Below, one piece after another: positions 1-64,000 of a DNA stretch of 64,000 bases. Source of the stretch: Clostridia bacterium (GTDB taxonomy: Bacteria; Bacillota; Clostridia; Christensenellales; Aristaeellaceae). The stretch is from assembly GCA_017404985.1 (NCBI GenBank), contig JAFRBK010000048.1, positions 57,034-121,033 of the forward strand, read 5' to 3'. The translations under genes were made by a program, and so were the position numbers. The notes below the pieces were generated by a model that worked only from the letters and a program-made list of their open reading frames with translations, ran no database searches and was not told the DNA's origin. Each line of letters begins with the position of its first letter. Positions within the stretch are counted from its first letter, which is position 1.

Positions 1-2887
1 CGTCCTCTTTGGCTCCGGACGCCTTCTGCTCATAGATCAGCGTGGGTTTCCCCCACATGTTCAGCTCATGGATCTTGTAGGGATCCTTCGCGCTCGGATC
101 GATGTTGGGAACGCTCCCGCCGCTGTACGCGCTCTGGAAGAGCTCAAAGAGCTCGTTGTTGCCAACCTGCAGGTAGGCGCGTCCCGGTTCCCGGATCTCC
201 GCAGCCAGCGGAGTCTTAATCATGTCCTGGCTGTCTTCCTTGGTCTGCACCTTCAGGCACAGTTTAAACCGGCTGTTGCTCCAGATCTGCCCGTCGACGA
301 CGCCGCTGGGTTTCTGGGTGGCAAGAATCAGATGGACGCCGAGGCTTCGGCCGATACGGGCCGTACTGATCAGTTCCTTCATGAATTCGGGCTGTTCAGC
401 CTTCAGTTCGGCAAATTCATCCACCACGATGATCAGGTGGGGCAGCGGAGCGGGAACATTCTGGGGTTTCGCTTTGTAAATCTTGATGTAGTCGTCGATT
501 TTGTTTACGTTGACTTCGGCGAACAGGCGCTTCCGGCGCTCAAGCTCCGCCTTGATCGATTTCAGCGAGCGTTCAATTTCCCGCCCATCGATATCGGTGA
601 TGCTGCCCGCCAGGTGCGGCATGCCCCGGAACTGGTTCGCCATGCCGCCGCCCTTGAAGTCAATCAGCAGGAAGGTAACTTCATAAGGATGGAAGAAGAC
701 GCACATATTGATAATATAGGTCTGCAGGATTTCCGATTTTCCGGAGCCTGTCGTACCGGCAACCAGGCCGTGCGGGCCGTGCGCTTTCTCATGCAGGTCC
801 AGGCTGACCACCGCGTTTTTGGCCCGGACGCCCAGCGGCACGCTCATGCTCTTGACGATGTTCGATTTATGCCAGTTCTCCTGCAGGGGCAGGTCTGATG
901 CGCGCTTGATATGGAGCATATCGTACAGTGTGATGCTCTTGACCATTTCGTTGGCCAGGTTGGATTCCACCACATGGACCTTGCACAGCTTGCGGACAAT
1001 CTCGTGCATCCGGTCTTCCATGATCATCGGATAGGTAAACGGGTTCACATTGCCGCCGTCCATGGTGAACAACAGGCTGCCTTCGCTCGCTTTCTTGTCC
1101 AGCCGGATCAGCTGCGAGCACCCTCTCGGAATCCGCTCCGCGTTTTCATCCATGAAAATGAAACGGACGCCCAGGGCGGCGCAGCGCTCGAAGTACTGGG
1201 AAACCGGATGGTTCCGGACAATATCCACGCGGAACACAAAGATCACGAAGTATTCCGGCCAGATCACGGTTTTGCCTTCGCTCAGGGAGGATTCCCTGTC
1301 AGACAGAATCCGGTACAGCACTTCCAGATGGAACTTGGTGCTTTCCGGGTCGCAGAGAATGTTCCGGAACGTGTTGCTTTCGCTGTCAAAGCAGTTCCGC
1401 AGCCAGCGGGTCCAGGCAAACTGTTCCTGGTCCTCCTCGCCGATAACGTAGTAAATTTTCAGCTCCTTGTAGTACTGGCGGATGGTCAGGTCGGCAGTCA
1501 TCGTTTTCAGCATTTCATAGAGCCAGCGCCGTTTGCCCACGATGCCGACGGCGTTGGCGTCGTTCAGCCGGGCAACGATCGGCGCATCCTCCAGATGGCT
1601 GTATTTTTCCACGACTTCCTGGGCTTTGTCCTGCAGATCGTCGTCCGCGTCCTGGTACTCCGGAATCTCCGCCTTGACGGTGATGGCAGCCGGCCTTCTC
1701 CCGGTTCCCAGCCGCACATCCAGAAAATCGATGTCGTCGGGAGCCCGGTCAAACAGCCCGTTCTCAAAGTTCTGGACGATATGGATGTTGTCGTCGCTGG
1801 ACCGGTAGATCCGGTCCAGGATTCTCATCTCATCCTGGCGGCGCAGCGTAATCTCCTGAATCTTCTTTTCAATATAGTCATAGTAGCGCTTCCGCCGCTC
1901 CGTTTCATCCAGTGCCGCATACTTCTTGCTTTCCTTCCGGCTCAGGAACATCACCAGAATGGACGCGCCCATGCTGGCGCCGGTATACAGCAGCATGCCT
2001 GCCGCGCTCGCGCCGCCCATCATTCCCCGCATGGCCAGCATGGCCACCAGCATCGTGGCAGCCGGCAGAACCTTCAGCACAAAATTCTCCCGGTCCGGCT
2101 TCTGGGGCTGCTTGGGCATCTGAATCACGATTTCGTCCGTTTTAACCTGATGTTGAATTCGGGTTGACCGGACGAACACCGGATACTGCAGCGCGCTGGT
2201 GGATTCCAGAATCACATGGGACTGCATCCCCTTGCAAACCGGCTGCACTTCAGACGGCATATAGAAGCATTGGTTCTGGTAAAAAACCCGGATGTCCCCG
2301 ATCGTCAGGAAGTCATTGTTCCGTAGCAAGCCTGTCCCGTTCAGCTGGGTCTCATTGAGGTAGACCTGGGCGCGCCCTGTTTTTTTCTCCACCCGCCAGT
2401 TGCTTCCGGTCCGGTTCAGATGAACCTGCATGTCCGCCGTGACCGGTGTATTGATCCGGATGCTGCACCCACTCATCCCGCCGATGTCCAGCGCGCTTGC
2501 CGTGTCCGGATTGGCGCAGAAATCATACCGGATGCCCTTGATGGCATATCGTTCTTCCGCACTGACGGAAAGCTGTTCCTCCAGTTTCCCGGCCGAGGAA
2601 ATGCACAGGCTCAGGCAAAGTCCGTTCCGGACGGCAATGTCGTCGCACGGCGTCGGTTGCCCGGCATCGGTCCGGAAAGCCCGAACCTGTTCAGCGGAGG
2701 CATAATGCCATTCACCGTTGCCGAAATAGAACGCCAGCTCCATCTGGTCCGCCACGCCGCTCAGTTTGATATCGCACTCAGCGGAAGAACCAATCCGCAG
2801 CGGGCTGGGAGTCGTATCGTCCAGATGGACGCACCAGAAGCTGGAGCGGCTTCTGATCAGCATCCGATAATATTGATTCGCGGTCAT
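1..2887 (-). CDS. essC: EssC/YukB-type T7SS FtsK/SpoIIIE ATPase (partial)
   Basis: This is the motor ATPase of the Firmicutes type VII (Ess) secretion system, an inner-membrane protein that recruits and drives WXG100-type substrates. The visible 962 codons show an N-terminal pair of FHA-like folds (about residues 1-200), a hydrophobic pair of membrane segments near 235-285 followed by a basic stretch, and the first FtsK-type ATPase domain. Its Walker A motif GTTGSGKSE lies near residue 710, a LLIDFKGGGMA strand follows, and Walker B is VVDEFAEL. The ATG at 2887 has the ribosome site GAGGTGA 8 bases upstream. The 3' end, with the remaining ATPase domains, lies outside the window. It is the last visible gene of a six-gene minus-strand operon, 28 bases after the YukD gene. 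Confidence 0.93.
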   Translation of the reverse strand, partial: MTANQYYRMLIRSRSSFWCVHLDDTTPSPLRIGSSAECDIKLSGVADQMELAFYFGNGEWHYASAEQVRAFRTDAGQPTPCDDIAVRNGLCLSLCISSAGKLEEQLSVSAEERYAIKGIRYDFCANPDTASALDIGGMSGCSIRINTPVTADMQVHLNRTGSNWRVEKKTGRAQVYLNETQLNGTGLLRNNDFLTIGDIRVFYQNQCFYMPSEVQPVCKGMQSHVILESTSALQYPVFVRSTRIQHQVKTDEIVIQMPKQPQKPDRENFVLKVLPAATMLVAMLAMRGMMGGASAAGMLLYTGASMGASILVMFLSRKESKKYAALDETERRKRYYDYIEKKIQEITLRRQDEMRILDRIYRSSDDNIHIVQNFENGLFDRAPDDIDFLDVRLGTGRRPAAITVKAEIPEYQDADDDLQDKAQEVVEKYSHLEDAPIVARLNDANAVGIVGKRRWLYEMLKTMTADLTIRQYYKELKIYYVIGEEDQEQFAWTRWLRNCFDSESNTFRNILCDPESTKFHLEVLYRILSDRESSLSEGKTVIWPEYFVIFVFRVDIVRNHPVSQYFERCAALGVRFIFMDENAERIPRGCSQLIRLDKKASEGSLLFTMDGGNVNPFTYPMIMEDRMHEIVRKLCKVHVVESNLANEMVKSITLYDMLHIKRASDLPLQENWHKSNIVKSMSVPLGVRAKNAVVSLDLHEKAHGPHGLVAGTTGSGKSEILQTYIINMCVFFHPYEVTFLLIDFKGGGMANQFRGMPHLAGSITDIDGREIERSLKSIKAELERRKRLFAEVNVNKIDDYIKIYKAKPQNVPAPLPHLIIVVDEFAELKAEQPEFMKELISTARIGRSLGVHLILATQKPSGVVDGQIWSNSRFKLCLKVQTKEDSQDMIKTPLAAEIREPGRAYLQVGNNELFELFQSAYSGGSVPNIDPSAKDPYKIHELNMWGKPTLIYEQKASGAKED

Positions 2888-2915
2888 CAGGTTTCACCTC
2901 ATCCTCTGCTGCTTT

Positions 2916-3167
2916 TCACCGGGGATCGAAAAAGATTCTGGTTCCGTTGCTCATGCCCAGTTCTTCCAGCGTTTCCTCTCCGGAAATGAGCATAATCGGA
3001 TCCTCTGCCCTCAGGTACATCTCGTCCGGATTGTTCAGATTGATCGGCAGCCGGTAGGCTGCAGTCAGAGCCCGGACCAGTTCGTTCCCTGACAGTGTCA
3101 TCGGCAGCTGCAGGTCGCTGGCCGTTCCTTTCACGTTGTCATGGAATTCCACCATGCAAAAATCCAC
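2916..3167 (-). CDS. esaB: YukD/EsaB-like ubiquitin-fold T7SS protein
   Basis: This small cytosolic beta-grasp protein of 83 residues belongs to the WXG100/Ess accessory family YukD (EsaB), which regulates or docks on the EssC secretion apparatus. The sequence shows the ubiquitin-like pattern of short hydrophobic strands, an LPMTLSGNELVRAL helix start, and a C-terminal ISGEETLEELGMSNGTRIFF strand-turn. The GTG start at 3167 is chosen because GGGGAGGAA lies 7 bases upstream. An ATG four codons later is less well placed. It sits between the FHA protein (21 bases upstream) and essC, the conserved order in Firmicutes T7SS loci. Confidence 0.85.
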   Translation of the reverse strand: MDFCMVEFHDNVKGTASDLQLPMTLSGNELVRALTAAYRLPINLNNPDEMYLRAEDPIMLISGEETLEELGMSNGTRIFFDPR

Positions 3168-3188
3168 TGTGTTCTTCCTCCCCTGCTG

Positions 3189-5129
3189 TTAATAAGCATC
3201 CGAACTGATCTTGAAATCATATTTCCCCGCCAGGACGACATGGTCCCCGAGTTTCAGCGGATAGGGTTTGTTCGGTTCCAGTCGTTCCCCGTTCAGCGTC
3301 GTGCCGTTTGTGCTGCCCAGGTCGGTGATAAAGTATTCCTCATGGCCGCCGGCCCGTTTACAGGAAATCTGGCAGTGCCTCCGGCTGATACCGCGGTAGC
3401 TTACCGGAACGCGGCACACCGATGGATCGCTGCCGATCACCTGGTTATTCTCCCGGATAATCACTTCCTGGTGTGTTGCCAGGTTCTGGCTGATCATCCG
3501 CAGGCGTACCGTGAACACTTCCTCGACGTTCGGCGCTGTGGGCGGTACCATGGCCGCCTCCGTTTTTTTCGGCCATTTCAGGCTCATGTATCCACGGCTG
3601 AACAGGAAGGCCAACCCGACTGCCGCAGCAAGGATCGTCAGAATGATTCCGGCCCCTCCGAGAAACGCACCAACCAGAATAGCCAGAACCACGGTTGCCG
3701 CGGCATAGATGCCAAGCTTTATGGCGCTTTCCCAGAAGGCTTTCTTTGGATCGCTGTTCTCCCTCGGCTGCACGGAGGGCCGCTGTGCAGGCTTTTTCTC
3801 CTTCTTTTGCTTCTGTGGAGTTTCCTCCCCCTGCCGGCCTTCCGGTTCAGCGTTATAGGCCCTTTCAGTTTCGGCTTTGCGTCCCCCGTCCGTGCGGGTT
3901 TTCCGGGGGTTCGGCGGATTGGCCGAATCGTCCACAGTCGGATCGTCCACTCCGCCGGCCCGTATCGGCCGCACCGGGGCGCGGCTGTCGTCCACCGTCG
4001 GGTCATCCATGCTTCCGGTCCGTCCCGGACGAACCTCAGCCCGGCTGTCATCCACCGTCGGCTCATCCATTCCTGCCCTGGCCGCCTGCTTTCTTCCGGG
4101 AACAGCATCATATACGGTCGCTTCATCGATCCCGCCATGAACTGCGGAAGCAGCGGGGACCGCCGGCTGGGGTGCATTTCCAGGCTCCTGCGCCGGAACC
4201 TGCCGGGTTTCCGCTTTGCGCCCGGGTCGTGCCGGCTCCATGGATACGAAAGGCATCCCCGTGCCGGCTGTGCCGCCCATCGGAATGAAAGGCTGCTGCG
4301 TGTTCTCCGCCCGGGGTGCCTCCGGTGCCGGCGCGGGGGCCATCGGTGTGAAAAACACCGGTTTAAAGGGCCTGGAGACGGAGGATGTGTTTTCATCGGT
4401 CCCGGTTTCTTCCGGCTGTGCAGGAATCCCCTGCGCTGGTTTCAGCTGGCTGGGTTCCGGCTGAACAGCCTTCTCCCGGGTGGGTTCAGAACCCGGGGCT
4501 CCGTTTTCTTCAGGAAGCTTTCGGAAATCCGCCGGGGGTTCCGCCTGCTTCGCAGGCTCGACCGGCTCTGCCGGATGCTGCTTTATTTCAGAGGAAGAAT
4601 CAGGAGCTTCCTGCATTTTTTGCAGGCGGCTCCGAATCGCCTCCAGGGAGCAGTATGGATTGGACAGGAAACCGGTGAGGTCATCCATCCCTTCCCGGGA
4701 AACAATCAGCTGACGGATCTGCTGGACCAGCGCTTTCCGTACGCCTGCCCGCTCGGCCGGAGCTTCCTCCGTGCACAGGCAGAGCAACCGGATTCCTTCT
4801 TTCCCCAGCATCACTTGGTCCGTGGCGGTCAGAACCTGGGTAATGTCCAGCCCGTAGTTCGGCAGGCCCAGAACGGCATCGGTCAGCTGTCGGACCGCGG
4901 CAAGCAGATCTTCGTTGCTCAATCTGTCGGACGCTTCATTCAGCGATTGGGTTCCCTGAATGCTGAATTTTAACTGAATCCGGTCGCTGTCTTCAACCGC
5001 GTCCGGCAGCAGAAGGCAGTCAGTGTCCTTCCGTGCATGCAGCGTCTCCAGCAGCTCTGGCAAAAAGGCTCCCCTGCTGATTCTGACAATCAGCAGATCC
5101 TGTGTCCGCTGTTGTTCAAATCTTTCCAC
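3189..5129 (-). CDS. FHA-domain membrane protein with DUF6382-like N-terminus (T7SS operon)
   Basis: This 646-residue T7SS-associated protein probably reads phospho-threonine signals at the membrane. The N-terminal ~150 residues resemble the DUF6382/EssB-like pseudokinase region found in clostridial FHA proteins. This is an inference from pattern. Residues ~150-440 form a Pro/Glu/Arg-rich linker. It holds four D-[DE]-x-T-V-[DY]-D repeats (about 338-402). Two adjacent hydrophobic segments span ~471-513. A C-terminal FHA domain (~555-640) has the hallmark IGSD, RGISRRHCQI and DLGSTNGTTLNG motifs. The GTG start at 5129 is preceded by GGAAGGGAG. It lies 30 bases downstream of the VWA-FHA gene. 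The whole cluster is co-directional. Confidence 0.85.
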   Translation of the reverse strand: MERFEQQRTQDLLIVRISRGAFLPELLETLHARKDTDCLLLPDAVEDSDRIQLKFSIQGTQSLNEASDRLSNEDLLAAVRQLTDAVLGLPNYGLDITQVLTATDQVMLGKEGIRLLCLCTEEAPAERAGVRKALVQQIRQLIVSREGMDDLTGFLSNPYCSLEAIRSRLQKMQEAPDSSSEIKQHPAEPVEPAKQAEPPADFRKLPEENGAPGSEPTREKAVQPEPSQLKPAQGIPAQPEETGTDENTSSVSRPFKPVFFTPMAPAPAPEAPRAENTQQPFIPMGGTAGTGMPFVSMEPARPGRKAETRQVPAQEPGNAPQPAVPAASAVHGGIDEATVYDAVPGRKQAARAGMDEPTVDDSRAEVRPGRTGSMDDPTVDDSRAPVRPIRAGGVDDPTVDDSANPPNPRKTRTDGGRKAETERAYNAEPEGRQGEETPQKQKKEKKPAQRPSVQPRENSDPKKAFWESAIKLGIYAAATVVLAILVGAFLGGAGIILTILAAAVGLAFLFSRGYMSLKWPKKTEAAMVPPTAPNVEEVFTVRLRMISQNLATHQEVIIRENNQVIGSDPSVCRVPVSYRGISRRHCQISCKRAGGHEEYFITDLGSTNGTTLNGERLEPNKPYPLKLGDHVVLAGKYDFKISSDAY

Positions 5130-5159
5130 CGCTCGCTTTCTCCCTTCCGGCCTTTTGCC

Positions 5160-7871
5160 TTACATTTGAATCTTGATCACATGATTGCTGATATGCAGGG
5201 TAGCGCCGCTGTGGATCTCAACCTCATCATCGTGAACCATCTGTCCGTCGATGATGGTGCCGGTTTTGGAAATATCGCGGTAATAGACCGCTCCGTTCCG
5301 ATAGCTGAACTTTCCGTGCTGCCGGGAAATGCGCATGTCGTCCTTGTTGGTACGGATATCCGCGTCGGTTCCGCGGCCAATCACCAGCGGAATTCCTTCA
5401 CTCAGTTCGTATGCCTTGTCACTACTTGAACCGTTGTAGTCAATCCTCAGTGTAATATTCTGGCTCTCGCCGACCACCGTCATGTTCAGGCTGTCATCCC
5501 CGGCCGACATGTCCACGGTTTCCTCCAGGCTGCCCGGCAGGACCTGGTTTTCCGGAAGGGGCGCCGATGCCGGGCGGAATCCGGAGGAAGGCGCCGCCTC
5601 CTCTCCGGCAGGCTTCCGTCCGGATTTCAGCAGCAGGATGATCACTGTAATCGCCGCAATTGCCAGCACGGCAATCACCGCGACCAGGACCCAGGTGGGA
5701 ACCACAAGTCCCACGATTTCCGTCTGCCCGGTCAGTTTGATCCGCACCCGTTCCAGCAGCGGCCGTTTCTCGTTCGGCTTGGCATCCGGGCTCATAACCG
5801 CCTGCTGCAGCTCCACGCTGGCACCGATCTGCTTTTCAATCTGGTTCACTTCGCAGAAACGGTCCTGGGCCAGCTGGGTCGATTCATCATAAAGGGTCAG
5901 CTCGTAGGATCTGCCTTCATAGTATTCCTTCGCACTCAGCGCCTGTTGGTATTCCCCGATGGCCGGATCCCGCATACCGGGCTCAAAGGGATGTGCTGTC
6001 GGTGCAGGCGTGGGGGTAACCTCTGCCTCTTTTCCCGGAAGCGCCTTGTCGCTGATCAGCAGGGTATAAGCTTCTTCGGTCAGCCCATCGTTTGATTCCT
6101 GCAGCCCGTTTTTCTTGCAGAACTTCAGCACTGCCTGATGGGTGGTCGCGTCGTAGGTGCCTTTCGCATAGTTTCCCTCCAGGTAGTACAGCTCTTCCAG
6201 CCGGTTTTGCACCTGAATCACAGTTCCCTGGTCGTTGGCTTCAAAGTTCAGCTCCAGCACCAGCCCCGGTTTCATGGCAGGGGTCGGCGTCGGCGGTGGA
6301 GTGGTGACGACAACCGGTGTCGCCGTAACAGCTGGCTTCGCCTCACCGCTCATCAGCAGGTCATAAGCCGCTCTTGTAAAGCCCCGCGGGTCAACCAGAT
6401 CATTATCTTTGCAGAAAGCATTCATAGCCCGCAGCGTCGCCGACCCGATCTGTCCGTATTCCCGTTCATAGTCTTCCTGGCTCAGATAATACAGCTTATA
6501 CAGCCTGTCCTGAATATTGATCAGTGTTTGGACGCTGTTTTCGAACCCGTCATCCAGCGAAAAGACGATATCCGGGTTCCGGGTTGCCTCCGGTTCCGGC
6601 GTGGGGGTCGCCTTGGGCTTCCCCTGCCCGGACTGGATCAGGTTCCAGGCCTCCACGCTGATGCCTTCGTTAACTCTTTTGCAGTTGTTTTCCCGGCAGA
6701 AATCGCTCAACGCCTGCTTGGTGGCGATGTCGACTTCGCCGCTTCTCTCCGCCAGGTAATGCCATTCAACCAGGGCGGTCTGGATGGTATCCAGGTCCGC
6801 GGGCCGCTGGGCCAGTTCTTCCCAGGTAAACTGAACATCCGGGCTCGGCGTAACCGGTTCCGGAGTCGGGGACGGCACAGCCGCCCGGTTGATCCGCACA
6901 GAAGTGCTCGCGGAAATTTTCCGGTCTGTTCCGGCATAGATCAGATCCATGGGGTATTCCTGGTCGCCGTTTCCGAACAGCGGCACAATGTCCACCGTGG
7001 CGCAGAGAATGTTCTGCAGCTCACGCACGGTTTGGGAGGCATACAGTTCCCCGTCGCTGACAGATCGGACCGGGAAATAGTTGCCGCCGTTCTGGTTCTT
7101 CAGTCGGTTCAGGCCGTCCCGGCTGGCGATTGCGCTGTCCTTGATCCGCCTGTCCCCTGATTCCTCAGAGCCGACCGCCACAAAGGAATACACCGGCGTT
7201 CCTTTGCAGTTGCCGAATACGGACAGAACCTGTTCAATGGTTTTGCCCTTCCCGTTGTCCACGCCGTCGGTGAATACCAGAACGGTTCGGATGGCTTTTG
7301 AGGCATCTCCCGCCTGTGCCGCCTGAATGGCGGCCGTATGGATTCCATCCCACAGCGGTGCCTGGATTTCGGCCGTCTGCTGCCGCTTCTTGGTGTTGAA
7401 CTTCAGGTTGCCGACGTATTCCCTGGCCTGTTCGGCCGTCATAAACCCGGCGCTTTCCTGGGTCGAATTGGTCACCGTGACAAAATAGGCGTTGTCCTGG
7501 CTTCTCATGCCGTTGACAATAGTGGACAATGCCGTGGAAACGGATTCGCTGTTGGCCTGGTAGTAAACCCCGCTTAAGTCAACCACAAAAATATAGGAGA
7601 TACCCTCCGCGGTCGTCACGTTCAGCACCTTGTCCAGCACGATGCTGTTGTCCACGCGGAAGCTCAGCTTTTCCCTGTCCACCGGCACGAAGACATTGTT
7701 TGCGTCTGTTGCCTGGAAGTAGACATCCATGGTACCGACCGCCTCGTGGGGAAAGGCGTTCAGAATCCAGATGTTGGCCGCGTCGGCCAGGGCCTCTCCC
7801 AGGCAGGCCAGGAGCAGGGTCAAAGCCGCTGCCAGTGCTGCAAGTCGTTTCATCCTGATCATTGTGGTCAT
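5160..7871 (-). CDS. Secreted/membrane VWA domain protein with four repeats and C-terminal FHA domain
   Basis: This large protein of 903 residues combines an exported adhesion-type domain with a cytosolic phosphopeptide reader. It has a signal peptide (1-30) and a VWA domain (~35-300) with a partial metal site: VVDLSG keeps the Asp and first Ser but lacks the second Ser, and FTDGVDNG follows. Four ~65-residue peptidoglycan-binding-1-like repeats (~350-700) are separated by Pro/Thr-rich linkers such as PTPEP. One membrane helix (~724-751) and an FHA domain (~815-895; IGRGTDADI, RISRQHGKF) complete it. The usual FHA SxNGT motif reads SKTGT. The gap to the PP2C gene is 14 bases. Topology implies VWA and repeats outside, FHA inside, giving a possible route for envelope-to-cytosol signalling on the T7SS. 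Confidence 0.87.
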   Translation of the reverse strand: MTTMIRMKRLAALAAALTLLLACLGEALADAANIWILNAFPHEAVGTMDVYFQATDANNVFVPVDREKLSFRVDNSIVLDKVLNVTTAEGISYIFVVDLSGVYYQANSESVSTALSTIVNGMRSQDNAYFVTVTNSTQESAGFMTAEQAREYVGNLKFNTKKRQQTAEIQAPLWDGIHTAAIQAAQAGDASKAIRTVLVFTDGVDNGKGKTIEQVLSVFGNCKGTPVYSFVAVGSEESGDRRIKDSAIASRDGLNRLKNQNGGNYFPVRSVSDGELYASQTVRELQNILCATVDIVPLFGNGDQEYPMDLIYAGTDRKISASTSVRINRAAVPSPTPEPVTPSPDVQFTWEELAQRPADLDTIQTALVEWHYLAERSGEVDIATKQALSDFCRENNCKRVNEGISVEAWNLIQSGQGKPKATPTPEPEATRNPDIVFSLDDGFENSVQTLINIQDRLYKLYYLSQEDYEREYGQIGSATLRAMNAFCKDNDLVDPRGFTRAAYDLLMSGEAKPAVTATPVVVTTPPPTPTPAMKPGLVLELNFEANDQGTVIQVQNRLEELYYLEGNYAKGTYDATTHQAVLKFCKKNGLQESNDGLTEEAYTLLISDKALPGKEAEVTPTPAPTAHPFEPGMRDPAIGEYQQALSAKEYYEGRSYELTLYDESTQLAQDRFCEVNQIEKQIGASVELQQAVMSPDAKPNEKRPLLERVRIKLTGQTEIVGLVVPTWVLVAVIAVLAIAAITVIILLLKSGRKPAGEEAAPSSGFRPASAPLPENQVLPGSLEETVDMSAGDDSLNMTVVGESQNITLRIDYNGSSSDKAYELSEGIPLVIGRGTDADIRTNKDDMRISRQHGKFSYRNGAVYYRDISKTGTIIDGQMVHDDEVEIHSGATLHISNHVIKIQM

Positions 7872-7885
7872 CCTCCGCCAATGGA

Positions 7886-8767
7886 TTAGTTTGCTGTGGG
7901 CGAATTTTCTTCCTGGTTCATGCCGGGCAGTTCACCAACCGGCTTTTCTTTCAGGTGCTTCCCGGTAACGTCAATTACCATCACCGTCGTGTTGTCTTTC
8001 CCGCCCAGTTCCAGAGCCTCAAGCACCAGCTTCTCGACTGTTTGCATCGGCCCGTCCCCTGCGGAAAGCATTTCTTCGATCTTCTCGAAGCTCATCAGGT
8101 CGCTCAGCCCGTCCGAACAGATCAGGAACCGGTCTCCTTCGGCCAGGTCGAATTTCACTTCGTAAATATAGGATTCATTGATCTTTTCCCGCGGCATGCC
8201 CATATAATGGGAAATCGCGTTTGCCCGGGGATGCTTGCGCATCTGCTCGCGGGTCAGTTCTCCCCTCAGCATCAGTTGGAAAACCTGAGAATGGTCGCAG
8301 GTCATCTGGTTCAGGCATCTCTTTCGGAGCAGGTATACCCTGCTGTCCCCGATATTGGCCGCATAGGCTGTCTCATCCTGCAGATACAGCAGCGCCAGTG
8401 TTGTCCCTTCCTTCTGGTTTTTGCCGTTCTTTGCCGAATCTGCCAGCACGGCGTCCGTCGCTTTCATAGCGTACTGTCGCAGCGCGTCCCGGAAAGCACC
8501 GTCTTCGATTGGGCGGTACAGTTCCTTCAGCCCGCTGACGCCGATCCAGGATGCCCTTTCGCCCCCTTCCAGCCCGCCCATGCCGTCGCAGATGGCAAAC
8601 AGGTGAAAAGCATCGGTCCACTGGGCCTGCACCCGGCAGCCGGTATTCACTTCGTTCTGTGCCATCACCTGTCCGTCCAGAAAGAAGTTGTCTTCATTGT
8701 TGGTTCGGATATTTCCGATATGGCTGATTGCAGCCGCGTTAATCGTGATTTTTCCTTTGGCTGCCAT
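7886..8767 (-). CDS. PP2C-family Ser/Thr protein phosphatase
   Basis: This is a metal-dependent cytosolic phosphatase of 293 residues that removes phosphate from Ser/Thr, most likely on proteins read by the two FHA partners downstream. All PP2C signatures are present in order: NEDNFF, FAICDGMGGLEGGE, IGDSRVYLL, ICSDGLSDLM and GGKDNTTVMVIDV. These supply the Asp residues that bind two manganese or magnesium ions. The length is normal for a bacterial PP2C. It is followed 14 bases later by the VWA-FHA gene and preceded 45 bases earlier by the zinc-ribbon/pseudokinase gene. No complete Ser/Thr kinase is encoded in the window, so the opposing kinase must be elsewhere. Confidence 0.92.
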   Translation of the reverse strand: MAAKGKITINAAAISHIGNIRTNNEDNFFLDGQVMAQNEVNTGCRVQAQWTDAFHLFAICDGMGGLEGGERASWIGVSGLKELYRPIEDGAFRDALRQYAMKATDAVLADSAKNGKNQKEGTTLALLYLQDETAYAANIGDSRVYLLRKRCLNQMTCDHSQVFQLMLRGELTREQMRKHPRANAISHYMGMPREKINESYIYEVKFDLAEGDRFLICSDGLSDLMSFEKIEEMLSAGDGPMQTVEKLVLEALELGGKDNTTVMVIDVTGKHLKEKPVGELPGMNQEENSPTAN

Positions 8768-8812
8768 CTGTTCTCCTCCGTTCCGGTTGCTGATCTCGTT
8801 CTGTTTCCGGGA

Positions 8813-9478
8813 TTACAGGGCGTGAAACCATCCCAGTTTCCAGGCTGCAATGCCTGCCAACGCCAGCAGGATAATCACCAGTGCAGCAATCAGCCCGCCC
8901 CGCTTCGGCTTTTTTTCTGTTGCGGCTGTTCCGCCGGTAAACGCCGTCTCCGGCGGCAGCGGAAGAATCGGCAGGGCATTGATGGAAAACAGCGGTTCCC
9001 CGCCCTCATCCCGAAAGCGCACAGGCTGGTCCAGCAGGGCTTCCGCCAGGTCCTCCGGAGCCTGTCCTTCCACCAGGTCCGCTTCGTATACGCGGTATGC
9101 GGTCTGGTTTTCACGCAGCACAGCCATCGGCTGTGCCTTCCTGTCCGTTTTCTCGGTCCCGGCAAACCGTTCGACGGCATCTGCCCACCGGGCCTCCGGA
9201 TTGGCTTGGACTACGTTTTTCCCTTCCCGTTTCACTGCAGCTGGCGGAAACAGTTCCTCCAGCAGCACCAGTTTGCCCGTCCGGGTATCCATGGCAGCAT
9301 AGCAGATCGCCTGCCGGCTGGTTCCCAGAACAATCCCGGCTGTAAACGGGCCCACCTCCGTACCGATGGGCAGGGCATAAACCGGTGCCTGATAGGTTTC
9401 CGACACGTAACCGCAATGAGTGCACTGAAGGGGGTCCTCCTGTGTTCGCATGCACCTTGGACAGTACCGCAAAGCCAT
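8813..9478 (-). CDS. Zinc-ribbon, degenerate kinase N-lobe, single-TM protein (T7SS operon leader)
   Basis: This first gene of the T7SS operon encodes 221 residues. A zinc ribbon opens it (C6, C9, C19, C22). Residues ~40-125 resemble the N-lobe of bacterial Ser/Thr kinases: AGIVLGTSRQAICYAAMD mirrors the glycine-rich loop, and LVLLEELFP mirrors the VAIKEYFP strand of FGITY-type kinases. The catalytic Lys is replaced by Leu and there is no HRD or DFG motif, so it cannot be a kinase. A basic KKPKRGG patch precedes one C-terminal membrane helix (~193-215). The kinase assignment is inference from motif alignment by eye. A role as a membrane-anchored pseudokinase scaffold would fit the FHA and PP2C neighbours. 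Confidence 0.68.
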   Translation of the reverse strand: MALRYCPRCMRTQEDPLQCTHCGYVSETYQAPVYALPIGTEVGPFTAGIVLGTSRQAICYAAMDTRTGKLVLLEELFPPAAVKREGKNVVQANPEARWADAVERFAGTEKTDRKAQPMAVLRENQTAYRVYEADLVEGQAPEDLAEALLDQPVRFRDEGGEPLFSINALPILPLPPETAFTGGTAATEKKPKRGGLIAALVIILLALAGIAAWKLGWFHAL

Positions 9479-9573
9479 TTCCTGTTCCTCCGTCCGGAAG
9501 GGATAAAATCACCTGTGAAAAGCCGGCTCTGATGATTCGGCTTCTGTATGCAAGCCCTATATATGTTCATTTT

Positions 9574-9602
9574 ATTCTATATCAGGGGTTGTGGGATGTC
9601 AA
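9574..9602 (-). promoter_or_regulatory. Promoter of the T7SS operon
   Basis: Read on the minus strand there is a consensus -35 TTGACA, a 17-base spacer and a -10 TAGAAT, placing transcription start near 9567 and giving a leader of about 90 bases before the zinc-ribbon/pseudokinase gene. Together with the small gaps between genes it suggests one transcript for the whole cluster. Confidence 0.75.
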
Positions 9603-9707
9603 TTTAGCACACCTTGCCATTCTGTTGTTTTTCTGTTTCTTTTTTATGACCTCTCCCTGTACCTCTTCCGCCCGTTCCCGGTCAATGCCTCGGCGCCATT
9701 TTCATGC

Positions 9708-9736
9708 TTGACGAATAAAGATTTACATTCTATAAT
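9708..9736 (+). promoter_or_regulatory. Promoter of the EAL-domain gene
   Basis: TTGACG, a 17-base spacer and a perfect TATAAT read on the plus strand, with a start near 9743. It is divergent from the T7SS promoter. The 310-base region between the two genes holds these two promoters and nothing else I can identify. Confidence 0.8.
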
Positions 9737-9788
9737 ACGTGGTGGTAAATAATGTAACTTTCCATATTGTTTTATCTGAAGGGGCAGA

Positions 9789-11711
9789 TTGGTTTTGCCA
9801 GTGCAAAGCAGCTTTTATGGCAGTTATACGCCGGTCGGCGATCTGGTGACGATTGCCGTCTGTTTTGTCATACTGATTTTGCTCTTCTGTTCCTTTATCA
9901 AGCGAACCAGAAGCTTCCGGATCTTTCTGATGATCGTCGGCCTGCTGCTGGTGTCTGCCTATGCCAATGTTACCTATAACACCCTGCTGGAAAGATGGGA
10001 TCCGTCCCTGTATTTCTGGGTCAGTGCGCTGCGGGTGCTGTTCCACGGTGCCCTGTTCGCAATTTTCTTCCTGTTTACCCAGTATATCGCGGAAGTAACC
10101 AGTCTTGAGCGTCGGGCAGCCTTGTGGGTAACTTTTATCGCCGGGGTTCTGTTCGTTGCCGTGGTGGCTCTGGATATCATAGACAGCCTGAACCATACCT
10201 TCGGCTTCCGGATTGATCCGGACGGAACCGTTCATACCGGCATGAACATATTTTATGTCGGTTATTTCGCGTTCGTCATTCTGATTGCCGCCCTGCTGGT
10301 CCGGGTCAGGAACTACCTGTTCAGCCGGGTCATGTTCGGTTTCTTCTGCACCATCGTGCTGGCCATCGGCCTGAACTTGCTCCAGCTCCTGGTGAAGCAG
10401 TCTTCCTTCACCGTTTCTTCCTTCATGCTGCCGGTCTTCGCCATGCTCTATATCATGCATTCCAATCCCTATAATGCGAAGCTCGGCACAGTGGATATCA
10501 GCGCGTTGGAAGATATGGTCCGTTTTGAATATTCCCATAAACGTCCCTTCGGGTTCCTGAGCCTTTACCTGCCCGCCTTTGCCGAAGAGCATGCCGAGAT
10601 GCCGTCGGCGATCCAGTCCGCTGTCCGGAAGTTCTCCTCGTCCTTCTTCCGGGGAGCGGTGGTGTTCTCTGTCGGTCCGGGGCATATGCTGCTGATCTAT
10701 GATAAGCAGCGGAATCCGAACTACGAGGAGCGGATCACCAGGATTCTGGAGGCCTTCCATGCCCAGCATGCCCGCTTCAGAAATGATTACAAAATCGTCA
10801 TCGGGGACTCTGTCGACCGAATCAGCGCCCGGAATGACTATGTGCACCTGATCAGGACCGTCCTTCGCGACATGAAGGAAAATACAATCCACCGGATCGA
10901 GGAGAAAGACTTCGCTGCCTATAACCGCCAGGAATATATTCTGAAGGAGCTGGTCGATATCTATCACCACCGGAACCTGAACGACAGCCGGGTCCTGGTA
11001 TACTGCCAGCCGGTGTATAATATCGCCCTGAGACGGTATGACACGGCGGAAGCCCTGATGCGCCTGGACCTGCCGGAAACCGGCATCATCTTCCCGGACG
11101 AATTTATTCCCCTGGCGGAAAAGAACGGTTATATCCATGTGCTCACCGAAATCATCCTGAACAAAACCTGCCGCGAAGCCCGCCGCCTGGCGGAAGAAGG
11201 GTACAGTTTCAGCCGGATCTCCGTCAATGTTTCCGCTCAGGAGCTGAAGGGCACTTATTTCTGCCGTGATATCAGCCAGATTATCCGGAACGCGGATCTT
11301 CCCGGCGACCGGGTAGCTCTCGAACTGACGGAATCCCAGGATGAGAGCGACTTCCTGGTCATGGAGGAAAAAATCCGTGAGCTGAAATCCATGGGAATCA
11401 CCTTCTACCTGGACGATTTCGGCACCGGTTATTCCAGCCTGGAGCGGATCATGCAGTTGCCCTTTGATATCATCAAATTCGACCGGTCCCTGGTCGTGGC
11501 CAGCGGAGCCAGCGACAAATCCGAGCAGATCGTCCGGAATATGGCCCGCCTGTTTGCGGAAATGGACTTCTCTGTGCTGTATGAAGGGGTTGAAACAGAG
11601 AAGGACGAAAAGCGCTGCGTCGGCATGTCCGCTTCCTACCTGCAGGGATATAAGTATTCCCGCCCGGTTCCCATCTCCGGGCTGCGGGATTTCTTCACAA
11701 GGGCGGCCTGA
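9789..11711 (+). CDS. Membrane-bound EAL-domain cyclic-di-GMP phosphodiesterase
   Basis: This protein hydrolyses the second messenger c-di-GMP. The N-terminal ~215 residues hold about six hydrophobic segments, probably a membrane sensor. Residues ~215-370 look like a degenerate GGDEF domain with no GGDEF motif. The C-terminal EAL domain (~385-640) keeps its catalytic set: AEALMRL, NVSAQEL, ELTES, YLDDFGTGYSSL, IKFDRSL, EGVET and QGYKYSRP, so it is predicted active. No ATG start fits. TTG at 9789 or TTG at 9795 follows AAGGGG, and the second has better spacing. It has its own strong promoter, and the DUF3783 gene follows after 33 bases. Confidence 0.88.
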   Translation: MVLPVQSSFYGSYTPVGDLVTIAVCFVILILLFCSFIKRTRSFRIFLMIVGLLLVSAYANVTYNTLLERWDPSLYFWVSALRVLFHGALFAIFFLFTQYIAEVTSLERRAALWVTFIAGVLFVAVVALDIIDSLNHTFGFRIDPDGTVHTGMNIFYVGYFAFVILIAALLVRVRNYLFSRVMFGFFCTIVLAIGLNLLQLLVKQSSFTVSSFMLPVFAMLYIMHSNPYNAKLGTVDISALEDMVRFEYSHKRPFGFLSLYLPAFAEEHAEMPSAIQSAVRKFSSSFFRGAVVFSVGPGHMLLIYDKQRNPNYEERITRILEAFHAQHARFRNDYKIVIGDSVDRISARNDYVHLIRTVLRDMKENTIHRIEEKDFAAYNRQEYILKELVDIYHHRNLNDSRVLVYCQPVYNIALRRYDTAEALMRLDLPETGIIFPDEFIPLAEKNGYIHVLTEIILNKTCREARRLAEEGYSFSRISVNVSAQELKGTYFCRDISQIIRNADLPGDRVALELTESQDESDFLVMEEKIRELKSMGITFYLDDFGTGYSSLERIMQLPFDIIKFDRSLVVASGASDKSEQIVRNMARLFAEMDFSVLYEGVETEKDEKRCVGMSASYLQGYKYSRPVPISGLRDFFTRAA

Positions 11712-11744
11712 CGGCCCCATCCGGAACAAAGGAGGCTGCTTGCC

Positions 11745-12110
11745 ATGAGCCCAAAGGTCCTTGCCTTCAACATTGCCGATGAAAAGAAAATCAGCCAGCT
11801 GAACATTCTATCCGTCCGGCTGAATTTTTCTTTGTTCATGGTTCCCCGTCAGCAGCAGGGCTGCCTGCTCCGGAACCTGCTCGCAGGCACACCCGGTTCC
11901 CCCGCCCCGGGAAAACCCTTTTCGGATGAAATGCTCGTGTTAGCCGAATTTGATCACGCGGATCTGAATTTTCTGCTCAATGAGCTGATCCGTACCGGTC
12001 AGCAGGTCCGCCTGAAAGCGGTGGCAACCCCAACCAACCTGCAGTGGACCGCCGTACAGCTTCACCGCCAGCTGCTGGCGGAAGCCGGGGCAATGCAGCC
12101 CGGTCGGTAA
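11745..12110 (+). CDS. DUF3783 family protein
   Basis: This is a 121-residue soluble protein of a family common in Clostridia whose function is unknown. The C-terminal part carries the family pattern of a short acidic/hydrophobic segment (MLVLAEFDHADLNFLLNELI) followed by VRLKAVATPTNLQWT. The ATG at 11745 has AAAGGAGG 8 bases upstream. It follows the EAL gene closely and may be co-transcribed with it. No enzymatic motif is visible. Confidence 0.7.
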   Translation: MSPKVLAFNIADEKKISQLNILSVRLNFSLFMVPRQQQGCLLRNLLAGTPGSPAPGKPFSDEMLVLAEFDHADLNFLLNELIRTGQQVRLKAVATPTNLQWTAVQLHRQLLAEAGAMQPGR

Positions 12111-12147
12111 CGCACAGCCAAAAGAAAAGCACGCACAACACGAAACA

Positions 12148-12172
12148 GGCCCGGTTCAGTGAGAACCGGGCC
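12148..12172. terminator. Convergent hairpin terminator between DUF3783 and rubredoxin genes
   Basis: A perfect 10-base stem (GGCCCGGTTC / GAACCGGGCC) with a 5-base loop sits between two converging genes. The U-tract is weak on both sides; the minus-strand side (TGTTTCGTGTT) is the better one. It probably ends rubredoxin transcription. Confidence 0.6.
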
Positions 12173-12192
12173 CGTTCCATTGGTTCATTGGG

Positions 12193-12345
12193 TCAGGCAG
12201 GAGTGAATGCATCCTTTCCCAGGCCGCATACGGGGCATACCCAGTCATCCGGGATATCCTCGAACGCGGTGCCGGGGGCGATGCCGCCTTCCGGATCGCC
12301 TTCTTCGGGGTCATACACATAACCGCAGGGGCATTCGTACTTCAT
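12193..12345 (-). CDS. Rubredoxin with a CxC first knuckle
   Basis: This 50-residue one-iron electron carrier is typical of strict anaerobes, where it serves oxygen and peroxide reductases. The fold markers [29 protein letters not shown] and GKDAF are all present. The second iron knuckle is the usual CPVCG, but the first reads ECPCGY, that is C-x-C instead of C-x2-C, one residue short. The ATG at 12345 begins the conserved MKYEC. Upstream in-frame codons lack family similarity. AAAGGA lies 11 bases upstream. It is convergent with the DUF3783 gene. Confidence 0.87.
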
Positions 12346-12441
12346 GGTCGTTTTCATCCTTTCTGTCAAATTTGTTCCGTGTAATATGTACAGTTTTCGC
12401 TGTGCCTTTATCATACCTGCGGCGGCATGCGCCGTCAAGCA

Positions 12442-14220
12442 TTATTTCACGATTTTGTACAGGGCATATTCGCCCGGCTGGGTCCGGGCTTCAAACACAG
12501 TCTCCCCGTCCTTCCTGTAAAGCGGCGCGATCCGGAGCCTGTTCTTTCCGGTGAGAAAATTCCTCTGCAGCGGCATCTCCAGCGCCCTGATGTCACCCCG
12601 AATATGAATCCGGATGGTCGCCGGCTGGGAGGCGCCGGTGGCATAGGGATAAACAATGAAGCTTCCATTGTCATAGGGGAAGAGACTGATACCGGCTTTG
12701 CATTCCAGATAGATCCCGTTCCCGGGGAATTCCATGCGCAGCCTGGTCAGCACGCTGCCGGGAAGCTTGTACAGGTCCGGGAAGCTGTCCGGCACCGCAA
12801 GGGTCAGCATCTGGCCTTTTCCGTAGGTGTCCCGCAACAGAAGCCCGAAGCTTTCCTCGGACTCGGCCACCTTCGCCAGGGCCCATGAGGAGTTGTTCCG
12901 GAATTCGCAGACCGGGATGCCGATCTCATCCGTCCCTGTCGGAAACTCCAGCCGTTCCCGACGCCCTGCCGGGAACTCCACCCGATAGTTCCGGCCCCGG
13001 ATCCGGCGTCCGGTAAAGCGGATGGAGGTCATGCGCCGGATGCCCCGGTCCATCGCGGCTTCCAGGAATCCGCTGGTGACCAGCGCTTTTCCGCCCTCCG
13101 CCACGTATTTTTCCAGTTTCTCCACGATCTCCGGGTCATAGGCAGAAGACCGGGTCAGCAGGACGGCGGCTGCCTTTTCCGGCCAGTAGGGCGTGCACAT
13201 TACCGGCAGGCCGCACATGCCCAGGAAATCCTGCAGGTTGTCCTCGCCCTGGCAGTTATCCGGCAGGTAGCAGGAAATACCCACCGGGTTGCCGCAGTGG
13301 TCCAGCACCTTGTCCAGCTTGTCCAGGTGGTAGCCCAGCGGCGGAACGTAAGCATTGTCCGCCAGCGCCTGAAAGCAGAAGAGCATAATCTCCTTCGGCT
13401 TCGAGAAGGCGGTCAGATAGCACTGTTCCAGGTACTGCTCCGTCAGGTGGAAATCAAAAGGATCGAACCATCCGCCGCCGTTGTGGCCGGGCCACATGCT
13501 TTCAAAATAGGTCATCAGCGAATAACTCAGATATCGGGGCAGATGCTGGTCCGTGGTCACGGTGTCCCGGGCTTCGGTGCCGGTATAGATCATGTCGAAC
13601 ATTTTCCGCTGTTCAGCGGGATTGTATCCCGTTTCCTGGTAGCTCTCCGCCCAGTTGGGATACTTGATTGTGATTTTGATGTCCGGGTTTTCAGCCTTCG
13701 CCGGGCCGATCATCAGTTCCTTGCTGACTTTCTTCATCAGGGCCAGCCGGTATTCCTGCCAGCTCCCGTCGGTAATTCCGTGCTTTTTGTTGTATGCGTC
13801 CCGCCCCTTCCGGCAGGCGTCACAGGTGCAGTTGGTGAAAAAGAAGTCGTCAATAATGAATTCGTTGTAGTTCCGCCCCAGGAAGGCGCTGACTTCCTTC
13901 AGCTGCGCGGTCATCTTCGGGTCGTTGTAGCAGAAGGTATCAAACAGGCGCTGTTTCGGTTCATCCCCCTCCGGCGTCGGAGTGGACGTAGTGATCCCGC
14001 CGGCCACTTCAATCCCGTGTTTTTCCAGAATACCGCGGCACAGCGCTACCTGTTCCTCCGTCGCCATGATGCCGGAACGGAACGGTTCCAGGTAAACCTT
14101 GTCCAGCTTCAGGTACCGGCTGAAGAATTTCATGTCCTTTTCCAGTTTGCGTTTGTCTGCCCGGGCGGTTCCCTGGGCGATAAAATAGGTAACCAGTTTG
14201 AAATTTCTGTAGTTTCCCAT
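12442..14220 (-). CDS. Putative TIM-barrel glycosidase-like protein with C-terminal GATase-like region
   Basis: I do not recognise a named family for this 592-residue protein. It begins with MGNYRNFK after GGAGGG at good spacing. An earlier in-frame ATG has no ribosome site. There is no signal peptide. A segment near residues 115-150 (FIIDDFFFTNCTCDACRKG) resembles the metal or catalytic strand region seen in beta-galactosidase-like TIM barrels. Later, VEKLEKYVAEGGKALVTSG resembles the trimerisation/GATase-like domain of GH42 enzymes. Its own near-consensus promoter and its place beside GH88, lyase and GH2 genes support a role in carbohydrate breakdown. That is inference. Confidence 0.6.
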   Translation of the reverse strand: MGNYRNFKLVTYFIAQGTARADKRKLEKDMKFFSRYLKLDKVYLEPFRSGIMATEEQVALCRGILEKHGIEVAGGITTSTPTPEGDEPKQRLFDTFCYNDPKMTAQLKEVSAFLGRNYNEFIIDDFFFTNCTCDACRKGRDAYNKKHGITDGSWQEYRLALMKKVSKELMIGPAKAENPDIKITIKYPNWAESYQETGYNPAEQRKMFDMIYTGTEARDTVTTDQHLPRYLSYSLMTYFESMWPGHNGGGWFDPFDFHLTEQYLEQCYLTAFSKPKEIMLFCFQALADNAYVPPLGYHLDKLDKVLDHCGNPVGISCYLPDNCQGEDNLQDFLGMCGLPVMCTPYWPEKAAAVLLTRSSAYDPEIVEKLEKYVAEGGKALVTSGFLEAAMDRGIRRMTSIRFTGRRIRGRNYRVEFPAGRRERLEFPTGTDEIGIPVCEFRNNSSWALAKVAESEESFGLLLRDTYGKGQMLTLAVPDSFPDLYKLPGSVLTRLRMEFPGNGIYLECKAGISLFPYDNGSFIVYPYATGASQPATIRIHIRGDIRALEMPLQRNFLTGKNRLRIAPLYRKDGETVFEARTQPGEYALYKIVK

Positions 14221-14293
14221 CCCGTTCCCTCCGAAAATTGATTGATGCAATACGGGGATTCATTTTTGCAAACGTTTTTCTGTTCCTGGAATC

Positions 14294-14322
14294 ATTATAT
14301 GCGGTTTTCCTCCTCGGTGCAA
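14294..14322 (-). promoter_or_regulatory. Promoter of the putative glycosidase gene
   Basis: On the minus strand TTGCAC, a 17-base spacer and TATAAT lead to a start near 14287, about 65 bases before the ATG at 14220. Confidence 0.72.
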
Positions 14323-14412
14323 GGGAAAACCAGTACGGAAAAAATGCCGCCGGCAGTGGCAAAACATGGTATGATAGTATTCATCCGAAAACCATCAAGG
14401 GAGGAACGAACG

Positions 14413-15690
14413 ATGTCCCGCATTGAAACCCGCTGTGTCCAGGGCGGCTATACTCCGAAGAACGGGGAGCCGCGGCAGATTCCGATTATCCAGTCCACCA
14501 CCTTCAAATATGACACCAGCGAGGATATGGGCAAGCTCTTTGACCTGGAAGCCTCCGGTTATTTCTATTCTCGTTTGCAGAATCCGACCTGCGACCTGGT
14601 GGCGGCGAAAATCGCGGCCCTGGAGGGCGGCACCGCAGCCATGCTGACCGGTTCCGGCCAGGCCGCCAACTTTTATGCCGTATTCAACATCGCCAACTGC
14701 GGGGACCATGTGGTGGCTTGCTCCGCCATCTACGGCGGCACCTATAATCTCTTTGCCGTCACGATGAAGAAGATGGGCATTGACTTCACCTTCGTCTCTC
14801 CGGACTGCACCCGGGAGGAGCTGGATGCTGCCTTCCGTCCCAACACGAAGGCGGTCTTCGGCGAAACGATCGCGAACCCGGCCCTGTGCGTGCTGGATAT
14901 TGAGATGTTTGCCGATGCGGCCCACCGCCACGGCGTGCCCCTGATCGTGGACAACACCTTCGCCACGCCGGTCAACTGCCGGCCGATTGAATGGGGCGCG
15001 GATATCGTGACCCATTCCACCACCAAATATATGGACGGCCACGGCAGTGCCGTGGGCGGATGCATTGTGGACAGCGGAAAGTTCGACTGGCTGGCCCATG
15101 CGGAGAAATTCCCCGGCCTGACCACCCCGGACGAGAGCTACCACGGAATCGTTTATGCCGAGAAGTTCGGGCTTGCCGGCGCCTTCATCACCAAGGCCAC
15201 CAGCCAGCTGATGCGGGACTTCGGTTCTGTCCAGAGCCCCCAGAGCGCCTTCCTGCTGAACCTGGGGCTGGAAAGCCTGCATGTGCGCATGCAGCGCCAC
15301 TGTGAAAACGCCCAGGCCGTAGCGGAATTCCTGGCCGGGCATGCGAAAATCGCCTGGGTCAACTATTGCGGCCTTCCCGGCGACAAGTATTATGAACGGG
15401 CAGCAAAATATCTGCCGAACGGCTCCTGTGGCGTAGTCTCCTTCGGGGTTCGCGGCGGAAGAAAGGCGGCGGAAGCCTTCATGAAGGAGCTGAAAATCGC
15501 CGCCATTGAAACCCATGTGGCGGATGCCCGTACCTGCTGCCTGCATCCGGCCAGCGCCACCCACCGCCAGATGAACGATGAGGAACTGATCGCCGCCGGC
15601 GTCTCCCCGGACCTGGTGCGCCTCAGCGTCGGCCTGGAAAGCAAAGAGGACCTGATCGAGGATCTCGCCCAGGCCCTGGAAAAAATCTGA
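14413..15690 (+). CDS. metY: O-acetylhomoserine sulfhydrylase/aminocarboxypropyltransferase (MetY family)
   Basis: This PLP enzyme converts O-acetylhomoserine plus sulfide to homocysteine in direct-sulfhydrylation methionine synthesis. The 425 residues match the Cys/Met-metabolism PLP family: NPTCDLVAAKIAALEGG, GSGQAANF, YGGTYNLF, IVDNTFATP, and the PLP-lysine motif THSTTKYMDGHG. The C-terminal SVGLESKEDLIEDL is also typical. The ATG at 14413 follows GGGAGGAAC. An upstream in-frame ATG would add non-conserved sequence through the promoter region. It is a single gene followed by a clear terminator. I see no SAM riboswitch or T-box in the 190 bases before it. Confidence 0.92.
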   Translation: MSRIETRCVQGGYTPKNGEPRQIPIIQSTTFKYDTSEDMGKLFDLEASGYFYSRLQNPTCDLVAAKIAALEGGTAAMLTGSGQAANFYAVFNIANCGDHVVACSAIYGGTYNLFAVTMKKMGIDFTFVSPDCTREELDAAFRPNTKAVFGETIANPALCVLDIEMFADAAHRHGVPLIVDNTFATPVNCRPIEWGADIVTHSTTKYMDGHGSAVGGCIVDSGKFDWLAHAEKFPGLTTPDESYHGIVYAEKFGLAGAFITKATSQLMRDFGSVQSPQSAFLLNLGLESLHVRMQRHCENAQAVAEFLAGHAKIAWVNYCGLPGDKYYERAAKYLPNGSCGVVSFGVRGGRKAAEAFMKELKIAAIETHVADARTCCLHPASATHRQMNDEELIAAGVSPDLVRLSVGLESKEDLIEDLAQALEKI

Positions 15691-15712
15691 TTTTTGCCTT
15701 TCCTTTATCGAT

Positions 15713-15750
15713 CCGCTTCCGGCGTTTTCCGGAGGCGGGTTTCTTTTTTC
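15713..15750 (+). terminator. Terminator after metY
   Basis: A 10-base stem (CCGCTTCCGG / CCGGAGGCGG, one G-U pair) with a 6-base loop is followed by TTTCTTTTTTC. Confidence 0.8.
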
Positions 15751-15835
15751 TCCATGGCCACTCGGTGCTTTCGTTGCTTCCCGTTTTCATGGCATTCCGC
15801 CTCCGGAATTATTTCATTGAGGGCATTGTCATCTT

Positions 15836-15864
15836 CGTCCTGAAGGGATAAGATAAGGAAAAAG
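15836..15864 (+). promoter_or_regulatory. Promoter of the GH88-lyase pair
   Basis: TTGTCA, a 17-base spacer and TAAGAT lie just upstream of the GH88 ribosome site. This gives an unusually short leader of about 8-10 bases, since AAAGGAGGT begins only about 7 bases after the -10 box, so the assignment is tentative. Confidence 0.5.
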
Positions 15865-15877
15865 GAGGTATGTCTTC

Positions 15878-16987
15878 ATGTCCAACCGCTATGAACAGGC
15901 CCTGGCCCGGGCTTCCGCCAAGTTCCGCCTCTCCGGCATGGAAGCCGCGAAAAAGGGCATCATCCCCTATAAAAGCGAAAACGGCCGCTGGGTTCCGAGC
16001 CCCTTCTGCGGCAACGGTTGGTGGACCGGCGGTTTCTGGCCGGGCCTGATGTGGCAGTTGTGGGTCTATACGTCCGACAACTGGTTCCGGGAGGAAGCCC
16101 GCCGGGCGGAAGCCCTGCTGGTAGAGGAATTTCGCCGCTTCACGGAGCTGAACCACGATGTGGGCTTCATGTATCTGCTGTCCTGCGGCGCAGACTGGAA
16201 GCTGTCCGGCGATGAGCAGGCTCGGATCGACACGCTGCACGCAGCCTCCCTGATGATGGGCCGGTTCAATCCCAGGGGCTTTTTCCGCGCCTGGGACGGG
16301 GCGGACAGGACAGGCTACGCCATCATTGACTGCATGATGAACCTCTCCCTGCTCTTCTGGGCTTCCCGCCAGACGGAGGATCCGCGTTTCGCCCACGCCG
16401 CCCGGATCCATGCGGATACCGCGATGCGGGAGTTCCTTCGCCCCGACGGTTCTGTCTCGCATATCATCGAGTTCGACCCGGAAACCGGCGCCCGGGTTCG
16501 GGAGCATCCCGGCCAGGGGTACGCCCTCGGCACCCAGTGGAGCCGCGGCCAGGCCTGGGGCCTGTACGGGTTCACGCTGGCGTATCTGAATACGAAGGAT
16601 CCCCGGTATCTGGAAACTGCCGAACGCATCGCCGCGAATTTCGTATCCCATATCCGCCCGGACGGGCTGACGGACTGCGACTTCTGCCAGCCCCCGGAAG
16701 AGGAGCGGCTGGATAATATTGCCGGCGCCGTGGCGGCCTGCGGCCTCCTGGAACTGGATAAGGCAACCGGCAATGCCGCCTGGCGGGATGCCGCGGAGAA
16801 GCTGGTGAACGGCATGCTGGACCTCTGCGTCGACTGGTCGGACGGCCAATGCGGCCTCCTGACCCGCTGCACCGCCAGCTATCATGACGACGGAGCCGGG
16901 CGTCATACCAACATTACCTACGGAGACTATTTTCTGGTCGAAGCCCTGATGAAGCTGACCGGCCGCGACCCCATGCTGTGGATGTAA
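15878..16987 (+). CDS. GH88 unsaturated glucuronyl/galacturonyl hydrolase
   Basis: This cytosolic alpha6/alpha6-barrel enzyme of 369 residues hydrates the C4-C5 double bond left at the non-reducing end by polysaccharide lyases, releasing the unsaturated uronic acid. The two catalytic Asp of the family are visible: D94 in ELNHDVGFMY and D151 in IIDCMMNL. WSRGQAWGLYGF and the final NITYGDYFLVEAL segments are also typical. There is no signal peptide, so substrates are imported oligosaccharides. The ribosome site AAAGGAGGT is 8 bases before the ATG. The heparinase-type gene starts 36 bases downstream, and the pair is very likely an operon. Confidence 0.93.
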   Translation: MSNRYEQALARASAKFRLSGMEAAKKGIIPYKSENGRWVPSPFCGNGWWTGGFWPGLMWQLWVYTSDNWFREEARRAEALLVEEFRRFTELNHDVGFMYLLSCGADWKLSGDEQARIDTLHAASLMMGRFNPRGFFRAWDGADRTGYAIIDCMMNLSLLFWASRQTEDPRFAHAARIHADTAMREFLRPDGSVSHIIEFDPETGARVREHPGQGYALGTQWSRGQAWGLYGFTLAYLNTKDPRYLETAERIAANFVSHIRPDGLTDCDFCQPPEEERLDNIAGAVAACGLLELDKATGNAAWRDAAEKLVNGMLDLCVDWSDGQCGLLTRCTASYHDDGAGRHTNITYGDYFLVEALMKLTGRDPMLWM

Positions 16988-17023
16988 CCCAACCGTTCCC
17001 GCCGAAACAAAGGAGGACACGCC

Positions 17024-18853
17024 ATGTTCGCAGAAGCGCTCCGAAAACAGCCGCTGGCCCCGCTGCTCCGCGTCTCCGCGGGTATCCCGAACCGTGGGCT
17101 GGCTCCCCCGGCCTCAGACAGAATCGCCTGGGAAGGGCTTTCCCCGGAAAAGCAGCGGGCAATCCGGGACCTTGCCGCCCGCTATGCCGGCGCCCCGTGG
17201 CCGATGCGCACCGCATCGGCTTTTCTGGCGTTCACAGAAAACGGCAGCCGCCAGGCGGACGAAGCCCCGTATTTCCTGCGTCGGCGGAAATTCTGCTCCG
17301 CTGTGCTCCTGGCGGCCCTGGATCCGGCCGCGCCGCTGACGGATGTCATTGATGGCCTTTGGCTCCTGTGTGAGGAAACCTCCTGGGTCATCTCCGCCCA
17401 TAATGTCAACCCGGTTCCCGGCGCGCCGTCCCCGCGGGAGTTTCCGCTGCCGGATCCGGATAAGCCCTATATTGACCTGTTCAGCGCCCAGACGGCGATG
17501 ATCCTGTCTTATGCCCTGGCCATCCTGTCGGAACGGCTGGACGCGGTCACCCCGATGCTCTCCGCCCGGGTCCGCCGGGAGCTGAAAGTGCGGGTACTCG
17601 CTCCCTTCCAAAGCACGGATGATTTCTGGTGGATGGGCGTGCGGCGGAAGAATCTGAATAACTGGACGCCCTGGATCCTCTCCAATCTGATGATTACCGC
17701 CTGCCTTTTCCCGATGCCGGAAGCCGAACTGGCGTCCTTCCTCAGCCGGGCCTGCATCATGCTGGACCGCTGGCTGGCCGTTGTTCCGGAGGACGGAGGC
17801 TGCGACGAGGGCGCCGGTTACTGGAACATGGCCGGTGGCGCGCTGCTGGATGGCCTGCAGCTGCTGGAAACCGTCACCGGCGGCGCCTTCTCCTTCCGCC
17901 AGGACCGGAAAGTCCGAAACATCCTCACCTTCCCCCTGTTGGCGGAAATCGGCAACGGCTGGTTCGTGAACTTTGCCGACTGCGATGCCCGGCCCTTCCT
18001 GAGCGGTGAGAGGATCGTAACCGCTGGGGAAATGCTCGGGGATCCGGCGCTGGTGGCGTTGGGCCGGCGGCACATGGGCACGGTCGATGATCAGCTGAAC
18101 GATGTCCCCCATCTCTCCCGGGTGCTGTCCCTGCTTTTCCATCCGGAAACAGGCAGTGAAAAAGCCGGGAATCTCCCGGCTGATAGGGATGCCTGGCTGC
18201 CGGATCTGCAGCTTCGCGTGCTCTCCCGGGGGCCCTGGTCCTTCTGCGCCAAGGGCGGCCATAACGGGGAAAACCATAACCACAATGATGTGGGATCCTT
18301 CATGCTGTACCGGAACGGCGAACCCTTAGTCGCCGATGCCGGAAACATGGTCTATACCGCCCTGACCTTTTCCGACCGGCGCTATACCCTCTGGAATGTC
18401 CGGGCCGCGTATCATAACCTGCCCTTGGTCGGCGGCACGGAGCAGGCGCCCGGGCAAAACTATGCCGCCCGGGAAGTGCGCTGCCTCCCGGACGGCCTGT
18501 CCCTTGAAATCGCCGGCGCCTATCCCGCCGAAGCAGAGCTTCTGTCCTGCCGCCGGATCCTGAAGCTCACTGAGGAAGGGCTTGTCCTGACGGACCGGAT
18601 TGTGACAAAAGTGCCGAAGCCGGTCACCTGGGTTTTCATCTTGCGGGAAAAGCCTGCCCTGTCGCCGGGCCTTGCCGCGTCCGGTTCCCTGGCGTTGCGC
18701 TTTCCGGAAGCCCTGGCGCCCGCCCTGGAGGAAATCCCGGTCACCGATTCCCGAATGGCCCGGAACTTTCCCGGTTCCCTCTGGCGCCTGATGCTCTCTT
18801 CCGCCCCGGCCGCGGATCAGGAAAGAATCTTTTCCTTTACTGCTGAGCCCTGA
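17024..18853 (+). CDS. Heparinase II/III-type polysaccharide lyase or hydrolase
   Basis: This 609-residue protein combines an N-terminal alpha/alpha toroid (~1-330) and a C-terminal heparinase II/III beta-sandwich (~360-540). Key segments are SWVISAHN, NNWTPWILSN, GGCDEGAGYWNMAGG with the catalytic-region Tyr, and HNGENHNHNDVGSFMLY with metal or substrate-binding His and Asn. Such lyases cleave uronic-acid polysaccharides by beta-elimination and make the substrate of GH88, the gene just upstream. There is no export signal, so it may act on imported oligomers. It runs tail-to-tail into the GH2 gene with a single base between stop codons. Exact substrate cannot be read from sequence. Confidence 0.85.
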   Translation: MFAEALRKQPLAPLLRVSAGIPNRGLAPPASDRIAWEGLSPEKQRAIRDLAARYAGAPWPMRTASAFLAFTENGSRQADEAPYFLRRRKFCSAVLLAALDPAAPLTDVIDGLWLLCEETSWVISAHNVNPVPGAPSPREFPLPDPDKPYIDLFSAQTAMILSYALAILSERLDAVTPMLSARVRRELKVRVLAPFQSTDDFWWMGVRRKNLNNWTPWILSNLMITACLFPMPEAELASFLSRACIMLDRWLAVVPEDGGCDEGAGYWNMAGGALLDGLQLLETVTGGAFSFRQDRKVRNILTFPLLAEIGNGWFVNFADCDARPFLSGERIVTAGEMLGDPALVALGRRHMGTVDDQLNDVPHLSRVLSLLFHPETGSEKAGNLPADRDAWLPDLQLRVLSRGPWSFCAKGGHNGENHNHNDVGSFMLYRNGEPLVADAGNMVYTALTFSDRRYTLWNVRAAYHNLPLVGGTEQAPGQNYAAREVRCLPDGLSLEIAGAYPAEAELLSCRRILKLTEEGLVLTDRIVTKVPKPVTWVFILREKPALSPGLAASGSLALRFPEALAPALEEIPVTDSRMARNFPGSLWRLMLSSAPAADQERIFSFTAEP

Positions 18854-18854
18854 A

Positions 18855-21155
18855 TCATCCGATCCTGATCTTCTGCTCTGCTGTCAGCCCGCCCGCGGTC
18901 CAAACATGGACCGCGGCTTTTCCTTTGTGCTCCCCGGCGCGGAAATAAGCCGTCAGCGTGCCCTCCCGGGTCATCCGGGCTGCTTCGCTGTATGGCGTCA
19001 GGTCGTCCGGGCAGCCGTTTTCCAGCCCCAGCAGCTCCAGGTCTCCGACGGTCTGGCAGTGTACCGTTTCGTCCCGGGCCGGATGCCCGTTTGAATCCAG
19101 CAGAAGGATCTCCATCTGCATCACATCCGTTCCGTTCGCCTTCAGGTGGAGCCGGTTCGCGGCCAGCAGGATGCAGTTCGCCTCTCCGGGCGTTGCCAGC
19201 CGGTCGGACGCATTCTCCGTCCGGGCTTCCAGCACGCCGTCCTCATAGGCTGCGGTCCAAGTGGCCCGCTGTCCGCCTTCCCGGGTTACCGCCTGTTTCC
19301 CCAAGCTTTTTCCGTTCAGGAAAAGTTCCGCTTCTTTCCCGTTCGTATAGCAGGAGATCCGTTTTTCCTTCCCCGGCACGCCTTCCCAGCGGAAGGTTTC
19401 GCCCCAGGCGCCGCGGTCCTCCTCCCCCGCAGAGGCAACGGCGATCCGGATCATGGGTTCCGATGTCCACAGGGCCGCCCGCTGGGCATACTGCGGCTTT
19501 TCCTGCCCCCGCAGGTCCAGGGCCCCGGCCCGGCTGATCCGCATCGGCCATCCGGGACATTCTCCCAGGAAATCGATGCCGGTCCACAGGAACTGCCCGC
19601 CGATGAAGTCGTGGTCCTCCACCGCGCGCCAGGCGGCGGGGTCGTGGCTGTTTTCGCTGCCAAGAATCACGCGCTTCGGCCAGGTCCGGTGGTCGTCCTC
19701 GTAGAAGGCTTCCCGGTAGTTGTATCCGGCAATGTCCAGCGCCGCCGCGTAGCCGGTATGGTTGCTCAGCTCCGGAAAGCTCAGCGCGCTGGTTACGGGC
19801 CGGCTATCGTCCAGGTGGTGTACCTGCTCCGTCAGTTTTTCCGCCACCCGGGCCAGGCGCCCCGCGTCCGGCTTCCGGGCATCATACAGCCGCTCGGCCA
19901 GGGGCTTGTTGGCGTCATTGTTCCCCAATACTTCCTTGAACAGCGGCGTCACATAGGGGTCGTTGGGATAGTCGATCTCGTTGCCGATGCTCCACAGGAT
20001 CACGCAGGCATGGTTCCGGTCCCGCAGCACCATGCTCTCCAGGTCCTTCTCGTGCCACTGGGGAAAATCCTCCGCGTATCCGAAGTGCTTCGGCGGGTAT
20101 ACGTTGTGCCCCTGCCACCACTTGTTTTTGATGCCTTCCCATTCGTCGAAGGCTTCGTCCATCACCAGAAAGCCCAGTTCGTCGCACAGGTCCAGCAAAT
20201 CCGGGTCCGGAGGATTATGGGCGGTACGGATGGCATTGCAGCCCATGCCCTTCAGTTTTTCCAGCCGGATCCGCCATACATCCTTGGGTACGGCCGCCCC
20301 CAGGCAGCCCGCGTCATGGTGAACGCATACGCCCTTCAGCTTCATGTTTTCCCCGTTCAGGAAAAAACCCTTGTCCGGGTCAAAGCGGGCCGTCCGGATG
20401 CCAAAGGGGAATTCCACCCGGTCTGTCACCCTGCCGTCCTTCAGGGTTTCTCCCCGCAGCGTATACAGATAGGGATCTTCCGGGCTCCACAGGATAGGAT
20501 TCCGAACCTCCAGGCCGATTTCGCCCGATTCTTTCCGGGCGGTCATCCGGCCGGCCGCCTTCCCTTCCTCGTCCAGCAGCCGGAAGCGGACGCTCTCCGC
20601 TCCCTCCGTCGCATAGCGGATCCGCACCAGCACCAGATGGTTCCCCGCCGCCCGGGTCACGGCAAAAATCCCGTGTTCCATGAAGCAGATGGGTTCTGTC
20701 AGCGTCAGCTCCACATGCCGGTCGATGCCGCTGCCGGTATACCAGCGGGAATCCGCCGTGTCCTCATGCTCCACCCGTACAGCCACCACGTTCTCCCCGG
20801 CTTTCACAAACTCGCTGATATCGAAGGAGAAGGATGTGTAGCCGTAGGCATGCTGCCCCAGATAGTTGCTGTTGATCCAGACCCGGGCATGTTTGTAAAC
20901 TCCCTGGAAGGTGATCCGGACGCGTTTCGCCGCTTCCGCCTCCGTCAGGGTGAAGTGTTTCCGGTACCAGCCGGTGCCGCCGGGCAGATAACCGGTCCCG
21001 CTGGACCAGCAGATGTCGAAGGGATGCTCCACCGCCCAGTCGTGCGGCAGCGTCACCCGCCGCCAGGCCGCGTCATCATATCCCATAAAGAAGGCTTCCG
21101 GGGCATCCCCCAGGTGAAAGCGCCAGTCCGTATCGATCCGCCTTGTTCTTTCCAT
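18855..21155 (-). CDS. GH2 beta-galactosidase/beta-glucuronidase-like hydrolase
   Basis: This retaining glycoside hydrolase of 766 residues has the GH2 order of jelly-roll (~1-165; DWRFHLGDAPEAF, LPHDWAVEHPF), Ig-like domain, TIM barrel and C-terminal beta domains. The acid/base Glu is in LWSIGNEIDYP and the nucleophile Glu in ILGSENSHDP. GTGWYRKHF and AHNPPDPDLLDLCDE are also typical. Two starts are possible after GGAGGAGGA, at 21161 and 21155. The second has normal spacing and is used here. It lacks a signal peptide. It follows the solute-binding-protein gene on the same strand, separated by a hairpin, so it is likely expressed as the distal gene of the Lpl-type transporter operon. Confidence 0.9.
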   Translation of the reverse strand: MERTRRIDTDWRFHLGDAPEAFFMGYDDAAWRRVTLPHDWAVEHPFDICWSSGTGYLPGGTGWYRKHFTLTEAEAAKRVRITFQGVYKHARVWINSNYLGQHAYGYTSFSFDISEFVKAGENVVAVRVEHEDTADSRWYTGSGIDRHVELTLTEPICFMEHGIFAVTRAAGNHLVLVRIRYATEGAESVRFRLLDEEGKAAGRMTARKESGEIGLEVRNPILWSPEDPYLYTLRGETLKDGRVTDRVEFPFGIRTARFDPDKGFFLNGENMKLKGVCVHHDAGCLGAAVPKDVWRIRLEKLKGMGCNAIRTAHNPPDPDLLDLCDELGFLVMDEAFDEWEGIKNKWWQGHNVYPPKHFGYAEDFPQWHEKDLESMVLRDRNHACVILWSIGNEIDYPNDPYVTPLFKEVLGNNDANKPLAERLYDARKPDAGRLARVAEKLTEQVHHLDDSRPVTSALSFPELSNHTGYAAALDIAGYNYREAFYEDDHRTWPKRVILGSENSHDPAAWRAVEDHDFIGGQFLWTGIDFLGECPGWPMRISRAGALDLRGQEKPQYAQRAALWTSEPMIRIAVASAGEEDRGAWGETFRWEGVPGKEKRISCYTNGKEAELFLNGKSLGKQAVTREGGQRATWTAAYEDGVLEARTENASDRLATPGEANCILLAANRLHLKANGTDVMQMEILLLDSNGHPARDETVHCQTVGDLELLGLENGCPDDLTPYSEAARMTREGTLTAYFRAGEHKGKAAVHVWTAGGLTAEQKIRIG

Positions 21156-21222
21156 TGCCATTCCTCCTCCCGGTTGAAAAAGCGCCCGCGTGCCGCTCCT
21201 GCGCGGCTTGCGGACAGAAAGA

Positions 21223-21269
21223 GGGGGATGCCCTCTCAGGGTCATTGCTGACGAAAGCGGGCATCCCCC
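21223..21269 (-). terminator. Hairpin (partial terminator) between solute-binding-protein and GH2 genes
   Basis: A perfect 11-base inverted repeat (GGGGGATGCCC / GGGCATCCCCC) encloses a 25-base loop and is followed on the minus strand by CTCTTTCTGT. It can trim or attenuate the transcript after the abundant binding protein. Confidence 0.65.
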
Positions 21270-21304
21270 GGAAATAGTCGGGTTCTCCGATATTTCAGAT
21301 AGTC

Positions 21305-22909
21305 TTACTTCTTGTAGGTCGCGTCGATCTGCGCCTGCAGTTCAGCAGTCACTTCGTCTACGCCGGCAGCCTTCAGGGCTTCCTGGAATTCGGCGACCTT
21401 CTCTTCGGGCGTCTCGCTGTACTGGCCGAAGCACAGGTACTTCATATAGGTGTTGTAGATTTCGTTGCACTGGTTGATGTAGCTCTGGACGTTGGTGTTG
21501 TCAAACACGAACGCTTCGTAGGGATACATCACGGCGATCTTGTCATACTCTTCATACAGGGCATTGATGGCATCCCAGTTCATCGCGGCGCTCGGGATCT
21601 CCAGATCGTCGTTCCGGCCCCACCACCAGTTGGTGGAGATGCCGTCCTTGTCTGCAGAGTAGGTGTCGGGCGTGTAGCGCATGCCGTTCTCATCGATGGC
21701 ATAGCTGCGGCCTTCAATACCGTAGTTGAACAGGTTGTAGCAGGCCTTGTCGTTCCGCAGCAGGTCGTACACCATCAGGGTGCGCTCCGGATTCTTGGAG
21801 GCGGCGGAAACAGCGGCCACGCCGTGGGTCACCAGGTCACGGGTCACATAGCCCGCTTCCTTGCCCCAATAATAGAATCCGACATCCGCGTTGGGATTGT
21901 CAACATACATGGTGTTGTTGCTGTCAGCCTTCGGGGAAACCAGGCTTGTCCAGGTGTTGGTGTGATGCTGTTCCAGAGCAACCTTGCCCTTCCGGAACTC
22001 ATCGCGGTTGTCTGCGCCGGTGTTGGACAGCACGTCGGTCGGCCATACGCCGATCTCGTCCCATTCCTTCATCAGCTTGGCGTATTCCACCAGCTTGTCG
22101 GTCTCCACCAGGTACAGGCAGTTGATGGTGTAGGGATCATCCAGATAGCCGCCCCACAGCGCGCCGCTTGCCAGGCCGTCGATACTGCGCCACTTGGCGA
22201 AGGAGGTGATATAGCCGCTGGCCGGATAGGCCGTTCCGTCGGTATCCCACAGGGCGATCAGCTTGTCGCCGTAGGTCGCCTTGACATACTTGACATAGGT
22301 GGTCAGGTCATCCCAGGTCTGGCAGCCGTTCGCGAGGCCGGCTTCCTTCGCCCAGTCCAGACGATAGGCGAAGCCGTGGTTGGTCCACTGGGAATAATTG
22401 TCTTCGGGGATGAAGTAGATGTTGCCTTCATAGGTGCAGACGTCCCAGTGATCCTTCGGCACGCTGGCGTAGGTCACGGGAGCATACTTCTCCAGCATTT
22501 CGGTGCTCAGCTCGAGGAAGCCGCCGCGCTTGGCGTTCGGCCACGCATCCAGCCAGTCCGTGGAGGAACCGATCAGGTCGATCGCGCCGTCCATGGCCGC
22601 AATCCGCAGATTGTAGTTCGCCAGATAGTCCGTCCAGGAAATCCAGACGATGTTGATCTCGGCGTTGACTTTTTCGGTCAGGATCTTGTTCAGTTCCGCC
22701 AGCATCTCGTCCTGCGCGCCTGCATTGGCAGCGGAGGGAGCATCGCCGGTGGTCATGTAGTTGATTACTACATGCTCGGACGTGTCGACATCGGCCCATT
22801 TCTCGGCCCAGGTGTCAGCGGCTTTCGCCACAGGGCTTTCAGCGGACGCAATGCCGCAAAGGCCCAGGACCATGGCGATTGCCAGAACGATGGAAAGAAG
22901 TTTCTTCAT
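21305..22909 (-). CDS. ABC transporter extracellular solute-binding protein (family 1, Lpl/Ytc type)
   Basis: This secreted binding protein of 534 residues captures an oligosaccharide for the two permeases encoded just upstream. A classic signal peptide (MKKLLSIVLAIAMVLGL) ends at ASA-ES. Because the only Cys in the region is preceded by Leu, no proper lipobox is present, so cleavage by signal peptidase I is likelier than lipidation. The mature part fits the large family-1 type used with LplB/LplC permeases: EINIVWISWTDYLANYN, EGNIYFIPEDNYSQWT and an Asp/Trp-rich ligand region. No ATPase gene lies nearby, as is usual for this type, which shares an MsmX-like ATPase. Confidence 0.87.
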   Translation of the reverse strand: MKKLLSIVLAIAMVLGLCGIASAESPVAKAADTWAEKWADVDTSEHVVINYMTTGDAPSAANAGAQDEMLAELNKILTEKVNAEINIVWISWTDYLANYNLRIAAMDGAIDLIGSSTDWLDAWPNAKRGGFLELSTEMLEKYAPVTYASVPKDHWDVCTYEGNIYFIPEDNYSQWTNHGFAYRLDWAKEAGLANGCQTWDDLTTYVKYVKATYGDKLIALWDTDGTAYPASGYITSFAKWRSIDGLASGALWGGYLDDPYTINCLYLVETDKLVEYAKLMKEWDEIGVWPTDVLSNTGADNRDEFRKGKVALEQHHTNTWTSLVSPKADSNNTMYVDNPNADVGFYYWGKEAGYVTRDLVTHGVAAVSAASKNPERTLMVYDLLRNDKACYNLFNYGIEGRSYAIDENGMRYTPDTYSADKDGISTNWWWGRNDDLEIPSAAMNWDAINALYEEYDKIAVMYPYEAFVFDNTNVQSYINQCNEIYNTYMKYLCFGQYSETPEEKVAEFQEALKAAGVDEVTAELQAQIDATYKK

Positions 22910-22972
22910 GGGGTATACCTCCTTTTTAATATGATTCAGCCTGTTTCCCAGGCATAAATCCTTGCAAAATTC

Positions 22973-23896
22973 TCAGCCCTTGACCGCGCCAACGGTGATG
23001 CCGCCGATGAAGTAGCGCTGCACGAAGGGATAGAGGAAGATAATCGGCCCGGTGGTCATCATGGCGGTGGCCATCTTCAGGGATTCGGTGGGCAGGTTGC
23101 TGACCGTCACATACTGGGCGGCCACGGAGTTCTTCAGGCTCTGCGCCTCGTTCACGATCTTGTACAGCCGGTACTGCAGGGGCAGCACATCCATGTTCTG
23201 CAGGAACAGGGAGGACTGGTACCATTCGTTCCAGTACCCCAGGGCCAGGAACAGGCCGACCGTCGCCAGGCCGGGCTTCAGCATCGGCAGCACGATGGAC
23301 ATGAAAATCTTGAAGTCGCCCGCGCCGTCGATCTTCCCGGACTCGGTCAGCTCGTGGGGCACGGACTTGGCGAAGTTCTTCATCAGGATGATCAGCCATG
23401 AACTGATCATCAGCGGCAGCAGCACCGCCAGGTACGAATTGTTCAGGTGGTAGGTCTGGGTCATCAGCAGATAGTAGGGCGCCAGGCCGGCCTGGAACAG
23501 GCTCGTGAAATAGATGAAGAAGCTGATGGCATTCCGGAAGGGGAAGTCCCGGCGCTGTAACGCATAGCCGGTCATTGCGCAGATAAACAGGCCGATGCCC
23601 GTGCCGATCAGGGTCAGGATAATCGTCAGCAGGTAGGAGGACCAGATCGTTCCACCCTTGATGACCAGCTCATAGGCCGCCGTCGTGAAGGACCGAGGAA
23701 GCAGCGTAACGCCGTAGGTGATGATGTTGTCCTCCGTCTCAAAGGAGGTGCCCAGAATGATCAGGAACGGTAAAATACACGCAATCGCAAACAGGCTGAT
23801 GAATACATATCCGATGCCTCGGATCACATAATCCGACGCGGTCAGTTTGACTTTGGACACGCTGTCCAGCATATCGTCGTCTCGATGCTTTGCCAT
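22973..23896 (-). CDS. ABC sugar permease, LplC/CarB (MalG) type
   Basis: This inner-membrane subunit of 307 residues with six predicted helices forms the channel with the LplB-type partner encoded 16 bases upstream. The EAA loop that contacts the ATPase reads ELTESGKIDGAGDFKIFMSI, near residues 190-210. AMTGYALQRRDFPFRN and the final GGITVGAVKG are family features. It lies between the partner permease and the solute-binding protein, separated from the latter by 63 bases. Confidence 0.92.
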   Translation of the reverse strand: MAKHRDDDMLDSVSKVKLTASDYVIRGIGYVFISLFAIACILPFLIILGTSFETEDNIITYGVTLLPRSFTTAAYELVIKGGTIWSSYLLTIILTLIGTGIGLFICAMTGYALQRRDFPFRNAISFFIYFTSLFQAGLAPYYLLMTQTYHLNNSYLAVLLPLMISSWLIILMKNFAKSVPHELTESGKIDGAGDFKIFMSIVLPMLKPGLATVGLFLALGYWNEWYQSSLFLQNMDVLPLQYRLYKIVNEAQSLKNSVAAQYVTVSNLPTESLKMATAMMTTGPIIFLYPFVQRYFIGGITVGAVKG

Positions 23897-23912
23897 GGTC
23901 GCACCTCCTTTC

Positions 23913-24869
23913 TCAGAACAGGGAGTAGTCCGGCTCGATCTTCTTCACGATGGTATTGACGGACAGCACCAGGATGAAGCCAATCAGGGACTGGTACAGG
24001 CCGACAGCGGATGCCGTCGAGAAGTTGAAGTCGGACACCGTGGCACGGTATACGAACATTTCGATAATATCCACTTTCTGATACAGAGTGGGATTCCGTC
24101 CGACCAGGTTCCAGAACAGGCCGAAATCGCCCTTCACGATGCCGCCCAGCGCGAACAGGAGCAGGATTACGATGGTGGGGCGCAGGCTCGGCAGGATGAT
24201 GTAGCGGATCTTTTGCCAGCCGTTGGCGCCGTCGATCATGGAGGCTTCAATCACAGCGGCGTCAATGCCCATGATCGCGGCAAAGTACACCACCGAGTTG
24301 TATCCTGTTTTCTGCCACAGGTGCACCAGCGTAATGATAAAAGGCCATGGTTCGCCGGTTTTGTACAATCGCAGGGGTTCCGCCCCGAGTCCTTTCAGAA
24401 TCACGTTGAGGAAACCGGTATCGGAGTTCAGCAGGCTGAACACCAGCAGGCCCACCAGTACCTGGGAAATGAAGTACGGCAGGAACATCATCGTCTGGCT
24501 GACCTTCCGGAAGGACTTGGACTGGATTTCCTTCATCAGAATGGCGACGATGACCGCTAGCGCGTTGTCCAGCAGCAGGAATACAAGGTTGAACAGAATG
24601 GTGTTCTTGGTAAGCATCCACAGCTTACCGGATTTGGCCACGAAGTCAAAGTTCTTCAGGCCCACAAACGGGCTGCCGAAAATGCCTTTGCGGTAGTTGT
24701 AATTCACAAAGGCCACATAAATGCCCGGCAGAGGCGCGTAGCTGAAGGCGATGAAATAGATGATCGCCGGAACGCACATCAGAATCAGGGTCTTTGAGTT
24801 CCACAGTTTCTTTCTCAGTGACCCGGAAACGGAGTACGGCACCGGCTTCTTCGGGTTGATTGCGGTCAT
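23913..24869 (-). CDS. ABC sugar permease, LplB/YteP (MalF) type
   Basis: This first gene of the importer operon encodes 318 residues with six membrane helices. The EAA loop reads AVIEASMIDGANGWQKIRYI. PAIIYFIAFSYAPLPGIYVAF near the N-terminus is typical of LplB/YteP permeases for complex oligosaccharides. The ATG at 24869 follows AAGGAGGGGAGA. An upstream in-frame ATG has no conserved sequence. The operon order is permease, permease, binding protein, GH2, with a consensus promoter about 160 bases upstream. Confidence 0.9.
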   Translation of the reverse strand: MTAINPKKPVPYSVSGSLRKKLWNSKTLILMCVPAIIYFIAFSYAPLPGIYVAFVNYNYRKGIFGSPFVGLKNFDFVAKSGKLWMLTKNTILFNLVFLLLDNALAVIVAILMKEIQSKSFRKVSQTMMFLPYFISQVLVGLLVFSLLNSDTGFLNVILKGLGAEPLRLYKTGEPWPFIITLVHLWQKTGYNSVVYFAAIMGIDAAVIEASMIDGANGWQKIRYIILPSLRPTIVILLLFALGGIVKGDFGLFWNLVGRNPTLYQKVDIIEMFVYRATVSDFNFSTASAVGLYQSLIGFILVLSVNTIVKKIEPDYSLF

Positions 24870-25026
24870 GCCCTGTCTCCCCTCCTTGGTTTTTCCGTCC
24901 GGGCAGAACATTCTCCGTAACTGGCCGCGCTTCATCTCGGAGGAATGAAAACGTTACCGATGTTTGTCCGGAGAAAATTCAGCCCCCTGTGTTGCCAGAA
25001 TATTGTTTTCCTTTTCCGATAAAGTC

Positions 25027-25055
25027 AGTATATCAGACATTCGATGGCAATGCAA
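25027..25055 (-). promoter_or_regulatory. Promoter of the Lpl-type importer operon
   Basis: On the minus strand TTGCAT, a 17-base spacer and TATACT give a start near 25020 and a ~150-base leader. The 310-base interval to the divergent SH3b gene holds nothing else clear apart from a possible TATCAT -10 box for that gene near 25133. Confidence 0.7.
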
Positions 25056-25179
25056 CATCATTATCGGATTTTTGCCGGATTGTCCATCTTCTGTAATGAT
25101 TTCTGCCCCTTTTTTTTCCTCCTGATTCGTGTTATCATAAGGAAAGGATTTCCGAGAAAAACAGAAAGGATGCTGTACC

Positions 25180-25740
25180 ATGAAGAGAAAAGGTGTATCC
25201 CTGCTGCTGGCAACCGTTCTGCTGCTGGCCGTGCTGGTCCCGGCTGCCGGATTAGCGGAGACCATGTATGTCTATTCGAAAAACGGCGGCGAGCTCAACC
25301 TGCGCGAAACCGCGAATCCCTCCGCCAAAGTGCTGGCCAAGATCCCCTTCGGTGAAGCGGTGGAAGTCTCCTCCTCCCTGAACGAAACCTGGGTTGCCTG
25401 CACCTATAACGGCATCAGCGGTTTTGTGATGACCAAGTACCTGCAGAAAACCAAGCCGGATAAAAAACCCGATGTCGACAAGGATCCCACGGATGTGGAC
25501 CTGATGAACGGCGTCTTTAAGAATATGAAGCCGCAAAAGGGCACCGTGGTGGTATCCCTGGCGAAGCCCTCCGGTTACGGCGCGATGCGCTGGGCGCCGG
25601 CCAAGTCCGCCCGCCTGATTGCCAAAATGGCCGAAGGTTCGGTGCTGACGGTCCTTTATAAAGGAGAGCACTGGTATCAGGTCATGAATGGCAATGGCCA
25701 GGTCGGTTTCATCTATGACAGTTATGTTATTCCCCAGTAA
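25180..25740 (+). CDS. Secreted protein with two SH3b domains
   Basis: This 186-residue exported protein has a signal peptide (~1-26, ending GLAET) and two bacterial SH3 (SH3b) domains, ~27-88 and ~115-186. Such domains bind cell-wall peptide cross-bridges or other ligands. The first shows GGELNLRETANPSAKVLAKI and GISGFVMTKYL, and the second GYGAMRWAPAKSARLIAKM and GQVGFIYDSYV. A Lys/Asp-rich linker joins them. There is no catalytic domain. The ribosome site AGAAAGGA precedes the ATG. It lies 36 bases upstream of another small secreted protein and may form an operon with it and deoD. Confidence 0.82.
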   Translation: MKRKGVSLLLATVLLLAVLVPAAGLAETMYVYSKNGGELNLRETANPSAKVLAKIPFGEAVEVSSSLNETWVACTYNGISGFVMTKYLQKTKPDKKPDVDKDPTDVDLMNGVFKNMKPQKGTVVVSLAKPSGYGAMRWAPAKSARLIAKMAEGSVLTVLYKGEHWYQVMNGNGQVGFIYDSYVIPQ

Positions 25741-25776
25741 ACCCACCCCCGGGCAAAACAAAAGGAGGTTCAACCG

Positions 25777-26394
25777 ATGAAAAAAATCATTGCATTGCTG
25801 CTCTGCGCCCTGCTGCTCTTCGGCACAGCTCTGGCGGATGAAGCCCCTGTCGGCAAAACGATCATCATTAAGGGTGAATTCGGCATCACGGCAAAGCTGC
25901 CGGAGGGGTATACCCTTCAGGTGACCAAAATCAGCTCCGGCGCCGTTGCTGGCGCCCTGGTTTCCGAAGATCCGAACAAGCCCGAAATCTGGCTGTCCGT
26001 CAGTTTCAGTGAGGAGTTTGATGACAAAAAGCTGAACGACCTGACGGAAGAGGAAATCCAGCTCCTGATTGCCGAAAGCGAAGAGCTGTTCTTGCATCCC
26101 CAGCATGAAATCCTGGAAACTGCCCACGGCACAAAGCTGATCCGGATCTTTGAAAACAGCGCCGACCTGAGCCAGATCGATATCTTTACCCTCTGGAACG
26201 GTTTCTTTGTGGAAGTGCTGGTCACTGCGCCGGAAGGCCAGCTCCTGACCGAGGATCAGCTGAAAATGGTCAACGACCTGCTTAGCGACATGTGGATGAA
26301 AGCGGATGATACCCCTGTTGCCGAAGGCGAAGATCCGATTGTGATTTTGGATGAATACCACGGCGAAGGCGCCGAGGATTCCTGGGTAAGATAA
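25777..26394 (+). CDS. Secreted hypothetical protein
   Basis: I do not recognise this 205-residue protein. It has a signal peptide (MKKIIALLLCALLLFGTALA, cut before DEAPVG), followed by a mixed alpha/beta region rich in Glu and Leu and no Cys after the signal. The central part alternates short strands with acidic helices (DLTEEEIQLLIAESEELF), reminiscent of small lipocalin- or PsbP-like folds, but no motif is decisive. A strong AAAGGAGG lies before the ATG. It is the middle gene of the SH3b-hypothetical-deoD run, with 22 bases to deoD. Confidence 0.7.
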   Translation: MKKIIALLLCALLLFGTALADEAPVGKTIIIKGEFGITAKLPEGYTLQVTKISSGAVAGALVSEDPNKPEIWLSVSFSEEFDDKKLNDLTEEEIQLLIAESEELFLHPQHEILETAHGTKLIRIFENSADLSQIDIFTLWNGFFVEVLVTAPEGQLLTEDQLKMVNDLLSDMWMKADDTPVAEGEDPIVILDEYHGEGAEDSWVR

Positions 26395-26416
26395 AATTCA
26401 GTAGGAGGAAAAATCA

Positions 26417-27133
26417 ATGAGTGACGTTTCCCATATCCCCACCCCGCATATTAACGCCCCCGCCGGCGCCTTTGCCGACACCGTCCTGATGCCCGGCGAT
26501 CCGCTTCGTTCCAAATTCATCGCCGAAAACTATCTGGAGGATGCCGTTCTGGTCAATAATGTCCGGGGAGTCCAGGGCTATACCGGCACCTGGCACGGCA
26601 AAAAAGTGTCCGTGATGGCCAGCGGCATGGGCTGCCCGTCCATCGGCATCTATTCCTATGAGCTTTTCAAGTTTTACGATGTACAGAACATCATCCGCAT
26701 CGGCTCTGCCGGATCCCTGTCCCCGAATGTCAAGGTGAGGGATCTGGTAGTCGGCCTCAGCGCTTATACCAATTCCGCGTATCTCCGGGCCTTTGGCTTT
26801 CCGGGAGAAAACGCCCCCTGCGCCGATTTTGATCTTGCCTCGAAAGCGATGTCCATCGGCCGGGAAAGGAATCTCCGGATCCACTGCGGCCCGCTGTTCA
26901 CCTCCGACGCCTTCTATTCTGAAGGGGATTCCGGCACAGTCGCCGCCAAACTCGGCGCCCTGGCCGTGGAAATGGAAGCTGCCGCCCTGTATATCAACGC
27001 CGCGGTAACCGGCAAACACGCCCTGGCCATCTGCACGATCTCCGACAGCCTGGTCACAGGAGAATCTCTGTCCGCGGAACAGCGCCAGATCAGCTTCCGG
27101 GATATGATGGAACTGGGCCTCTCCCTGGCCTGA
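26417..27133 (+). CDS. deoD: Purine-nucleoside phosphorylase, DeoD type
   Basis: This cytosolic hexameric enzyme of 238 residues splits purine (deoxy)nucleosides with phosphate to base and ribose-1-phosphate in nucleoside salvage. Family marks are HINAPAGAFADTVLMPGDPLR with phosphate-binding Gly and Arg, GMGCPSIGIYSYEL, IRIGSAGSL, VEMEAAALY with the ribose-binding MEA, and TISDSLVTGE with the catalytic Asp. The length is exactly that of the family. The ribosome site GTAGGAGG is well placed. It is followed by a strong terminator, which closes the three-gene run. Confidence 0.96.
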   Translation: MSDVSHIPTPHINAPAGAFADTVLMPGDPLRSKFIAENYLEDAVLVNNVRGVQGYTGTWHGKKVSVMASGMGCPSIGIYSYELFKFYDVQNIIRIGSAGSLSPNVKVRDLVVGLSAYTNSAYLRAFGFPGENAPCADFDLASKAMSIGRERNLRIHCGPLFTSDAFYSEGDSGTVAAKLGALAVEMEAAALYINAAVTGKHALAICTISDSLVTGESLSAEQRQISFRDMMELGLSLA

Positions 27134-27220
27134 TCCCCCGTCACCGGGCCGCCTTTCGCGGAACTGATACACAAAAAAACTGAGACACAAAAGCACGAGA
27201 AACAAATTATTCGAAAACCA

Positions 27221-27256
27221 AAAGGGAGCCAGACATCGTTGGCTCCCTTTTCTTGT
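27221..27256 (+). terminator. Terminator after deoD
   Basis: A perfect 11-base stem (AAAGGGAGCCA / TGGCTCCCTTT) with an 8-base loop runs into TTTTCTTGTT. Confidence 0.82.
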
Positions 27257-27330
27257 TCATGTTCTCCGGTTTACCTGCCGCATTCTGTCTTTGCCGGAAA
27301 GACTTTCCGTTTTTTACTGCCAGTTTTGTC

Positions 27331-27478
27331 TTTGAGTGTACTGTTTCTTGAGTGTACTCGGGCGGTTTGTTCCGGTCCTTGCCCATCCAATGCGTTTTAG
27401 TAACACTTTTTTTGAGTATCACTGGCTTCCTTTACCTGTCACCGGTCATTATGAGTTTCACTTTTTTTGAGTTTCACC
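27331..27478. repeat. Imperfect short repeats of a TTTGAGTxTxACT type
   Basis: At least four near-copies of TTTGAGTGTACT or TTTGAGTxTCAC(C/T)GG, often in close pairs joined by a T-run, fill this non-coding stretch (for example near 27332, 27347, 27411 and 27467). I see no gene or promoter in it. Small open frames here lack ribosome sites and family similarity. Confidence 0.5.
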
Positions 27479-27496
27479 GGCAGGTTCTCAGAGTGG

Positions 27497-27625
27497 TTTC
27501 GCCATTTCGCCAATAACCCTATTCGCCGCCTATTCGCCTATTCGCCAAAGCCGGCGAATAGACTTTCCTTATTTTTCAAGGCCTGCAGGCCTCTATTCGC
27601 CTATTCGCCAATTCGCCGGCGAATC
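27497..27625. repeat. Iterated TATTCGCC palindromic repeat cluster
   Basis: Seven or more copies of (C/T)(T/A)TTCGCC occur in this stretch. They build a perfect 9-base hairpin (CTATTCGCC / GGCGAATAG, near 27536-27561) and a second perfect palindrome ATTCGCCGGCGAAT (27610-27624). AGGCCTGCAGGCCT at about 27579-27592 is another palindrome. The cluster lies just after the stop of the sugar-binding lipoprotein gene (minus strand), like a REP-type or terminator-like mosaic. Confidence 0.65.
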
Positions 27626-27632
27626 AGACCCC

Positions 27633-28613
27633 TTAAAACCCTTCCACCTCCGGAGCCGTCAGATCGTCCAGATCCGAAAAGACCCCTTCGTCCGGATGGT
27701 AGGTTTTCCGAACTTTTTTGCCCTCCTTTATATCCTTCACGAGGCTCATCACGAAAGGCCCCAGATGCGGAGTGCACTGAACCACACAGTTGATCCGCCC
27801 TGCCTTCAGCGCTTCAACGACTTCTTTCTCCCCGTCCACAGTAATCCGGATAATCGACTGAATGGCGGGATCGTCTGTATGTTCCAGTACATCTAAAGCA
27901 CCCAGCATCATTGCATCATTATGCGCAAAGATGACATCAAATCCATCCGCTCCATACTGCTGAAGCAGTTCTCGCATGCATTCCTCGCCTTTGGAGCGTA
28001 GAAAATCCCCGTTCACGCTGGCAATCACTTCAAACCGGGGGTCCTTCCGGATTACGTCCATGAATCCCCGCTGGCGGTCCCGCATCGGAGTCGAATCCGT
28101 GGTTCCGCAGATCTCAACAATGCGTAAATGATCAGTTCCCAGCGTATCAGCTTTTCGGATCAGGTACTCTCCCGCCCGGCGTCCTTCGGCATAGAAATCC
28201 GCACCGACATAGGCCGTATAAAGGCTTTCATCCTGGGATTTAATCATCCGATCCATCAGAATCACCGGGATTCCGGCCTTTTTTGCTTCCGTCAGCACAT
28301 TGTCCCATCCAGTCTGGACGATTGGTGAAAAGACAATCACATCAACCCGGTAAGCAATAAAAGAGCGAAGCGCGTCAATCTGTTTCTCCTGCTTCTGATT
28401 GGCATTTTCCATCATCAGCGAAAAACCGAATTCCTTTGCGCTCTGTTCCATGCTAGCCGTATTGGCAATACGCCATGAACTTTCAGAGCCAAGTTGGGAA
28501 AAGCCTACAACAACCGAAGCATTTTCTGCGGGAGGATCCTGGGTCTTTGTGCACCCGGTCAGAAGCAGCAGAATCAGGAAGAGCATCAGGCCGGTTTTTG
28601 CTTTTGTTCGCAT
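27633..28613 (-). CDS. Periplasmic-binding-type sugar-binding lipoprotein
   Basis: This is a second binding protein (326 residues) at the 3' end of the YtfQRT-YjfF-like operon. A lipoprotein signal with lipobox LLTGC anchors it in the membrane. The mature part is a Peripla_BP_4/LacI-type fold: VVGFSQLGSESSWRIANT, VIVFSPIVQTGWDNVL, VILMDRMI, GADFYAEGRRAGEYL and FDVIFAHNDAMMLGALDVL. It is clearly homologous to the first-gene binding protein of the same operon (same ESxWRxANT and TGWxxVL stretches), so the operon has two related receptors, one secreted and one lipid-anchored. The start is 11 bases after the permease stop. Confidence 0.9.
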   Translation of the reverse strand: MRTKAKTGLMLFLILLLLTGCTKTQDPPAENASVVVGFSQLGSESSWRIANTASMEQSAKEFGFSLMMENANQKQEKQIDALRSFIAYRVDVIVFSPIVQTGWDNVLTEAKKAGIPVILMDRMIKSQDESLYTAYVGADFYAEGRRAGEYLIRKADTLGTDHLRIVEICGTTDSTPMRDRQRGFMDVIRKDPRFEVIASVNGDFLRSKGEECMRELLQQYGADGFDVIFAHNDAMMLGALDVLEHTDDPAIQSIIRITVDGEKEVVEALKAGRINCVVQCTPHLGPFVMSLVKDIKEGKKVRKTYHPDEGVFSDLDDLTAPEVEGF

Positions 28614-28624
28614 GCTGTCCCCTG

Positions 28625-29698
28625 TTATTCCTTGATTGGTTTGGTCTTACTGGTTTTCTTACGCCCGGTAACGCCAAGTACCAGCTTCTGGATGCAGATA
28701 AACAGAAGAAGAAGAAGCCCTGTTGCAATCTTGCCCCACCATGAAAGCAGGTTGCCATTAAAGGTGATTAGCGCGGGAATCATGGACTTCAGCAGAACGC
28801 CAAACAACGTTCCGACCATATAGCCCACGCCGCCGGTAAGCAGCGTACCGCCGATCACGGCGCAGGTAATAACATCCAGTTCTGCGCCCATCAGGGAAAG
28901 GTTCCAGCCGCTCTTGACATAAAGCGCGTAGGCCACGCCTGCCAATACGGAGCACAGGCCGTTAAATCCGTACACCAGAATCTTCGTCTTGCCAACCGGA
29001 AGGCCCATCAGCTTCGCGCTTTGTTCATTTCCGCCCACAGCATAAACATTCCGGCCGAATCTAGTTTTCTGAAGGATGTAGATGCCGGCAATCAAAACAA
29101 CGATGAAAAGAATGACGTTAAAGTTAATATACGAGATCGGTTTGATTTTTACCCATTCACCGTCTTTCAGCTGCATAAAATAGATCTTCCAGCTGGCCAA
29201 GGAATCAATCATCTCATGTTTAATTTCAATGGATTCCCGGCTGATCAGGGCACAGACACCGCGTGCCAGGAACATTCCGGTCAGCGTAGTAATGAACGGA
29301 GGCACATTCAGGCGATGGATAACCCATCCCATCAGAAGGCCCAATCCGACGCCAACCACCAGGGAAAACAGGATGCAAAGCAGCGGGTGAATTCCCAGTA
29401 CAGTCGTGCCGTATGCAATGAACATTCCTGTCAGGGAAGCAACAGCGCCGACAGACAGATCAATACCGCCTGTAATCAGCACCATGGTCATTCCCACTGC
29501 AGAAATCCCATAGTAAGCATTATCGACAAAAAGGTTCGTAATGGTCCGGAGGGTTGTAAAGCCCTGTGCGCCGTAGCTGATTGCACCGAAAAGGTACATG
29601 ACCAGGAAAATCCCGATGGTCGCATAGATCATAATATACTTGGGATTCATGATCCTGCTGCCAAGGCTGCGCCGTGAAGCAAGTGATCGATCAGACAT
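28625..29698 (-). CDS. yjfF: ABC sugar permease, YjfF type (RbsC family)
   Basis: This inner-membrane permease of 357 residues with 8-10 hydrophobic segments belongs to the ribose/galactofuranose-type ABC importers. Family marks are GGIDLSVGAVASLTGM, GLLMGWVIHRLNVPPFITTLTGMFLARG and GGTLLTGGVGYMVGT. The ATG at 29698 overlaps the preceding stop as TGATG and has AGGAGGGG 9 bases upstream, so translation is coupled. It pairs with the YtfT-type permease to form the channel. The symbol rests on gene order and family and not on a proven substrate. Confidence 0.85.
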   Translation of the reverse strand: MSDRSLASRRSLGSRIMNPKYIMIYATIGIFLVMYLFGAISYGAQGFTTLRTITNLFVDNAYYGISAVGMTMVLITGGIDLSVGAVASLTGMFIAYGTTVLGIHPLLCILFSLVVGVGLGLLMGWVIHRLNVPPFITTLTGMFLARGVCALISRESIEIKHEMIDSLASWKIYFMQLKDGEWVKIKPISYINFNVILFIVVLIAGIYILQKTRFGRNVYAVGGNEQSAKLMGLPVGKTKILVYGFNGLCSVLAGVAYALYVKSGWNLSLMGAELDVITCAVIGGTLLTGGVGYMVGTLFGVLLKSMIPALITFNGNLLSWWGKIATGLLLLLFICIQKLVLGVTGRKKTSKTKPIKE

Positions 29699-30768
29699 CA
29701 AATGACCCCTCCTTTCACCGCATAAGCCCTCTTTTTGGCCCTCTTCGAGAAATAATTCCGAACCGGTTCAGACTGCAGAACAATGACGACCGCGATAATC
29801 ATCGCTTTGAATGCCATCGTTGCCTCCGAAGCAATGCCAAAGTAGTAAACAAGTGTAACAATGGTCCGGATAATAATGGAACCCAGCACCGTCCCGGCCA
29901 GGCTGAATTTACCGCCTGTCATACTGGTGCCTCCGATAACAACCGCCAAAATGGCATCCATCTCATAATTCAACCCGGCGTTATTGGAGTCGTTCGACAT
30001 AATCCGGCTTGAATAGATCAGTCCGGAAATGCCGGAGAGGAATCCCGTCAGCGCAAACACGATAAAGATAATCAACTGGGCATTGATGCCGGACAGGCGG
30101 CTCGCACTGCGGTTGATGCCGACTGATTCAACGAATGTTCCGAAAGCTGTCTTTCGAACAAAAAGGGCAACTGCTGCCACAACAACAACGGTAATAATAA
30201 TCGGCATCGGCAGATACAGGAAGCTTCCCTGCCCAATCACACGGAAAGGCGAATACCCGGTAGTAAACTGCTTCCCGTTCGTCAGAATCTGGGCAATGCC
30301 GCGCCCGCATACCATCAGAATCAGCGTGGCGATAATCGGCTGCATGCCGCCCTTCGCAATCAGCAGGCCGTTAAACAAGCCCATCAGCAGGCAGACGACC
30401 AAAGGAACAATCAGCACCAGCGCATATGAACATACTGTATAGTCGCCGGGCGTCGTGTATTCCAGCACGTCCCATCTAAGGAACTTCAGGGCAATAGCCC
30501 CGGAAACAGCGACCAGGGCGCCAACGGACAAATCCGTACCGCCCAAAGCGATGACCAGCGTCATGCCCATGGCAATAATCGTGATTTCGCTGGAACGGTT
30601 GATGATATCAATCAGGCTTCCGTACAACATGCCGGTTGATTCCTGATAGCTGATCTTGAAAAAGTCTGGACGGACAATTAGGCAAACCAGAAGGATCAGC
30701 ACTTCAGCAACGACAGCCCAGGTCAATTTGGACTTCGTGATGGCTGTAAGGTCAAATTTCTTTTTCAC
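29698..30768 (-). CDS. ytfT: ABC sugar permease, YtfT type (RbsC family)
   Basis: This partner permease of 356 residues carries the family motif ALGGTDLSVGALVAVSGA and GGTSMTGGKFSLAGTVLGS. Multiple membrane segments and a basic C-terminus (KRAKKRAYAVKGG) are seen. The start is GTG, overlapping the ATPase stop as GTGA, which implies translational coupling. Ribose, galactofuranose and autoinducer-2 importers share this family. Gene order ytfQ-ytfR-ytfT-yjfF best matches the galactofuranose system. Confidence 0.86.
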   Translation of the reverse strand: MKKKFDLTAITKSKLTWAVVAEVLILLVCLIVRPDFFKISYQESTGMLYGSLIDIINRSSEITIIAMGMTLVIALGGTDLSVGALVAVSGAIALKFLRWDVLEYTTPGDYTVCSYALVLIVPLVVCLLMGLFNGLLIAKGGMQPIIATLILMVCGRGIAQILTNGKQFTTGYSPFRVIGQGSFLYLPMPIIITVVVVAAVALFVRKTAFGTFVESVGINRSASRLSGINAQLIIFIVFALTGFLSGISGLIYSSRIMSNDSNNAGLNYEMDAILAVVIGGTSMTGGKFSLAGTVLGSIIIRTIVTLVYYFGIASEATMAFKAMIIAVVIVLQSEPVRNYFSKRAKKRAYAVKGGVI

Positions 30769-32288
30769 GATGCTTCACCTCCTGCCGCAGTGCTTCCCTC
30801 GGCTATGATCGAAAGGATCTGGTCCTGAGTGCATGTTTCTCCATCCACTTCCCCGACTTTCTCCCGATCCCGCATGATGATAATCCGGTTTGAACAACGT
30901 ATAATCTCATCTAGCTCGGAGCTGATAAAGATGACGGATACTCCTTCGCCGCACATTTCCAGCATCAGTCGCTGAATCTCTGCCTTGGCGCCAACGTCAA
31001 TGCCGCGTGTCGGTTCATCCAGAATCAACACTTTGGGATTGGTCGCCATCCATCTGGCCAGGATTACCTTCTGCTGATTACCGCCGGATAGCTCGCCAAT
31101 CTTTTTTTCTGCATCGGGCGTGGCAATTCCCAGGGCTTTAATGTATTTATCCGCCAGCTCGTTCTGTTCCTTGGTAGAAATCGGCTTCAGGAAACCTTTT
31201 CTTGCCTGGACTGCAAGAGCAATGTTCTCGCGGATGGAAAGGTCGCCGATAATCCCGTCCCGTTTCCGGTCTTCCGGACAGAACGCCATTCCGGCAACCA
31301 GGGCGTCAAACGGTTTTTTGATTTCCGTTTTGCTGCCGTCAATCGCTATCTCGCCTTTTGTGATCCTGGTAGCACCGAACAGCATCTCTGCCGTCTCTGT
31401 CCGACCGCTTCCCAGCAGGCCGGCAAAGCCTACCAGTTCTCCCTTTTTCACATTCAGGGACATATCCTCCAGCTTTTCCGGAGCTCCGATATGGGTGGCC
31501 ACGAGCATATCCGCTTCGCCGTCGGCCACTTCAGCCCTCTTCAGGCTGAAAATGGTGTCGATATCCTTACCGATCATCTCCGTGACCAGCTGGACCTTGG
31601 TGATATCCTCGATCTTATGTGTTCCGACAAGCTGGCCGTTGCGCAGAATAGTCAGCCTGTCACTGACAGCAAATACCTGATCCAGGAAATGCGTAATAAA
31701 GATGATGCCCATTCCCTCTTTTTTCAGCTCGTTCATAACGTCAAACAGGAGCTGAACCTCATTGTCATCCAAAGAAGAAGTAGGCTCGTCCAGAATCAGG
31801 ATTTTTGCCTGGATATCCACCGCGCGGGCTATCGATACCATCTGCTGGATTGCGGTGGAATAGTAAGAAAGGGGACGGGTAACATCGATGCTGAGATGGA
31901 AGCGTGACATGAGTTCCGATGCACGGCGGTTAATCGTCTTCCAGTCAATCTGCCCGTGTTTCATCGGCTGGCGGCCAACAAAAATATTCTCTGCAACCGT
32001 CAGGTTAGGGCACAGGTTCACTTCCTGGTATACGGTTGAAATACCCAACTCAATCGCATGCTGAGGGCTCTGCGGCTGAATTTCTTTTCCCTCAAGCGTG
32101 ATGGTTCCGCCATCTTTTTTATTTACGCCTGTAAGGCATTTGATCAGTGTTGATTTGCCGGCGCCGTTTTCGCCCAGCAGCGAATGGATTTCACCGGCAC
32201 GCAGGGTAAAGTCTACTTTATTCAGTGCCTTAACACCTGGAAATGTCATCTCGATCTGCCGCATTTCCAATAAATTGTTTTCAGCCAA
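30765..32288 (-). CDS. ytfR: Sugar ABC transporter ATPase with two nucleotide-binding domains (YtfR/RbsA type)
   Basis: This 507-residue duplicated ATPase powers the importer. Domain 1 has Walker A GENGAGKSTLIK and Walker B ILILDEPTSSLD. Its signature loop is shortened to STAIQQMVSIARAV instead of LSxGxQQ. Domain 2 has a degenerate Walker A (LLGSGRTETAEM), signature LSGGNQQKVILARW and Walker B VLILDEPTRGIDVGAK. This asymmetry is normal in the RbsA family. The start is a TTG with AAGGAGG 8 bases upstream. A strong hairpin terminator separates it from ytfQ, so it should be expressed at a lower level. Confidence 0.92.
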   Translation of the reverse strand: MAENNLLEMRQIEMTFPGVKALNKVDFTLRAGEIHSLLGENGAGKSTLIKCLTGVNKKDGGTITLEGKEIQPQSPQHAIELGISTVYQEVNLCPNLTVAENIFVGRQPMKHGQIDWKTINRRASELMSRFHLSIDVTRPLSYYSTAIQQMVSIARAVDIQAKILILDEPTSSLDDNEVQLLFDVMNELKKEGMGIIFITHFLDQVFAVSDRLTILRNGQLVGTHKIEDITKVQLVTEMIGKDIDTIFSLKRAEVADGEADMLVATHIGAPEKLEDMSLNVKKGELVGFAGLLGSGRTETAEMLFGATRITKGEIAIDGSKTEIKKPFDALVAGMAFCPEDRKRDGIIGDLSIRENIALAVQARKGFLKPISTKEQNELADKYIKALGIATPDAEKKIGELSGGNQQKVILARWMATNPKVLILDEPTRGIDVGAKAEIQRLMLEMCGEGVSVIFISSELDEIIRCSNRIIIMRDREKVGEVDGETCTQDQILSIIAEGSTAAGGEAS

Positions 32289-32301
32289 GCAAGAACCCTC
32301 C

Positions 32302-32342
32302 TTAAAAGAAAGGCGGGGCGGAAGTCGTAGATCCGCCCCGCC
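32302..32342 (-). terminator. Attenuator/terminator between ytfQ and ytfR
   Basis: A perfect 11-base G+C-rich stem (GGCGGGGCGGA / TCCGCCCCGCC) with a 9-base loop is followed on the minus strand by TTTCTTTTAAG. It sits inside the operon directly after the binding-protein gene and would let only part of the transcripts continue into the transporter genes. Confidence 0.82.
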
Positions 32343-32381
32343 TGCTGATTATGCTAATTCATACATAATCCGGGCTTCGGA

Positions 32382-33374
32382 TTAATACTGCCGTTCGTTG
32401 ATCACGTCAGCAGCCTTCACAGAAACGGTGTCATTTCCAACGTTGATGCCGCCTTCCATGTCATAGACGCCTTCAACGGGATGAATCAGTTCCTTGCCGA
32501 GGGTTTCGCCGGCAATCAGCTTTTCGATGGCATCCACAACGAAGGGGCCATACAGAGGAGTGCATTCAACGGTGCAGTTCATTTCACCGGCAACGATCGC
32601 ATCGAAAGCAGCCTTCACGGAGTCGCAGCCCACGATGATGATGTCTTTGCCAGGAACCTTTCCGGCAGCCTTGATAGCATCGATAGCGCCCAGGGCCATG
32701 TCGTCGTTCTGAGCAATCAGCACATCGATCTTGTCGATGGACTTCAGCCAGCTCTCCATCAGAGCCTGGCCTTCAGCGCGGGTGAAGTTACCGCTCTGCT
32801 GAGCAGCCAGCTTCAGGTTCGGATATTCAGCCATCGCGGCCAGGTTACCTTCGGTACGGCCAACCTGAGCGCCGGCACCGGTGGTGCCTTCCATGATGAC
32901 AACGTTCACTTCTTCTTCACCGCGGCCGATGGACTTCAGATATTCGCCGGCCCAGGCAACCTGACGGCGGCCTTCTTCAACGAAGTCTCCGCCGAAAGCA
33001 GCGGCGTATTCAATCTTGTCCATGCAGTCAGGCATACGGTCAATCAGGATCAGCGGGATTTCCGCCTCATTGACTTCCTTCAGCACTTCTTCCCAGCCGG
33101 TTTCCACAACGCCGGTGAAGAGGATGTAGTCAACATTCTGGGTGATGAAGTTACGCAGGGCTTTGATCTGGTTTTCCTGCTTCTGCTGAGCGTCGTCATA
33201 GATCAGTTCCCAGCCTTCATGGCCTTTAATCGCGCCATTGATGCTGTCGGTGTTGGCGGTACGCCAGTCGGATTCCTGACCGATCTGGGAGAACGCCACC
33301 TTAACATCCGCCAGGGCGGAAGCAGCGGCCAGAGCCATAACCAGGGCCAGTACGAGAGCAACCAGTTTCTTCAT
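32382..33374 (-). CDS. ytfQ: Secreted sugar-binding protein (YtfQ type)
   Basis: This is the first gene of the importer operon (330 residues). It has an SPase I signal peptide (MKKLVALVLALVMALAAASALA) and a Peripla_BP_4 fold with KVAFSQIGQESDWRTANT, LILIDRMPD, DFVEEGRRQVAWAGEYL, DVLIAQNDDMALGAIDAI and IIIVGCDSVKAAFDAI. The Arg, Asp and Asn positions match sugar-contact residues of YtfQ and ribose-binding proteins. GGAGGGAAG lies before the ATG. It has its own strong promoter with an inverted repeat upstream, and an attenuator after it. Confidence 0.92.
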   Translation of the reverse strand: MKKLVALVLALVMALAAASALADVKVAFSQIGQESDWRTANTDSINGAIKGHEGWELIYDDAQQKQENQIKALRNFITQNVDYILFTGVVETGWEEVLKEVNEAEIPLILIDRMPDCMDKIEYAAAFGGDFVEEGRRQVAWAGEYLKSIGRGEEEVNVVIMEGTTGAGAQVGRTEGNLAAMAEYPNLKLAAQQSGNFTRAEGQALMESWLKSIDKIDVLIAQNDDMALGAIDAIKAAGKVPGKDIIIVGCDSVKAAFDAIVAGEMNCTVECTPLYGPFVVDAIEKLIAGETLGKELIHPVEGVYDMEGGINVGNDTVSVKAADVINERQY

Positions 33375-33423
33375 AGTGTCTTCCCTCCATTTTTCTGTTT
33401 TGGCATTCCTGCCTTTTAACTGT

Positions 33424-33429
33424 ATTATA
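33424..33429 (-). promoter_or_regulatory. -10 box of the ytfQ promoter
   Basis: A perfect TATAAT on the minus strand about 50 bases before the ytfQ ATG. A -35 box is poor (TTTTCA or similar), which suggests an activator that binds the adjacent inverted repeat. Confidence 0.6.
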
Positions 33430-33484
33430 GAAAAATCCCGCCAAAATGAAAATACAGAGACTTTCGATTTTGGTGGGAATTTTT
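33430..33484. promoter_or_regulatory. Long imperfect inverted repeat upstream of ytfQ (candidate operator)
   Basis: Two arms of ~21-23 bases, AAAAATCCCGCCAAAATGAAA and the reverse of TTTCGATTTTGGTGGGAATT, face each other across ~10 bases, directly abutting the -10 box. With no good -35 element this looks like a paired activator site for the sugar-uptake operon. The regulator is not encoded nearby. Confidence 0.6.
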
Positions 33485-33564
33485 CCGTTTATGACAATCT
33501 TTCCGGTGAAAAAAGGGGAATCATTTTTGATTTCTGTTGAATATTTTTGGATGCCGTTTTCGAT

Positions 33565-34686
33565 TTACCCAATGATCCCCTTCCACCGCCAATCCGGGCT
33601 CCAACGGGTCAGCGGCACCGGGCTGCCGGGCAGCATCCTGCCCAGGATGTTCTCCCCGATCGAGGCGGCCGGAGAGGATGTACACATAGCGCAGGCGGTT
33701 TCCGGCTCGATGCCGAAAAGGTGAATCAGGTTTTCCAGCGCCAGGGGCATGGTCAGCACGGAGCCCGCGATGGTTCCGTCCGCCAGTCGGCATTCCCGGC
33801 CAACCACCGTCACCTGCTGCCCGCCCAGGGAATAGGTGCCTTCCGGCAGCCCCGCCGCTTCCATGGCGTCGGTGATCGCGACGGCCTTCTCCGCCCCCTT
33901 GCAGCAGACCGCCAGCCGAACCACATCCCGGTGCAGGTGCACCCCGTCGCAGATCAGCTCGCACCGAAGCCGGTCATCCGTCAGCGCCGCTCCGGGCACG
34001 CCGGGCTTCCGGTGGTGCAGGGGCGACTGGGCATTGAAGGTGTGGGTCACATGGTCCGCCCCCCAGTCTGCGGCCCGGTGAACGGTTTCCGCGTCCGCGG
34101 CGGTATGCCCGATGGAAACATGGATGCCTTTTTCCGATACCCGGCGAATGAACTCTTCGCTGCCGTCCCGTTCCGGCGCCATCGTAATCAGCTTGACGCA
34201 GGCCCAGTCCCCGTCCGTCATCCGGTCCAGCCATTGGATATCCGGATCCCGGAAATATTCTTTCAGCTGGGCGCCGGCCTTACTTTCCTGAAGGAAGGGC
34301 GCTTCCAGATGGGCGCCCAGCACCCGGCTTCCCCGTTCCTCGGGTCGGGCCATCACCGCCCGGATTCCCCGCACGGATGCACGCGTGTCCTCATCCCCGG
34401 CGCTCATCGTCGTGGGGCAGAAAGCCACTACGCCCATGTCATAAAGACCGCGGCTCATCCCCCGTACCGCATCCTCCCCGGCCATGGTGTCCTGGCCCCG
34501 ATAAGCGTGAATATGCACGTCCACAAAACCCGGAAGCAGATAATCCCCGCCCAGGTCCACGACATCCTCCCCGGGAGCCGGTTCCATGGCCGCGCCGGTT
34601 TCCGCCACCTGCCCGTTCGCCAGGCGCACGCGGATTCCTTCTATTATATTGGTTCCGTTGAATACTTTTCCGTTGGTCAGAAGCAT
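33565..34686 (-). CDS. nagA: N-acetylglucosamine-6-phosphate deacetylase
   Basis: This amidohydrolase of 373 residues removes acetate from GlcNAc-6-phosphate, feeding amino sugars toward glycolysis. Visible marks are the metal motif DVHIHAYRGQD, the metal Glu in GAHLEAPFL, SIGHTAAD, THTFNAQSPLHHRKPG and the catalytic Asp in VAITDAMEAAGL. The ATG at 34686 has AAGGAGGA 9 bases upstream. A longer in-frame reading would run through a terminator. No nagB is in the window. It follows the terminator of the CofE-like gene, so it may have its own weak promoter. Confidence 0.92.
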   Translation of the reverse strand: MLLTNGKVFNGTNIIEGIRVRLANGQVAETGAAMEPAPGEDVVDLGGDYLLPGFVDVHIHAYRGQDTMAGEDAVRGMSRGLYDMGVVAFCPTTMSAGDEDTRASVRGIRAVMARPEERGSRVLGAHLEAPFLQESKAGAQLKEYFRDPDIQWLDRMTDGDWACVKLITMAPERDGSEEFIRRVSEKGIHVSIGHTAADAETVHRAADWGADHVTHTFNAQSPLHHRKPGVPGAALTDDRLRCELICDGVHLHRDVVRLAVCCKGAEKAVAITDAMEAAGLPEGTYSLGGQQVTVVGRECRLADGTIAGSVLTMPLALENLIHLFGIEPETACAMCTSSPAASIGENILGRMLPGSPVPLTRWSPDWRWKGIIG

Positions 34687-34752
34687 ATCAGTTGTCCTCC
34701 TTTTTCTATATTTTAGTAAATCGCCCGCCGGATTGCAAGCATGCGCAGCCGT

Positions 34753-34777
34753 AAAAAAACCCACCTTTTCAGGTGGG
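34753..34777 (-). terminator. Terminator after the CofE-like gene
   Basis: Stem CCCACCT / AGGTGGG with a GAAA loop, followed on the minus strand by seven T. Confidence 0.85.
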
Positions 34778-34798
34778 CTTGAATGGGCTTGCAGGCGC

Positions 34799-36001
34799 TC
34801 AGTCGTTCGTGTAATTGTCGAAGTATCCCTGAACCAGCACGACGGGCGTTCCCTTGTCGCCGGAGCCGCTGGTCAGGTCGCAAAGGGAGCCGATCAGATC
34901 CGTCAGCTGCCGGGGCGTGGTGCCTTCGGAAGCCATCTGGCCCTTCAGGTCCGCGTCCTTGGCGCGGATGCTGTTCTCGATGGCCGCCTTCAGTTCCTCG
35001 CCCTTCAGGCCGGCAAAGTCGTTGTCCGCCAGATACTTGAGCTTCAGCTCATTGGGTGTGCCGGTCAGGCCGGATGTATGGGCGGGGGAAACCACCGGGT
35101 CCGCCAGCTCCCAGATCTTTCCCTGGGGATCCTTGAAGGCGCCGTCGCCGTATACCATCACTTCAACATGCTTGCCGGTGGCCTTCTGAATCCGGCTCTG
35201 GATATCCTCTACCAGGGGAGTGCACTCCCGGGGGAAGAGCTTCACCTTGTCCTCCGTGCTCTTGTTGGAGCCCAGCAGGCCGTAGCGCGCATTGTAGCCG
35301 CTGCCGTCCACCGGCGCATTCAGGATATCGTCCAGCCCCAGCACCACTCTGGCGCCGGCAGCCTTCAGAATCCGCTTCGTGTGGGCCCGGGTATGAATAT
35401 CGCAGGTAATGACCGTATCGGTGTAATCCAGAATCGTCTTCGGCTGGTTGGCAAAGATGATCTCCGCCTCGGCGCCCGCGGAAATAATAATGTCGCTGTA
35501 ATACGCCACATAGTCCACGCCGGTAAACTCGTGCCGGTTCTCGCCGAACAGCTCCCGGTAACGGCTGAGGCTCAGCACATCGGAATAGGGATTGATGCCG
35601 GCTTCATCCACCTGGTCCAGGGTGATCAGGGCGTTGCCCACCTCATCCGAGGGATAGGAAAGCATCAGAACGATCTTCTGGGCGCCCTTGGCGATGCCCT
35701 TCAGGCAGATCGCGAAACGGTTCCGGCTCAGGATCGGAAAGATCACGCCCACCGTGCCGCCGCCGCACTTGGCCCGCACATCCGCGGCAATATCCTCGAC
35801 GGTCGCATAGTTGCCCTGCGCCCGGGCCACGATGGATTCGGTCACAGCAATCACATCCCGGTCCCGAAGGGCAAAGCCTTCATCCTTCGCAGCCAGCAGC
35901 ACGCTCTCCGTCACCAGGGCCGCCAGGTCATCCCCCTCGCGGATAATGGGGCAGCGAATCCCGCGGGACACGGTACCGACTCTTCTGATATTCTTTTCCA
36001 T
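34799..36001 (-). CDS. CofE-like (F420:gamma-glutamyl ligase family) protein of unknown role
   Basis: This protein of 400 residues belongs to the family named after coenzyme F420-0:L-glutamate ligase, whose members are widespread in Firmicutes that make no F420. The N-terminal half shows VGTVSRGIRCPIIREGDDL, DRDVIAVTESIVARAQGN and GVIFPILSRNRFAICLKGIA. Metal- and GTP-binding-type acidic residues are retained. No other F420 gene (cofC, cofD, fbiC) is present nearby, so an F420 role is doubtful and the substrate is unknown. The ATG at 36001 follows AAAGGAT. It sits between a C39-like secreted protein and nagA, without obvious functional link. Confidence 0.8.
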   Translation of the reverse strand: MEKNIRRVGTVSRGIRCPIIREGDDLAALVTESVLLAAKDEGFALRDRDVIAVTESIVARAQGNYATVEDIAADVRAKCGGGTVGVIFPILSRNRFAICLKGIAKGAQKIVLMLSYPSDEVGNALITLDQVDEAGINPYSDVLSLSRYRELFGENRHEFTGVDYVAYYSDIIISAGAEAEIIFANQPKTILDYTDTVITCDIHTRAHTKRILKAAGARVVLGLDDILNAPVDGSGYNARYGLLGSNKSTEDKVKLFPRECTPLVEDIQSRIQKATGKHVEVMVYGDGAFKDPQGKIWELADPVVSPAHTSGLTGTPNELKLKYLADNDFAGLKGEELKAAIENSIRAKDADLKGQMASEGTTPRQLTDLIGSLCDLTSGSGDKGTPVVLVQGYFDNYTND

Positions 36002-36153
36002 GGAAACGATCCTTTCCCGGGCCTGAACCCGATTGGCAATTTCAAAAAACCCGCAGAGTACTGTACACCACTTCCGAAGGAAGCGCAAGTATTTCTTTTG
36101 GTTTCATCCTCAATGCTTCAATCGCGCGTTGTCCGCCGGAAGCCGCGGCCGGT

Positions 36154-37701
36154 TTATTCCCCGTCCACGGCTTCCGTCCATTCCGTTTCCTTTCCGTCGA
36201 TCGTGAGGTATTTTCCTTCCACCCAGGCCCGGATGCCTTTGCCCTCCACCAGGAAGAAATCTTCCTCCCTGCGGACAATGGCGACGGGGGTACCGGCCTT
36301 CCACTCGGCCATTTGCTTTGCCTTTACTTTCGGCTCCTGCCGGACCCGCACGGTAGCGGCAACGGTGGTCTTCCCGTTGATGGAAATCAGCCCGGTTTCG
36401 AAATCCGTGCCGGTTTCCAGCAACTCCACATCCTTCAGGGACAGGTATCCGAATTTATCCTTCCAGGCAACATATACCTTGTCTTCCAGCACTTCAAGCA
36501 CGGGGCACATGTATCCGTACCGGATTTTCGCGTTCCCCGCGATGGTTTTTCCTTCCGCGTCCGTGAATTTTGCGTCCTTCAGGTTGGTAACATAGGCCAC
36601 CAGCCGGCTGTCCGCTCCGACGCATTTCCACATGAGGTCCGCAGTGGGCACCCGGACTGCTTCGCCGTTCAGCACCACCTTGGTCACCAGGGCCCCGAAG
36701 TATTCCACGTCTACGCCCTTCACGCCGTCCGCGGTTTCCATGGTCAGCCAGTACGGCCGGATCAGCCGCATGCCGCGCTGCGCACAGTAATCGATGGGCA
36801 GCCAGTATTCGGCGCCGCCGTATTCCCCGGATTCAAAATACCAGCGGAGCCCCGGCAGGTCCTCCGGCTTTTCGGCAGCTTTGAAGGTTCCGTCCTCCGC
36901 CTGGTAATACGGGCTGGCGCCCTTGATGCGCTCGTAGGTAGCGCCGGCGGCGGAGTCCACCACATGGATCATCTTCCCGTCGCTGCTCACTCCGTCCGCC
37001 AGGGCAATGTGCCCGATAACGATGCTGAAGCTGTAATAATCCCCCCGCCTCAGGCAGGAAATGATGGACGGCTTGGATTTGTCCAGCTCCGACTGGGTAA
37101 TGAAGTTGTATACCTCGCCGGCCTTCCGCAGGAAGGATTCGTTCGCGGTTCCCCGGCCTTCGATATAGAATCCCTTATATGTTTTCGCCAGCGCATCCGG
37201 CATCAGGTCCTCCCCGGTAAAGCCCATGCGCTGCAGCGCGTGGCTCAGGGTAAACAGGGCGCACCCCGCCTTCTGCACGCTGCGGATCGCATATTTCTTG
37301 TCCTTCCACCAGCCGTCCTTCTGCTGGTACACCACGTCCGGGCCCATCTGCACCGGCGCCGTGCCGGACACAGGCACCACAACCGAAGCCGTTTCCGTGT
37401 CCTTTTTCCCGTAGACAACGGTCACCGTCAGCGTATGGTCCGCTTCCACCCTGGGCCGGAAGCTGGCCGTATAATGGGTCACAGCCTCGCCTTTAAAGAT
37501 GGTCTCTTCCCCGACGGACAGCTCATAGATCACGCCTTGGGCGCCTTCCCGGGACGGTGTCACCGTCACATCGACATAGTCCCCCATCCGGACGGATCCG
37601 GACGTCACCTCAATGGCCGGGTCCGCCAGGGCGGAAGAAACCGCCGCCATCAGCAGCAGGGCCAGCAGCACTGGCAGGAACCGGCATGTTTTCCCGATCA
37701 T
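36154..37701 (-). CDS. Secreted C39-like cysteine peptidase with SH3b domain
   Basis: This exported 515-residue protein has a signal peptide (1-28, ending SSALADPA), an Ig-like region (~30-115), then a papain-like C39-type domain: QKAGCALFTLSHAL supplies the Cys, IGHIALADG the His, and HVVDSAAGA the Asp. A linker with KGVDVEYFGAL follows. Near the C-terminus an SH3b-like domain shows AATVRVRQEPKVKAKQM. It could process wall peptides or bacteriocin-like leaders outside the cell. Start choice: the ATG at 37701 has GAGGAG 7 bases upstream. A GTG five codons earlier overlaps that site. It follows the GH27 gene by 16 bases. Confidence 0.78.
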   Translation of the reverse strand: MIGKTCRFLPVLLALLLMAAVSSALADPAIEVTSGSVRMGDYVDVTVTPSREGAQGVIYELSVGEETIFKGEAVTHYTASFRPRVEADHTLTVTVVYGKKDTETASVVVPVSGTAPVQMGPDVVYQQKDGWWKDKKYAIRSVQKAGCALFTLSHALQRMGFTGEDLMPDALAKTYKGFYIEGRGTANESFLRKAGEVYNFITQSELDKSKPSIISCLRRGDYYSFSIVIGHIALADGVSSDGKMIHVVDSAAGATYERIKGASPYYQAEDGTFKAAEKPEDLPGLRWYFESGEYGGAEYWLPIDYCAQRGMRLIRPYWLTMETADGVKGVDVEYFGALVTKVVLNGEAVRVPTADLMWKCVGADSRLVAYVTNLKDAKFTDAEGKTIAGNAKIRYGYMCPVLEVLEDKVYVAWKDKFGYLSLKDVELLETGTDFETGLISINGKTTVAATVRVRQEPKVKAKQMAEWKAGTPVAIVRREEDFFLVEGKGIRAWVEGKYLTIDGKETEWTEAVDGE

Positions 37702-37717
37702 GAATAAACTCCTCACC

Positions 37718-38965
37718 TTATTTCAGCAGATAGATCCGGGCGTCATGCGGAGGAATCTCCGCCCGCAGGCCGTCCTGCAGGGAGATGGATTCCCCGCTCC
37801 ACAGTTCTGTCGCCCCGGTACAGGCCCGGTCTGCTGTGAGATCCGCTGCGTCCACCGTACGGGGCTCATCGCTGAGGTTGAACAGGGCCGCATACAGGCC
37901 GCTTCCGTCCTTCCGCGGCGCAATCCAGACGCTTTCCTCCTCCGTGGTCCGGAGGGGATGGGCGCAGAAGCTTTCCTTTTCGATGTCCAGCACCGGGGCG
38001 CAGGTCAGCAGCGACAGGGTGAAGGCGTCGTTCTTCGTCATTTCGCCGCCCATCATCAGGGGCGCGCGCATCATGCACCACAGGCTCATCATCGTCCGCT
38101 GCTCCGCGGGGGTGAAAGCCGTCACCGAAGCCGGATCCTCGCACTGCCGTAGCGCGCCCAGCGGCAGCATGTCCGCGTCCGGCCAGTGTCCCGGCCCCGC
38201 ATGGATGCACCACTTTTCCGCCCGCTCGAACATGCTCTTCAGCAGGGCCCAGTCGTCCCAGAAATCATCGGTAATGCGCCACATATTGGCATATTGCTTC
38301 AGGTGTTCCGCCTGCTCCAGGGGCGCAGGCCCGGGGGACAGGCTCAGCACCATCTCCCGCCCGCAGCCGCGGCAGGCTTCGGAAATCAGCTCAATCTCCT
38401 TTTTGCAGTGCGGATATTCCCGGGCGATATCGTCGCATTTGACAAAATCCACGCCCCAGGAAGCATAGAGCCGGAAAATGCTGCGGTAGTATTCCGCGGC
38501 TTCCGGTTGGTCGCACCGTAGGCCGTACATGTCCGGATTCCACGCGCAGATGGAATGCGGGTCCGCCGCCAGGTGGCAGAAGCCTTTTCCTCCCTCGATC
38601 GGCAGATGCCTGTGCGCCGCCATCCGGGGCATGCCGCGCATAATGTGGATGCCGAATTTCAGCCCCAGGGAATGGATATAGTCCGCCAGCGGCTTGAACC
38701 CTGCGCCGTTCCGGGCGCTGGGAAAACGGTTCTCCGCGGGAATCAGGCGGCCGTATTCATCCATGCACAGGTCACAGAAAGGCTCATAGCTGTGGTCCAC
38801 GGCATTCGGGCGGGCCCACTGGATATCCACAACAATATATTCCCATCCGTATTCCCGCAGGTTGGCGGCCATATAGTCTGCATTCTGCCGGACGGTTTCC
38901 TCTGTCACGGCGGCGCCGTAGCAGTCCCAGCTGTTCCATCCCATCGGCGGATACTGTGCGGTCAT
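37718..38965 (-). CDS. GH27 alpha-galactosidase-like glycoside hydrolase
   Basis: This cytosolic retaining alpha-galactosidase-type enzyme has 415 residues. The family start PPMGWNSWDCYG is intact. The nucleophile is D178 in DFVKCDDI, and the acid/base is D234 in RITDDFWDDW. GLKFGIHI and SLWCMMRAPLMMGGEM are further family marks, followed by a C-terminal beta-sandwich. The length matches compact GH27 enzymes. There is no signal peptide, so imported galactosides are the likely substrate, consistent with the sugar importers nearby. It has its own near-consensus promoter and probably carries the C39-like gene behind it. Confidence 0.92.
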   Translation of the reverse strand: MTAQYPPMGWNSWDCYGAAVTEETVRQNADYMAANLREYGWEYIVVDIQWARPNAVDHSYEPFCDLCMDEYGRLIPAENRFPSARNGAGFKPLADYIHSLGLKFGIHIMRGMPRMAAHRHLPIEGGKGFCHLAADPHSICAWNPDMYGLRCDQPEAAEYYRSIFRLYASWGVDFVKCDDIAREYPHCKKEIELISEACRGCGREMVLSLSPGPAPLEQAEHLKQYANMWRITDDFWDDWALLKSMFERAEKWCIHAGPGHWPDADMLPLGALRQCEDPASVTAFTPAEQRTMMSLWCMMRAPLMMGGEMTKNDAFTLSLLTCAPVLDIEKESFCAHPLRTTEEESVWIAPRKDGSGLYAALFNLSDEPRTVDAADLTADRACTGATELWSGESISLQDGLRAEIPPHDARIYLLK

Positions 38966-38997
38966 GCTTCTTCCCCCTCAAAATCAAAGTTGGGATC

Positions 38998-39026
38998 ATT
39001 ATACCAGAGAGATGATCGGAAAACAA
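38998..39026 (-). promoter_or_regulatory. Promoter of the GH27 gene
   Basis: Minus-strand TTGTTT, a 17-base spacer and TATAAT place the start near 38991, 26 bases before the ATG. Confidence 0.75.
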
Positions 39027-39037
39027 TGACAAACCCT

Positions 39038-39067
39038 TTGACGAACAGGGGCCTGATATGGTATAAT
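39038..39067 (+). promoter_or_regulatory. Promoter of tRNA-Ser
   Basis: TTGACG, an 18-base spacer and TATAAT end 14 bases before the mature tRNA 5' end. It is divergent from the GH27 promoter. Confidence 0.85.
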
Positions 39068-39081
39068 TCGCCCGTTGCCAT

Positions 39082-39170
39082 GGAGCGGTATCGAAGTGGT
39101 CATAACGGGACTGACTCGAAATCAGTTGAGGGCATTTCGCTCTCCGTGGGTTCGAATCCCACCCGCTCCG
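39082..39170 (+). tRNA. tRNA-Ser (anticodon CGA)
   Basis: An 89-base class II tRNA. The acceptor stem GGAGCGG pairs with CCGCTCC. The anticodon arm ACTGA-CTCGAAA-TCAGT gives CGA. A long variable arm (GGGCATTTCGCTCTC region) and T-loop GGGTTCGAATCCC are present. The discriminator is G and CCA is not encoded. It has a strong promoter in front and a terminator 6 bases behind. Confidence 0.96.
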
Positions 39171-39175
39171 CTCAG

Positions 39176-39198
39176 CCCACCCGAAAGGGTGGGTTTTT
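39176..39198 (+). terminator. Terminator of tRNA-Ser
   Basis: Stem CCCACCC / GGGTGGG with a GAAA tetraloop and five T. Confidence 0.88.
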
Positions 39199-39258
39199 CT
39201 GTCTTTTGGATAGCTCAGTTTGGAGGGAAAAATCCGAAATGAATTGGAAAAAGCCCGC

Positions 39259-39286
39259 AAAAAACCCCGGTCCTTTCGGATCGGGG
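39259..39286 (-). terminator. Terminator of the cmk-plsC-ispH/rpsA operon
   Basis: Minus-strand stem CCCCGATCC / GGACCGGGG (one G-U pair) with a GAAA loop, followed by six T. Confidence 0.86.
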
Positions 39287-39306
39287 CCTGAATCATTCTG
39301 TTTGTA

Positions 39307-41430
39307 TTATTCTGCGGGGGTCTCAGCAGCGGCTTCTTCTGCCTTTTCGGCGGCTTCAGCAACTTTTTCGGCAGCCTCTGCAACCTTGGCGACAGCTTCT
39401 TCTGCAGCTTCCGCGGCTTCATCTGCGGCCTGGGCAAACTTCTCGGCAACGGAATCCTCCGTGGCGACCACTTCATATTCGTCCGCAGCCGCCGTAGCTT
39501 CCACAGCTTCTTCAGCAGCGGGCGCTTCGGGCTCGATGGCCTGGCGGATGCTCAGGCTGATCCGCTTCTTCTCGGGATCCACGCCCAGCACCTTGACCTG
39601 CACTTCCTGGCCAACCTGCACGGCGTCTTCCACCTTGTTGATCCGGTTCGTCGCGCACTGGCTGATATGGACCAGTCCGTCCAGCCCGGTTTCCAGTTCA
39701 ACAAACGCGCCGAAATCGGTGATCCGGACCACCTTGCCGGTTACGATGGAACCGACGGGATAGCGCTCAACAGCATTGTCCCACGGATGGGGCTGCAGCT
39801 GCTTGAAGCCAAGCTGAATGCGTTCCCGGTCGCGGTCCAGGCTCAGCACCTTGACGTCGACTTCCTGGTTGGGCTTCACCACGTCGCCCGGATGTTTCAC
39901 GCGGCCCCAGCTCAGATCCGTGATATGGATCAGGCCGTCCACGCCGCCGATATCCACGAAGGCGCCGAAGTCGGTCAGCCGGCGGACGATACCGTGGATC
40001 ACGATGCCCTCTTCCAGCTTCTCCCAGGCTTCCTTCTTCTTCGCGGCGGATTCCTCGGCCACAACCGCTTTGCGGCTGGCCACGACGCGCTTCTTCTGCT
40101 TGTCGACTTCGATGATCTTCAGCTTCATTTCCTTGCCAACGAAGTCAGAGATCTTTTCCACATACCGCTGGCTCAGCTGGCTGGCGGGAACGAACGCGCG
40201 AATTCCGCCCACATCGGCAATCAGGCCGCCCTTGACGGCTTCCTTGCCGACGGCATCCACGTATTCACCGGCTTCGTACTTCTCCATCAGGGCGTCCCAC
40301 GCCTTCCGGTTGACGATATTGCGCTGGCTCAGCAGCACGTTTCCCTCTCCGTCGTTTACCTTAACGACCTCGACTTCAATCTCGTCATCCAGTTTGACAT
40401 CTTCGTCCACCAGGTCGGCGCGCTTAATCAGGCCATCCGCCTTGTATCCGATGCTGACGCAGACTTCGTCATCGGTGATCTGCACGACCTTGCCGGTCAA
40501 CGTCTGTCCGGGCCGGATCCTTACCAGAGTTGATTCGACTTCAGCCATGAAGTCCTTGTGGTTTTCCTCCTCCGGAGTAGGGGTCAGGTCCTTGTTCTCC
40601 ATGTCGCTCATGCGTGTGACAACCTCCTTAAGTAAATCCGACGGCGTTGATGCACCGGCGGTGATTCCGATCATCTCGGAATGAATATTTGCAAAGGCGG
40701 GCGGAATTTCCGCCGCACTTTCTGCCAAAATGGTCCGATCGCACTGCTTCCTGCAGATCTCGTACAGTTTCCGGGTGTTTGCGCTGTTGCGCCCGCCGAC
40801 CACGATCATCGCGTCGCATCGCCGGGCCAGCTCTTCCGCTTCCCGCTGGCGAACCTCCGTCGCGCTGCAGATCGTACAGTGGCTTTCCGGATGGCGTACC
40901 CGGGTCTGGATCGCCGCCAGAATTTCCTGCCATTTCTGAACCGGAAAAGTCGTCTGGCACACGGTGACAGCCTTCTCCATCTCCGGCAGCGCTTCCGCTT
41001 CCCGGGCGGTGGAAACCACGAATACTTTCCCCAGGGCCCATCCCGCGGTCCCGCGAACCTCCGGATGCTCCGGCTCCCCGACGAGGATCACCGGCGTGCC
41101 GTCCGCGGAGCCGTCCCGCACGATCTGATGAAGCCGTTCCACAAAGGGGCAGGTCAGGTCCAGCACTTCGGATGCGGTATGCTCCAGCGCCTTCATCACA
41201 TCCGGGGCAACGCCGTGGCTTCGGATCAGCACTCTGCGGCCCGCGGCCTCCTCCGGGCTGTGAATGTTTTCAAGCCCCTGTTCCGCCAGGCCCGCAACAA
41301 CGGCCGGATTATGGATCAGCTCTCCCAGCGAGCAGGAGGGAACTCCGTCTTTTATCAGAGCCTCCGCCTTTTCAACAGCCCGGCGGACTCCCATGCAAAA
41401 GCCCGCATGGCCGGCAATCTCAACCGGCAT
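39307..41430 (-). CDS. ispH: Fused IspH (HMB-PP reductase) and ribosomal protein S1
   Basis: This bifunctional protein of 707 residues is known from Clostridia. Residues ~1-280 are IspH, the last enzyme of the MEP isoprenoid pathway, with its three [4Fe-4S]-binding Cys in [22 protein letters not shown] and [12 protein letters not shown]. Residues ~305-650 are four S1 RNA-binding repeats (for example [22 protein letters not shown] and [21 protein letters not shown]) that help mRNA bind the 30S subunit. An Ala/Glu-rich acidic tail ends it. The ATG at 41430 follows GGAAGGAA. It is the last gene of the operon after cmk and plsC and is followed by a strong terminator. Confidence 0.95.
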
Positions 41431-41525
41431 AGCATATTTCCTTCCAGTCCATAATGCTTCATCTTAAATATTTTCGTGCTGTGAATAAAAATTCCTTCTC
41501 TTCGAAAAAATTTTTTCACATTTTT

Positions 41526-42173
41526 TTATTCTGCGCTTCCCCCTGTTTCGGCGATCATTCTCCGATAGGTTTCGCGCATCCGCTCATTCATCTTTTCGCA
41601 GGTTTCCGTGTTGATCCCCTCCGCCAGCAGGTCGTCATACGCAATCGGATCCCCCACGTAGATATGCGTCACATGGAAAAACCGCAGCTTTTCCCGGAAA
41701 TAGACCGGCACCACCGGGCTTTTGCTCCGCATGGCAATCAGCGCCGTGCCGTTCTCGATCTGCTCCATCTGCCCTTCATGGTGGCGGGTGCCCTCCGGGA
41801 AAATCAGCAGGATCCGTTTTTCTTTGATGGCCCGCATGCAGGCCCGCATCGCTTCCATATCGGTGTTGTGGCGGTCCACCATAATGCAGTTCACTTTTTT
41901 CAGGTATGCGCCTGCCAGCTTGTTCTTTCCCAGTTCTTTCTTCGCCAGGAAGACCACCTGCCGCCCCCGGACGCCCATTGCCATCGCCACCGGGTCCAGG
42001 GCATGGCGATGGTTGGCGATCAGCACGTAGGGAGCCTCCCGGTCCAGCTTTTCCCGCCCGATAAATTTCACCGGCATCAGGGTGTGAAACAGGGCGCTGG
42101 CCAGGGCCCGCGTCACCTCATACAGAAAAGAGGAGCTGGCCTTTGCCTCCTGGGTTTCCGTCTTTTCAGCCAT
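41526..42173 (-). CDS. plsC: 1-acyl-sn-glycerol-3-phosphate acyltransferase (PlsC family)
   Basis: This membrane-associated enzyme of 215 residues adds the second acyl chain to lysophosphatidate in phospholipid synthesis. Motif I is NHRHALDP (HX4D), motif II-like sequence is LGKNKLAGAYLKK, and motif III is FPEGTRH. VPVYFREKL also fits. The ATG at 42173 lies within the end of cmk (8-base overlap, ATGGCTGA) with GGAGGAG 8 bases upstream, so the two genes are translationally coupled. Confidence 0.92.
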   Translation of the reverse strand: MAEKTETQEAKASSSFLYEVTRALASALFHTLMPVKFIGREKLDREAPYVLIANHRHALDPVAMAMGVRGRQVVFLAKKELGKNKLAGAYLKKVNCIMVDRHNTDMEAMRACMRAIKEKRILLIFPEGTRHHEGQMEQIENGTALIAMRSKSPVVPVYFREKLRFFHVTHIYVGDPIAYDDLLAEGINTETCEKMNERMRETYRRMIAETGGSAE

Positions 42174-42837
42174 GGCGCTTCTCCTCCACAATTTCCAGCA
42201 CCCGGTCCACCACCTGTTCGAAGCTCAGGTGGGTGGAATCCAGCAGCACAGCATCTTCGGCCTGGCGCAGAGGTTCAACCAGACGGTTCATATCCTGTTC
42301 GTCCCGCTTTTTCAGTTCCTCCAGAACCTGTTCATAGGTTTCCGTCTGCCCCTTCGCCTGCATCTCCAGCCATCTGCGCCGGGCCCGTTCCTCCGGGCTG
42401 GCGGTCAGGAAAATCTTGGCGGTGGCATTCGGCAGCACGGTTGTGCAGATATCCCGTCCGTCCACCAGCATGTCCGTTTCAGCAGCCAGTTTCTGCTGCA
42501 GCCGCACCATTTCCTTCCTCACGTCCGTGTAGCGGCTGACGGAAGACGCCGCCATGGATACTTCCGGAGTCCGGATCAGGCCGGTCACGTCCTCCCCGTC
42601 CACGAAGGTGTGCTGTCCGTCTTTTTCGTGGGAAACGGCAATATTCAGATGGCGGCACAGGTTGGTCACCGCAGCCTCGTCCTCCGTGGAAACGCCTTTC
42701 CGCAGGGCGGTCAGCCCCAGCGCCCTGTACATGGCGCCCGTGTCCAGATGCAGGATGCCCAGCCGCCGGGCCGCTTCGTCTGCGATGGAACTCTTCCCGG
42801 CGCCTACCGGCCCGTCAATGGCGATGTTCAAACGCAT
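42166..42837 (-). CDS. cmk: Cytidylate kinase
   Basis: This enzyme phosphorylates CMP and dCMP using ATP (223 residues). It shows the P-loop IDGPVGAGKSS, HLDTGAMYRAL for nucleotide binding, DGRDICTTVLPNA, and the lid region SPEERARRRWLEM. The ATG at 42837 is the family start and follows GGAGAG. It leads the cmk-plsC-ispH/rpsA operon, a gene order (cmk next to rpsA) kept in many bacteria. A near-consensus promoter and a GC hairpin (42861-42879) lie in the leader. Confidence 0.95.
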   Translation of the reverse strand: MRLNIAIDGPVGAGKSSIADEAARRLGILHLDTGAMYRALGLTALRKGVSTEDEAAVTNLCRHLNIAVSHEKDGQHTFVDGEDVTGLIRTPEVSMAASSVSRYTDVRKEMVRLQQKLAAETDMLVDGRDICTTVLPNATAKIFLTASPEERARRRWLEMQAKGQTETYEQVLEELKKRDEQDMNRLVEPLRQAEDAVLLDSTHLSFEQVVDRVLEIVEEKRHG

Positions 42838-42885
42838 GCATGTCTCTCCTTCCGCTGTTCCGGCCCGTTTCGCGGGCCGTTGCTT

Positions 42886-42914
42886 ATTATACACAAAGCT
42901 TCGCTTTCAGGCAA
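42886..42914 (-). promoter_or_regulatory. Promoter of the cmk operon
   Basis: Minus-strand TTGCCT, a 17-base spacer and TATAAT. The ~40-base leader contains a CGGCCCG/CGGGCCG hairpin at 42861-42879 close to the ribosome site. Confidence 0.78.
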
Positions 42915-42946
42915 TCTGCCTGTCCAAAAAGGAATTTATTGGCAAT

Positions 42947-42975
42947 ATATGGCATTTTATGCATTTTTGCCATAT
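42947..42975. promoter_or_regulatory. ATATGGCA/TGCCATAT inverted repeat between two divergent promoters
   Basis: Perfect 8-base arms spaced by 13 A/T-rich bases lie between the cmk promoter and the AbrB-family promoter. It may be an operator for the AbrB-type protein itself, since that family favours A/T-rich palindromic DNA. There is no direct proof. Confidence 0.4.
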
Positions 42976-43013
42976 TTTGGTATTGTCTTTTTACAATTCA
43001 AAAAAAATAATAC

Positions 43014-43042
43014 TTGACACCTCAAATACTGAATTCTATACT
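43014..43042 (+). promoter_or_regulatory. Promoter of the AbrB-family gene
   Basis: Perfect TTGACA, a 17-base spacer and TATACT, with a start near 43049. Confidence 0.85.
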
Positions 43043-43084
43043 ACAGTTGAATACAGGATGCCTCGCACAAAGGAGGTTTTTACC

Positions 43085-43327
43085 ATGAAAACAACCGGAA
43101 TGATTCGGCAGCTGGATTCTCTGGGGCGTATTGTGCTCCCCATCGAGCTCCGCCGTACGCTGGATATCAGCGCAAAAGATATGCTGGAGATCCTGGTGGA
43201 GGGGAACACTGTCATCCTCCGGAAATATGAGCCGAACTGCCACTTCTGCGGCAGCAACCATGGCCTTGTGACCTATAAGGATAAGCTGATCTGCAAGCAT
43301 TGCCTGAAGGATCTGAAGGAGCTGTAA
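43085..43327 (+). CDS. AbrB/SpoVT-family transcriptional regulator with C-terminal Zn-type Cys pairs
   Basis: This 80-residue DNA-binding protein opens with the swapped-hairpin AbrB domain: MIRQLDSLGRIVLPIELRRTLDI and DMLEILVEGNTVILRKYEP. A C-terminal tail holds CHFCGS and CKHCLKDL, a four-Cys arrangement seen in clostridial AbrB proteins (B. subtilis Abh/AbrB lacks it) and likely metal-binding. Such proteins control the shift to stationary phase and sporulation. A strong ribosome site (AAAGGAGG) and consensus promoter are present, and a terminator follows, so it is a single-gene unit. Confidence 0.92.
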   Translation: MKTTGMIRQLDSLGRIVLPIELRRTLDISAKDMLEILVEGNTVILRKYEPNCHFCGSNHGLVTYKDKLICKHCLKDLKEL

Positions 43328-43378
43328 CCTTCTCCCCGGCTTGCGCAGGGCTTTATTTCCTGTACCCTTCGCGTTTCC

Positions 43379-43405
43379 GCCTGAACCGGCCCGGTTCAGG
43401 CTTTT
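43379..43405 (+). terminator. Terminator after the AbrB-family gene
   Basis: Stem GCCTGAACC / GGTTCAGGC with a 5-base loop, followed by TTTTCTCTT. It lies only a few bases before the next promoter. Confidence 0.78.
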
Positions 43406-43408
43406 CTC

Positions 43409-43437
43409 TTGAATTGTCCCGGCAAAGAGGCTATAAT
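43409..43437 (+). promoter_or_regulatory. Promoter of the YfbR-like gene
   Basis: TTGAAT, a 17-base spacer and TATAAT, with a leader of about 28 bases. Confidence 0.8.
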
Positions 43438-43471
43438 TGTAGCGTTACTTTTGGGATCGGAGTCGTACGAA

Positions 43472-44059
43472 ATGGCTTTTTCGTTTTTTGCTTATCTGTC
43501 CAGGCTGAAGCTGATCTCCCGGTGGAGCCTGATGCGGAATACCCAACCGGAGAACGATGCGGAGCATTCCCTTCAGGTGGCTATGATCGCCCATGCGATT
43601 GCCGTCATCGGGCGGGAGCGGTACGGGCGGGATACGGATCCGGAGCATGTGCTGGCCCTGGCGGTTTATCACGACGCCACGGAAGTCATGACCGGTGATC
43701 TGCCTACCCCGGTGAAATATCACAATGATGAGCTCCGCGGTGCCTACCACCAGCTGGAGGATCTGTCGGCCGACCGCCTGCTGGCCCTGCTGCCGAAGGA
43801 TCTGCAGCCCTCCTGGAAGCCTTACCTGAAGCAGGAAAAGGGCTATGACCGGGACGTGGTCAAGGCGGCGGACAAAATCTCCGCTTACATTAAATGTATG
43901 GAGGAAAAGCGGGCGGGCAACCGGGAGTTTGACTACGCCGCCGAGAATATCCGTGCGTCCCTCTTTGCCATCGATCTGCCCGAGGCGAAGGATTTCCTGA
44001 GGGATTTCCTGCCTGCCTTTGACCTGACGCTGGATGAGCTGAATCATCCGTCCCTCTGA
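43472..44059 (+). CDS. yfbR: YfbR-like HD-domain 5'-deoxynucleotidase
   Basis: This metal-dependent phosphohydrolase of 195 residues removes phosphate from deoxynucleoside 5'-monophosphates. The YfbR start FFAYLSRLKLISRWSLMRNT is nearly identical to the family, followed by ENDAEHSLQVA (metal His), VYHDATEVMTGDLPTPVKY (HD and substrate loop), and KAADKISAYIKC with the last metal Asp. The ATG at 43472 matches the family start and has GGAG upstream. An earlier in-frame ATG would overlap the promoter. The LCP gene starts 32 bases later. Confidence 0.9.
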   Translation: MAFSFFAYLSRLKLISRWSLMRNTQPENDAEHSLQVAMIAHAIAVIGRERYGRDTDPEHVLALAVYHDATEVMTGDLPTPVKYHNDELRGAYHQLEDLSADRLLALLPKDLQPSWKPYLKQEKGYDRDVVKAADKISAYIKCMEEKRAGNREFDYAAENIRASLFAIDLPEAKDFLRDFLPAFDLTLDELNHPSL

Positions 44060-44091
44060 ACCACACCAAACCAAACCGGAGGTATTGATTT

Positions 44092-45318
44092 ATGAAGAAA
44101 CTCCTTTCCGTGCTTCTCATGCTCACACTGCTCCTTTCCTGCCTGTCCCCTGCCCTGGCCGAGGATGATGACGAAGACCTGGATATCGAGGAAGTCGTCG
44201 AGGAAGTGGATCTGGATGAGGAAAACAAAGCGGAGCTGAGTGAGGAAGAGCAGGCCGAGCTGGATAAAATCGGCGGATCGCTGGAGTCCTTTGATTTTGA
44301 GCCCTACAGCACGGACACGGCCTCCCTGGAGCTGAACCCGAATCTGCCGGACAATGTCACCAACATCCTGCTGATCGGCCTGGACAGCCGTTCCGATGAC
44401 CTGGAGGACGGGGATACCAAAAACAGCGTGAAACATGCGGATGTGCAGCTGATCCTTTCCCTCAATCCGGATGATCAGGAAAACCCGATCAAGCTGACCT
44501 CCATTCTGCGGGATACCCTGGTGGAAATCCCGACAAGCAATGGATATATGAAGTCCAAGATCACCAATTCCTACGGCTATTATGAAAACCGGATCTTCCA
44601 TGATTTCCCGGACCGGACGCTGCAGACCATCAACCACAATTTTGAAATGAACCTGCAGTATTATGTTTCCATCAATTTCTACGGCGTCGTGGCCATCATT
44701 GACGCCATGGGCGGCATCGACATCGACCTGAACGAAGGCGAAGCCTACCATATTAACGCGTATATTAAAAAATACGGCGGAAAAATGCTGAAAACCTATG
44801 ATTCAAAGGAAAGAAAGGAAGCCCGCCAGACGCTGGAAGTGAAGGCCGGCGTGCAGCATCTGGACGGGCTCCAGGCGCTGATGTACGCCCGGATCAGAAG
44901 CTCCCTGAAAAAGAAATACGACAGCGATATCAACGGTGACTGGGGCCGTACCGCCCGCACCCGCCATCTGCTGGATGTTCTGCTCCAGAAGGCCATCAGC
45001 AAGGATTCCGGCATCTCCATTTTTGACCTCTTCAGCGAGTGCCTGGACTACGTTTCTTCCAATATGAACGTGGAAACCATGTTCAACCTGATGCAGAAGG
45101 TGCTTTCCTCCGGCATCGTTTCCCGCCTGGGGGATGAAGATGCCACGCTGGTTTCCCAGTTCAGAATCCCCATGGACAAGAACAAGAGCGGCAACCGGGC
45201 CTGGAGCTACGAAAAGGTGGACGGCCAGTCGGTCGTTTTCATGGGAAAGAAAAACTTCCAGGAAAATGTGGAGGCGCTGCACGAGTTCATCTACGGCCGC
45301 TATATTCCCGCAAAATAA
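44092..45318 (+). CDS. LCP-family (LytR-CpsA-Psr) envelope glycopolymer ligase
   Basis: This 408-residue exported protein likely attaches teichoic-acid-like or capsular glycopolymers from a lipid carrier to peptidoglycan. It has an N-terminal signal sequence (MKKLLSVLLMLTLLLSCLSPALA), then an unusually acidic stretch (Asp/Glu-rich, ~23-60). The LCP catalytic domain (~85-310) shows NILLIGLDSR, HADVQLILSLN, ILRDTLVEIP, KITNSYGYY, INFYGVVAIIDAMGGIDIDL and GLQALMYARIRS, with the phosphate-binding Arg and Asp. LSCLSP near the signal end resembles a lipobox only weakly. It is convergent with a flippase gene. Confidence 0.9.
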   Translation: MKKLLSVLLMLTLLLSCLSPALAEDDDEDLDIEEVVEEVDLDEENKAELSEEEQAELDKIGGSLESFDFEPYSTDTASLELNPNLPDNVTNILLIGLDSRSDDLEDGDTKNSVKHADVQLILSLNPDDQENPIKLTSILRDTLVEIPTSNGYMKSKITNSYGYYENRIFHDFPDRTLQTINHNFEMNLQYYVSINFYGVVAIIDAMGGIDIDLNEGEAYHINAYIKKYGGKMLKTYDSKERKEARQTLEVKAGVQHLDGLQALMYARIRSSLKKKYDSDINGDWGRTARTRHLLDVLLQKAISKDSGISIFDLFSECLDYVSSNMNVETMFNLMQKVLSSGIVSRLGDEDATLVSQFRIPMDKNKSGNRAWSYEKVDGQSVVFMGKKNFQENVEALHEFIYGRYIPAK

Positions 45319-45334
45319 GCCATGGAAAACAATT

Positions 45335-45364
45335 CGGATCAGGAATCGTCCTGATCCGTTTTTT
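45335..45364. terminator. Terminator between the LCP gene and the flippase gene
   Basis: A perfect 10-base stem CGGATCAGGA / TCCTGATCCG with an ATCG loop and six T on the plus strand. It overlaps the 3' end of the convergent gene. Confidence 0.88.
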
Positions 45365-46793
45365 ATTTCACGCGGCGCCGTAAAAAGCCTGCCTCCCCGC
45401 TGATCTTCCAGTAGATGAGCGTCAGAATGCCGTACACAACGATTCCCGCGGCCGTCATGATCCCCAGATGCACCCAGGTATTCTCCGGCAGCAGGCGCCC
45501 GACGCCCCGGACGCACAGCAGCATCGCCCCGCCGATCACGGCATAAATGCCCACATATTTCAGGTATTTCGGATAATCCGTTTCCGCTTCCTTCCGCAGG
45601 ATCAGATACTGCACCACCGGCACCGTCATCTCCGCCAGCAGGGTGCCGATGACCGCGCCCATGCTCTTCAGCCCGGGAATCAGGCAGGCGTTGGCAATCA
45701 GGTTCACCGCGGCGCCGCAGCATACGCTCTTCACGAACACGTGGTCCCGTCCCTGGGGCAGCACCGCCTGGGTCCGGATCACGTTGGCGAAACCGATCAT
45801 GATCAGGGTGAAAGCCAGCGGAGCCATCAGCGTGCCGGAATAGGCGAAATCCTCCCCGTAAAACAGCGGTGCAAACCGGTCCGCCACCGCCGCCACGCCG
45901 AAGGCCATCGCGCTGACCATGCAGATGACCAGGTTCATGCTCCGGGCAATATGCCGCCGGATCCGTTCCGTTTCCCCGTTCCGGACCATATGGGACACCT
46001 TGGGCATCATCACGGTTCCGACGGCGGAAATAAACCCGCTCAGGCAGTAGATAATCTTCTCGGCATTTTCATACAGGCCGTTCTCCGCCGGGCCGGCGAT
46101 CGCGCTCACCATGACTTTGTCCATGGTGCGGTAAATGTTCACAGCCATCACGGAAATGAACAGCACCGCGCAGGGTCCCAGATGCTTCAGGCTTTCCCGG
46201 AAGGGCACGCGGACATAGCGGACCTTTCCCTGCAGCGCGGTCAGGCAGCTCAGGTTGCCCAGCAGCGTGGATAAGCTCCATACGAAAGCGTATACCCACA
46301 GGTCGTCTTTGCTTTTGACAAACAGAAACACGCAGGCCGCAGCCGCGCATTTGACGAAGGTGTTCCGCAGCGCGATGGGTTTGAACTGGTCCAGCCCCAT
46401 CAGGCACCAGTCAAAGCTGCACAGGCAACTGACGCTCATCAGGGTCAGGTGGAAGGCGATGGGTTTCTCCTTCCCGGCCACCAGAAAAACGTAGCCAAAC
46501 CAGAACAGAAGGGTCACCCCGGCCACCAGCAGCTGCATCTGCCAGATGGCGGAGAAGGTCCGGTCCAGTTCCTCCCGGTCGTCCCGGGCTTTGGCGATGG
46601 CCCGGACCCCGTAGTCGTTCAGCCCCAGCATGCCGATCAGGCAGAAGATATAGCTGACGCTCCAGGCCAGGGAATACAGGCCGACGCCCTCCGTGCCCAC
46701 GGTCCTGCTCAGATACGGAGCGGTAACCAGCGGCAGCAGCACGGAGAACATCCGGTAAGCTACATTGTACGCGGTGTTCTTTTTGGTGCTCAT
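45363..46793 (-). CDS. Polysaccharide flippase (Wzx/RfbX, MOP superfamily)
   Basis: This multi-pass membrane protein of 476 residues with 12-14 hydrophobic segments probably flips lipid-linked glycan units across the membrane. The N-terminus NVAYRMFSVLLPLVTAPYLSRTVGTEGVGLYSLA is typical of polysaccharide biosynthesis flippases. VMVSAIAGPAENGLYENAEKI is the mid-protein family mark. The ATG at 46793 follows GGGAGGAAG. It starts 31 bases after mgtE on the same strand. The nearby LCP gene would use a product of such a pathway. Confidence 0.87.
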   Translation of the reverse strand: MSTKKNTAYNVAYRMFSVLLPLVTAPYLSRTVGTEGVGLYSLAWSVSYIFCLIGMLGLNDYGVRAIAKARDDREELDRTFSAIWQMQLLVAGVTLLFWFGYVFLVAGKEKPIAFHLTLMSVSCLCSFDWCLMGLDQFKPIALRNTFVKCAAAACVFLFVKSKDDLWVYAFVWSLSTLLGNLSCLTALQGKVRYVRVPFRESLKHLGPCAVLFISVMAVNIYRTMDKVMVSAIAGPAENGLYENAEKIIYCLSGFISAVGTVMMPKVSHMVRNGETERIRRHIARSMNLVICMVSAMAFGVAAVADRFAPLFYGEDFAYSGTLMAPLAFTLIMIGFANVIRTQAVLPQGRDHVFVKSVCCGAAVNLIANACLIPGLKSMGAVIGTLLAEMTVPVVQYLILRKEAETDYPKYLKYVGIYAVIGGAMLLCVRGVGRLLPENTWVHLGIMTAAGIVVYGILTLIYWKISGEAGFLRRRVK

Positions 46794-46824
46794 CCTGCTT
46801 CCTCCCGATCGGTCTGCCACAGGA

Positions 46825-48216
46825 TTACAGGGCCGTTCTCAGCTGCTCCAGCATGGCGGTTGCAAAGCCGAAATACACCAGCAGGGAAAGCGCGTCCACG
46901 ATGGTGGTAATGAACGGGCTGGCCATTACCGCCGGATCGAACCCGACCTTCTTGGCCAGCATGGGCAGCGTGCAGCCCACGATCTTTGCGCACAGCACGG
47001 TCACCGCCATCGTCAGGCTGACCACCAGCGCCACGGTTACGGTCACGTCTTCCGTCCGCAGCATCAGATAGTCCACCACCATAATCTTGGCAAAGCAGAG
47101 CGCCGCCAGCGCCAGGCCGCACAGGATCGCCGTACGGACTTCCTTCCAGATAACCCTGCCCAGGTCGCTGAACTCCAGTTCCCCCAGGCTCAGGGCACGG
47201 ATCACGGTCACGGAGGACTGGGAGCCGGAGTTGCCGCCGGTATCCATCAGCATGGGAATGAACGCGGTCAGGCAGACCATCCGGGATAGTTTGTCCTCAA
47301 AGTTCGTCAGGATCAGGCCGGTGAAGGTCGCTGAAATCAGCAGCAGGGAAAGCCAGGGAATCCGGTGCCTGAACAGTTCAAGGGGCGAGCTCCGGAGGTA
47401 GGTCTTGTCGCTCGGCGTCATACCGGCCATGATTTCCATGTCCTCGGTGGTCTCTTCTTCGATAACGTCCATGGCGTCGTCGAAGGTGACGATCCCGACC
47501 ATGCGGTTGTCCCCGTCCACCACCGGAATGGCCAGCAGGTTGTATTTGCTCATGGTCCGCGCCACTTCTTCCTGGTCCGTGTGCGTCGTCACGGTGATCA
47601 GGTTCGTGTCCATGACGGTTTCCACCGCCTGCAGGTCGTTCTGGGCCAGCAGCAGGCTCTTGACGGACACGGTTCCCACCAGCAGCCGGTTCTCCAGCAC
47701 GTAGCATGTATAGATGGTTTCCTTGTCCACGCCGGTGCGCCGGATCCGCAGAATCGCGTCCCCGACGGTCATCTTCGGGGTCAGTTTGACGTATTCCGTC
47801 GTCATCACCGACCCGGCGGAATTCTCCGGATACTGCAGGATTTCGTTGATCTCCTTGCGCATCTCCGGATTGCTCTGGGCCAGAATCCGCTGGACCACGT
47901 TGGCGGGCATCTCTTCAACAATGTCTACCGCGTCGTCCACGTACAGCTCGTCCATCACCTGGCGCAGTTCGCTGTCGCTGATGCCCCGGATCAGGGCCTC
48001 CTGCTCATCGCTCTCCATCTCGACGAAGCTCTCCGCTGCCAGCTCCTTGGGCAGCAGGCGGAAAAGTAAAGGCAGCTTTTCCGTTTCCACGCCGGAAAAG
48101 ACAGCTGCGATATCTGCGGGATTCATCGTCACCAGGATATCCCGGATAGTCGTATATTTTTTTTCATTCAGAAGTGTCTGCAGTGTGTTTTCTACCGTGA
48201 CAGTATGCTCTGCCAT
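46825..48216 (-). CDS. mgtE: Magnesium transporter MgtE
   Basis: This homodimeric, Mg-gated channel has 463 residues. The cytosolic MgtE N domain (~20-130) contains DIAAVFSGVE, ESDEQEALI and YVDDAVDIVEEMPANVV. Two CBS domains follow (~135-255, with MVGIVTFDDAMDVIEEE), then five membrane helices (~290-460) with the pore motif MDTGGNSGSQSS. The ribosome site GGGAGGAAG is well placed. A ~240-base leader from a good promoter carries a short reading frame and hairpins but no recognisable M-box riboswitch. Confidence 0.94.
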   Translation of the reverse strand: MAEHTVTVENTLQTLLNEKKYTTIRDILVTMNPADIAAVFSGVETEKLPLLFRLLPKELAAESFVEMESDEQEALIRGISDSELRQVMDELYVDDAVDIVEEMPANVVQRILAQSNPEMRKEINEILQYPENSAGSVMTTEYVKLTPKMTVGDAILRIRRTGVDKETIYTCYVLENRLLVGTVSVKSLLLAQNDLQAVETVMDTNLITVTTHTDQEEVARTMSKYNLLAIPVVDGDNRMVGIVTFDDAMDVIEEETTEDMEIMAGMTPSDKTYLRSSPLELFRHRIPWLSLLLISATFTGLILTNFEDKLSRMVCLTAFIPMLMDTGGNSGSQSSVTVIRALSLGELEFSDLGRVIWKEVRTAILCGLALAALCFAKIMVVDYLMLRTEDVTVTVALVVSLTMAVTVLCAKIVGCTLPMLAKKVGFDPAVMASPFITTIVDALSLLVYFGFATAMLEQLRTAL

Positions 48217-48317
48217 TTTCGCTTCCTCCCGTCTTGTTTAAGGATCGGTTTCCTGTACCGGAAGCATTCAGGCATGCACGGTGAACGAAGTGCCTTTTCA
48301 GATAATCTGTGAAATGG

Positions 48318-48401
48318 TCAGCAATGGAACAGGAACGCCACGGCGTTCGGGTTCCGCATACTTCGCCCGACCGGTATGCCGCTGCTACTCCCAGCGTCCA
48401 T
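48318..48401 (-). CDS. Candidate 27-residue leader peptide upstream of mgtE
   Basis: Within the mgtE leader an ATG with GGGAGGG 6 bases upstream opens a 27-codon frame. It begins MDAGSSSGIPVG and ends AVAFLFHC. A hairpin GAACGCC/GGCGTTC lies inside its second half. Magnesium-transporter leaders in enterobacteria use translated short frames to couple magnesium to transcription. Here the idea is only by analogy, because sequence similarity is not visible. Confidence 0.4.
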   Translation of the reverse strand: MDAGSSSGIPVGRSMRNPNAVAFLFHC

Positions 48402-48459
48402 GACATTCCCTCCCTGTTTTTTGGTTTTTGCGGGTACAAAAAAACCCGACAGCATGGAT

Positions 48460-48489
48460 ATTATACCCTTCGGCTGCCGGAAAAGTCAA
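48460..48489 (-). promoter_or_regulatory. Promoter of mgtE
   Basis: Minus-strand TTGACT, an 18-base spacer and TATAAT, placed directly after the LysR gene stop. The start near 48453 gives a leader of ~235 bases. Confidence 0.8.
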
Positions 48490-49400
48490 TTTAAATATTT
48501 CTTCAGTTCGCTGACGTATTTCTCGCCCAGGGTGGAAAGAATCATGTTCTTTTTCACCACATAGCCGATCAGCATGGTCCCCCCGGACACCTCGTCCTCC
48601 GCGTCAAAGGGGATCGCCACATAGTCCGAGCCGTTCAGTTCCTCGCAGATGATGCCGGAGCACAGCGTATACCCGTTCAGCCCCACCATCAGGTTCAGCA
48701 TCGTCGCCCGGTCCGTTGCGTGGATCGTCCGGATATACTCATAGGTACTCAGGATTTCTTCGGCGAAATAAAAGCTCCCGTTCCCGCCCTGCTCGAAACT
48801 GAGACAGGGATAATCCTTCAGTTCCTCCAGGCGGATGGCCGTTTTCCCGGCCAGCGGATGCCCCTTCCACAGGTACACATAGGGCTCACACTGGATCAGC
48901 GGATGGAATTCCAGCTGGTTTCCCCGCAGGAACTTCTCGATCGCTTTCCGGTTGAAGTCGCTCAGGTACAGGATCCCGATCTCGCTCTTGCCGCTGGCCA
49001 CGTCGTCGATCACGTCCAGGGTTTTCGTTTCCCGGATCGCGAATTCGTATTCCTCCGTGTCAAACTGCTTCACCATTTCCACAAAGCACTTGACCGCGAA
49101 GGAATAGTGCTGGGCGCTGACGCCAAACTTCTTTTTCAGGGTGCCGTTCTTGCCGTATTTGTCCAGCAGCCGGTCGTACTGGGTCGCCACCTGGCGCGCC
49201 AGCTGCAGGAATTCCGCCCCGTCGCTGGTCAGGGTCACGCCCTTTCCGCCCCGGTTGAAGATTACGATCCCCAGCTCCTTCTCCAGCTCCTGAACGGCGC
49301 TGGTCAGGCTGGGCTGGGTCACGTAGAGCACTTCGGAGGCCTTGTTCAGGGAACCCATCTCCGAAATGGTGATCACATAATGCAGCTGCTGGATCGTCAT
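48486..49400 (-). CDS. LysR-family transcriptional regulator
   Basis: This 304-residue regulator has an N-terminal winged helix-turn-helix (~1-60: TIQQLHYVITISEMGSLNKASEVLYVTQPSLTSAVQELE) and a C-terminal effector domain of the CysB/periplasmic-binding type. The ATG overlaps the stop of the GH13 gene as ATGA, so it is translationally coupled to that enzyme and may regulate it or nearby genes. That is inference. Targets cannot be read from sequence. Confidence 0.93.
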   Translation of the reverse strand: MTIQQLHYVITISEMGSLNKASEVLYVTQPSLTSAVQELEKELGIVIFNRGGKGVTLTSDGAEFLQLARQVATQYDRLLDKYGKNGTLKKKFGVSAQHYSFAVKCFVEMVKQFDTEEYEFAIRETKTLDVIDDVASGKSEIGILYLSDFNRKAIEKFLRGNQLEFHPLIQCEPYVYLWKGHPLAGKTAIRLEELKDYPCLSFEQGGNGSFYFAEEILSTYEYIRTIHATDRATMLNLMVGLNGYTLCSGIICEELNGSDYVAIPFDAEDEVSGGTMLIGYVVKKNMILSTLGEKYVSELKKYLN

Positions 49401-51529
49401 AGGGTTTCCATGCCCAGGCTCTCATCCGGGCGGGCTTCCGGAGCGCCTGGTTCCACGCCCACGTTGCTCAGCACGGCTGCGGAGAAGGGCGGCAGGTCAA
49501 AGGTGATATAGCCGTCCTGGACCGTGCTCCATTTCGCGCATTCCGTCTCGTGGCCGTCCTGGGTGGTCTGAATCCGCCGGAACCATTTTTCTTTGTCCGG
49601 CGCGCCGGCATCCCGGGCGCACAGGCGAAAATCGGTCCATCCGCTGGTGTTGTTCACCGCCACCACAACCCGGGTCTGGTCGTCGAAGCGGGCGTAGGCG
49701 ATCCGGCCGTAGTCCTCCAGCAGCGGCTTCAGGCTGCCATCCTTCAGCACCGTCAGCTCTTTGCGCAGCGCGATCATGTCCCGGTGCAGCTCAAGCAGGG
49801 TCTTGTCCTCCTTGCCCCAGGGATAGGTCCGCCGGTTGTCCGGGTCCGTCCAGCCGACCTGGCCGGCTTCGTCCGCATAGTATACCGTCGGGGCGCCGGG
49901 CCAACTCATCTGAATCACAACGGCTTCCCGGAATATGCCCTTGTTGATGCCGTTGCCTGCCGCCGCCGGGCCCAGGGTGGTCGTCCGGCCGATCATCCGG
50001 TTTGTCCGGGTCAGGAAGCGGGAGTGGTCATGGTTGCTCAGCTCGTTCATGGCGCTCATCAGGGAGGGATAGCTCAGCCTGGCCATCTTGTCCTTCATGA
50101 TGCCGAAGAAAGCGGACCCGTTCTGGTACAGGTCATCCCGATAGGAGTCTGAATGTTTCTCCATGCCCGTCAGGAACCAGGTCACCGGCTCCATAAAGGC
50201 GTCGTAGTTCATCACAGAGTCCCACTGGGTGCCGTCCAGCCAGTCGCTGGGGTCGCCGTAGTGCTCCGCGATGATCAGCGCGTCGGGATTCACCGCCTTC
50301 ACCCGGCGGCGGAATTCCTTCCAGAATTTGTGGTTGAATGCCGGGCTGTGGCCCAGGTCGGCCGCCACGTCCAGGCGCCATCCGTCAATGCTGTAGGGCG
50401 GGGAAAGCCATTTCTCCGCGATCTTCATGATCGCTTCCTGCAGGTCCGGGCTGTCCTCGTAGTTCAGCTTCGGCAGGGTGGAATATCCCCACCAGCCCTC
50501 GTAGGCCGGGGAACGTCCATTGCCCGAATCGTTGAAATGGAAGTAGGAGCGGTAGGGACTGTGCACGCTCTGGTAAGCGCCCGGCTGGAAGCCTGCCTTT
50601 CCCAGATAGATGCCCTCGTAGTCCATCCATTTGTTGAAGGATCCGCAGTGGTTGAACACCCCGTCCAGGATGATACGCATGCCGCGTTTGTGCAGATCCT
50701 GGCAGAACCTGGCGAACAGCACATCGGACTTCTCCAGGTTTTCCATGCTGGTCACCCGGCGGATATATTTCGGCGCGTATCCGTTATGCTTTTCCCACAT
50801 CTGCATCACATGGTCCACATCGTCGGTAATCACGCCGAAGTGTGGGTCAATGTGTTCATAATCCTGGCAGTCATATTTGTGGCTGGAGGGAGAGACGAAG
50901 ATCGGATTCAGATACAGCACCTCTATGCCGAGGTCCTGCAGGTAGTCCAGTTTGTCGATAATTCCCTGGATATCCCCGCCGTAAAAATAGCGGACATCCG
51001 TGTCCGTCGGCGGCGCGTCCCAGTTGTCCTGATGCTTGGAGTGGCCGACGATATAGTAGTATTCGTTGTCCACCACGTCGTTCGTCGGATCCCCGTTGCA
51101 GAACCGATCCGTAAAGATCTGGTACTGCACGGCGCCCTTCGCCCACTGTGGCACATGGAACCCGGGAATGAAGCGGAAGGCATAGGCTGGGTTGAAGTCC
51201 GGCACGTCGTTCTCGTTGTACCGGGCGCCGATTCTGTCGTAGGCGATCCATCCCCCGTCCGTGCATTCGATCAGGAAGCGGTAAAGGATCTCTTTCCGGT
51301 TGCAGATAATCCCGCCCTCGTAGTAATCAAAATATTCATCCGAACGGAGCCGCACCATGAGCGCTCCCACCGTCAGGGGCTCAAAAACGATCGCAACCCG
51401 CTTCGCGCTGTCCCGTGCCACACGGATGCGCAAAGTCACCGTATCCCCCGGGTTCGGTTCCTCCGGAAAACGGTACATCGGGGTTTCATCGCTGAATACC
51501 GCGGAAAGAACAGACTGGCTGATTGGCAT
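49397..51529 (-). CDS. GH13 neopullulanase/cyclomaltodextrinase-like glycosidase
   Basis: This alpha-amylase-family enzyme of 710 residues acts on maltodextrins, pullulan or cyclodextrins. It has an N-terminal beta-sandwich like CBM34 (~1-140), then the catalytic barrel with region II GMRIILDGVFNHCG, region III GWRLDVAADLGH (nucleophile Asp), acid/base Glu in ALIIAEHYGDP, and region VII-like NELSNHDHSRFL with the third Asp. A C-terminal beta domain ends it. There is no signal peptide, so it is cytosolic. The ATG at 51529 has AGGAGGAA 8 bases upstream. It is coupled to the LysR gene and read from a strong promoter. Confidence 0.92.
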   Translation of the reverse strand: MPISQSVLSAVFSDETPMYRFPEEPNPGDTVTLRIRVARDSAKRVAIVFEPLTVGALMVRLRSDEYFDYYEGGIICNRKEILYRFLIECTDGGWIAYDRIGARYNENDVPDFNPAYAFRFIPGFHVPQWAKGAVQYQIFTDRFCNGDPTNDVVDNEYYYIVGHSKHQDNWDAPPTDTDVRYFYGGDIQGIIDKLDYLQDLGIEVLYLNPIFVSPSSHKYDCQDYEHIDPHFGVITDDVDHVMQMWEKHNGYAPKYIRRVTSMENLEKSDVLFARFCQDLHKRGMRIILDGVFNHCGSFNKWMDYEGIYLGKAGFQPGAYQSVHSPYRSYFHFNDSGNGRSPAYEGWWGYSTLPKLNYEDSPDLQEAIMKIAEKWLSPPYSIDGWRLDVAADLGHSPAFNHKFWKEFRRRVKAVNPDALIIAEHYGDPSDWLDGTQWDSVMNYDAFMEPVTWFLTGMEKHSDSYRDDLYQNGSAFFGIMKDKMARLSYPSLMSAMNELSNHDHSRFLTRTNRMIGRTTTLGPAAAGNGINKGIFREAVVIQMSWPGAPTVYYADEAGQVGWTDPDNRRTYPWGKEDKTLLELHRDMIALRKELTVLKDGSLKPLLEDYGRIAYARFDDQTRVVVAVNNTSGWTDFRLCARDAGAPDKEKWFRRIQTTQDGHETECAKWSTVQDGYITFDLPPFSAAVLSNVGVEPGAPEARPDESLGMETL

Positions 51530-51631
51530 ATGGTTTCCTCCTGAAGCCTCATACAGGAAAAAGCTCCCGTTCAGGGAGTTTTCCTTCAGATCTCGCCGTA
51601 AAACCGCCCTCCGCGGCTTCCGGCAGGATGT

Positions 51632-51660
51632 ATTATACAGCATAAAACTCCAAATCTCAA
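51632..51660 (-). promoter_or_regulatory. Promoter of the GH13-LysR operon
   Basis: Minus-strand TTGAGA, a 17-base spacer and TATAAT, about 100 bases before the ATG. Confidence 0.8.
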
Positions 51661-51694
51661 GAAAAGCTTACGGAATCACAGCCCCGGCATCTCC

Positions 51695-51723
51695 TTGCGT
51701 TTCGGAGTGAATTATGCTATCCT
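51695..51723 (+). promoter_or_regulatory. Promoter of the CARF-nuclease gene
   Basis: TTGCGT, a 17-base spacer and TATCCT on the plus strand. It is divergent from the GH13 promoter. Confidence 0.6.
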
Positions 51724-51755
51724 TTTGAAAAAGCATGCGGCGAGGAGTAGATTTT

Positions 51756-52919
51756 ATGAAAACATTGATCGAACTGTATGACGATTATCCCATCAAAAAT
51801 GTACTGGCTACGCTGACCTTCTCCCCGGATGAATGCATTCTGGTTTGCCCGTCCGTAATTTCCGAAGATAAGGAAATGAAGCGTTCATTGCGTGATTTCT
51901 ATAAGTATCGGGGTTCCAAAGTCAAACTGACCTTCGTTCCCGTGAGTCTGAACGACGCGCTCAAAACCGAGCGTGTGCTGCGGGAAGTGCTGGATTCACA
52001 TCCTGACTGCGCCATTAATATCTCCGGCGGAACAGATGCTTCGCTTTTTGCCACCGGCGAAGTCACCGGTGATACCCCTGTTTTTACTTATAGTTCCAAA
52101 AAGGAAACCTTTTTTGAAGTCAAAAACGCGCCGTTTGCCCGTGGCATGGTTCCGGACGTACATCTGGATGTAGCATCCTCCCTGATGGTGGCAGGCGGCA
52201 CACTGCTCCCCGGCCGTGCGGATAACGCCGAACTGGGCAACCGAACGGAGCAGATTGACAGGCTTTTTAACGTGTTCACTAAATATCGCCGGATCTGGAA
52301 CGCGCAGATCAGCTATATTCAGAAAGTTTCCTCCTCCGAAGCCGGCAATCTCCTCGCGGAAGGCGCGCTCACAGAGAAAGCGGGCGGCAGAGTCGTCACC
52401 GCCGATACCCAGCTCTTCCAGGCGCTGGCGGATGCGGAGCTGATCCAGGACCTGGAGGTTGCGGAGGATAGCCTGCGGTTCCGTTTCCCTGATGAGACCG
52501 TCCGCTTCTGGCTTCGGGATATCGGTGCCGTGCTGGAACTGCAGGTGTACCGGGCCTGCACGGCTTCAGGATACTTTGATGATGTCGTGCTCAGCGCCGT
52601 TGTGAATTGGCAGAGCGGTGAGCTCAAAAGCGACAGTGTCAGCAACGAGATTGATGTCATGGCCGTCCAGGGCGTCAAGCCTGTTTTCATCAGCTGCAAA
52701 ACCAGCGAAATCCACACGGAAGCCCTCAACGAACTCTCCATCCTGCGGCTCCGCTTCGGCGGCTACTTCTCCCGGGCCATTCTCGTCACGTCAGGGGTAG
52801 CATCCAAAAACCGAGCCGCCATGAGAAACCGTGCGGCCAAGCTGGGAATTGAACTCATTGAGTGGGAAGATTTGAAACTGGACAAGCTGATCAACCGTCT
52901 CCGCGATCAGGATACCTGA
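51756..52919 (+). CDS. Stand-alone CARF-domain PD-(D/E)xK nuclease (Card1/DUF1887-like)
   Basis: This 387-residue protein has the two-domain build of Card1/Can2-type CRISPR ancillary nucleases. The N-terminal CARF-like Rossmann domain (~1-150) contains ILVCPSVIS and the ligand-loop motif INISGGTDAS. A linker/wHTH region spans ~170-250. The restriction-endonuclease-like domain (~255-387) has E261 in IGAVLELQVY, D300 in SNEIDVMAV and K315 in VFISCKTS, so the catalytic triad is intact. In known members cyclic oligoadenylate binding switches on DNA/RNA cleavage. No CRISPR array or cas gene lies within the window, so its trigger here is unknown. The ATG at 51756 has GAGGAG 8 bases upstream. An ATG seven codons earlier lacks one. 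Confidence 0.85.
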   Translation: MKTLIELYDDYPIKNVLATLTFSPDECILVCPSVISEDKEMKRSLRDFYKYRGSKVKLTFVPVSLNDALKTERVLREVLDSHPDCAINISGGTDASLFATGEVTGDTPVFTYSSKKETFFEVKNAPFARGMVPDVHLDVASSLMVAGGTLLPGRADNAELGNRTEQIDRLFNVFTKYRRIWNAQISYIQKVSSSEAGNLLAEGALTEKAGGRVVTADTQLFQALADAELIQDLEVAEDSLRFRFPDETVRFWLRDIGAVLELQVYRACTASGYFDDVVLSAVVNWQSGELKSDSVSNEIDVMAVQGVKPVFISCKTSEIHTEALNELSILRLRFGGYFSRAILVTSGVASKNRAAMRNRAAKLGIELIEWEDLKLDKLINRLRDQDT

Positions 52920-52949
52920 GTGTCCCGGAAAATCTATCTGAAAACAAAA

Positions 52950-52993
52950 CCCCATGACGATAGCCTTCCGTCGTCATGGGGATGTTTTTTTCT
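52950..52993. terminator. Bidirectional terminator between the CARF-nuclease and ferredoxin genes
   Basis: A perfect 11-base stem CCCCATGACGA / TCGTCATGGGG with a 10-base loop. T-rich tails occur on both strands (ATGTTTTTTTCTT and TTTTGTTTT). Confidence 0.88.
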
Positions 52994-53042
52994 TCTTATC
53001 TGATCGTTTCTTCAGGCTGTTCCCGGATGGATAAAGCCTCTC

Positions 53043-53213
53043 TTATTTTTTGATGATAGCACCGACGGGGCACATATGAACACATTCGCCGCATCCCGTA
53101 CAATCGCTGGTGATGGCATATTTGTCGCCGCTTTCAGTAATTGCTCCGTTCGGGCAGTGCCAATCGCACTCCCCACATCCAACGCAGTTGCCGGTAATGA
53201 CATATTTGTCCAT
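53043..53213 (-). CDS. 2[4Fe-4S] ferredoxin
   Basis: This 56-residue clostridial-type electron carrier has two symmetric cluster motifs, CVGCGECDWHCP and CTGCGECVHMCP, each giving four Cys. It begins MDKYVITG and ends GAIIKK. The size is exactly that of classic clostridial ferredoxins. The ATG at 53213 follows AGGGAGGGA. It has a consensus promoter and a shared terminator and is a single-gene unit. There is no sign that it works with the neighbouring nuclease. Confidence 0.95.
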   Translation of the reverse strand: MDKYVITGNCVGCGECDWHCPNGAITESGDKYAITSDCTGCGECVHMCPVGAIIKK

Positions 53214-53257
53214 TGTTTAGTCCCTCCCTGATTCAATTTTACAGCCGAATTTTATGA

Positions 53258-53286
53258 ATTATAGCATTAGCCTTTTTTTATGTCAA
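53258..53286 (-). promoter_or_regulatory. Promoter of the ferredoxin gene
   Basis: Minus-strand perfect TTGACA, a 17-base spacer and perfect TATAAT. Confidence 0.9.
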
Positions 53287-53412
53287 ACGCCATCCCTGGG
53301 GGTTCCAAATGCTTTCCCTCATCCATCCGGAAATAAACCGAATAAGAACCGATTCGAAAAAACTGTGGCATTGTCAAATCCACTGTCCTGAGAAAACGAT
53401 ACGTTTTCATTT

Positions 53413-53790
53413 TCAGCCATCTTTTCGGGAATCTGGATACTGTGTTGAATAACTCAGAATCTGGACTGTTCCATTTTCCGCGCTGATCGGAAGCACATTT
53501 TTAAACGGCAGTGAGACCTCAAATGTTTCCGCTTTTCCGGAAACAGCAATCTTTTCCCCGTCAATCACGAGAATACCGTTTCCGGCCGCGGTCACAGTAA
53601 TTGTTACCTTACCATCCATATTCCGGCTTTCATCAAAAATGTGTATATAGCCTGGAACCCCTGTATACAGAGAATTATCGTCTAGGCCAAACATCATGGT
53701 ATCCACCCAACGTTCAGATGGTTGAATCCGGGCAATAGTAAAATGGCCATTTTTCGTTTTTTCCACCTCGACGGACTTATTCAATTCCAT
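53413..53790 (-). CDS. Hypothetical beta-rich protein
   Basis: I do not recognise this 125-residue protein. It begins MELNKSVEVEK and is dominated by alternating polar/hydrophobic strands. The segment from VTITVTAAGNGILVIDG to EVSLPFKNVLP looks like an Ig- or carbohydrate-binding-type sandwich. It has no signal peptide, no Cys and no catalytic motif. The ATG at 53790 has AGGA 9 bases upstream and overlaps the end of the decayed frame upstream by 14 bases. Base use is more A/T-rich than the left part of the window. It could be the surviving 3' gene of the degraded unit. Confidence 0.55.
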   Translation of the reverse strand: MELNKSVEVEKTKNGHFTIARIQPSERWVDTMMFGLDDNSLYTGVPGYIHIFDESRNMDGKVTITVTAAGNGILVIDGEKIAVSGKAETFEVSLPFKNVLPISAENGTVQILSYSTQYPDSRKDG

Positions 53791-54561
53791 ACAGTTCATC
53801 CTGCTCGTCGCCCTCGTTGCGTCCTTCCTGGTAGTTCAGGTTTCCAAGGATGATTGAAATGTTGGTCAGGGAAATATCCTCCAGAATGATCGGCGTATTG
53901 ATAACGGTCCCGCGCCCGCATTCACTGTAAATCTGGAGGTTCGCCGGCATGATCTCCCTTTTCGGTATATTCATAGGCGGCGTTCACTGTATTGTTGGCG
54001 TCCCCTTCGCCGCTGTCGCGGGTAAGGTGGCAGAATACATCGCTCTGCTTCCCGATTGTCTCAAGCGTTCCGCCTAACGTGGAATTGGTGCAGTTCTATA
54101 GGCCTACCAGCATATCCGAGGTAATTCGAGCATCAATATTGCAGTCTACAGCCCCCTTCGAAGTCCCATTGACACCGTAAGTATTTCCTTCATGGTATAT
54201 TTTCCCGCTTAGCTGATTATGCCGGCTGACGATGCTGTTTGAAGCGATGCCGCTTACGCTCGTATTGGCAATCGGCTCTCCATTCTGTTGGACGGTTGCC
54301 TGTACGTTGCCCTGGCATCTGATACAGTCTTCCATCATACTGATGACCCCGTTTGCCTGGCCCGTATATGTCAAGTTCACAGTACCGGTATAACTGCAGA
54401 GGCTGCACTTCCACAATGCGCGCTGGGAGAAATTGTCCGCCTCGACATGAATATTTACGTTCGCATCGGAATTACAGGCCCCGGCCAAAGCGGAAAAGCC
54501 TGTTCCGCATCCCGGTTCTCCATAAATAGTTACAAGATCACTTCCCTTCTGAGCGGCCAAA

Positions 54562-54585
54562 GTATGTTTCTGTTGTGAAACATAC
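54562..54585. promoter_or_regulatory. Inverted repeat overlapping the ZorA-like gene promoter
   Basis: Perfect 9-base arms GTATGTTTC / GAAACATAC around a 6-base centre. The right half covers the -35 region of the promoter at 54573-54601, the usual place for a repressor operator. Confidence 0.55.
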
Positions 54586-54601
54586 AATATTTTGTTAAAA
54601 T
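54573..54601 (+). promoter_or_regulatory. Promoter of the ZorA/ZorB-like operon
   Basis: TTGTGA, a 17-base spacer and TAAAAT on the plus strand, about 38 bases before the ATG at 54640. Confidence 0.6.
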
Positions 54602-54639
54602 AAGATATCATTGATGACAATGCAGGGGGCTGTAACCGC

Positions 54640-56130
54640 ATGAAGCAAATTACTTCCATTCCGCTGCCTGATCTGTTGGTCTATGTCGCCATTGCCGTGG
54701 TGACACTGATTGGTATTCTCAAATGTATCCTTCCAGTGGCAGATACGACCCGGGGACTGAACCGGGCGGTTCAAAAGCTGCAGGGAAGCACGGACAGAAA
54801 TGTCTGGCATGATGATTTGTTCGTCGGGAAACGCCTGAAAGTCACCTGGCAGAAATTCCTTCAGACAGAAGACGAAATGGAGAAACGCGGATTGTCCTGT
54901 CCCGTGGAGGATTATATCAACACCCGGACGGTTACCAAGATCCCGGGAAACGCATCCCTCAGCGAGCTGATCCCCTCACTCCTGACTTCCCTGGGCATTC
55001 TGGGGACGTTCATCGGCCTGACCAGAGGCTTGACGGGGTTGGACATGACGGACGCAAACACCCTGATGAACGGTATTCCGATTTTACTGGACGGCATGAA
55101 GGCAGCGTTTGTTACCTCATTGGCAGGTATTTCCTGTTCACTGGTCTTTTCTATGACCAACCGGATTATACAGGGAAACAGTTATCGGGCGATTGACCAG
55201 TTTATTCTGATCTTCAGCGAGAATACGGAGCATAAGGCACTGGACATGGATTATCAGATCGTACTGCAAGGCAATGACCGGAACCAGATGCTGAGCTCGG
55301 TGACAACAGGACTGAGCAAAACAATCTCCGGCGTAGTGCACGATGTAGTTTCAGAGGCTGTGACTCCTGTTACTGAAGCCATGGAGCAATATATGCGGGC
55401 AGCAACGGAACAGCAGACGGAAAGCCTTCAGGCAACGGTTGCTTCCTTTGTAAAGAGGATGGGAGATACCTTCGGAAATGAATTTGCGACCCTCGGAAAA
55501 ACGATTACAGAGATTAATCGGGAGATGAGCATCAGTGAAAAAACCTTGAGGCAGTCCACAGTAGCGGCAGAACAAATCCAGGAGCAGACCCTCCGGCTGA
55601 AGGCGACGACGGATGAAATGGTGCAAAGCTATGACATCTTCCTGAAGAGCGTCCAGATCCGTTCGGCGGAGGACGAGAAATTTGCCTCGGCCTCTCTGAT
55701 GGCCCTGGACGCGCTGAAGCAAAGCGCGGATGAACAGGGAGTCCTGCTGCAGAAGATGGACACGGCTCAGCAGGAACTGAACAGCGCGATTCATGCGTAC
55801 CAGCAGGTCAGCACCCGGTGGGCGGAGCAGGCGGCAAATGCGCAGCAGACCGCAGCAACGGACCTGGCAGGTGCCGGCGAAACGATCCGGATGGCCGGCG
55901 AGAAACTGGCTGTCTCCTATGAAAAGTTCGTTTCTTCAACCTCCAGTAGTCTGAACAGCACCCTCCGGACCTTCTCAGATTCCATGATGACGCTGACCGC
56001 GCTGATCAACCAGAAGACCGCGGAAAGTGAGATCAGGGAAGCCTCCACTGTGGATCAGCTGGGTGAAATCCAGCGTCTGCTGGCACGGCTTGTACAAAGC
56101 GTTCAGCCGAAAGGAGACTCCGAGGCATGA
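54640..56130 (+). CDS. ZorA-like MotA/TolQ/ExbB-type stator with long cytosolic tail
   Basis: This 496-residue membrane protein forms the pentamer-type part of a proton- or sodium-driven motor. TM1 spans ~11-33. A cytosolic segment follows (34-105). The MotA/ExbB core has TM2 (~108-128, LIPSLLTSLGILGTFIGLTRGL) and TM3 (~150-176, DGMKAAFVTSLAGISCSLVFS). Residues ~180-496 form a long helical, Gln/Glu/Ala-rich tail like the ZorA tail of Zorya anti-phage systems, not seen in flagellar MotA. The ATG at 54640 has AGGGGG 9 bases upstream. Its stop overlaps the next start as ATGA. No flagellar or Tol genes are nearby. Zorya kinship is inference from architecture. Confidence 0.82.
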   Translation: MKQITSIPLPDLLVYVAIAVVTLIGILKCILPVADTTRGLNRAVQKLQGSTDRNVWHDDLFVGKRLKVTWQKFLQTEDEMEKRGLSCPVEDYINTRTVTKIPGNASLSELIPSLLTSLGILGTFIGLTRGLTGLDMTDANTLMNGIPILLDGMKAAFVTSLAGISCSLVFSMTNRIIQGNSYRAIDQFILIFSENTEHKALDMDYQIVLQGNDRNQMLSSVTTGLSKTISGVVHDVVSEAVTPVTEAMEQYMRAATEQQTESLQATVASFVKRMGDTFGNEFATLGKTITEINREMSISEKTLRQSTVAAEQIQEQTLRLKATTDEMVQSYDIFLKSVQIRSAEDEKFASASLMALDALKQSADEQGVLLQKMDTAQQELNSAIHAYQQVSTRWAEQAANAQQTAATDLAGAGETIRMAGEKLAVSYEKFVSSTSSSLNSTLRTFSDSMMTLTALINQKTAESEIREASTVDQLGEIQRLLARLVQSVQPKGDSEA

Positions 56131-58226
56131 GACGGGACAAGTACGAGGATGAGCGCAGCAGCGGGGGAAACGGCGGCAGCAGTTGGATCAGCTATTCGGA
56201 TATGATGGCGTCGCTGTTGCTGGTGTTTCTCCTGATGCTCTGCGTGAGCCTTTTGAAATATTTTACCATGCCGAAGGAAGAAGAGCTTCAACAGCGTCAA
56301 AGTATAGAAGAACAGTTAAAAGAGATTGAGATGCGGGAAGCGGACCTGGCAGAGCGCGAGGAAAAACTGGCGAAAGCTTTGGCCGAGCTGGAAAAAAAAC
56401 GGGCAGAGCTGGAGACAGCGCAGGAACAACTGGCAAAGGAACAGACGGAACTGCAGGCAACGAAGGAACAGATGGCAAAGGACCAGGCGGAACTGCAGAA
56501 AGCGCAGGAACAACTGGAAAAGGACCAGGCGGCGCTGCAGAAAGCGCAGGAACAACTGGAAAAGGACCAGGCGGCGCTGCAGAAGGCACAGGAACAGCTG
56601 GAAAAGGACCAGGCGGCGCTGCAGAAAGCGCAGGAACAGCTGGCAAAAGAACAGGCAGAGCTGCAGAAGGCACAAAAACAGTTGGAAAAGGACCAGGCGG
56701 AACTGCAGAAAGCGCAGGAACAGCTGGCAAAAGAACAGGCGGAACTGCAGGCAGCGCAGGAACAGCTGGCAAAAGAACAGGCGGAACTGCAGGCAGCGCA
56801 GGAACAACTGGCAAAGGGCCAGGCGGAACTGCAGAAAGCGCAGGAACAACTGGAAAAGGACCAGGCGGCGCTGCAAACAGAACAGGAACAGCTGGCAAAG
56901 GACCAGGAAGAACTGCAGGCGGCAAAGGAACAACTGGCAAAGGATCAGGCTGCGCTGCAAACAGAACAGGAACAACTGCAAAAAGATCAACAGGCTCTGG
57001 AAAAAGAGAAAGAGGAACTGGAGGAAGAGCGTGCATCTCTTGAAACAGAACAAGCGCAGTTGAAAAAGGAGCAGGCCGAGCTGACAAAAGGTCAGGATCA
57101 GCTGCGCCTGGAACAGGAAGCTTTCCGGGCGGAAAAGGAAGCGGAAGCAACTCCGGCCCCTGAACCTGAATCGGAATGGGCGCGGGAAGTACAGCGGGAA
57201 ATTGAGAAACTGCAGGCGATACTGGATCAGTATTCTCTGCGAAGCCGCATTATTACCAGCCAGTACAGCGCCTTTGAAAATTCCGGGCTGAACATTATAA
57301 TCAACCAGGATACGGGCGATATCACGACGCCTAACTTCATTCTGTTTGACGCGGGCAGCAGCGAACTCAGCAACGAGGGGAAACGGTTTCTGGATGCCTT
57401 TATTCCGCTGTATCTGGAGGTGCTGATGCGGCCGGAATATGAAAGCGATATCAGTGAGGTGATCATCGAAGGGCATACGGACAGCTACTTTTCCACTTGT
57501 GTGGAGCTGAGCATGCAGCGGGCGTCTCGGGTGATGGCCTACAGCATGCAGATACCGACGCTGACAGAAGCTCAGCGAACATATCTGACCGAGCGGGCAA
57601 CGTTTATCGGACGGGGGTTTACGGATCCCGTTTTCGACAAGGACGGACAGATCAACTGGGAAGCGAGTCGACGGGTTGAGATCAAATTCCAGATCAGGGA
57701 TAACCCTCTTCTGGCAGAAACGGAGCTCGTCGGAGAGCTGATCAACAGGCTGAACGAGGCTAAGATTCCCGCATCCATGAATCCGGAAACAGGGCGTATC
57801 CTGCCGGACGGTATCCTTTTCTTCGAAACGGGGGAAGATACGCTGACCAAAGAAGGAAAAATGTTTATCCGGGAGTTCCTGTCGGTTTATCTGGATGTAC
57901 TGATGGAGCCCAGATACCAGAATCAGGTGGGAATGCTAATCATTGAGGGAACTGCTGACCGACTGCTTCCGGATGCGGATCGTCTGGAGCTCAGCCAGCG
58001 AAGAGCCACCCATGTTATGGAATACTGTATGCAGCTGGATCTGACAGCGGTGCAGCTGGCCTATTTACAGAAGACACTTGTCACGGCGGGAAGAACGATC
58101 GCGGATTCCGCAGATGGAACAGACGAACGGACGGAAGGCAATGCTGGCGAACAGGTAACATTCAGATTCCATCTGAAGAACACGGACTCCCTGTCCGAAT
58201 TGAGAACTTTACTGCAGGACAACTGA
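56127..58226 (+). CDS. ZorB-like MotB/OmpA protein with coiled-coil repeat array and two OmpA domains
   Basis: This 699-residue partner of the stator has one membrane helix near the N-terminus (~24-46), with the MotB-type plug/proton Asp D25 in ISYSDMMASLLLVFLL. A continuous coiled coil (~50-345) follows, including seventeen 14-residue units of the form AQEQLxKxQAxLQK. A first OmpA/MotB peptidoglycan-binding domain (~370-524) shows ILFDAGSSELSNEG, IIEGHTDS and EASRRVEIKF. A second, degenerate copy (~545-690) shows ILFFETGEDTLTKEG and IIEGTADR. Usual ZorB and MotB proteins are ~250-300 residues with one OmpA domain and no such stalk. The start is coupled to the upstream gene by a 4-base overlap. 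Confidence 0.82.
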   Translation: MRRDKYEDERSSGGNGGSSWISYSDMMASLLLVFLLMLCVSLLKYFTMPKEEELQQRQSIEEQLKEIEMREADLAEREEKLAKALAELEKKRAELETAQEQLAKEQTELQATKEQMAKDQAELQKAQEQLEKDQAALQKAQEQLEKDQAALQKAQEQLEKDQAALQKAQEQLAKEQAELQKAQKQLEKDQAELQKAQEQLAKEQAELQAAQEQLAKEQAELQAAQEQLAKGQAELQKAQEQLEKDQAALQTEQEQLAKDQEELQAAKEQLAKDQAALQTEQEQLQKDQQALEKEKEELEEERASLETEQAQLKKEQAELTKGQDQLRLEQEAFRAEKEAEATPAPEPESEWAREVQREIEKLQAILDQYSLRSRIITSQYSAFENSGLNIIINQDTGDITTPNFILFDAGSSELSNEGKRFLDAFIPLYLEVLMRPEYESDISEVIIEGHTDSYFSTCVELSMQRASRVMAYSMQIPTLTEAQRTYLTERATFIGRGFTDPVFDKDGQINWEASRRVEIKFQIRDNPLLAETELVGELINRLNEAKIPASMNPETGRILPDGILFFETGEDTLTKEGKMFIREFLSVYLDVLMEPRYQNQVGMLIIEGTADRLLPDADRLELSQRRATHVMEYCMQLDLTAVQLAYLQKTLVTAGRTIADSADGTDERTEGNAGEQVTFRFHLKNTDSLSELRTLLQDN
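56415..57128 (+). repeat. Seventeen tandem 42-bp repeats inside the ZorB-like gene
   Basis: The coiled-coil region is built from 42-base units encoding 14 residues (two heptads). Units 3, 4, 5 and 11 encode identical KAQEQLEKDQAALQ peptides with nearly identical DNA, while the flanking units are more diverged. This points to recent in-frame expansion and likely length variation between strains. Confidence 0.85.
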
Positions 58227-58239
58227 AAAAAGTCTGCAA

Positions 58240-58480
58240 AAACCGGTGTACAGCCAGGCGGAACGGATCAAACCGTTTTGTCTGGCTTCTCGAGAAAACA
58301 AGCGAGTATCTGGACGTCTTCGATAACGAGGAGGAAACAGAGGCATACGCCGACATCCTCCATCAGCGGCAAGCCTGGTACTACAATAGGCAAATCCCCG
58401 AGGTAACACCCGGGGCTCTTTTTGTGCTCATTTGGGGATGTAGTGCGAGTGTAATAGCGAATTATAACGGACATTTACGG
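58240..58480 (+). pseudogene. Start-less coding remnant downstream of the ZorB-like gene
   Basis: A frame without a start codon gives FVWLLEKTSEYLDVFDNEEE, then AYADILHQRQAWYYN, before passing through a CCCCG/CGGGG hairpin with a T-run (58397-58423). It has normal protein-like composition but no ribosome site, so it is most likely the leftover of a degraded gene. I recognise no family. Confidence 0.3.
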
Positions 58481-58517
58481 ACAATAATTTAGGAAATGCC
58501 GAAAATGTATAAGTAAA

Positions 58518-58550
58518 CCCCCGGAGCCTTAATTTTTGGCTTTCCGGGGG
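58518..58550 (-). terminator. Terminator downstream of the tRNA-Arg remnant
   Basis: A G+C-rich hairpin, CCCCCGG paired with CCGGGGG plus an inner GCC/GGC, lies just after the CCA end of the tRNA remnant on its strand and is followed by TTTACTTAT. It is probably the original terminator of the tRNA gene. Confidence 0.65.
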
Positions 58551-58555
58551 GATCT

Positions 58556-58600
58556 TGGTGAGCCCGGCGGGATTCGAACCCACGACCTTTTGATTCGTAG
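58556..58600 (-). other. 3' half of tRNA-Arg(ACG): attachment-site remnant of an integrated element
   Basis: Read on the minus strand the sequence from CTACGAA (anticodon loop, ACG) through GGTCGTGGGTTCGAATCCC to CGGGCTC-A-CCA is a perfect tRNA-Arg 3' half with encoded CCA. The 5' half is absent: no GAGCCCG acceptor strand, no D-arm, and the anticodon 5' strand does not pair. Such 3' fragments are left by tyrosine-recombinase elements that insert at tRNA ends. Because the full tRNA remains on the far side, the element lies at higher coordinates. Confidence 0.75.
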
Positions 58601-58665
58601 AGTGCCCCACGTTAGATGCTCTATCCCTTATGCCGCAAGGCTTGCAGACCCTGTCTCAAAACCTC

Positions 58666-58693
58666 TGACTACCGTTTGACTACCGTTGACTAC
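58666..58693. repeat. TGACTACCGT direct repeats next to the attachment site
   Basis: Two full copies of TGACTACCGT and a third partial TGACTAC occur with a spacing of 10-11 bases, about one helical turn, 66 bases inside the proposed element end. This resembles arm-type integrase or excisionase binding sites. Confidence 0.5.
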
Positions 58694-58707
58694 TTTATCT
58701 TTCTTCA

Positions 58708-58742
58708 GGCTATGACGCAAACATGTCATAGCCTATTTTTTT
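58708..58742 (+). terminator. Terminator at the element's left end
   Basis: A perfect 9-base stem GGCTATGAC / GTCATAGCC with an 8-base loop, followed by TATTTTTTT. It may insulate the element from chromosomal transcription. The rest of 58.23-58.85 kb holds no gene that I can support. Confidence 0.75.
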
Positions 58743-58852
58743 CGAAGTCAGATCAGGCATCTTCATCTACCCGCACATCATCTCAATCACCCATCTGTAT
58801 TATAAAGAGATATTTAGTGATAATTAATTTGTTGTTAGAGGAGATAATCACA

Positions 58853-59485
58853 ATGTCCAACTTCGCTGAGTGCACCCTTGTCAAACTCGTCCCATCGGAG
58901 CCGTATTTCGTTGCCCTGACCACTTTTGACATCTATCACGGCAGATCCACACGCTTTCTCCTGCAGAAGAAAGATCTGGAAACCCTTGTGAACGATCCCG
59001 ATGCCAGCCGAATCCTTGACACTGACATCGGCAGCTACGTCGAGATCTCTCGCCGCGCCAACCATCTGCAATTCAAGCTGACGCTGCTCCATCAGGACTT
59101 CAGAAATGACGTGACAGGCTACGTCCATAATTTCGAACTGCCTGTTGAGAAGATCTCGTCCCTACTGAACGGTCAAAGCATCCATCATGTTGAATATGCC
59201 AGAGACGAAAAGCCGAAAGCAACCCTTACCATTACCGACAGCGGTCACAATCTCCTTCGGCAGTTCTGTCAGGATAAACTGACGAAGAGTGCCCTGAAGC
59301 GTTTCTTTCGTGACCATTTCAATTATGGACGGGACGAACGTCTGATCATCTACCCTGACAACTGGGTTAAAGGCTTCTATTTTGAATGTGACAGGATGAA
59401 CGGCGGTATCGTCCGGCACGAAGACATTATAATAGGAAGAAACGGGTGCAAATACAAGAAAGTTTATTATGCTTTACACACATAA
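58853..59485 (+). CDS. Hypothetical protein of the mobile element
   Basis: I do not recognise this 210-residue soluble protein. It begins MSNFAECTLVKLVPSEPYFVALTTFDIYHG, is of mixed alpha/beta type, and has a basic C-terminal third with several aromatic residues (DNWVKGFYFECDRMNGG). There is no membrane segment or known catalytic motif. The ATG has GAGGAG 9 bases upstream. The upstream in-frame extension to 58616 overlaps the tRNA remnant and terminator and is not used. Base composition is lower in G+C than the chromosome to the left. It is followed by a RadC gene, typical cargo of integrative elements. Confidence 0.65.
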   Translation: MSNFAECTLVKLVPSEPYFVALTTFDIYHGRSTRFLLQKKDLETLVNDPDASRILDTDIGSYVEISRRANHLQFKLTLLHQDFRNDVTGYVHNFELPVEKISSLLNGQSIHHVEYARDEKPKATLTITDSGHNLLRQFCQDKLTKSALKRFFRDHFNYGRDERLIIYPDNWVKGFYFECDRMNGGIVRHEDIIIGRNGCKYKKVYYALHT

Positions 59486-59639
59486 TGTGTGCATTATACT
59501 CACAGAAACTCTGTACCCGGCTCTGAAGAAAACGATCACCTACCCTGCGTATGGGCAAATACTCAGCCGAGAGTCCATTCTCCGGAGAACCAGGCCCCTA
59601 CTCTCAAAAAAATGAAAAGAAATGAAAGGAGCACAACCC

Positions 59640-60383
59640 ATGAATACGGCATGTGAGCAGATCAGCTTTATCAATGAAGAACAGAAACAGAATGAACGTA
59701 AGAATACTCTCCGGCTACGTGAACGCCTGATGACAGAGCACGGCTTTGAATCCTTTGATGATACAGAAGTTCTGTCCACCGTTCTCTCTTACGCGAAGGG
59801 AGCCAGGGACACCGACTTGCTGGTGGCACGGCTCTTCGATACCTTCGGCAGCCTGAAGGCAATTCTTGAAGCCCGTCCCGAACAGCTTCTGAGCGTTGAC
59901 GGCATGACAATCTCCCGGGCAAGCATGATTTCTCTTGTTGTGCCCCTTACCCGTGTTTGGCATCGTTGTGTAATGTCTGCCCCGAGAAAGATCGGCAACA
60001 GCCGGGAGGCGGAGAATTACTGTTTGAGCCTGCTGGCCGGAGAACGTCTGGAAAACTTCTACGTCATCGCGCTAAACGCGAAGTGCAATGTACTCGGGCA
60101 GCGGCGAATCAGCACTGGTAGCCTGTCTGAAGTATCGGCCTATCCCCGCCTTGTGATGGAGACCGCGTTGAATTACAATGCCCACTCTGTACTTCTTTGT
60201 CACAATCATCCTGGTGGAACCTGCGCGCCATCGCCTGAAGATATCAGCTCGACGCTTCAGCTTCAGCGGCTGCTGAACGGTGTCGGGATACTGGTTTTGG
60301 ACCACATCGTTGTCGCTGGAGACAGAACCTACAGCATGATTCAGCATGGAGATATCGACTACAGAACAAGAAGAACAGCCTAA
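59640..60383 (+). CDS. radC: RadC-family JAB/JAMM metalloprotein
   Basis: This 247-residue protein has an N-terminal helix-hairpin-helix (~25-100) and a C-terminal JAB domain with the complete zinc motif HNHPGGTCAPSPED (H-x-H-x10-D) preceded by GSLSEVSAYPR. Despite the name it is not a proven repair protein. Copies on integrative elements and phages, including next to antirestriction genes as here, are common and are thought to act on DNA or in transfer. The ATG at 59640 has AAGGAG 8 bases upstream. Confidence 0.92.
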   Translation: MNTACEQISFINEEQKQNERKNTLRLRERLMTEHGFESFDDTEVLSTVLSYAKGARDTDLLVARLFDTFGSLKAILEARPEQLLSVDGMTISRASMISLVVPLTRVWHRCVMSAPRKIGNSREAENYCLSLLAGERLENFYVIALNAKCNVLGQRRISTGSLSEVSAYPRLVMETALNYNAHSVLLCHNHPGGTCAPSPEDISSTLQLQRLLNGVGILVLDHIVVAGDRTYSMIQHGDIDYRTRRTA

Positions 60384-60485
60384 TTTTTTTTCTCGATCCC
60401 TTGAAAACTGCTGCCGGTGCGAGTCTTGCAAGACAAAATGATAAACGGTATAATATTTACAAAGAATGATGTAGGAGGTGTTAGT

Positions 60486-60728
60486 GTGAGTACGCTGGAA
60501 GCAACGGTATCCATGCTGGAAGCAATGCCTGAAGAAGCACGGCTTAAAGTTTATCAATATGCGCGCACAGTGTTTTCATCAAATCGTCCTGCTAACCCAT
60601 TTACGCCGGTAAGCAAGGAGACAGTTCTTGCTGATCTGAAGGCTTCCTCTGATGAATTCGATCGCGGGGAAGGCATGGATGCCAAAGAAGCAATCCGAGA
60701 AATGAGGCGTCAGCGTGGATTTGTTTAA
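60486..60728 (+). CDS. Antitoxin-like small protein of a RelBE/ParDE-type pair
   Basis: This 80-residue protein starts with GTG after AGGAGG (7 bases). It is helical and acidic, with a C-terminal stretch LKASSDEFDRGEGMDAKEAIREMRRQRGF that matches toxin-binding tails of RelB/PHD-like antitoxins. The N-terminal part (LEAMPEEARLKVYQYAR) fits a DUF2281-type or similar DNA-binding domain. The toxin frame begins inside its last codons (14-base overlap), the normal antitoxin-first order. Confidence 0.72.
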   Translation: MSTLEATVSMLEAMPEEARLKVYQYARTVFSSNRPANPFTPVSKETVLADLKASSDEFDRGEGMDAKEAIREMRRQRGFV

Positions 60729-61044
60729 GGTAGACATATCCCCGACAGCGAGAAGGCAGCTTGATCGTTATGTGGATTATATTCAATTCACACTGCTGAA
60801 TGACCAGGCGGCGGATGCTGTTATGGATGATGCGCTGGAAACAATTGAGGATCTCGAAAAAACTGCTGGGAGCCTGGGTTTCTGTACAGATCCTGATCTG
60901 TAAGCTTTGGGGTACCGCAAGATCCTTTTTCGAAGACATGATTATGTCATGATCTATGACATTGACGGACAGACAGCCAGAATCAAGGGAGTTTATCACC
61001 TGCTTCAGGATTATGAGAACCTGTTCATGAAACAGATTCGATGA
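60715..61044 (+). pseudogene. RelE/ParE-family toxin interrupted by a nonsense codon
   Basis: The frame starts with GTG inside the antitoxin end and encodes DISPTARRQLDRYVDYI and ALETIEDLEKTAGSLG, then meets TAA at 60901-60903. The same frame continues with ALGYRKILFRRHDYVMIYDI to IKGVYHLLQDYENLF and a final TGA at 61044. In intact relatives this position reads L-K-ALGYRKI, so a single AAA-to-TAA change is the simplest cause. The toxin would lack its catalytic C-terminal strands. The antitoxin is still intact. Confidence 0.8.
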
Positions 61045-61150
61045 ATTGAGTTCTTAACCGTTTCTTCGTGAATGGCGGGGCAGTCTCAATGTATAAGTGT
61101 TTTGTGCGAGATCCTTCGGGATCTCTTTTTTATGTGAAAGGAGAAGAGAT

Positions 61151-62017
61151 ATGAGTTTCGATCTTTACCAGCAAATCACAGACAGAATCATCGCAGAACT
61201 GGAAAAAGGCACTGTGCCCTGGCGTAAACCTTGGAGTTGTTCGTCCGGAGCGATCAGCAGAGCAACCGGTAAACCGTACAGTGTCCTGAATCAGCTCCTG
61301 CTACCGCAATCAGGCGAATACGTCACATTTCGACAGGCCATCGAAGAAGGCCACCCCGTCAAAAAGGGTGAGAAAGCTTCGATGGTCTATTTTTTTAAGT
61401 TTATCGACGCTGAAGACGATGAAACCGGCGAGAAGAAACAAATCCCGCTGCTGAAATACTTTTCTGTCTTCCACATCAGCCAGTGTCCCGGCATGAAACC
61501 GCGCTTCACTTCTTCTGTTTCAACCCACAGTGACCTTCAGCCGGACAAAAAAGCGGAGGAGTTTCTTCATTATTATATATCTCGTTCTGGAGTGACTCTG
61601 AAGAGGCAACAGAGTGATAAAGCTTATTACTCCCCTGCGCTGGACACGATTGTGGTCCCAGAAATAAACCAGTTCGCCGATCTAGCCGAGTACTACTCGA
61701 CTGTGTTTCATGAAGCAGTTCATTCAACCGGCCATCCGTCCAGGCTTAGCCGGATCACAGACGTTGCCCAATTTGGTTCTGAGTCTTATTCGCGAGAGGA
61801 GCTGATTGCAGAATTGGGAGCAAGTTATCTCGTTAACGCCGCCGGACTGGAAACTCCTTCATCCTTCGGAAACTCAGCCGCATACATCAAAAACTGGTTG
61901 TCAGCCCTAAAGAATGACAAACGGTTGATTGTCAGCGCCGCCGGAAAAGCTGAAAAGGCTGTAAACTTTATTCTTGGCAAGAAAGAAGGTGGGCAAACTG
62001 CCGATAACGCGGAGTGA
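61151..62017 (+). CDS. ArdC-like antirestriction protein with zincin metallopeptidase domain
   Basis: This 288-residue protein of mobile elements has an N-terminal ssDNA-binding ArdC domain (~1-115; VPWRKPW, GKPYSVLNQLLL, VKKGEKASMVYFFKF) and a C-terminal gluzincin-like domain with VFHEAVHSTGH (HExxH) and EELIAELGASYL supplying the third ligand. ArdC proteins protect incoming DNA against restriction during transfer. The ATG at 61151 follows AAAGGAG. It sits two genes after radC, a common pairing on integrative elements. Length is normal for the family. Confidence 0.9.
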   Translation: MSFDLYQQITDRIIAELEKGTVPWRKPWSCSSGAISRATGKPYSVLNQLLLPQSGEYVTFRQAIEEGHPVKKGEKASMVYFFKFIDAEDDETGEKKQIPLLKYFSVFHISQCPGMKPRFTSSVSTHSDLQPDKKAEEFLHYYISRSGVTLKRQQSDKAYYSPALDTIVVPEINQFADLAEYYSTVFHEAVHSTGHPSRLSRITDVAQFGSESYSREELIAELGASYLVNAAGLETPSSFGNSAAYIKNWLSALKNDKRLIVSAAGKAEKAVNFILGKKEGGQTADNAE

Positions 62018-62098
62018 TTTTCACCAACGGCATGAAGAACCTACAATAAAGGGTTCTGGCAGAAATGTGTAGAATATATTAGGAAAGAAGGTGATTGC

Positions 62099-62422
62099 AT
62101 GAACAGGATAACCGGTATCAACAGCATATTCGGTGGACAAGACTTTTACGACGAAAACGGAAACCTTGTCGGATACTCAGTGCCAGGCATTGGCGGCGGC
62201 GAAGATTTCTACGGCGTCAATGGAGAAACAGGTTACAGTGTCGACTCTGCCATTGGCAACGGACAAGACTACTATTTTTCCAATGGAAAGACAGCTTACT
62301 CCGTTGACAGCGTATTCGGCGGCAAAAACATTTATGGCGATGTCTCCGGCTTCAGCGTCGACTCTCCGTTCGGCGGCTCCGATATCTTCCTGGACAACAA
62401 GCCGGACAGTTCAGATTTCTAA
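62099..62422 (+). CDS. Gly/Tyr/Asp-rich repeat protein
   Basis: This small protein of 107 residues consists almost wholly of four to five ~22-residue repeats of the form GGxDFYxxNGxxxGYSVDSxxG. It has no Cys, Lys is rare, there is no signal peptide, and net charge is strongly acidic. Repeats with regularly spaced Gly, Asn-Gly turns and aromatic residues suggest a beta-solenoid or beta-hairpin stack. The ATG has GAAGGTGA 5-6 bases upstream. A strong terminator follows, so it is a self-contained gene. Function unknown. Confidence 0.72.
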   Translation: MNRITGINSIFGGQDFYDENGNLVGYSVPGIGGGEDFYGVNGETGYSVDSAIGNGQDYYFSNGKTAYSVDSVFGGKNIYGDVSGFSVDSPFGGSDIFLDNKPDSSDF

Positions 62423-62445
62423 AACCATCCATGAAGTCAGCATAT

Positions 62446-62492
62446 AAAAGTCGTGCAGATGATAATAATTGATTATTATGCACGACTTTTTT
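62446..62492 (+). terminator. Terminator after the Gly-rich repeat gene
   Basis: A stem of AAAAGTCGTGCA / TGCACGACTTTT closes an A/T-rich 22-base loop, and the T-run continues beyond the stem. A short open frame crossing it (62453-62656) is not counted as a gene. The remaining ~300 bases to the next gene hold only the promoter noted below. Confidence 0.82.
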
Positions 62493-62666
62493 GGTTAAAC
62501 AAGCAGAAATCCTGTACAAAAGTGCTTAAAATCTTAAATATCAACGGTGGCAGGGCATTGAAGCCTAATGTCAGGGATGGATTTCTTCTGTCAGCAGATC
62601 GTCAACCGAAATATACAGAGCATGAACAACATCTCGCTCGACTTAATCATCTTTGAAATACAACTC

Positions 62667-62695
62667 TTGTGCAAGGTGGAAATTTGTGGTAACAT
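62667..62695 (+). promoter_or_regulatory. Possible promoter of the leucine-rich-repeat gene
   Basis: TTGTGC, a 17-base spacer and TAACAT, ~97 bases before the ATG at 62792. Confidence 0.45.
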
Positions 62696-62791
62696 TAGCA
62701 TACATGGAAAGCATTTGTAAGTACCTTTGCGAAAATGCAGCATGGATCTTTAAATGAATACTGAGTTGATGCATGATAGGAGGAAACTGGG

Positions 62792-63910
62792 ATGAATCGA
62801 AGATTAACAGTTCTGCTCTTGTTGGTCATTATAGCACTTCTACTACCGCTTACCGTTGAAGCATCAAGCATTATCGACAGCGGGAACTGTGGTAGCAGCG
62901 CATCATTTACGTTAGATGAAGAAGGAATGCTTATTATTACTGGGACAGGAATGGTTTATGCCAATCCTGTTCCGTGGGATCCATCTTTAGTAAAGTCCGT
63001 ACAGATTCTTGATGGTATAAGCAGTATTGGTAATTCCGTATTTAAGGATTGTTCTAATCTTGAAAACGTTATTCTTCCAGACAGTGTTACTTGGATTGGC
63101 ATGTCGGTTTTTAATGGATGTAGCAGCTTGAAAAGCATTGTCCTTCCTAAGCGGTTAACAAGCATTGGCGCAGGTGCTTTTAGTAACTGTAGCAGCCTAA
63201 CTGATATTGTCATTCCAGAGAGTGTCACTGAACTAGGCAGTGATTTTTTTGGGGGGTGCACTAGTCTTTCAAGCTTTTCATTTCCATCAGGCGTTACAAG
63301 TATCCCATCAGGTTTTTTCTCCAGATGTAGCAGCTTAACAGAGTTCGTTATCCCTGATAATATCACAAGCATTGGTGATCGTGCTTTCAGCGAATGTAGC
63401 AATTTAGTTGATATTCATATTCCAGAGAGCATTACAAGTATCGGAAACTCTGCGTTTTATTACTGTACTAGCCTTAATAGCATACATATCCCCAATAGTG
63501 TTACAAGCATTGGCAGTAGTGCTTTTGCAGCTTGTTCTAGTCTCTCAGAAATTACGATTCCAGATAGTGTTACTCGAATAGGTTATTCTGCTTTTAGCGG
63601 TTGTACAAATTTGAAAAGTATTGTCATTCCGGACAGTGTGGTTGAATATGCATTTATTCCAGATAATGTGTCCGTTCCAGACCAATCACTTACACGGATG
63701 TTTGGCGGATGCAGTAATCTGAAAAGCGTCACTTTACCTTCTGGACTAAAAAAAATAGGGAACCAGGAATTTGACGGTTGCTCAAAACTTACCGAGATAA
63801 ATATCCCGAATAGTGTTACAAGTATTGGAGAATATGCATTTTCTCATTGCGTTAATTTAAGAAAAATGGCGCATCTGCAGCCTGGGTGGGTAACAGGTAG
63901 CGCGAAGTAA
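62792..63910 (+). CDS. BspA-type leucine-rich-repeat (LRR_5) secreted protein
   Basis: This exported protein of 372 residues has a signal peptide (MNRRLTVLLLLVIIALLLPLTVEASS) and at least eleven ~23-residue LRR_5 repeats. The repeats follow the form CSSLxxIxIPxSVTSIGxxAFxxC, as in Treponema and Bacteroides BspA surface proteins that bind host matrix or other cells. The N-terminal cap shows GNCGSSASFTLDEEGMLIITGTG. No sortase signal or membrane anchor is present at the C-terminus (HLQPGWVTGSAK), so it is short, perhaps truncated, since relatives often carry further domains. Base composition is clearly A/T-rich compared with the left half of the window. Final 90 bases of the window show no gene. 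Confidence 0.88.
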   Translation: MNRRLTVLLLLVIIALLLPLTVEASSIIDSGNCGSSASFTLDEEGMLIITGTGMVYANPVPWDPSLVKSVQILDGISSIGNSVFKDCSNLENVILPDSVTWIGMSVFNGCSSLKSIVLPKRLTSIGAGAFSNCSSLTDIVIPESVTELGSDFFGGCTSLSSFSFPSGVTSIPSGFFSRCSSLTEFVIPDNITSIGDRAFSECSNLVDIHIPESITSIGNSAFYYCTSLNSIHIPNSVTSIGSSAFAACSSLSEITIPDSVTRIGYSAFSGCTNLKSIVIPDSVVEYAFIPDNVSVPDQSLTRMFGGCSNLKSVTLPSGLKKIGNQEFDGCSKLTEINIPNSVTSIGEYAFSHCVNLRKMAHLQPGWVTGSAK

Positions 63911-64000
63911 TGTCTTATCTAGAAGAGTCATGGAAACTTCGATATACTGTGTGACATGTTCTTGGCGGAACAAATATGTCAGCAGAGGCGAAGAAACCAT

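What the first reader, a model, noticed from the sequence alone, without database searches (positions are those of the whole stretch)
54640..58226. Two-gene membrane motor module related to Zorya but without zorC/D/E
The pair has a MotA/ExbB-core protein with a ~310-residue cytosolic tail and, overlapping by 4 bases, a MotB/OmpA partner with the conserved membrane Asp. The long tail on the stator is the feature that separates ZorA of the Zorya anti-phage system from flagellar and Tol motors. There are no flagellar, chemotaxis or Tol genes around, and a CARF nuclease and an integration site flank it. The expected effectors ZorC/ZorD or ZorE are absent on both sides, so it may be a minimal or novel motor system whose effector is elsewhere or is the motor itself.
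Basis: partly seen in the sequence, partly recalled or inferred. Interest (0 to 1): 0.78.

Follow-up and report, generated by a model that had tools for sequence, protein, structure and literature searches.

The report
Long-stalk ZorAB-like motor without effectors
Two genes encode what looks like an ion-driven membrane motor related to the anti-phage Zorya motor but without its DNA-attacking partners; it is a rare, probably transferred spare copy, with a stretched stalk and a doubled cell-wall anchor, of a motor that nearly every sampled member of this family of uncultured gut Clostridia carries.

Summary
The pair is real. A (496 aa) and B (699 aa) overlap by 4 bases. ZorA and ZorB are their best-scoring solved relatives, but curated Zorya cut-offs are not met and ZorC/D/E are not beside it. 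It is not a one-off. A homologue of A is carried by 189 of 200 sampled genomes of the host's family, often followed by a conserved third gene C (found in 132 of 150 genomes), a small protein with one predicted membrane helix. FliG was found in 0 of 100 of these genomes. Elsewhere in the phylum 10 of 397 sampled genomes hold a relative, and all 10 have Zorya effectors beside it. So an effector-free ZorAB-type motor appears core to this family. The window pair is a rare second copy (4 of 229 genomes). It lacks C, carries a 14-residue-repeat stalk and two OmpA domains, and is shared as a 3.7-kb DNA block with different flanks. Synonymous divergence (A: 0.24 against 1.13 for the core copy) indicates horizontal transfer. 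Most likely it is a wall-anchored rotary motor, an offshoot of the core motor; a defence role is possible but untested.

The parts
54562..54639 (+). 5' leader / possible promoter region, left end of the shared block
   Evidence: DNA similarity to G033 begins at 54562 and to G556 at 54584; nothing to the left is shared in the stretches compared. No promoter scan was run.
54640..56130 (+). A: MotA/TolQ/ExbB-type subunit, 496 aa, three predicted membrane helices (residues about 12-30, 107-128, 155-173), cytosolic tail of about 302 residues
   Evidence: Pfam MotA_ExbB, PADLOC ZorA2 1.3e-21 and ZorA1 1.2e-19, hydropathy, tail length.
56127..58226 (+). B: MotB/OmpA-type partner, 699 aa, overlaps A by 4 bases
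   Evidence: Pfam OmpA and MotB_plug; PADLOC ZorB1 2.3e-73.
56199..56201 (+). Codon of the membrane Asp (B residue 25, WISYSD)
   Evidence: D25 invariant in 14 of 14 and 38 of 38 aligned B proteins; WISYSD in 75 of 75 core B proteins (the narrower motif matched 64 of 75).
56402..56982 (+). 42-base tandem repeat, 13.9 copies, coding 14-residue repeats of the stalk
   Evidence: Tandem Repeats Finder, 83% matches; 14-residue autocorrelation 0.56.
57342..57647 (+). First OmpA-like domain (B residues 406-507)
   Evidence: Pfam OmpA best stretch; PADLOC ZorB1 147.2 bits for residues 353-525.
57720..58214 (+). Second OmpA-like domain (within B residues 532-696), not seen in the core copies aligned
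   Evidence: PADLOC ZorB1 100.6 bits; 34% identical to the first domain; of 200 family genomes only G000 and G556 match over both domains at E up to 1e-30.

Best explanation
The pair encodes an ion-driven rotary motor of the 5:2 type: five A subunits around a B dimer, ions passing at B Asp25 against a Ser/Thr ring of A, and A turning its coiled tail bundle in the cytosol (all inferred from homology to ZorAB). It is an accessory paralogue of a ZorAB-type motor that is core to this family of uncultured Clostridia and in which the Zorya effectors were not found. In the core version, A-B is usually accompanied by C, a small protein with a predicted membrane helix and a predicted extracytoplasmic part, so the motor most likely acts on or senses the cell envelope rather than driving a nuclease. 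In the window version C is missing, the B stalk is about twice as long as in the core and about three to four times as long as in Zorya, and the peptidoglycan-binding-type domain is doubled. The likely effect is a longer reach and firmer or two-point anchoring in the wall. The two genes move between genomes as a self-contained unit. Shown: the homologies, family-wide distribution, absence of the searched effectors where searched, stalk and domain changes, and discordant divergence. Inferred: 5:2 assembly, rotation, wall binding and envelope function.
For: A homologue in 189 of 200 family genomes (47 of 50 genera; 99 of 103 good-quality genomes; 186 of the 189 at E up to 2e-34); the close core copy in 32 of 37 genomes of the genus. 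C in 132 of 150; A-B-C adjacent in 71 of 76 loci, displaced in 1, contig ends too early in 4; in 20 loci picked as likely unlinked, C stands without A or B nearby, so co-occurrence is not only linkage. PDB profile hits for A: 6 ZorA sequences and no MotA/ExbB/TolQ among 15 at E up to 0.1; for B, ZorB ranks first, above MotB and MotS. FliG in 0 of 100. ZorC and ZorE in 0 of 100 stretches of this family, window included, and ZorD-like helicase in 2 of 100, against 9 of 9 type I control loci with ZorC and ZorD and 1 of 1 type II with ZorE, some of them the query sources. EH_Signature in 0 of 100 genomes, ZorE in 0 of 1, own genome. Asp to first EGHT: 110-128 residues in 7 Zorya B proteins, 198-219 in 5 family core-side proteins, 376-423 in 3 window-type. 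dS G000-G033: window type 0.24 (A), 0.30 (B); core 1.13, 1.06. Shared DNA limited to 54562-58230. A+B tree: family motors one clade 100/100, window type inside it 100/99.
Against: C is absent in 18 of 150 genomes, including all six sampled members of genus g253, and present in 3 without a detected A, so C is not strictly tied to the motor. Patchy, transferred occurrence of the window pair is what one expects of a defence gene. The EH_Signature search rang in none of its 14 control genomes, although the model does detect real ZorC. Two family stretches (L146, L152) hold a ZorD-like helicase match, whose place relative to the motor I did not work out. AU test against 'all core copies form one clade' gives p 0.071, and an A-only tree leaves the window type's place open. 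The second OmpA domain is the least constrained part of B (dN/dS 0.28-0.59).
Confidence: 0.6

Rival explanations
1. Motor-only or effector-in-trans phage defence: the mobile long-stalk copy is an immune device that senses wall damage by phage and acts through ion leakage, or through an effector encoded elsewhere.
For: Best-scoring relatives are ZorAB. The window copy is rare (4 of 229 genomes), apparently exchanged between genomes and self-contained; in the window it lies near a CARF nuclease.
Against: In the Mariano paper (section 6, part 1, read) deletion of each component abolished protection for Zorya I and, against T7, for Zorya II. No effector travels with the pair. The CARF gene is outside the shared block. 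The core relatives behave as a family-wide trait.
Confidence: 0.22
2. Degenerate Zorya: a former complete Zorya that lost its effectors and is decaying.
For: The family motors sit on the type I side of the A+B tree (100/99 from type II).
Against: Both reading frames are intact and under purifying selection: dN/dS 0.14-0.22 for A and 0.21-0.38 for B. Lack of effectors beside the motor is general in the family stretches examined, not local. Nesting inside type I is not significant (AU p 0.17 and 0.26).
Confidence: 0.06
3. A motor that exports, assembles or moves a surface polymer or adhesin, as related motors do in gliding or type 9 secretion.
For: C has a predicted membrane helix and a predicted extracytoplasmic part. 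A related but separate MotA-EAL fusion lies near exopolysaccharide-type genes in two genomes of the genus.
Against: No secretion or polysaccharide gene stood out as conserved beside A-B-C among the neighbour clusters of 76 loci (clusters judged by eye, not by family search).
Confidence: 0.12

Closest known systems
Zorya type I motor ZorA1-ZorB1 (e.g. the Shewanella structure 8VVN)
   Same: A with a long cytosolic tail; B with one membrane helix bearing the ion-binding-type Asp plus an OmpA-like domain; sequence profiles match; tree places the family motors on the type I side.
   Different: No ZorC or ZorD beside it. Near-universal in the family rather than patchy. A third gene C in most core versions. 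Asp-to-EGHT distance 198-219 residues in the core and 376-423 in the window type, against 110-128 in Zorya. Second OmpA domain in the window type.
Zorya type II (ZorA2-ZorB2-ZorE)
   Same: A and B score against ZorA2 and ZorB2 models.
   Different: No ZorE in the own genome or in 100 family stretches; separated from type II with 100/99 support; A has a longer part before the GxxGTFxG motif (119 residues against 47 and 57).
Flagellar stator MotA-MotB
   Same: MotA_ExbB and MotB_plug/OmpA domains; MotB and MotS are among the PDB hits of B, below ZorB.
   Different: FliG not found in 100 of 100 family genomes; no MotA among the PDB hits of A.
Tol/Ton motors TolQR, ExbBD
   Same: MotA/TolQ/ExbB core.
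   Different: B carries OmpA domains; no TolQ or ExbB among the PDB hits of A; the mBio 2025 survey (passages seen) could discern no OmpA homology in that group's B subunits.

Membership tests
Zorya (any type) | ZorA-like subunit with long cytosolic tail | tested here: met
   PADLOC ZorA2 1.3e-21; tail about 302 residues; but below all six NCBIfam ZorA cut-offs listed, e.g. 60.8 of 100 and 40.9 of 750 bits.
Zorya (any type) | ZorB-like subunit with membrane Asp and peptidoglycan-binding-type domain | tested here: met
   PADLOC ZorB1 2.3e-73, Asp25; below NCBIfam cut-offs, 76.7 of 400 and 54.7 of 400 bits.
Zorya type I | ZorC and ZorD in the operon | tested here: not met
   ZorC in 0 of 100 family stretches including the window, ZorD-like match in 2 of 100 (L146, L152), none in the window; the same search finds both in 9 of 9 type I control loci, some of them query sources. 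EH_Signature in 0 of 100 family genomes (its controls silent). ZorD was not searched genome-wide.
Zorya type II | ZorE in the operon | tested here: not met
   PDLC00643 in 0 of 1, own genome; control rang in E. coli. ZorE in 0 of 100 family stretches.
Zorya (any type) | Protects against phage | not testable with these tools
Zorya (any type) | Patchy, defence-like distribution | tested here: inconclusive
   Window type rare and apparently transferred (4 of 229 genomes); homologues of A nearly universal in the family (189 of 200).
Flagellar stator MotAB | Occurs with a flagellar rotor (FliG) | tested here: not met
   0 of 100 family genomes; 4 of 14 controls rang.
Tol/Ton motor | TolQ/ExbB-like A and small TolR/ExbD-like B | tested here: not met
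   B is an OmpA protein; no TolQ or ExbB among the 15 PDB hits for A.
5:2 rotary motor | A5B2 assembly driven by ion flow | not testable with these tools

The most novel reading that the evidence does not exclude
A phage-defence motor lineage was uncoupled from its nucleases and became a core envelope machine of a whole bacterial family, with a new partner C. From it arose a mobile long-stalk, double-anchored version that gauges or pulls on the wall at a distance set by the number of 14-residue repeats, used either as a wall-tension sensor or as effector-free immunity.
Probability: 0.3. Interest if true: 0.82.

Novelty: new variant of a known kind. Interest (0 to 1): 0.62.

Why it matters
ZorAB is known as the motor of a nuclease-based defence. 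A family in which nearly every sampled genome keeps such a motor while the Zorya nucleases were not found would let one ask what the motor does alone, and whether immune motors and housekeeping envelope motors interconvert. The repeat-built stalk gives a natural series of lengths (Zorya, family core, window type) with which to test how reach and peptidoglycan anchoring gate an ion-driven motor.

Tried and rejected
Window read as a complete Zorya: rejected for lack of ZorC/D/E beside it. Neighbouring CARF nuclease as the effector: rejected as outside the shared block. Conserved neighbours beyond A-B-C: nothing informative; the recurring clusters looked, by eye, metabolic, genus-level or wrong-strand ORF shadows. 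Neighbours of unlinked C: a DNA polymerase I-like gene in 9 of 20 loci (name read from the printed sequence, not from a family search), probably ordinary synteny. Identity of C: no convincing Pfam match (best 4.8e-4, a family matched by 3 of 52 members) and no PDB match. Viral contigs with A: no match. Phage records: two unverified faecal scaffolds, one a MotA-EAL fusion. First tree with MotA, ExbB and EAL fusions had very long branches and was not used for placement; a family-only A tree left the window type's place open. Papers: searches showed no description of an effector-free ZorAB-type motor core to a clostridial family. Seen: section 6 part 1 of PMC11890865, its outline (28) and a term search in it (74); found passages of PMC12505986 and PMC12694931; other papers only as listings. 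The family name Aristaeellaceae is my guess from recall and was not tested.

An earlier count said 34 of 37 genus genomes hold the core copy; the correct count is 34 of 37 with any match and 32 of 37 with the close core copy.
Full report
Observation. A has a MotA_ExbB match (2.7e-5), B an OmpA match in two stretches (8.2e-11) and a MotB_plug match. Against PADLOC, A scores best with ZorA2 and ZorA1 models (1.3e-21, 1.2e-19) and B with ZorB1 (2.3e-73). Against NCBIfam the same Zorya families come up, all below their cut-offs (A 60.8 of 100 bits at best, B 76.7 of 400). In the PDB the A profile finds six ZorA sequences and no MotA, ExbB or TolQ among 15 hits at E up to 0.1; the other nine are marginal and by name mostly coiled-coil or helical proteins. 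The B profile finds ZorB first (2.9e-19, 7e-19, 5.2e-10), then OmpA, MotB, MotS and coiled-coil proteins.

B holds a 42-base tandem repeat (13.9 copies) that codes a 14-residue-periodic stalk, and a second OmpA domain, 34% identical to the first, which scores 100.6 bits on its own with the ZorB1 model. The Asp and Arg positions D452 and R465 that are invariant in the first domain (A2 and A7) have counterparts in the second (alignment); that they bind peptidoglycan is recalled, not tested.

The motor is a family trait. The same genome has a second copy (41% identical in A) on another contig. Of 37 genomes of the genus, 34 have an A match and 32 the close core copy; the other two (G021, G028) match with a MotA-EAL type protein; of 24 genomes from 24 other families of the order, one has a weak match, 7e-6. 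Of 200 genomes of the family, 189 have a match at E up to 1e-10, 47 of 50 genera, and 99 of 103 genomes with at least 90% completeness and at most 5% contamination; three of the 189 match only at 5e-12 to 3e-16 and could be fragments or another type. In a class sample 4 of 391 match: the own genome, one more of the family, one MotA-EAL fusion and one 271-aa MotA-type protein. FliG is not found in 100 of 100 family genomes, with 4 of 14 controls ringing, so these are unlikely to be flagellar stators.

A third gene. In 71 of 76 loci with a core copy, A and B are followed directly by C, about 160 aa, with one predicted N-terminal membrane helix and a presumably extracytoplasmic rest; in one locus C is 4.1 kb away and in four the contig ends first. 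These 76 were among the loci most similar to the query alignment. C is found in 132 of 150 family genomes (46 of 50 genera) and in 5 of 391 of a class sample, two of them this family and three near threshold. In 20 loci that I picked as likely unlinked, C was found and no A or B within the stretch fetched; two of these genomes, G482 and G487, have no detected A at all. Comparing over those 150 genomes: both present 129, C only 3, A only 13, neither 5; incomplete genomes blur this. All six sampled genomes of genus g253 lack C. C has no convincing Pfam or PDB match.

Contrast with real Zorya. A phylum sample of 398 genomes gave 10 matches at E up to 1e-8 besides the own genome. All ten are Zorya by context: nine type I loci and one A-B-ZorE. 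By tblastn with nine effector queries, 9 of 9 type I control loci show ZorC and ZorD and the type II locus shows ZorE, though several of these loci are themselves query sources; with fewer queries ZorC of L200 and L207 and ZorD of L201 had not shown. The same nine queries against 100 stretches of this family, window included (some from the same genome), find no ZorC and no ZorE; a ZorD-like helicase matches in two, L146 and L152 (E down to 6e-26), and I did not work out whether these are ordinary helicases. Genome-wide, EH_Signature is in 0 of 100 family genomes (its control genomes were silent, but the model detects the ZorC of a Zorya plasmid at 217 bits, and 7 of 8 phylum ZorC proteins), ZorE in 0 of 1. 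ZorD was not searched genome-wide.

Tree. With A and B columns combined, the 15 family pairs used form one clade (100/100) on the type I side, split from type II at 100/99. They fall inside type I, but the alternative that type I is one clade is not rejected (AU p 0.17; 0.26 without the three rows left out as long). The window type is inside the family clade (a node of 8 core and 3 window-type rows, 100/99), and the alternative that all core copies form one clade is just not rejected (p 0.071). An A-only family tree leaves its place open.

The window type is a mobile offshoot. It was found in 4 of 229 family genomes (37 and 200, 8 shared): G000, G033 and G556 in one genus, and G526 in another. 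The G526 copy is a fragment on a 3-kb contig, 99% identical to G556, and may be contamination. DNA shared with G033 runs from 54562 to 58230, with G556 from 54584 to 58226, with no shared flank in the stretches compared. Between G000 and G033 dS is 0.24 (A) and 0.30 (B) for the window type, but 1.13, 1.06 and 1.93 for core A, B and C (simple Nei-Gojobori counts, the core values near saturation); G033 and G556 are closest in the core copy (A 89%) while G000 and G033 are closest in the window type (A 90.5%). This is best explained by horizontal transfer. Both copies are under purifying selection, the second OmpA domain least so (dN/dS 0.28-0.59).

Stalk length. From the membrane Asp to the first EGHT-like signature there are 110-128 residues in seven Zorya B proteins (an eighth gave no value), 198-219 in five family core-side B proteins, and 376-423 in three window-type proteins. 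If helical, the window stalk could reach some tens of nanometres; that is inference.

Mechanism. By homology to ZorAB (5:2 complex, Asp against a Ser/Thr ring, tail and peptidoglycan-binding domain required; PMC11890865 section 6) the pair should be an ion-driven motor anchored in peptidoglycan by B. T123 and S160 of A are among the invariant columns of 28 aligned sequences including three ZorA. The core version, kept through the family usually with a membrane-anchored partner, most likely serves the envelope. The window version is a longer-reach, doubly anchored, C-free derivative. Defence is the main rival for the window version, because it is rare and mobile. No structure model could be made, and nothing here was tested in cells.

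Noticed in passing
L043:9684-11231, L044:8869-10416, L167:8360-9886, L176:1017-2675: MotA_ExbB domain with an EAL (cyclic-di-GMP phosphodiesterase-type) domain in one protein; shown by Pfam for L043, L167 and L176, and inferred from tree and length for L044. In two genomes of the host's genus it lies near exopolysaccharide-type genes, beside an HD plus sugar-transferase fusion in L044. One paper search found nothing.
   Followed up: partly
L175 (Prevotella plasmid pE2-28): ZorAB-like pair in a gene row with two FtsK-type translocases, an exonuclease and a formylglycine-generating enzyme-type gene, without ZorC/D/E annotated; possible further ZorAB context.
   Followed up: no
window 51735-52919: CARF-PDDEXK (Card1-like) nuclease upstream of the pair, PADLOC 1.1e-42, Pfam Card1_endonuc 1e-8; whether the genome has a type III CRISPR system was not checked.
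   Followed up: no
window 58566-58600: Stretch that looks by eye like a tRNA 3' end (no ARAGORN tRNA; sub-threshold tmRNA match), followed by RadC and ArdC-type genes (59622-62017), perhaps the end of an integrated element just right of the pair.
   Followed up: partly
window 53413-54659, minus strand: Two ORF pieces, by eye of a secreted repetitive protein, upstream of A, without Pfam match; the shared block begins inside this region.
   Followed up: no
L146, L152: ZorD-like helicase matches (up to 111 bits) within the fetched stretch of two family motor loci, without ZorC; place relative to the motor not worked out.
   Followed up: no
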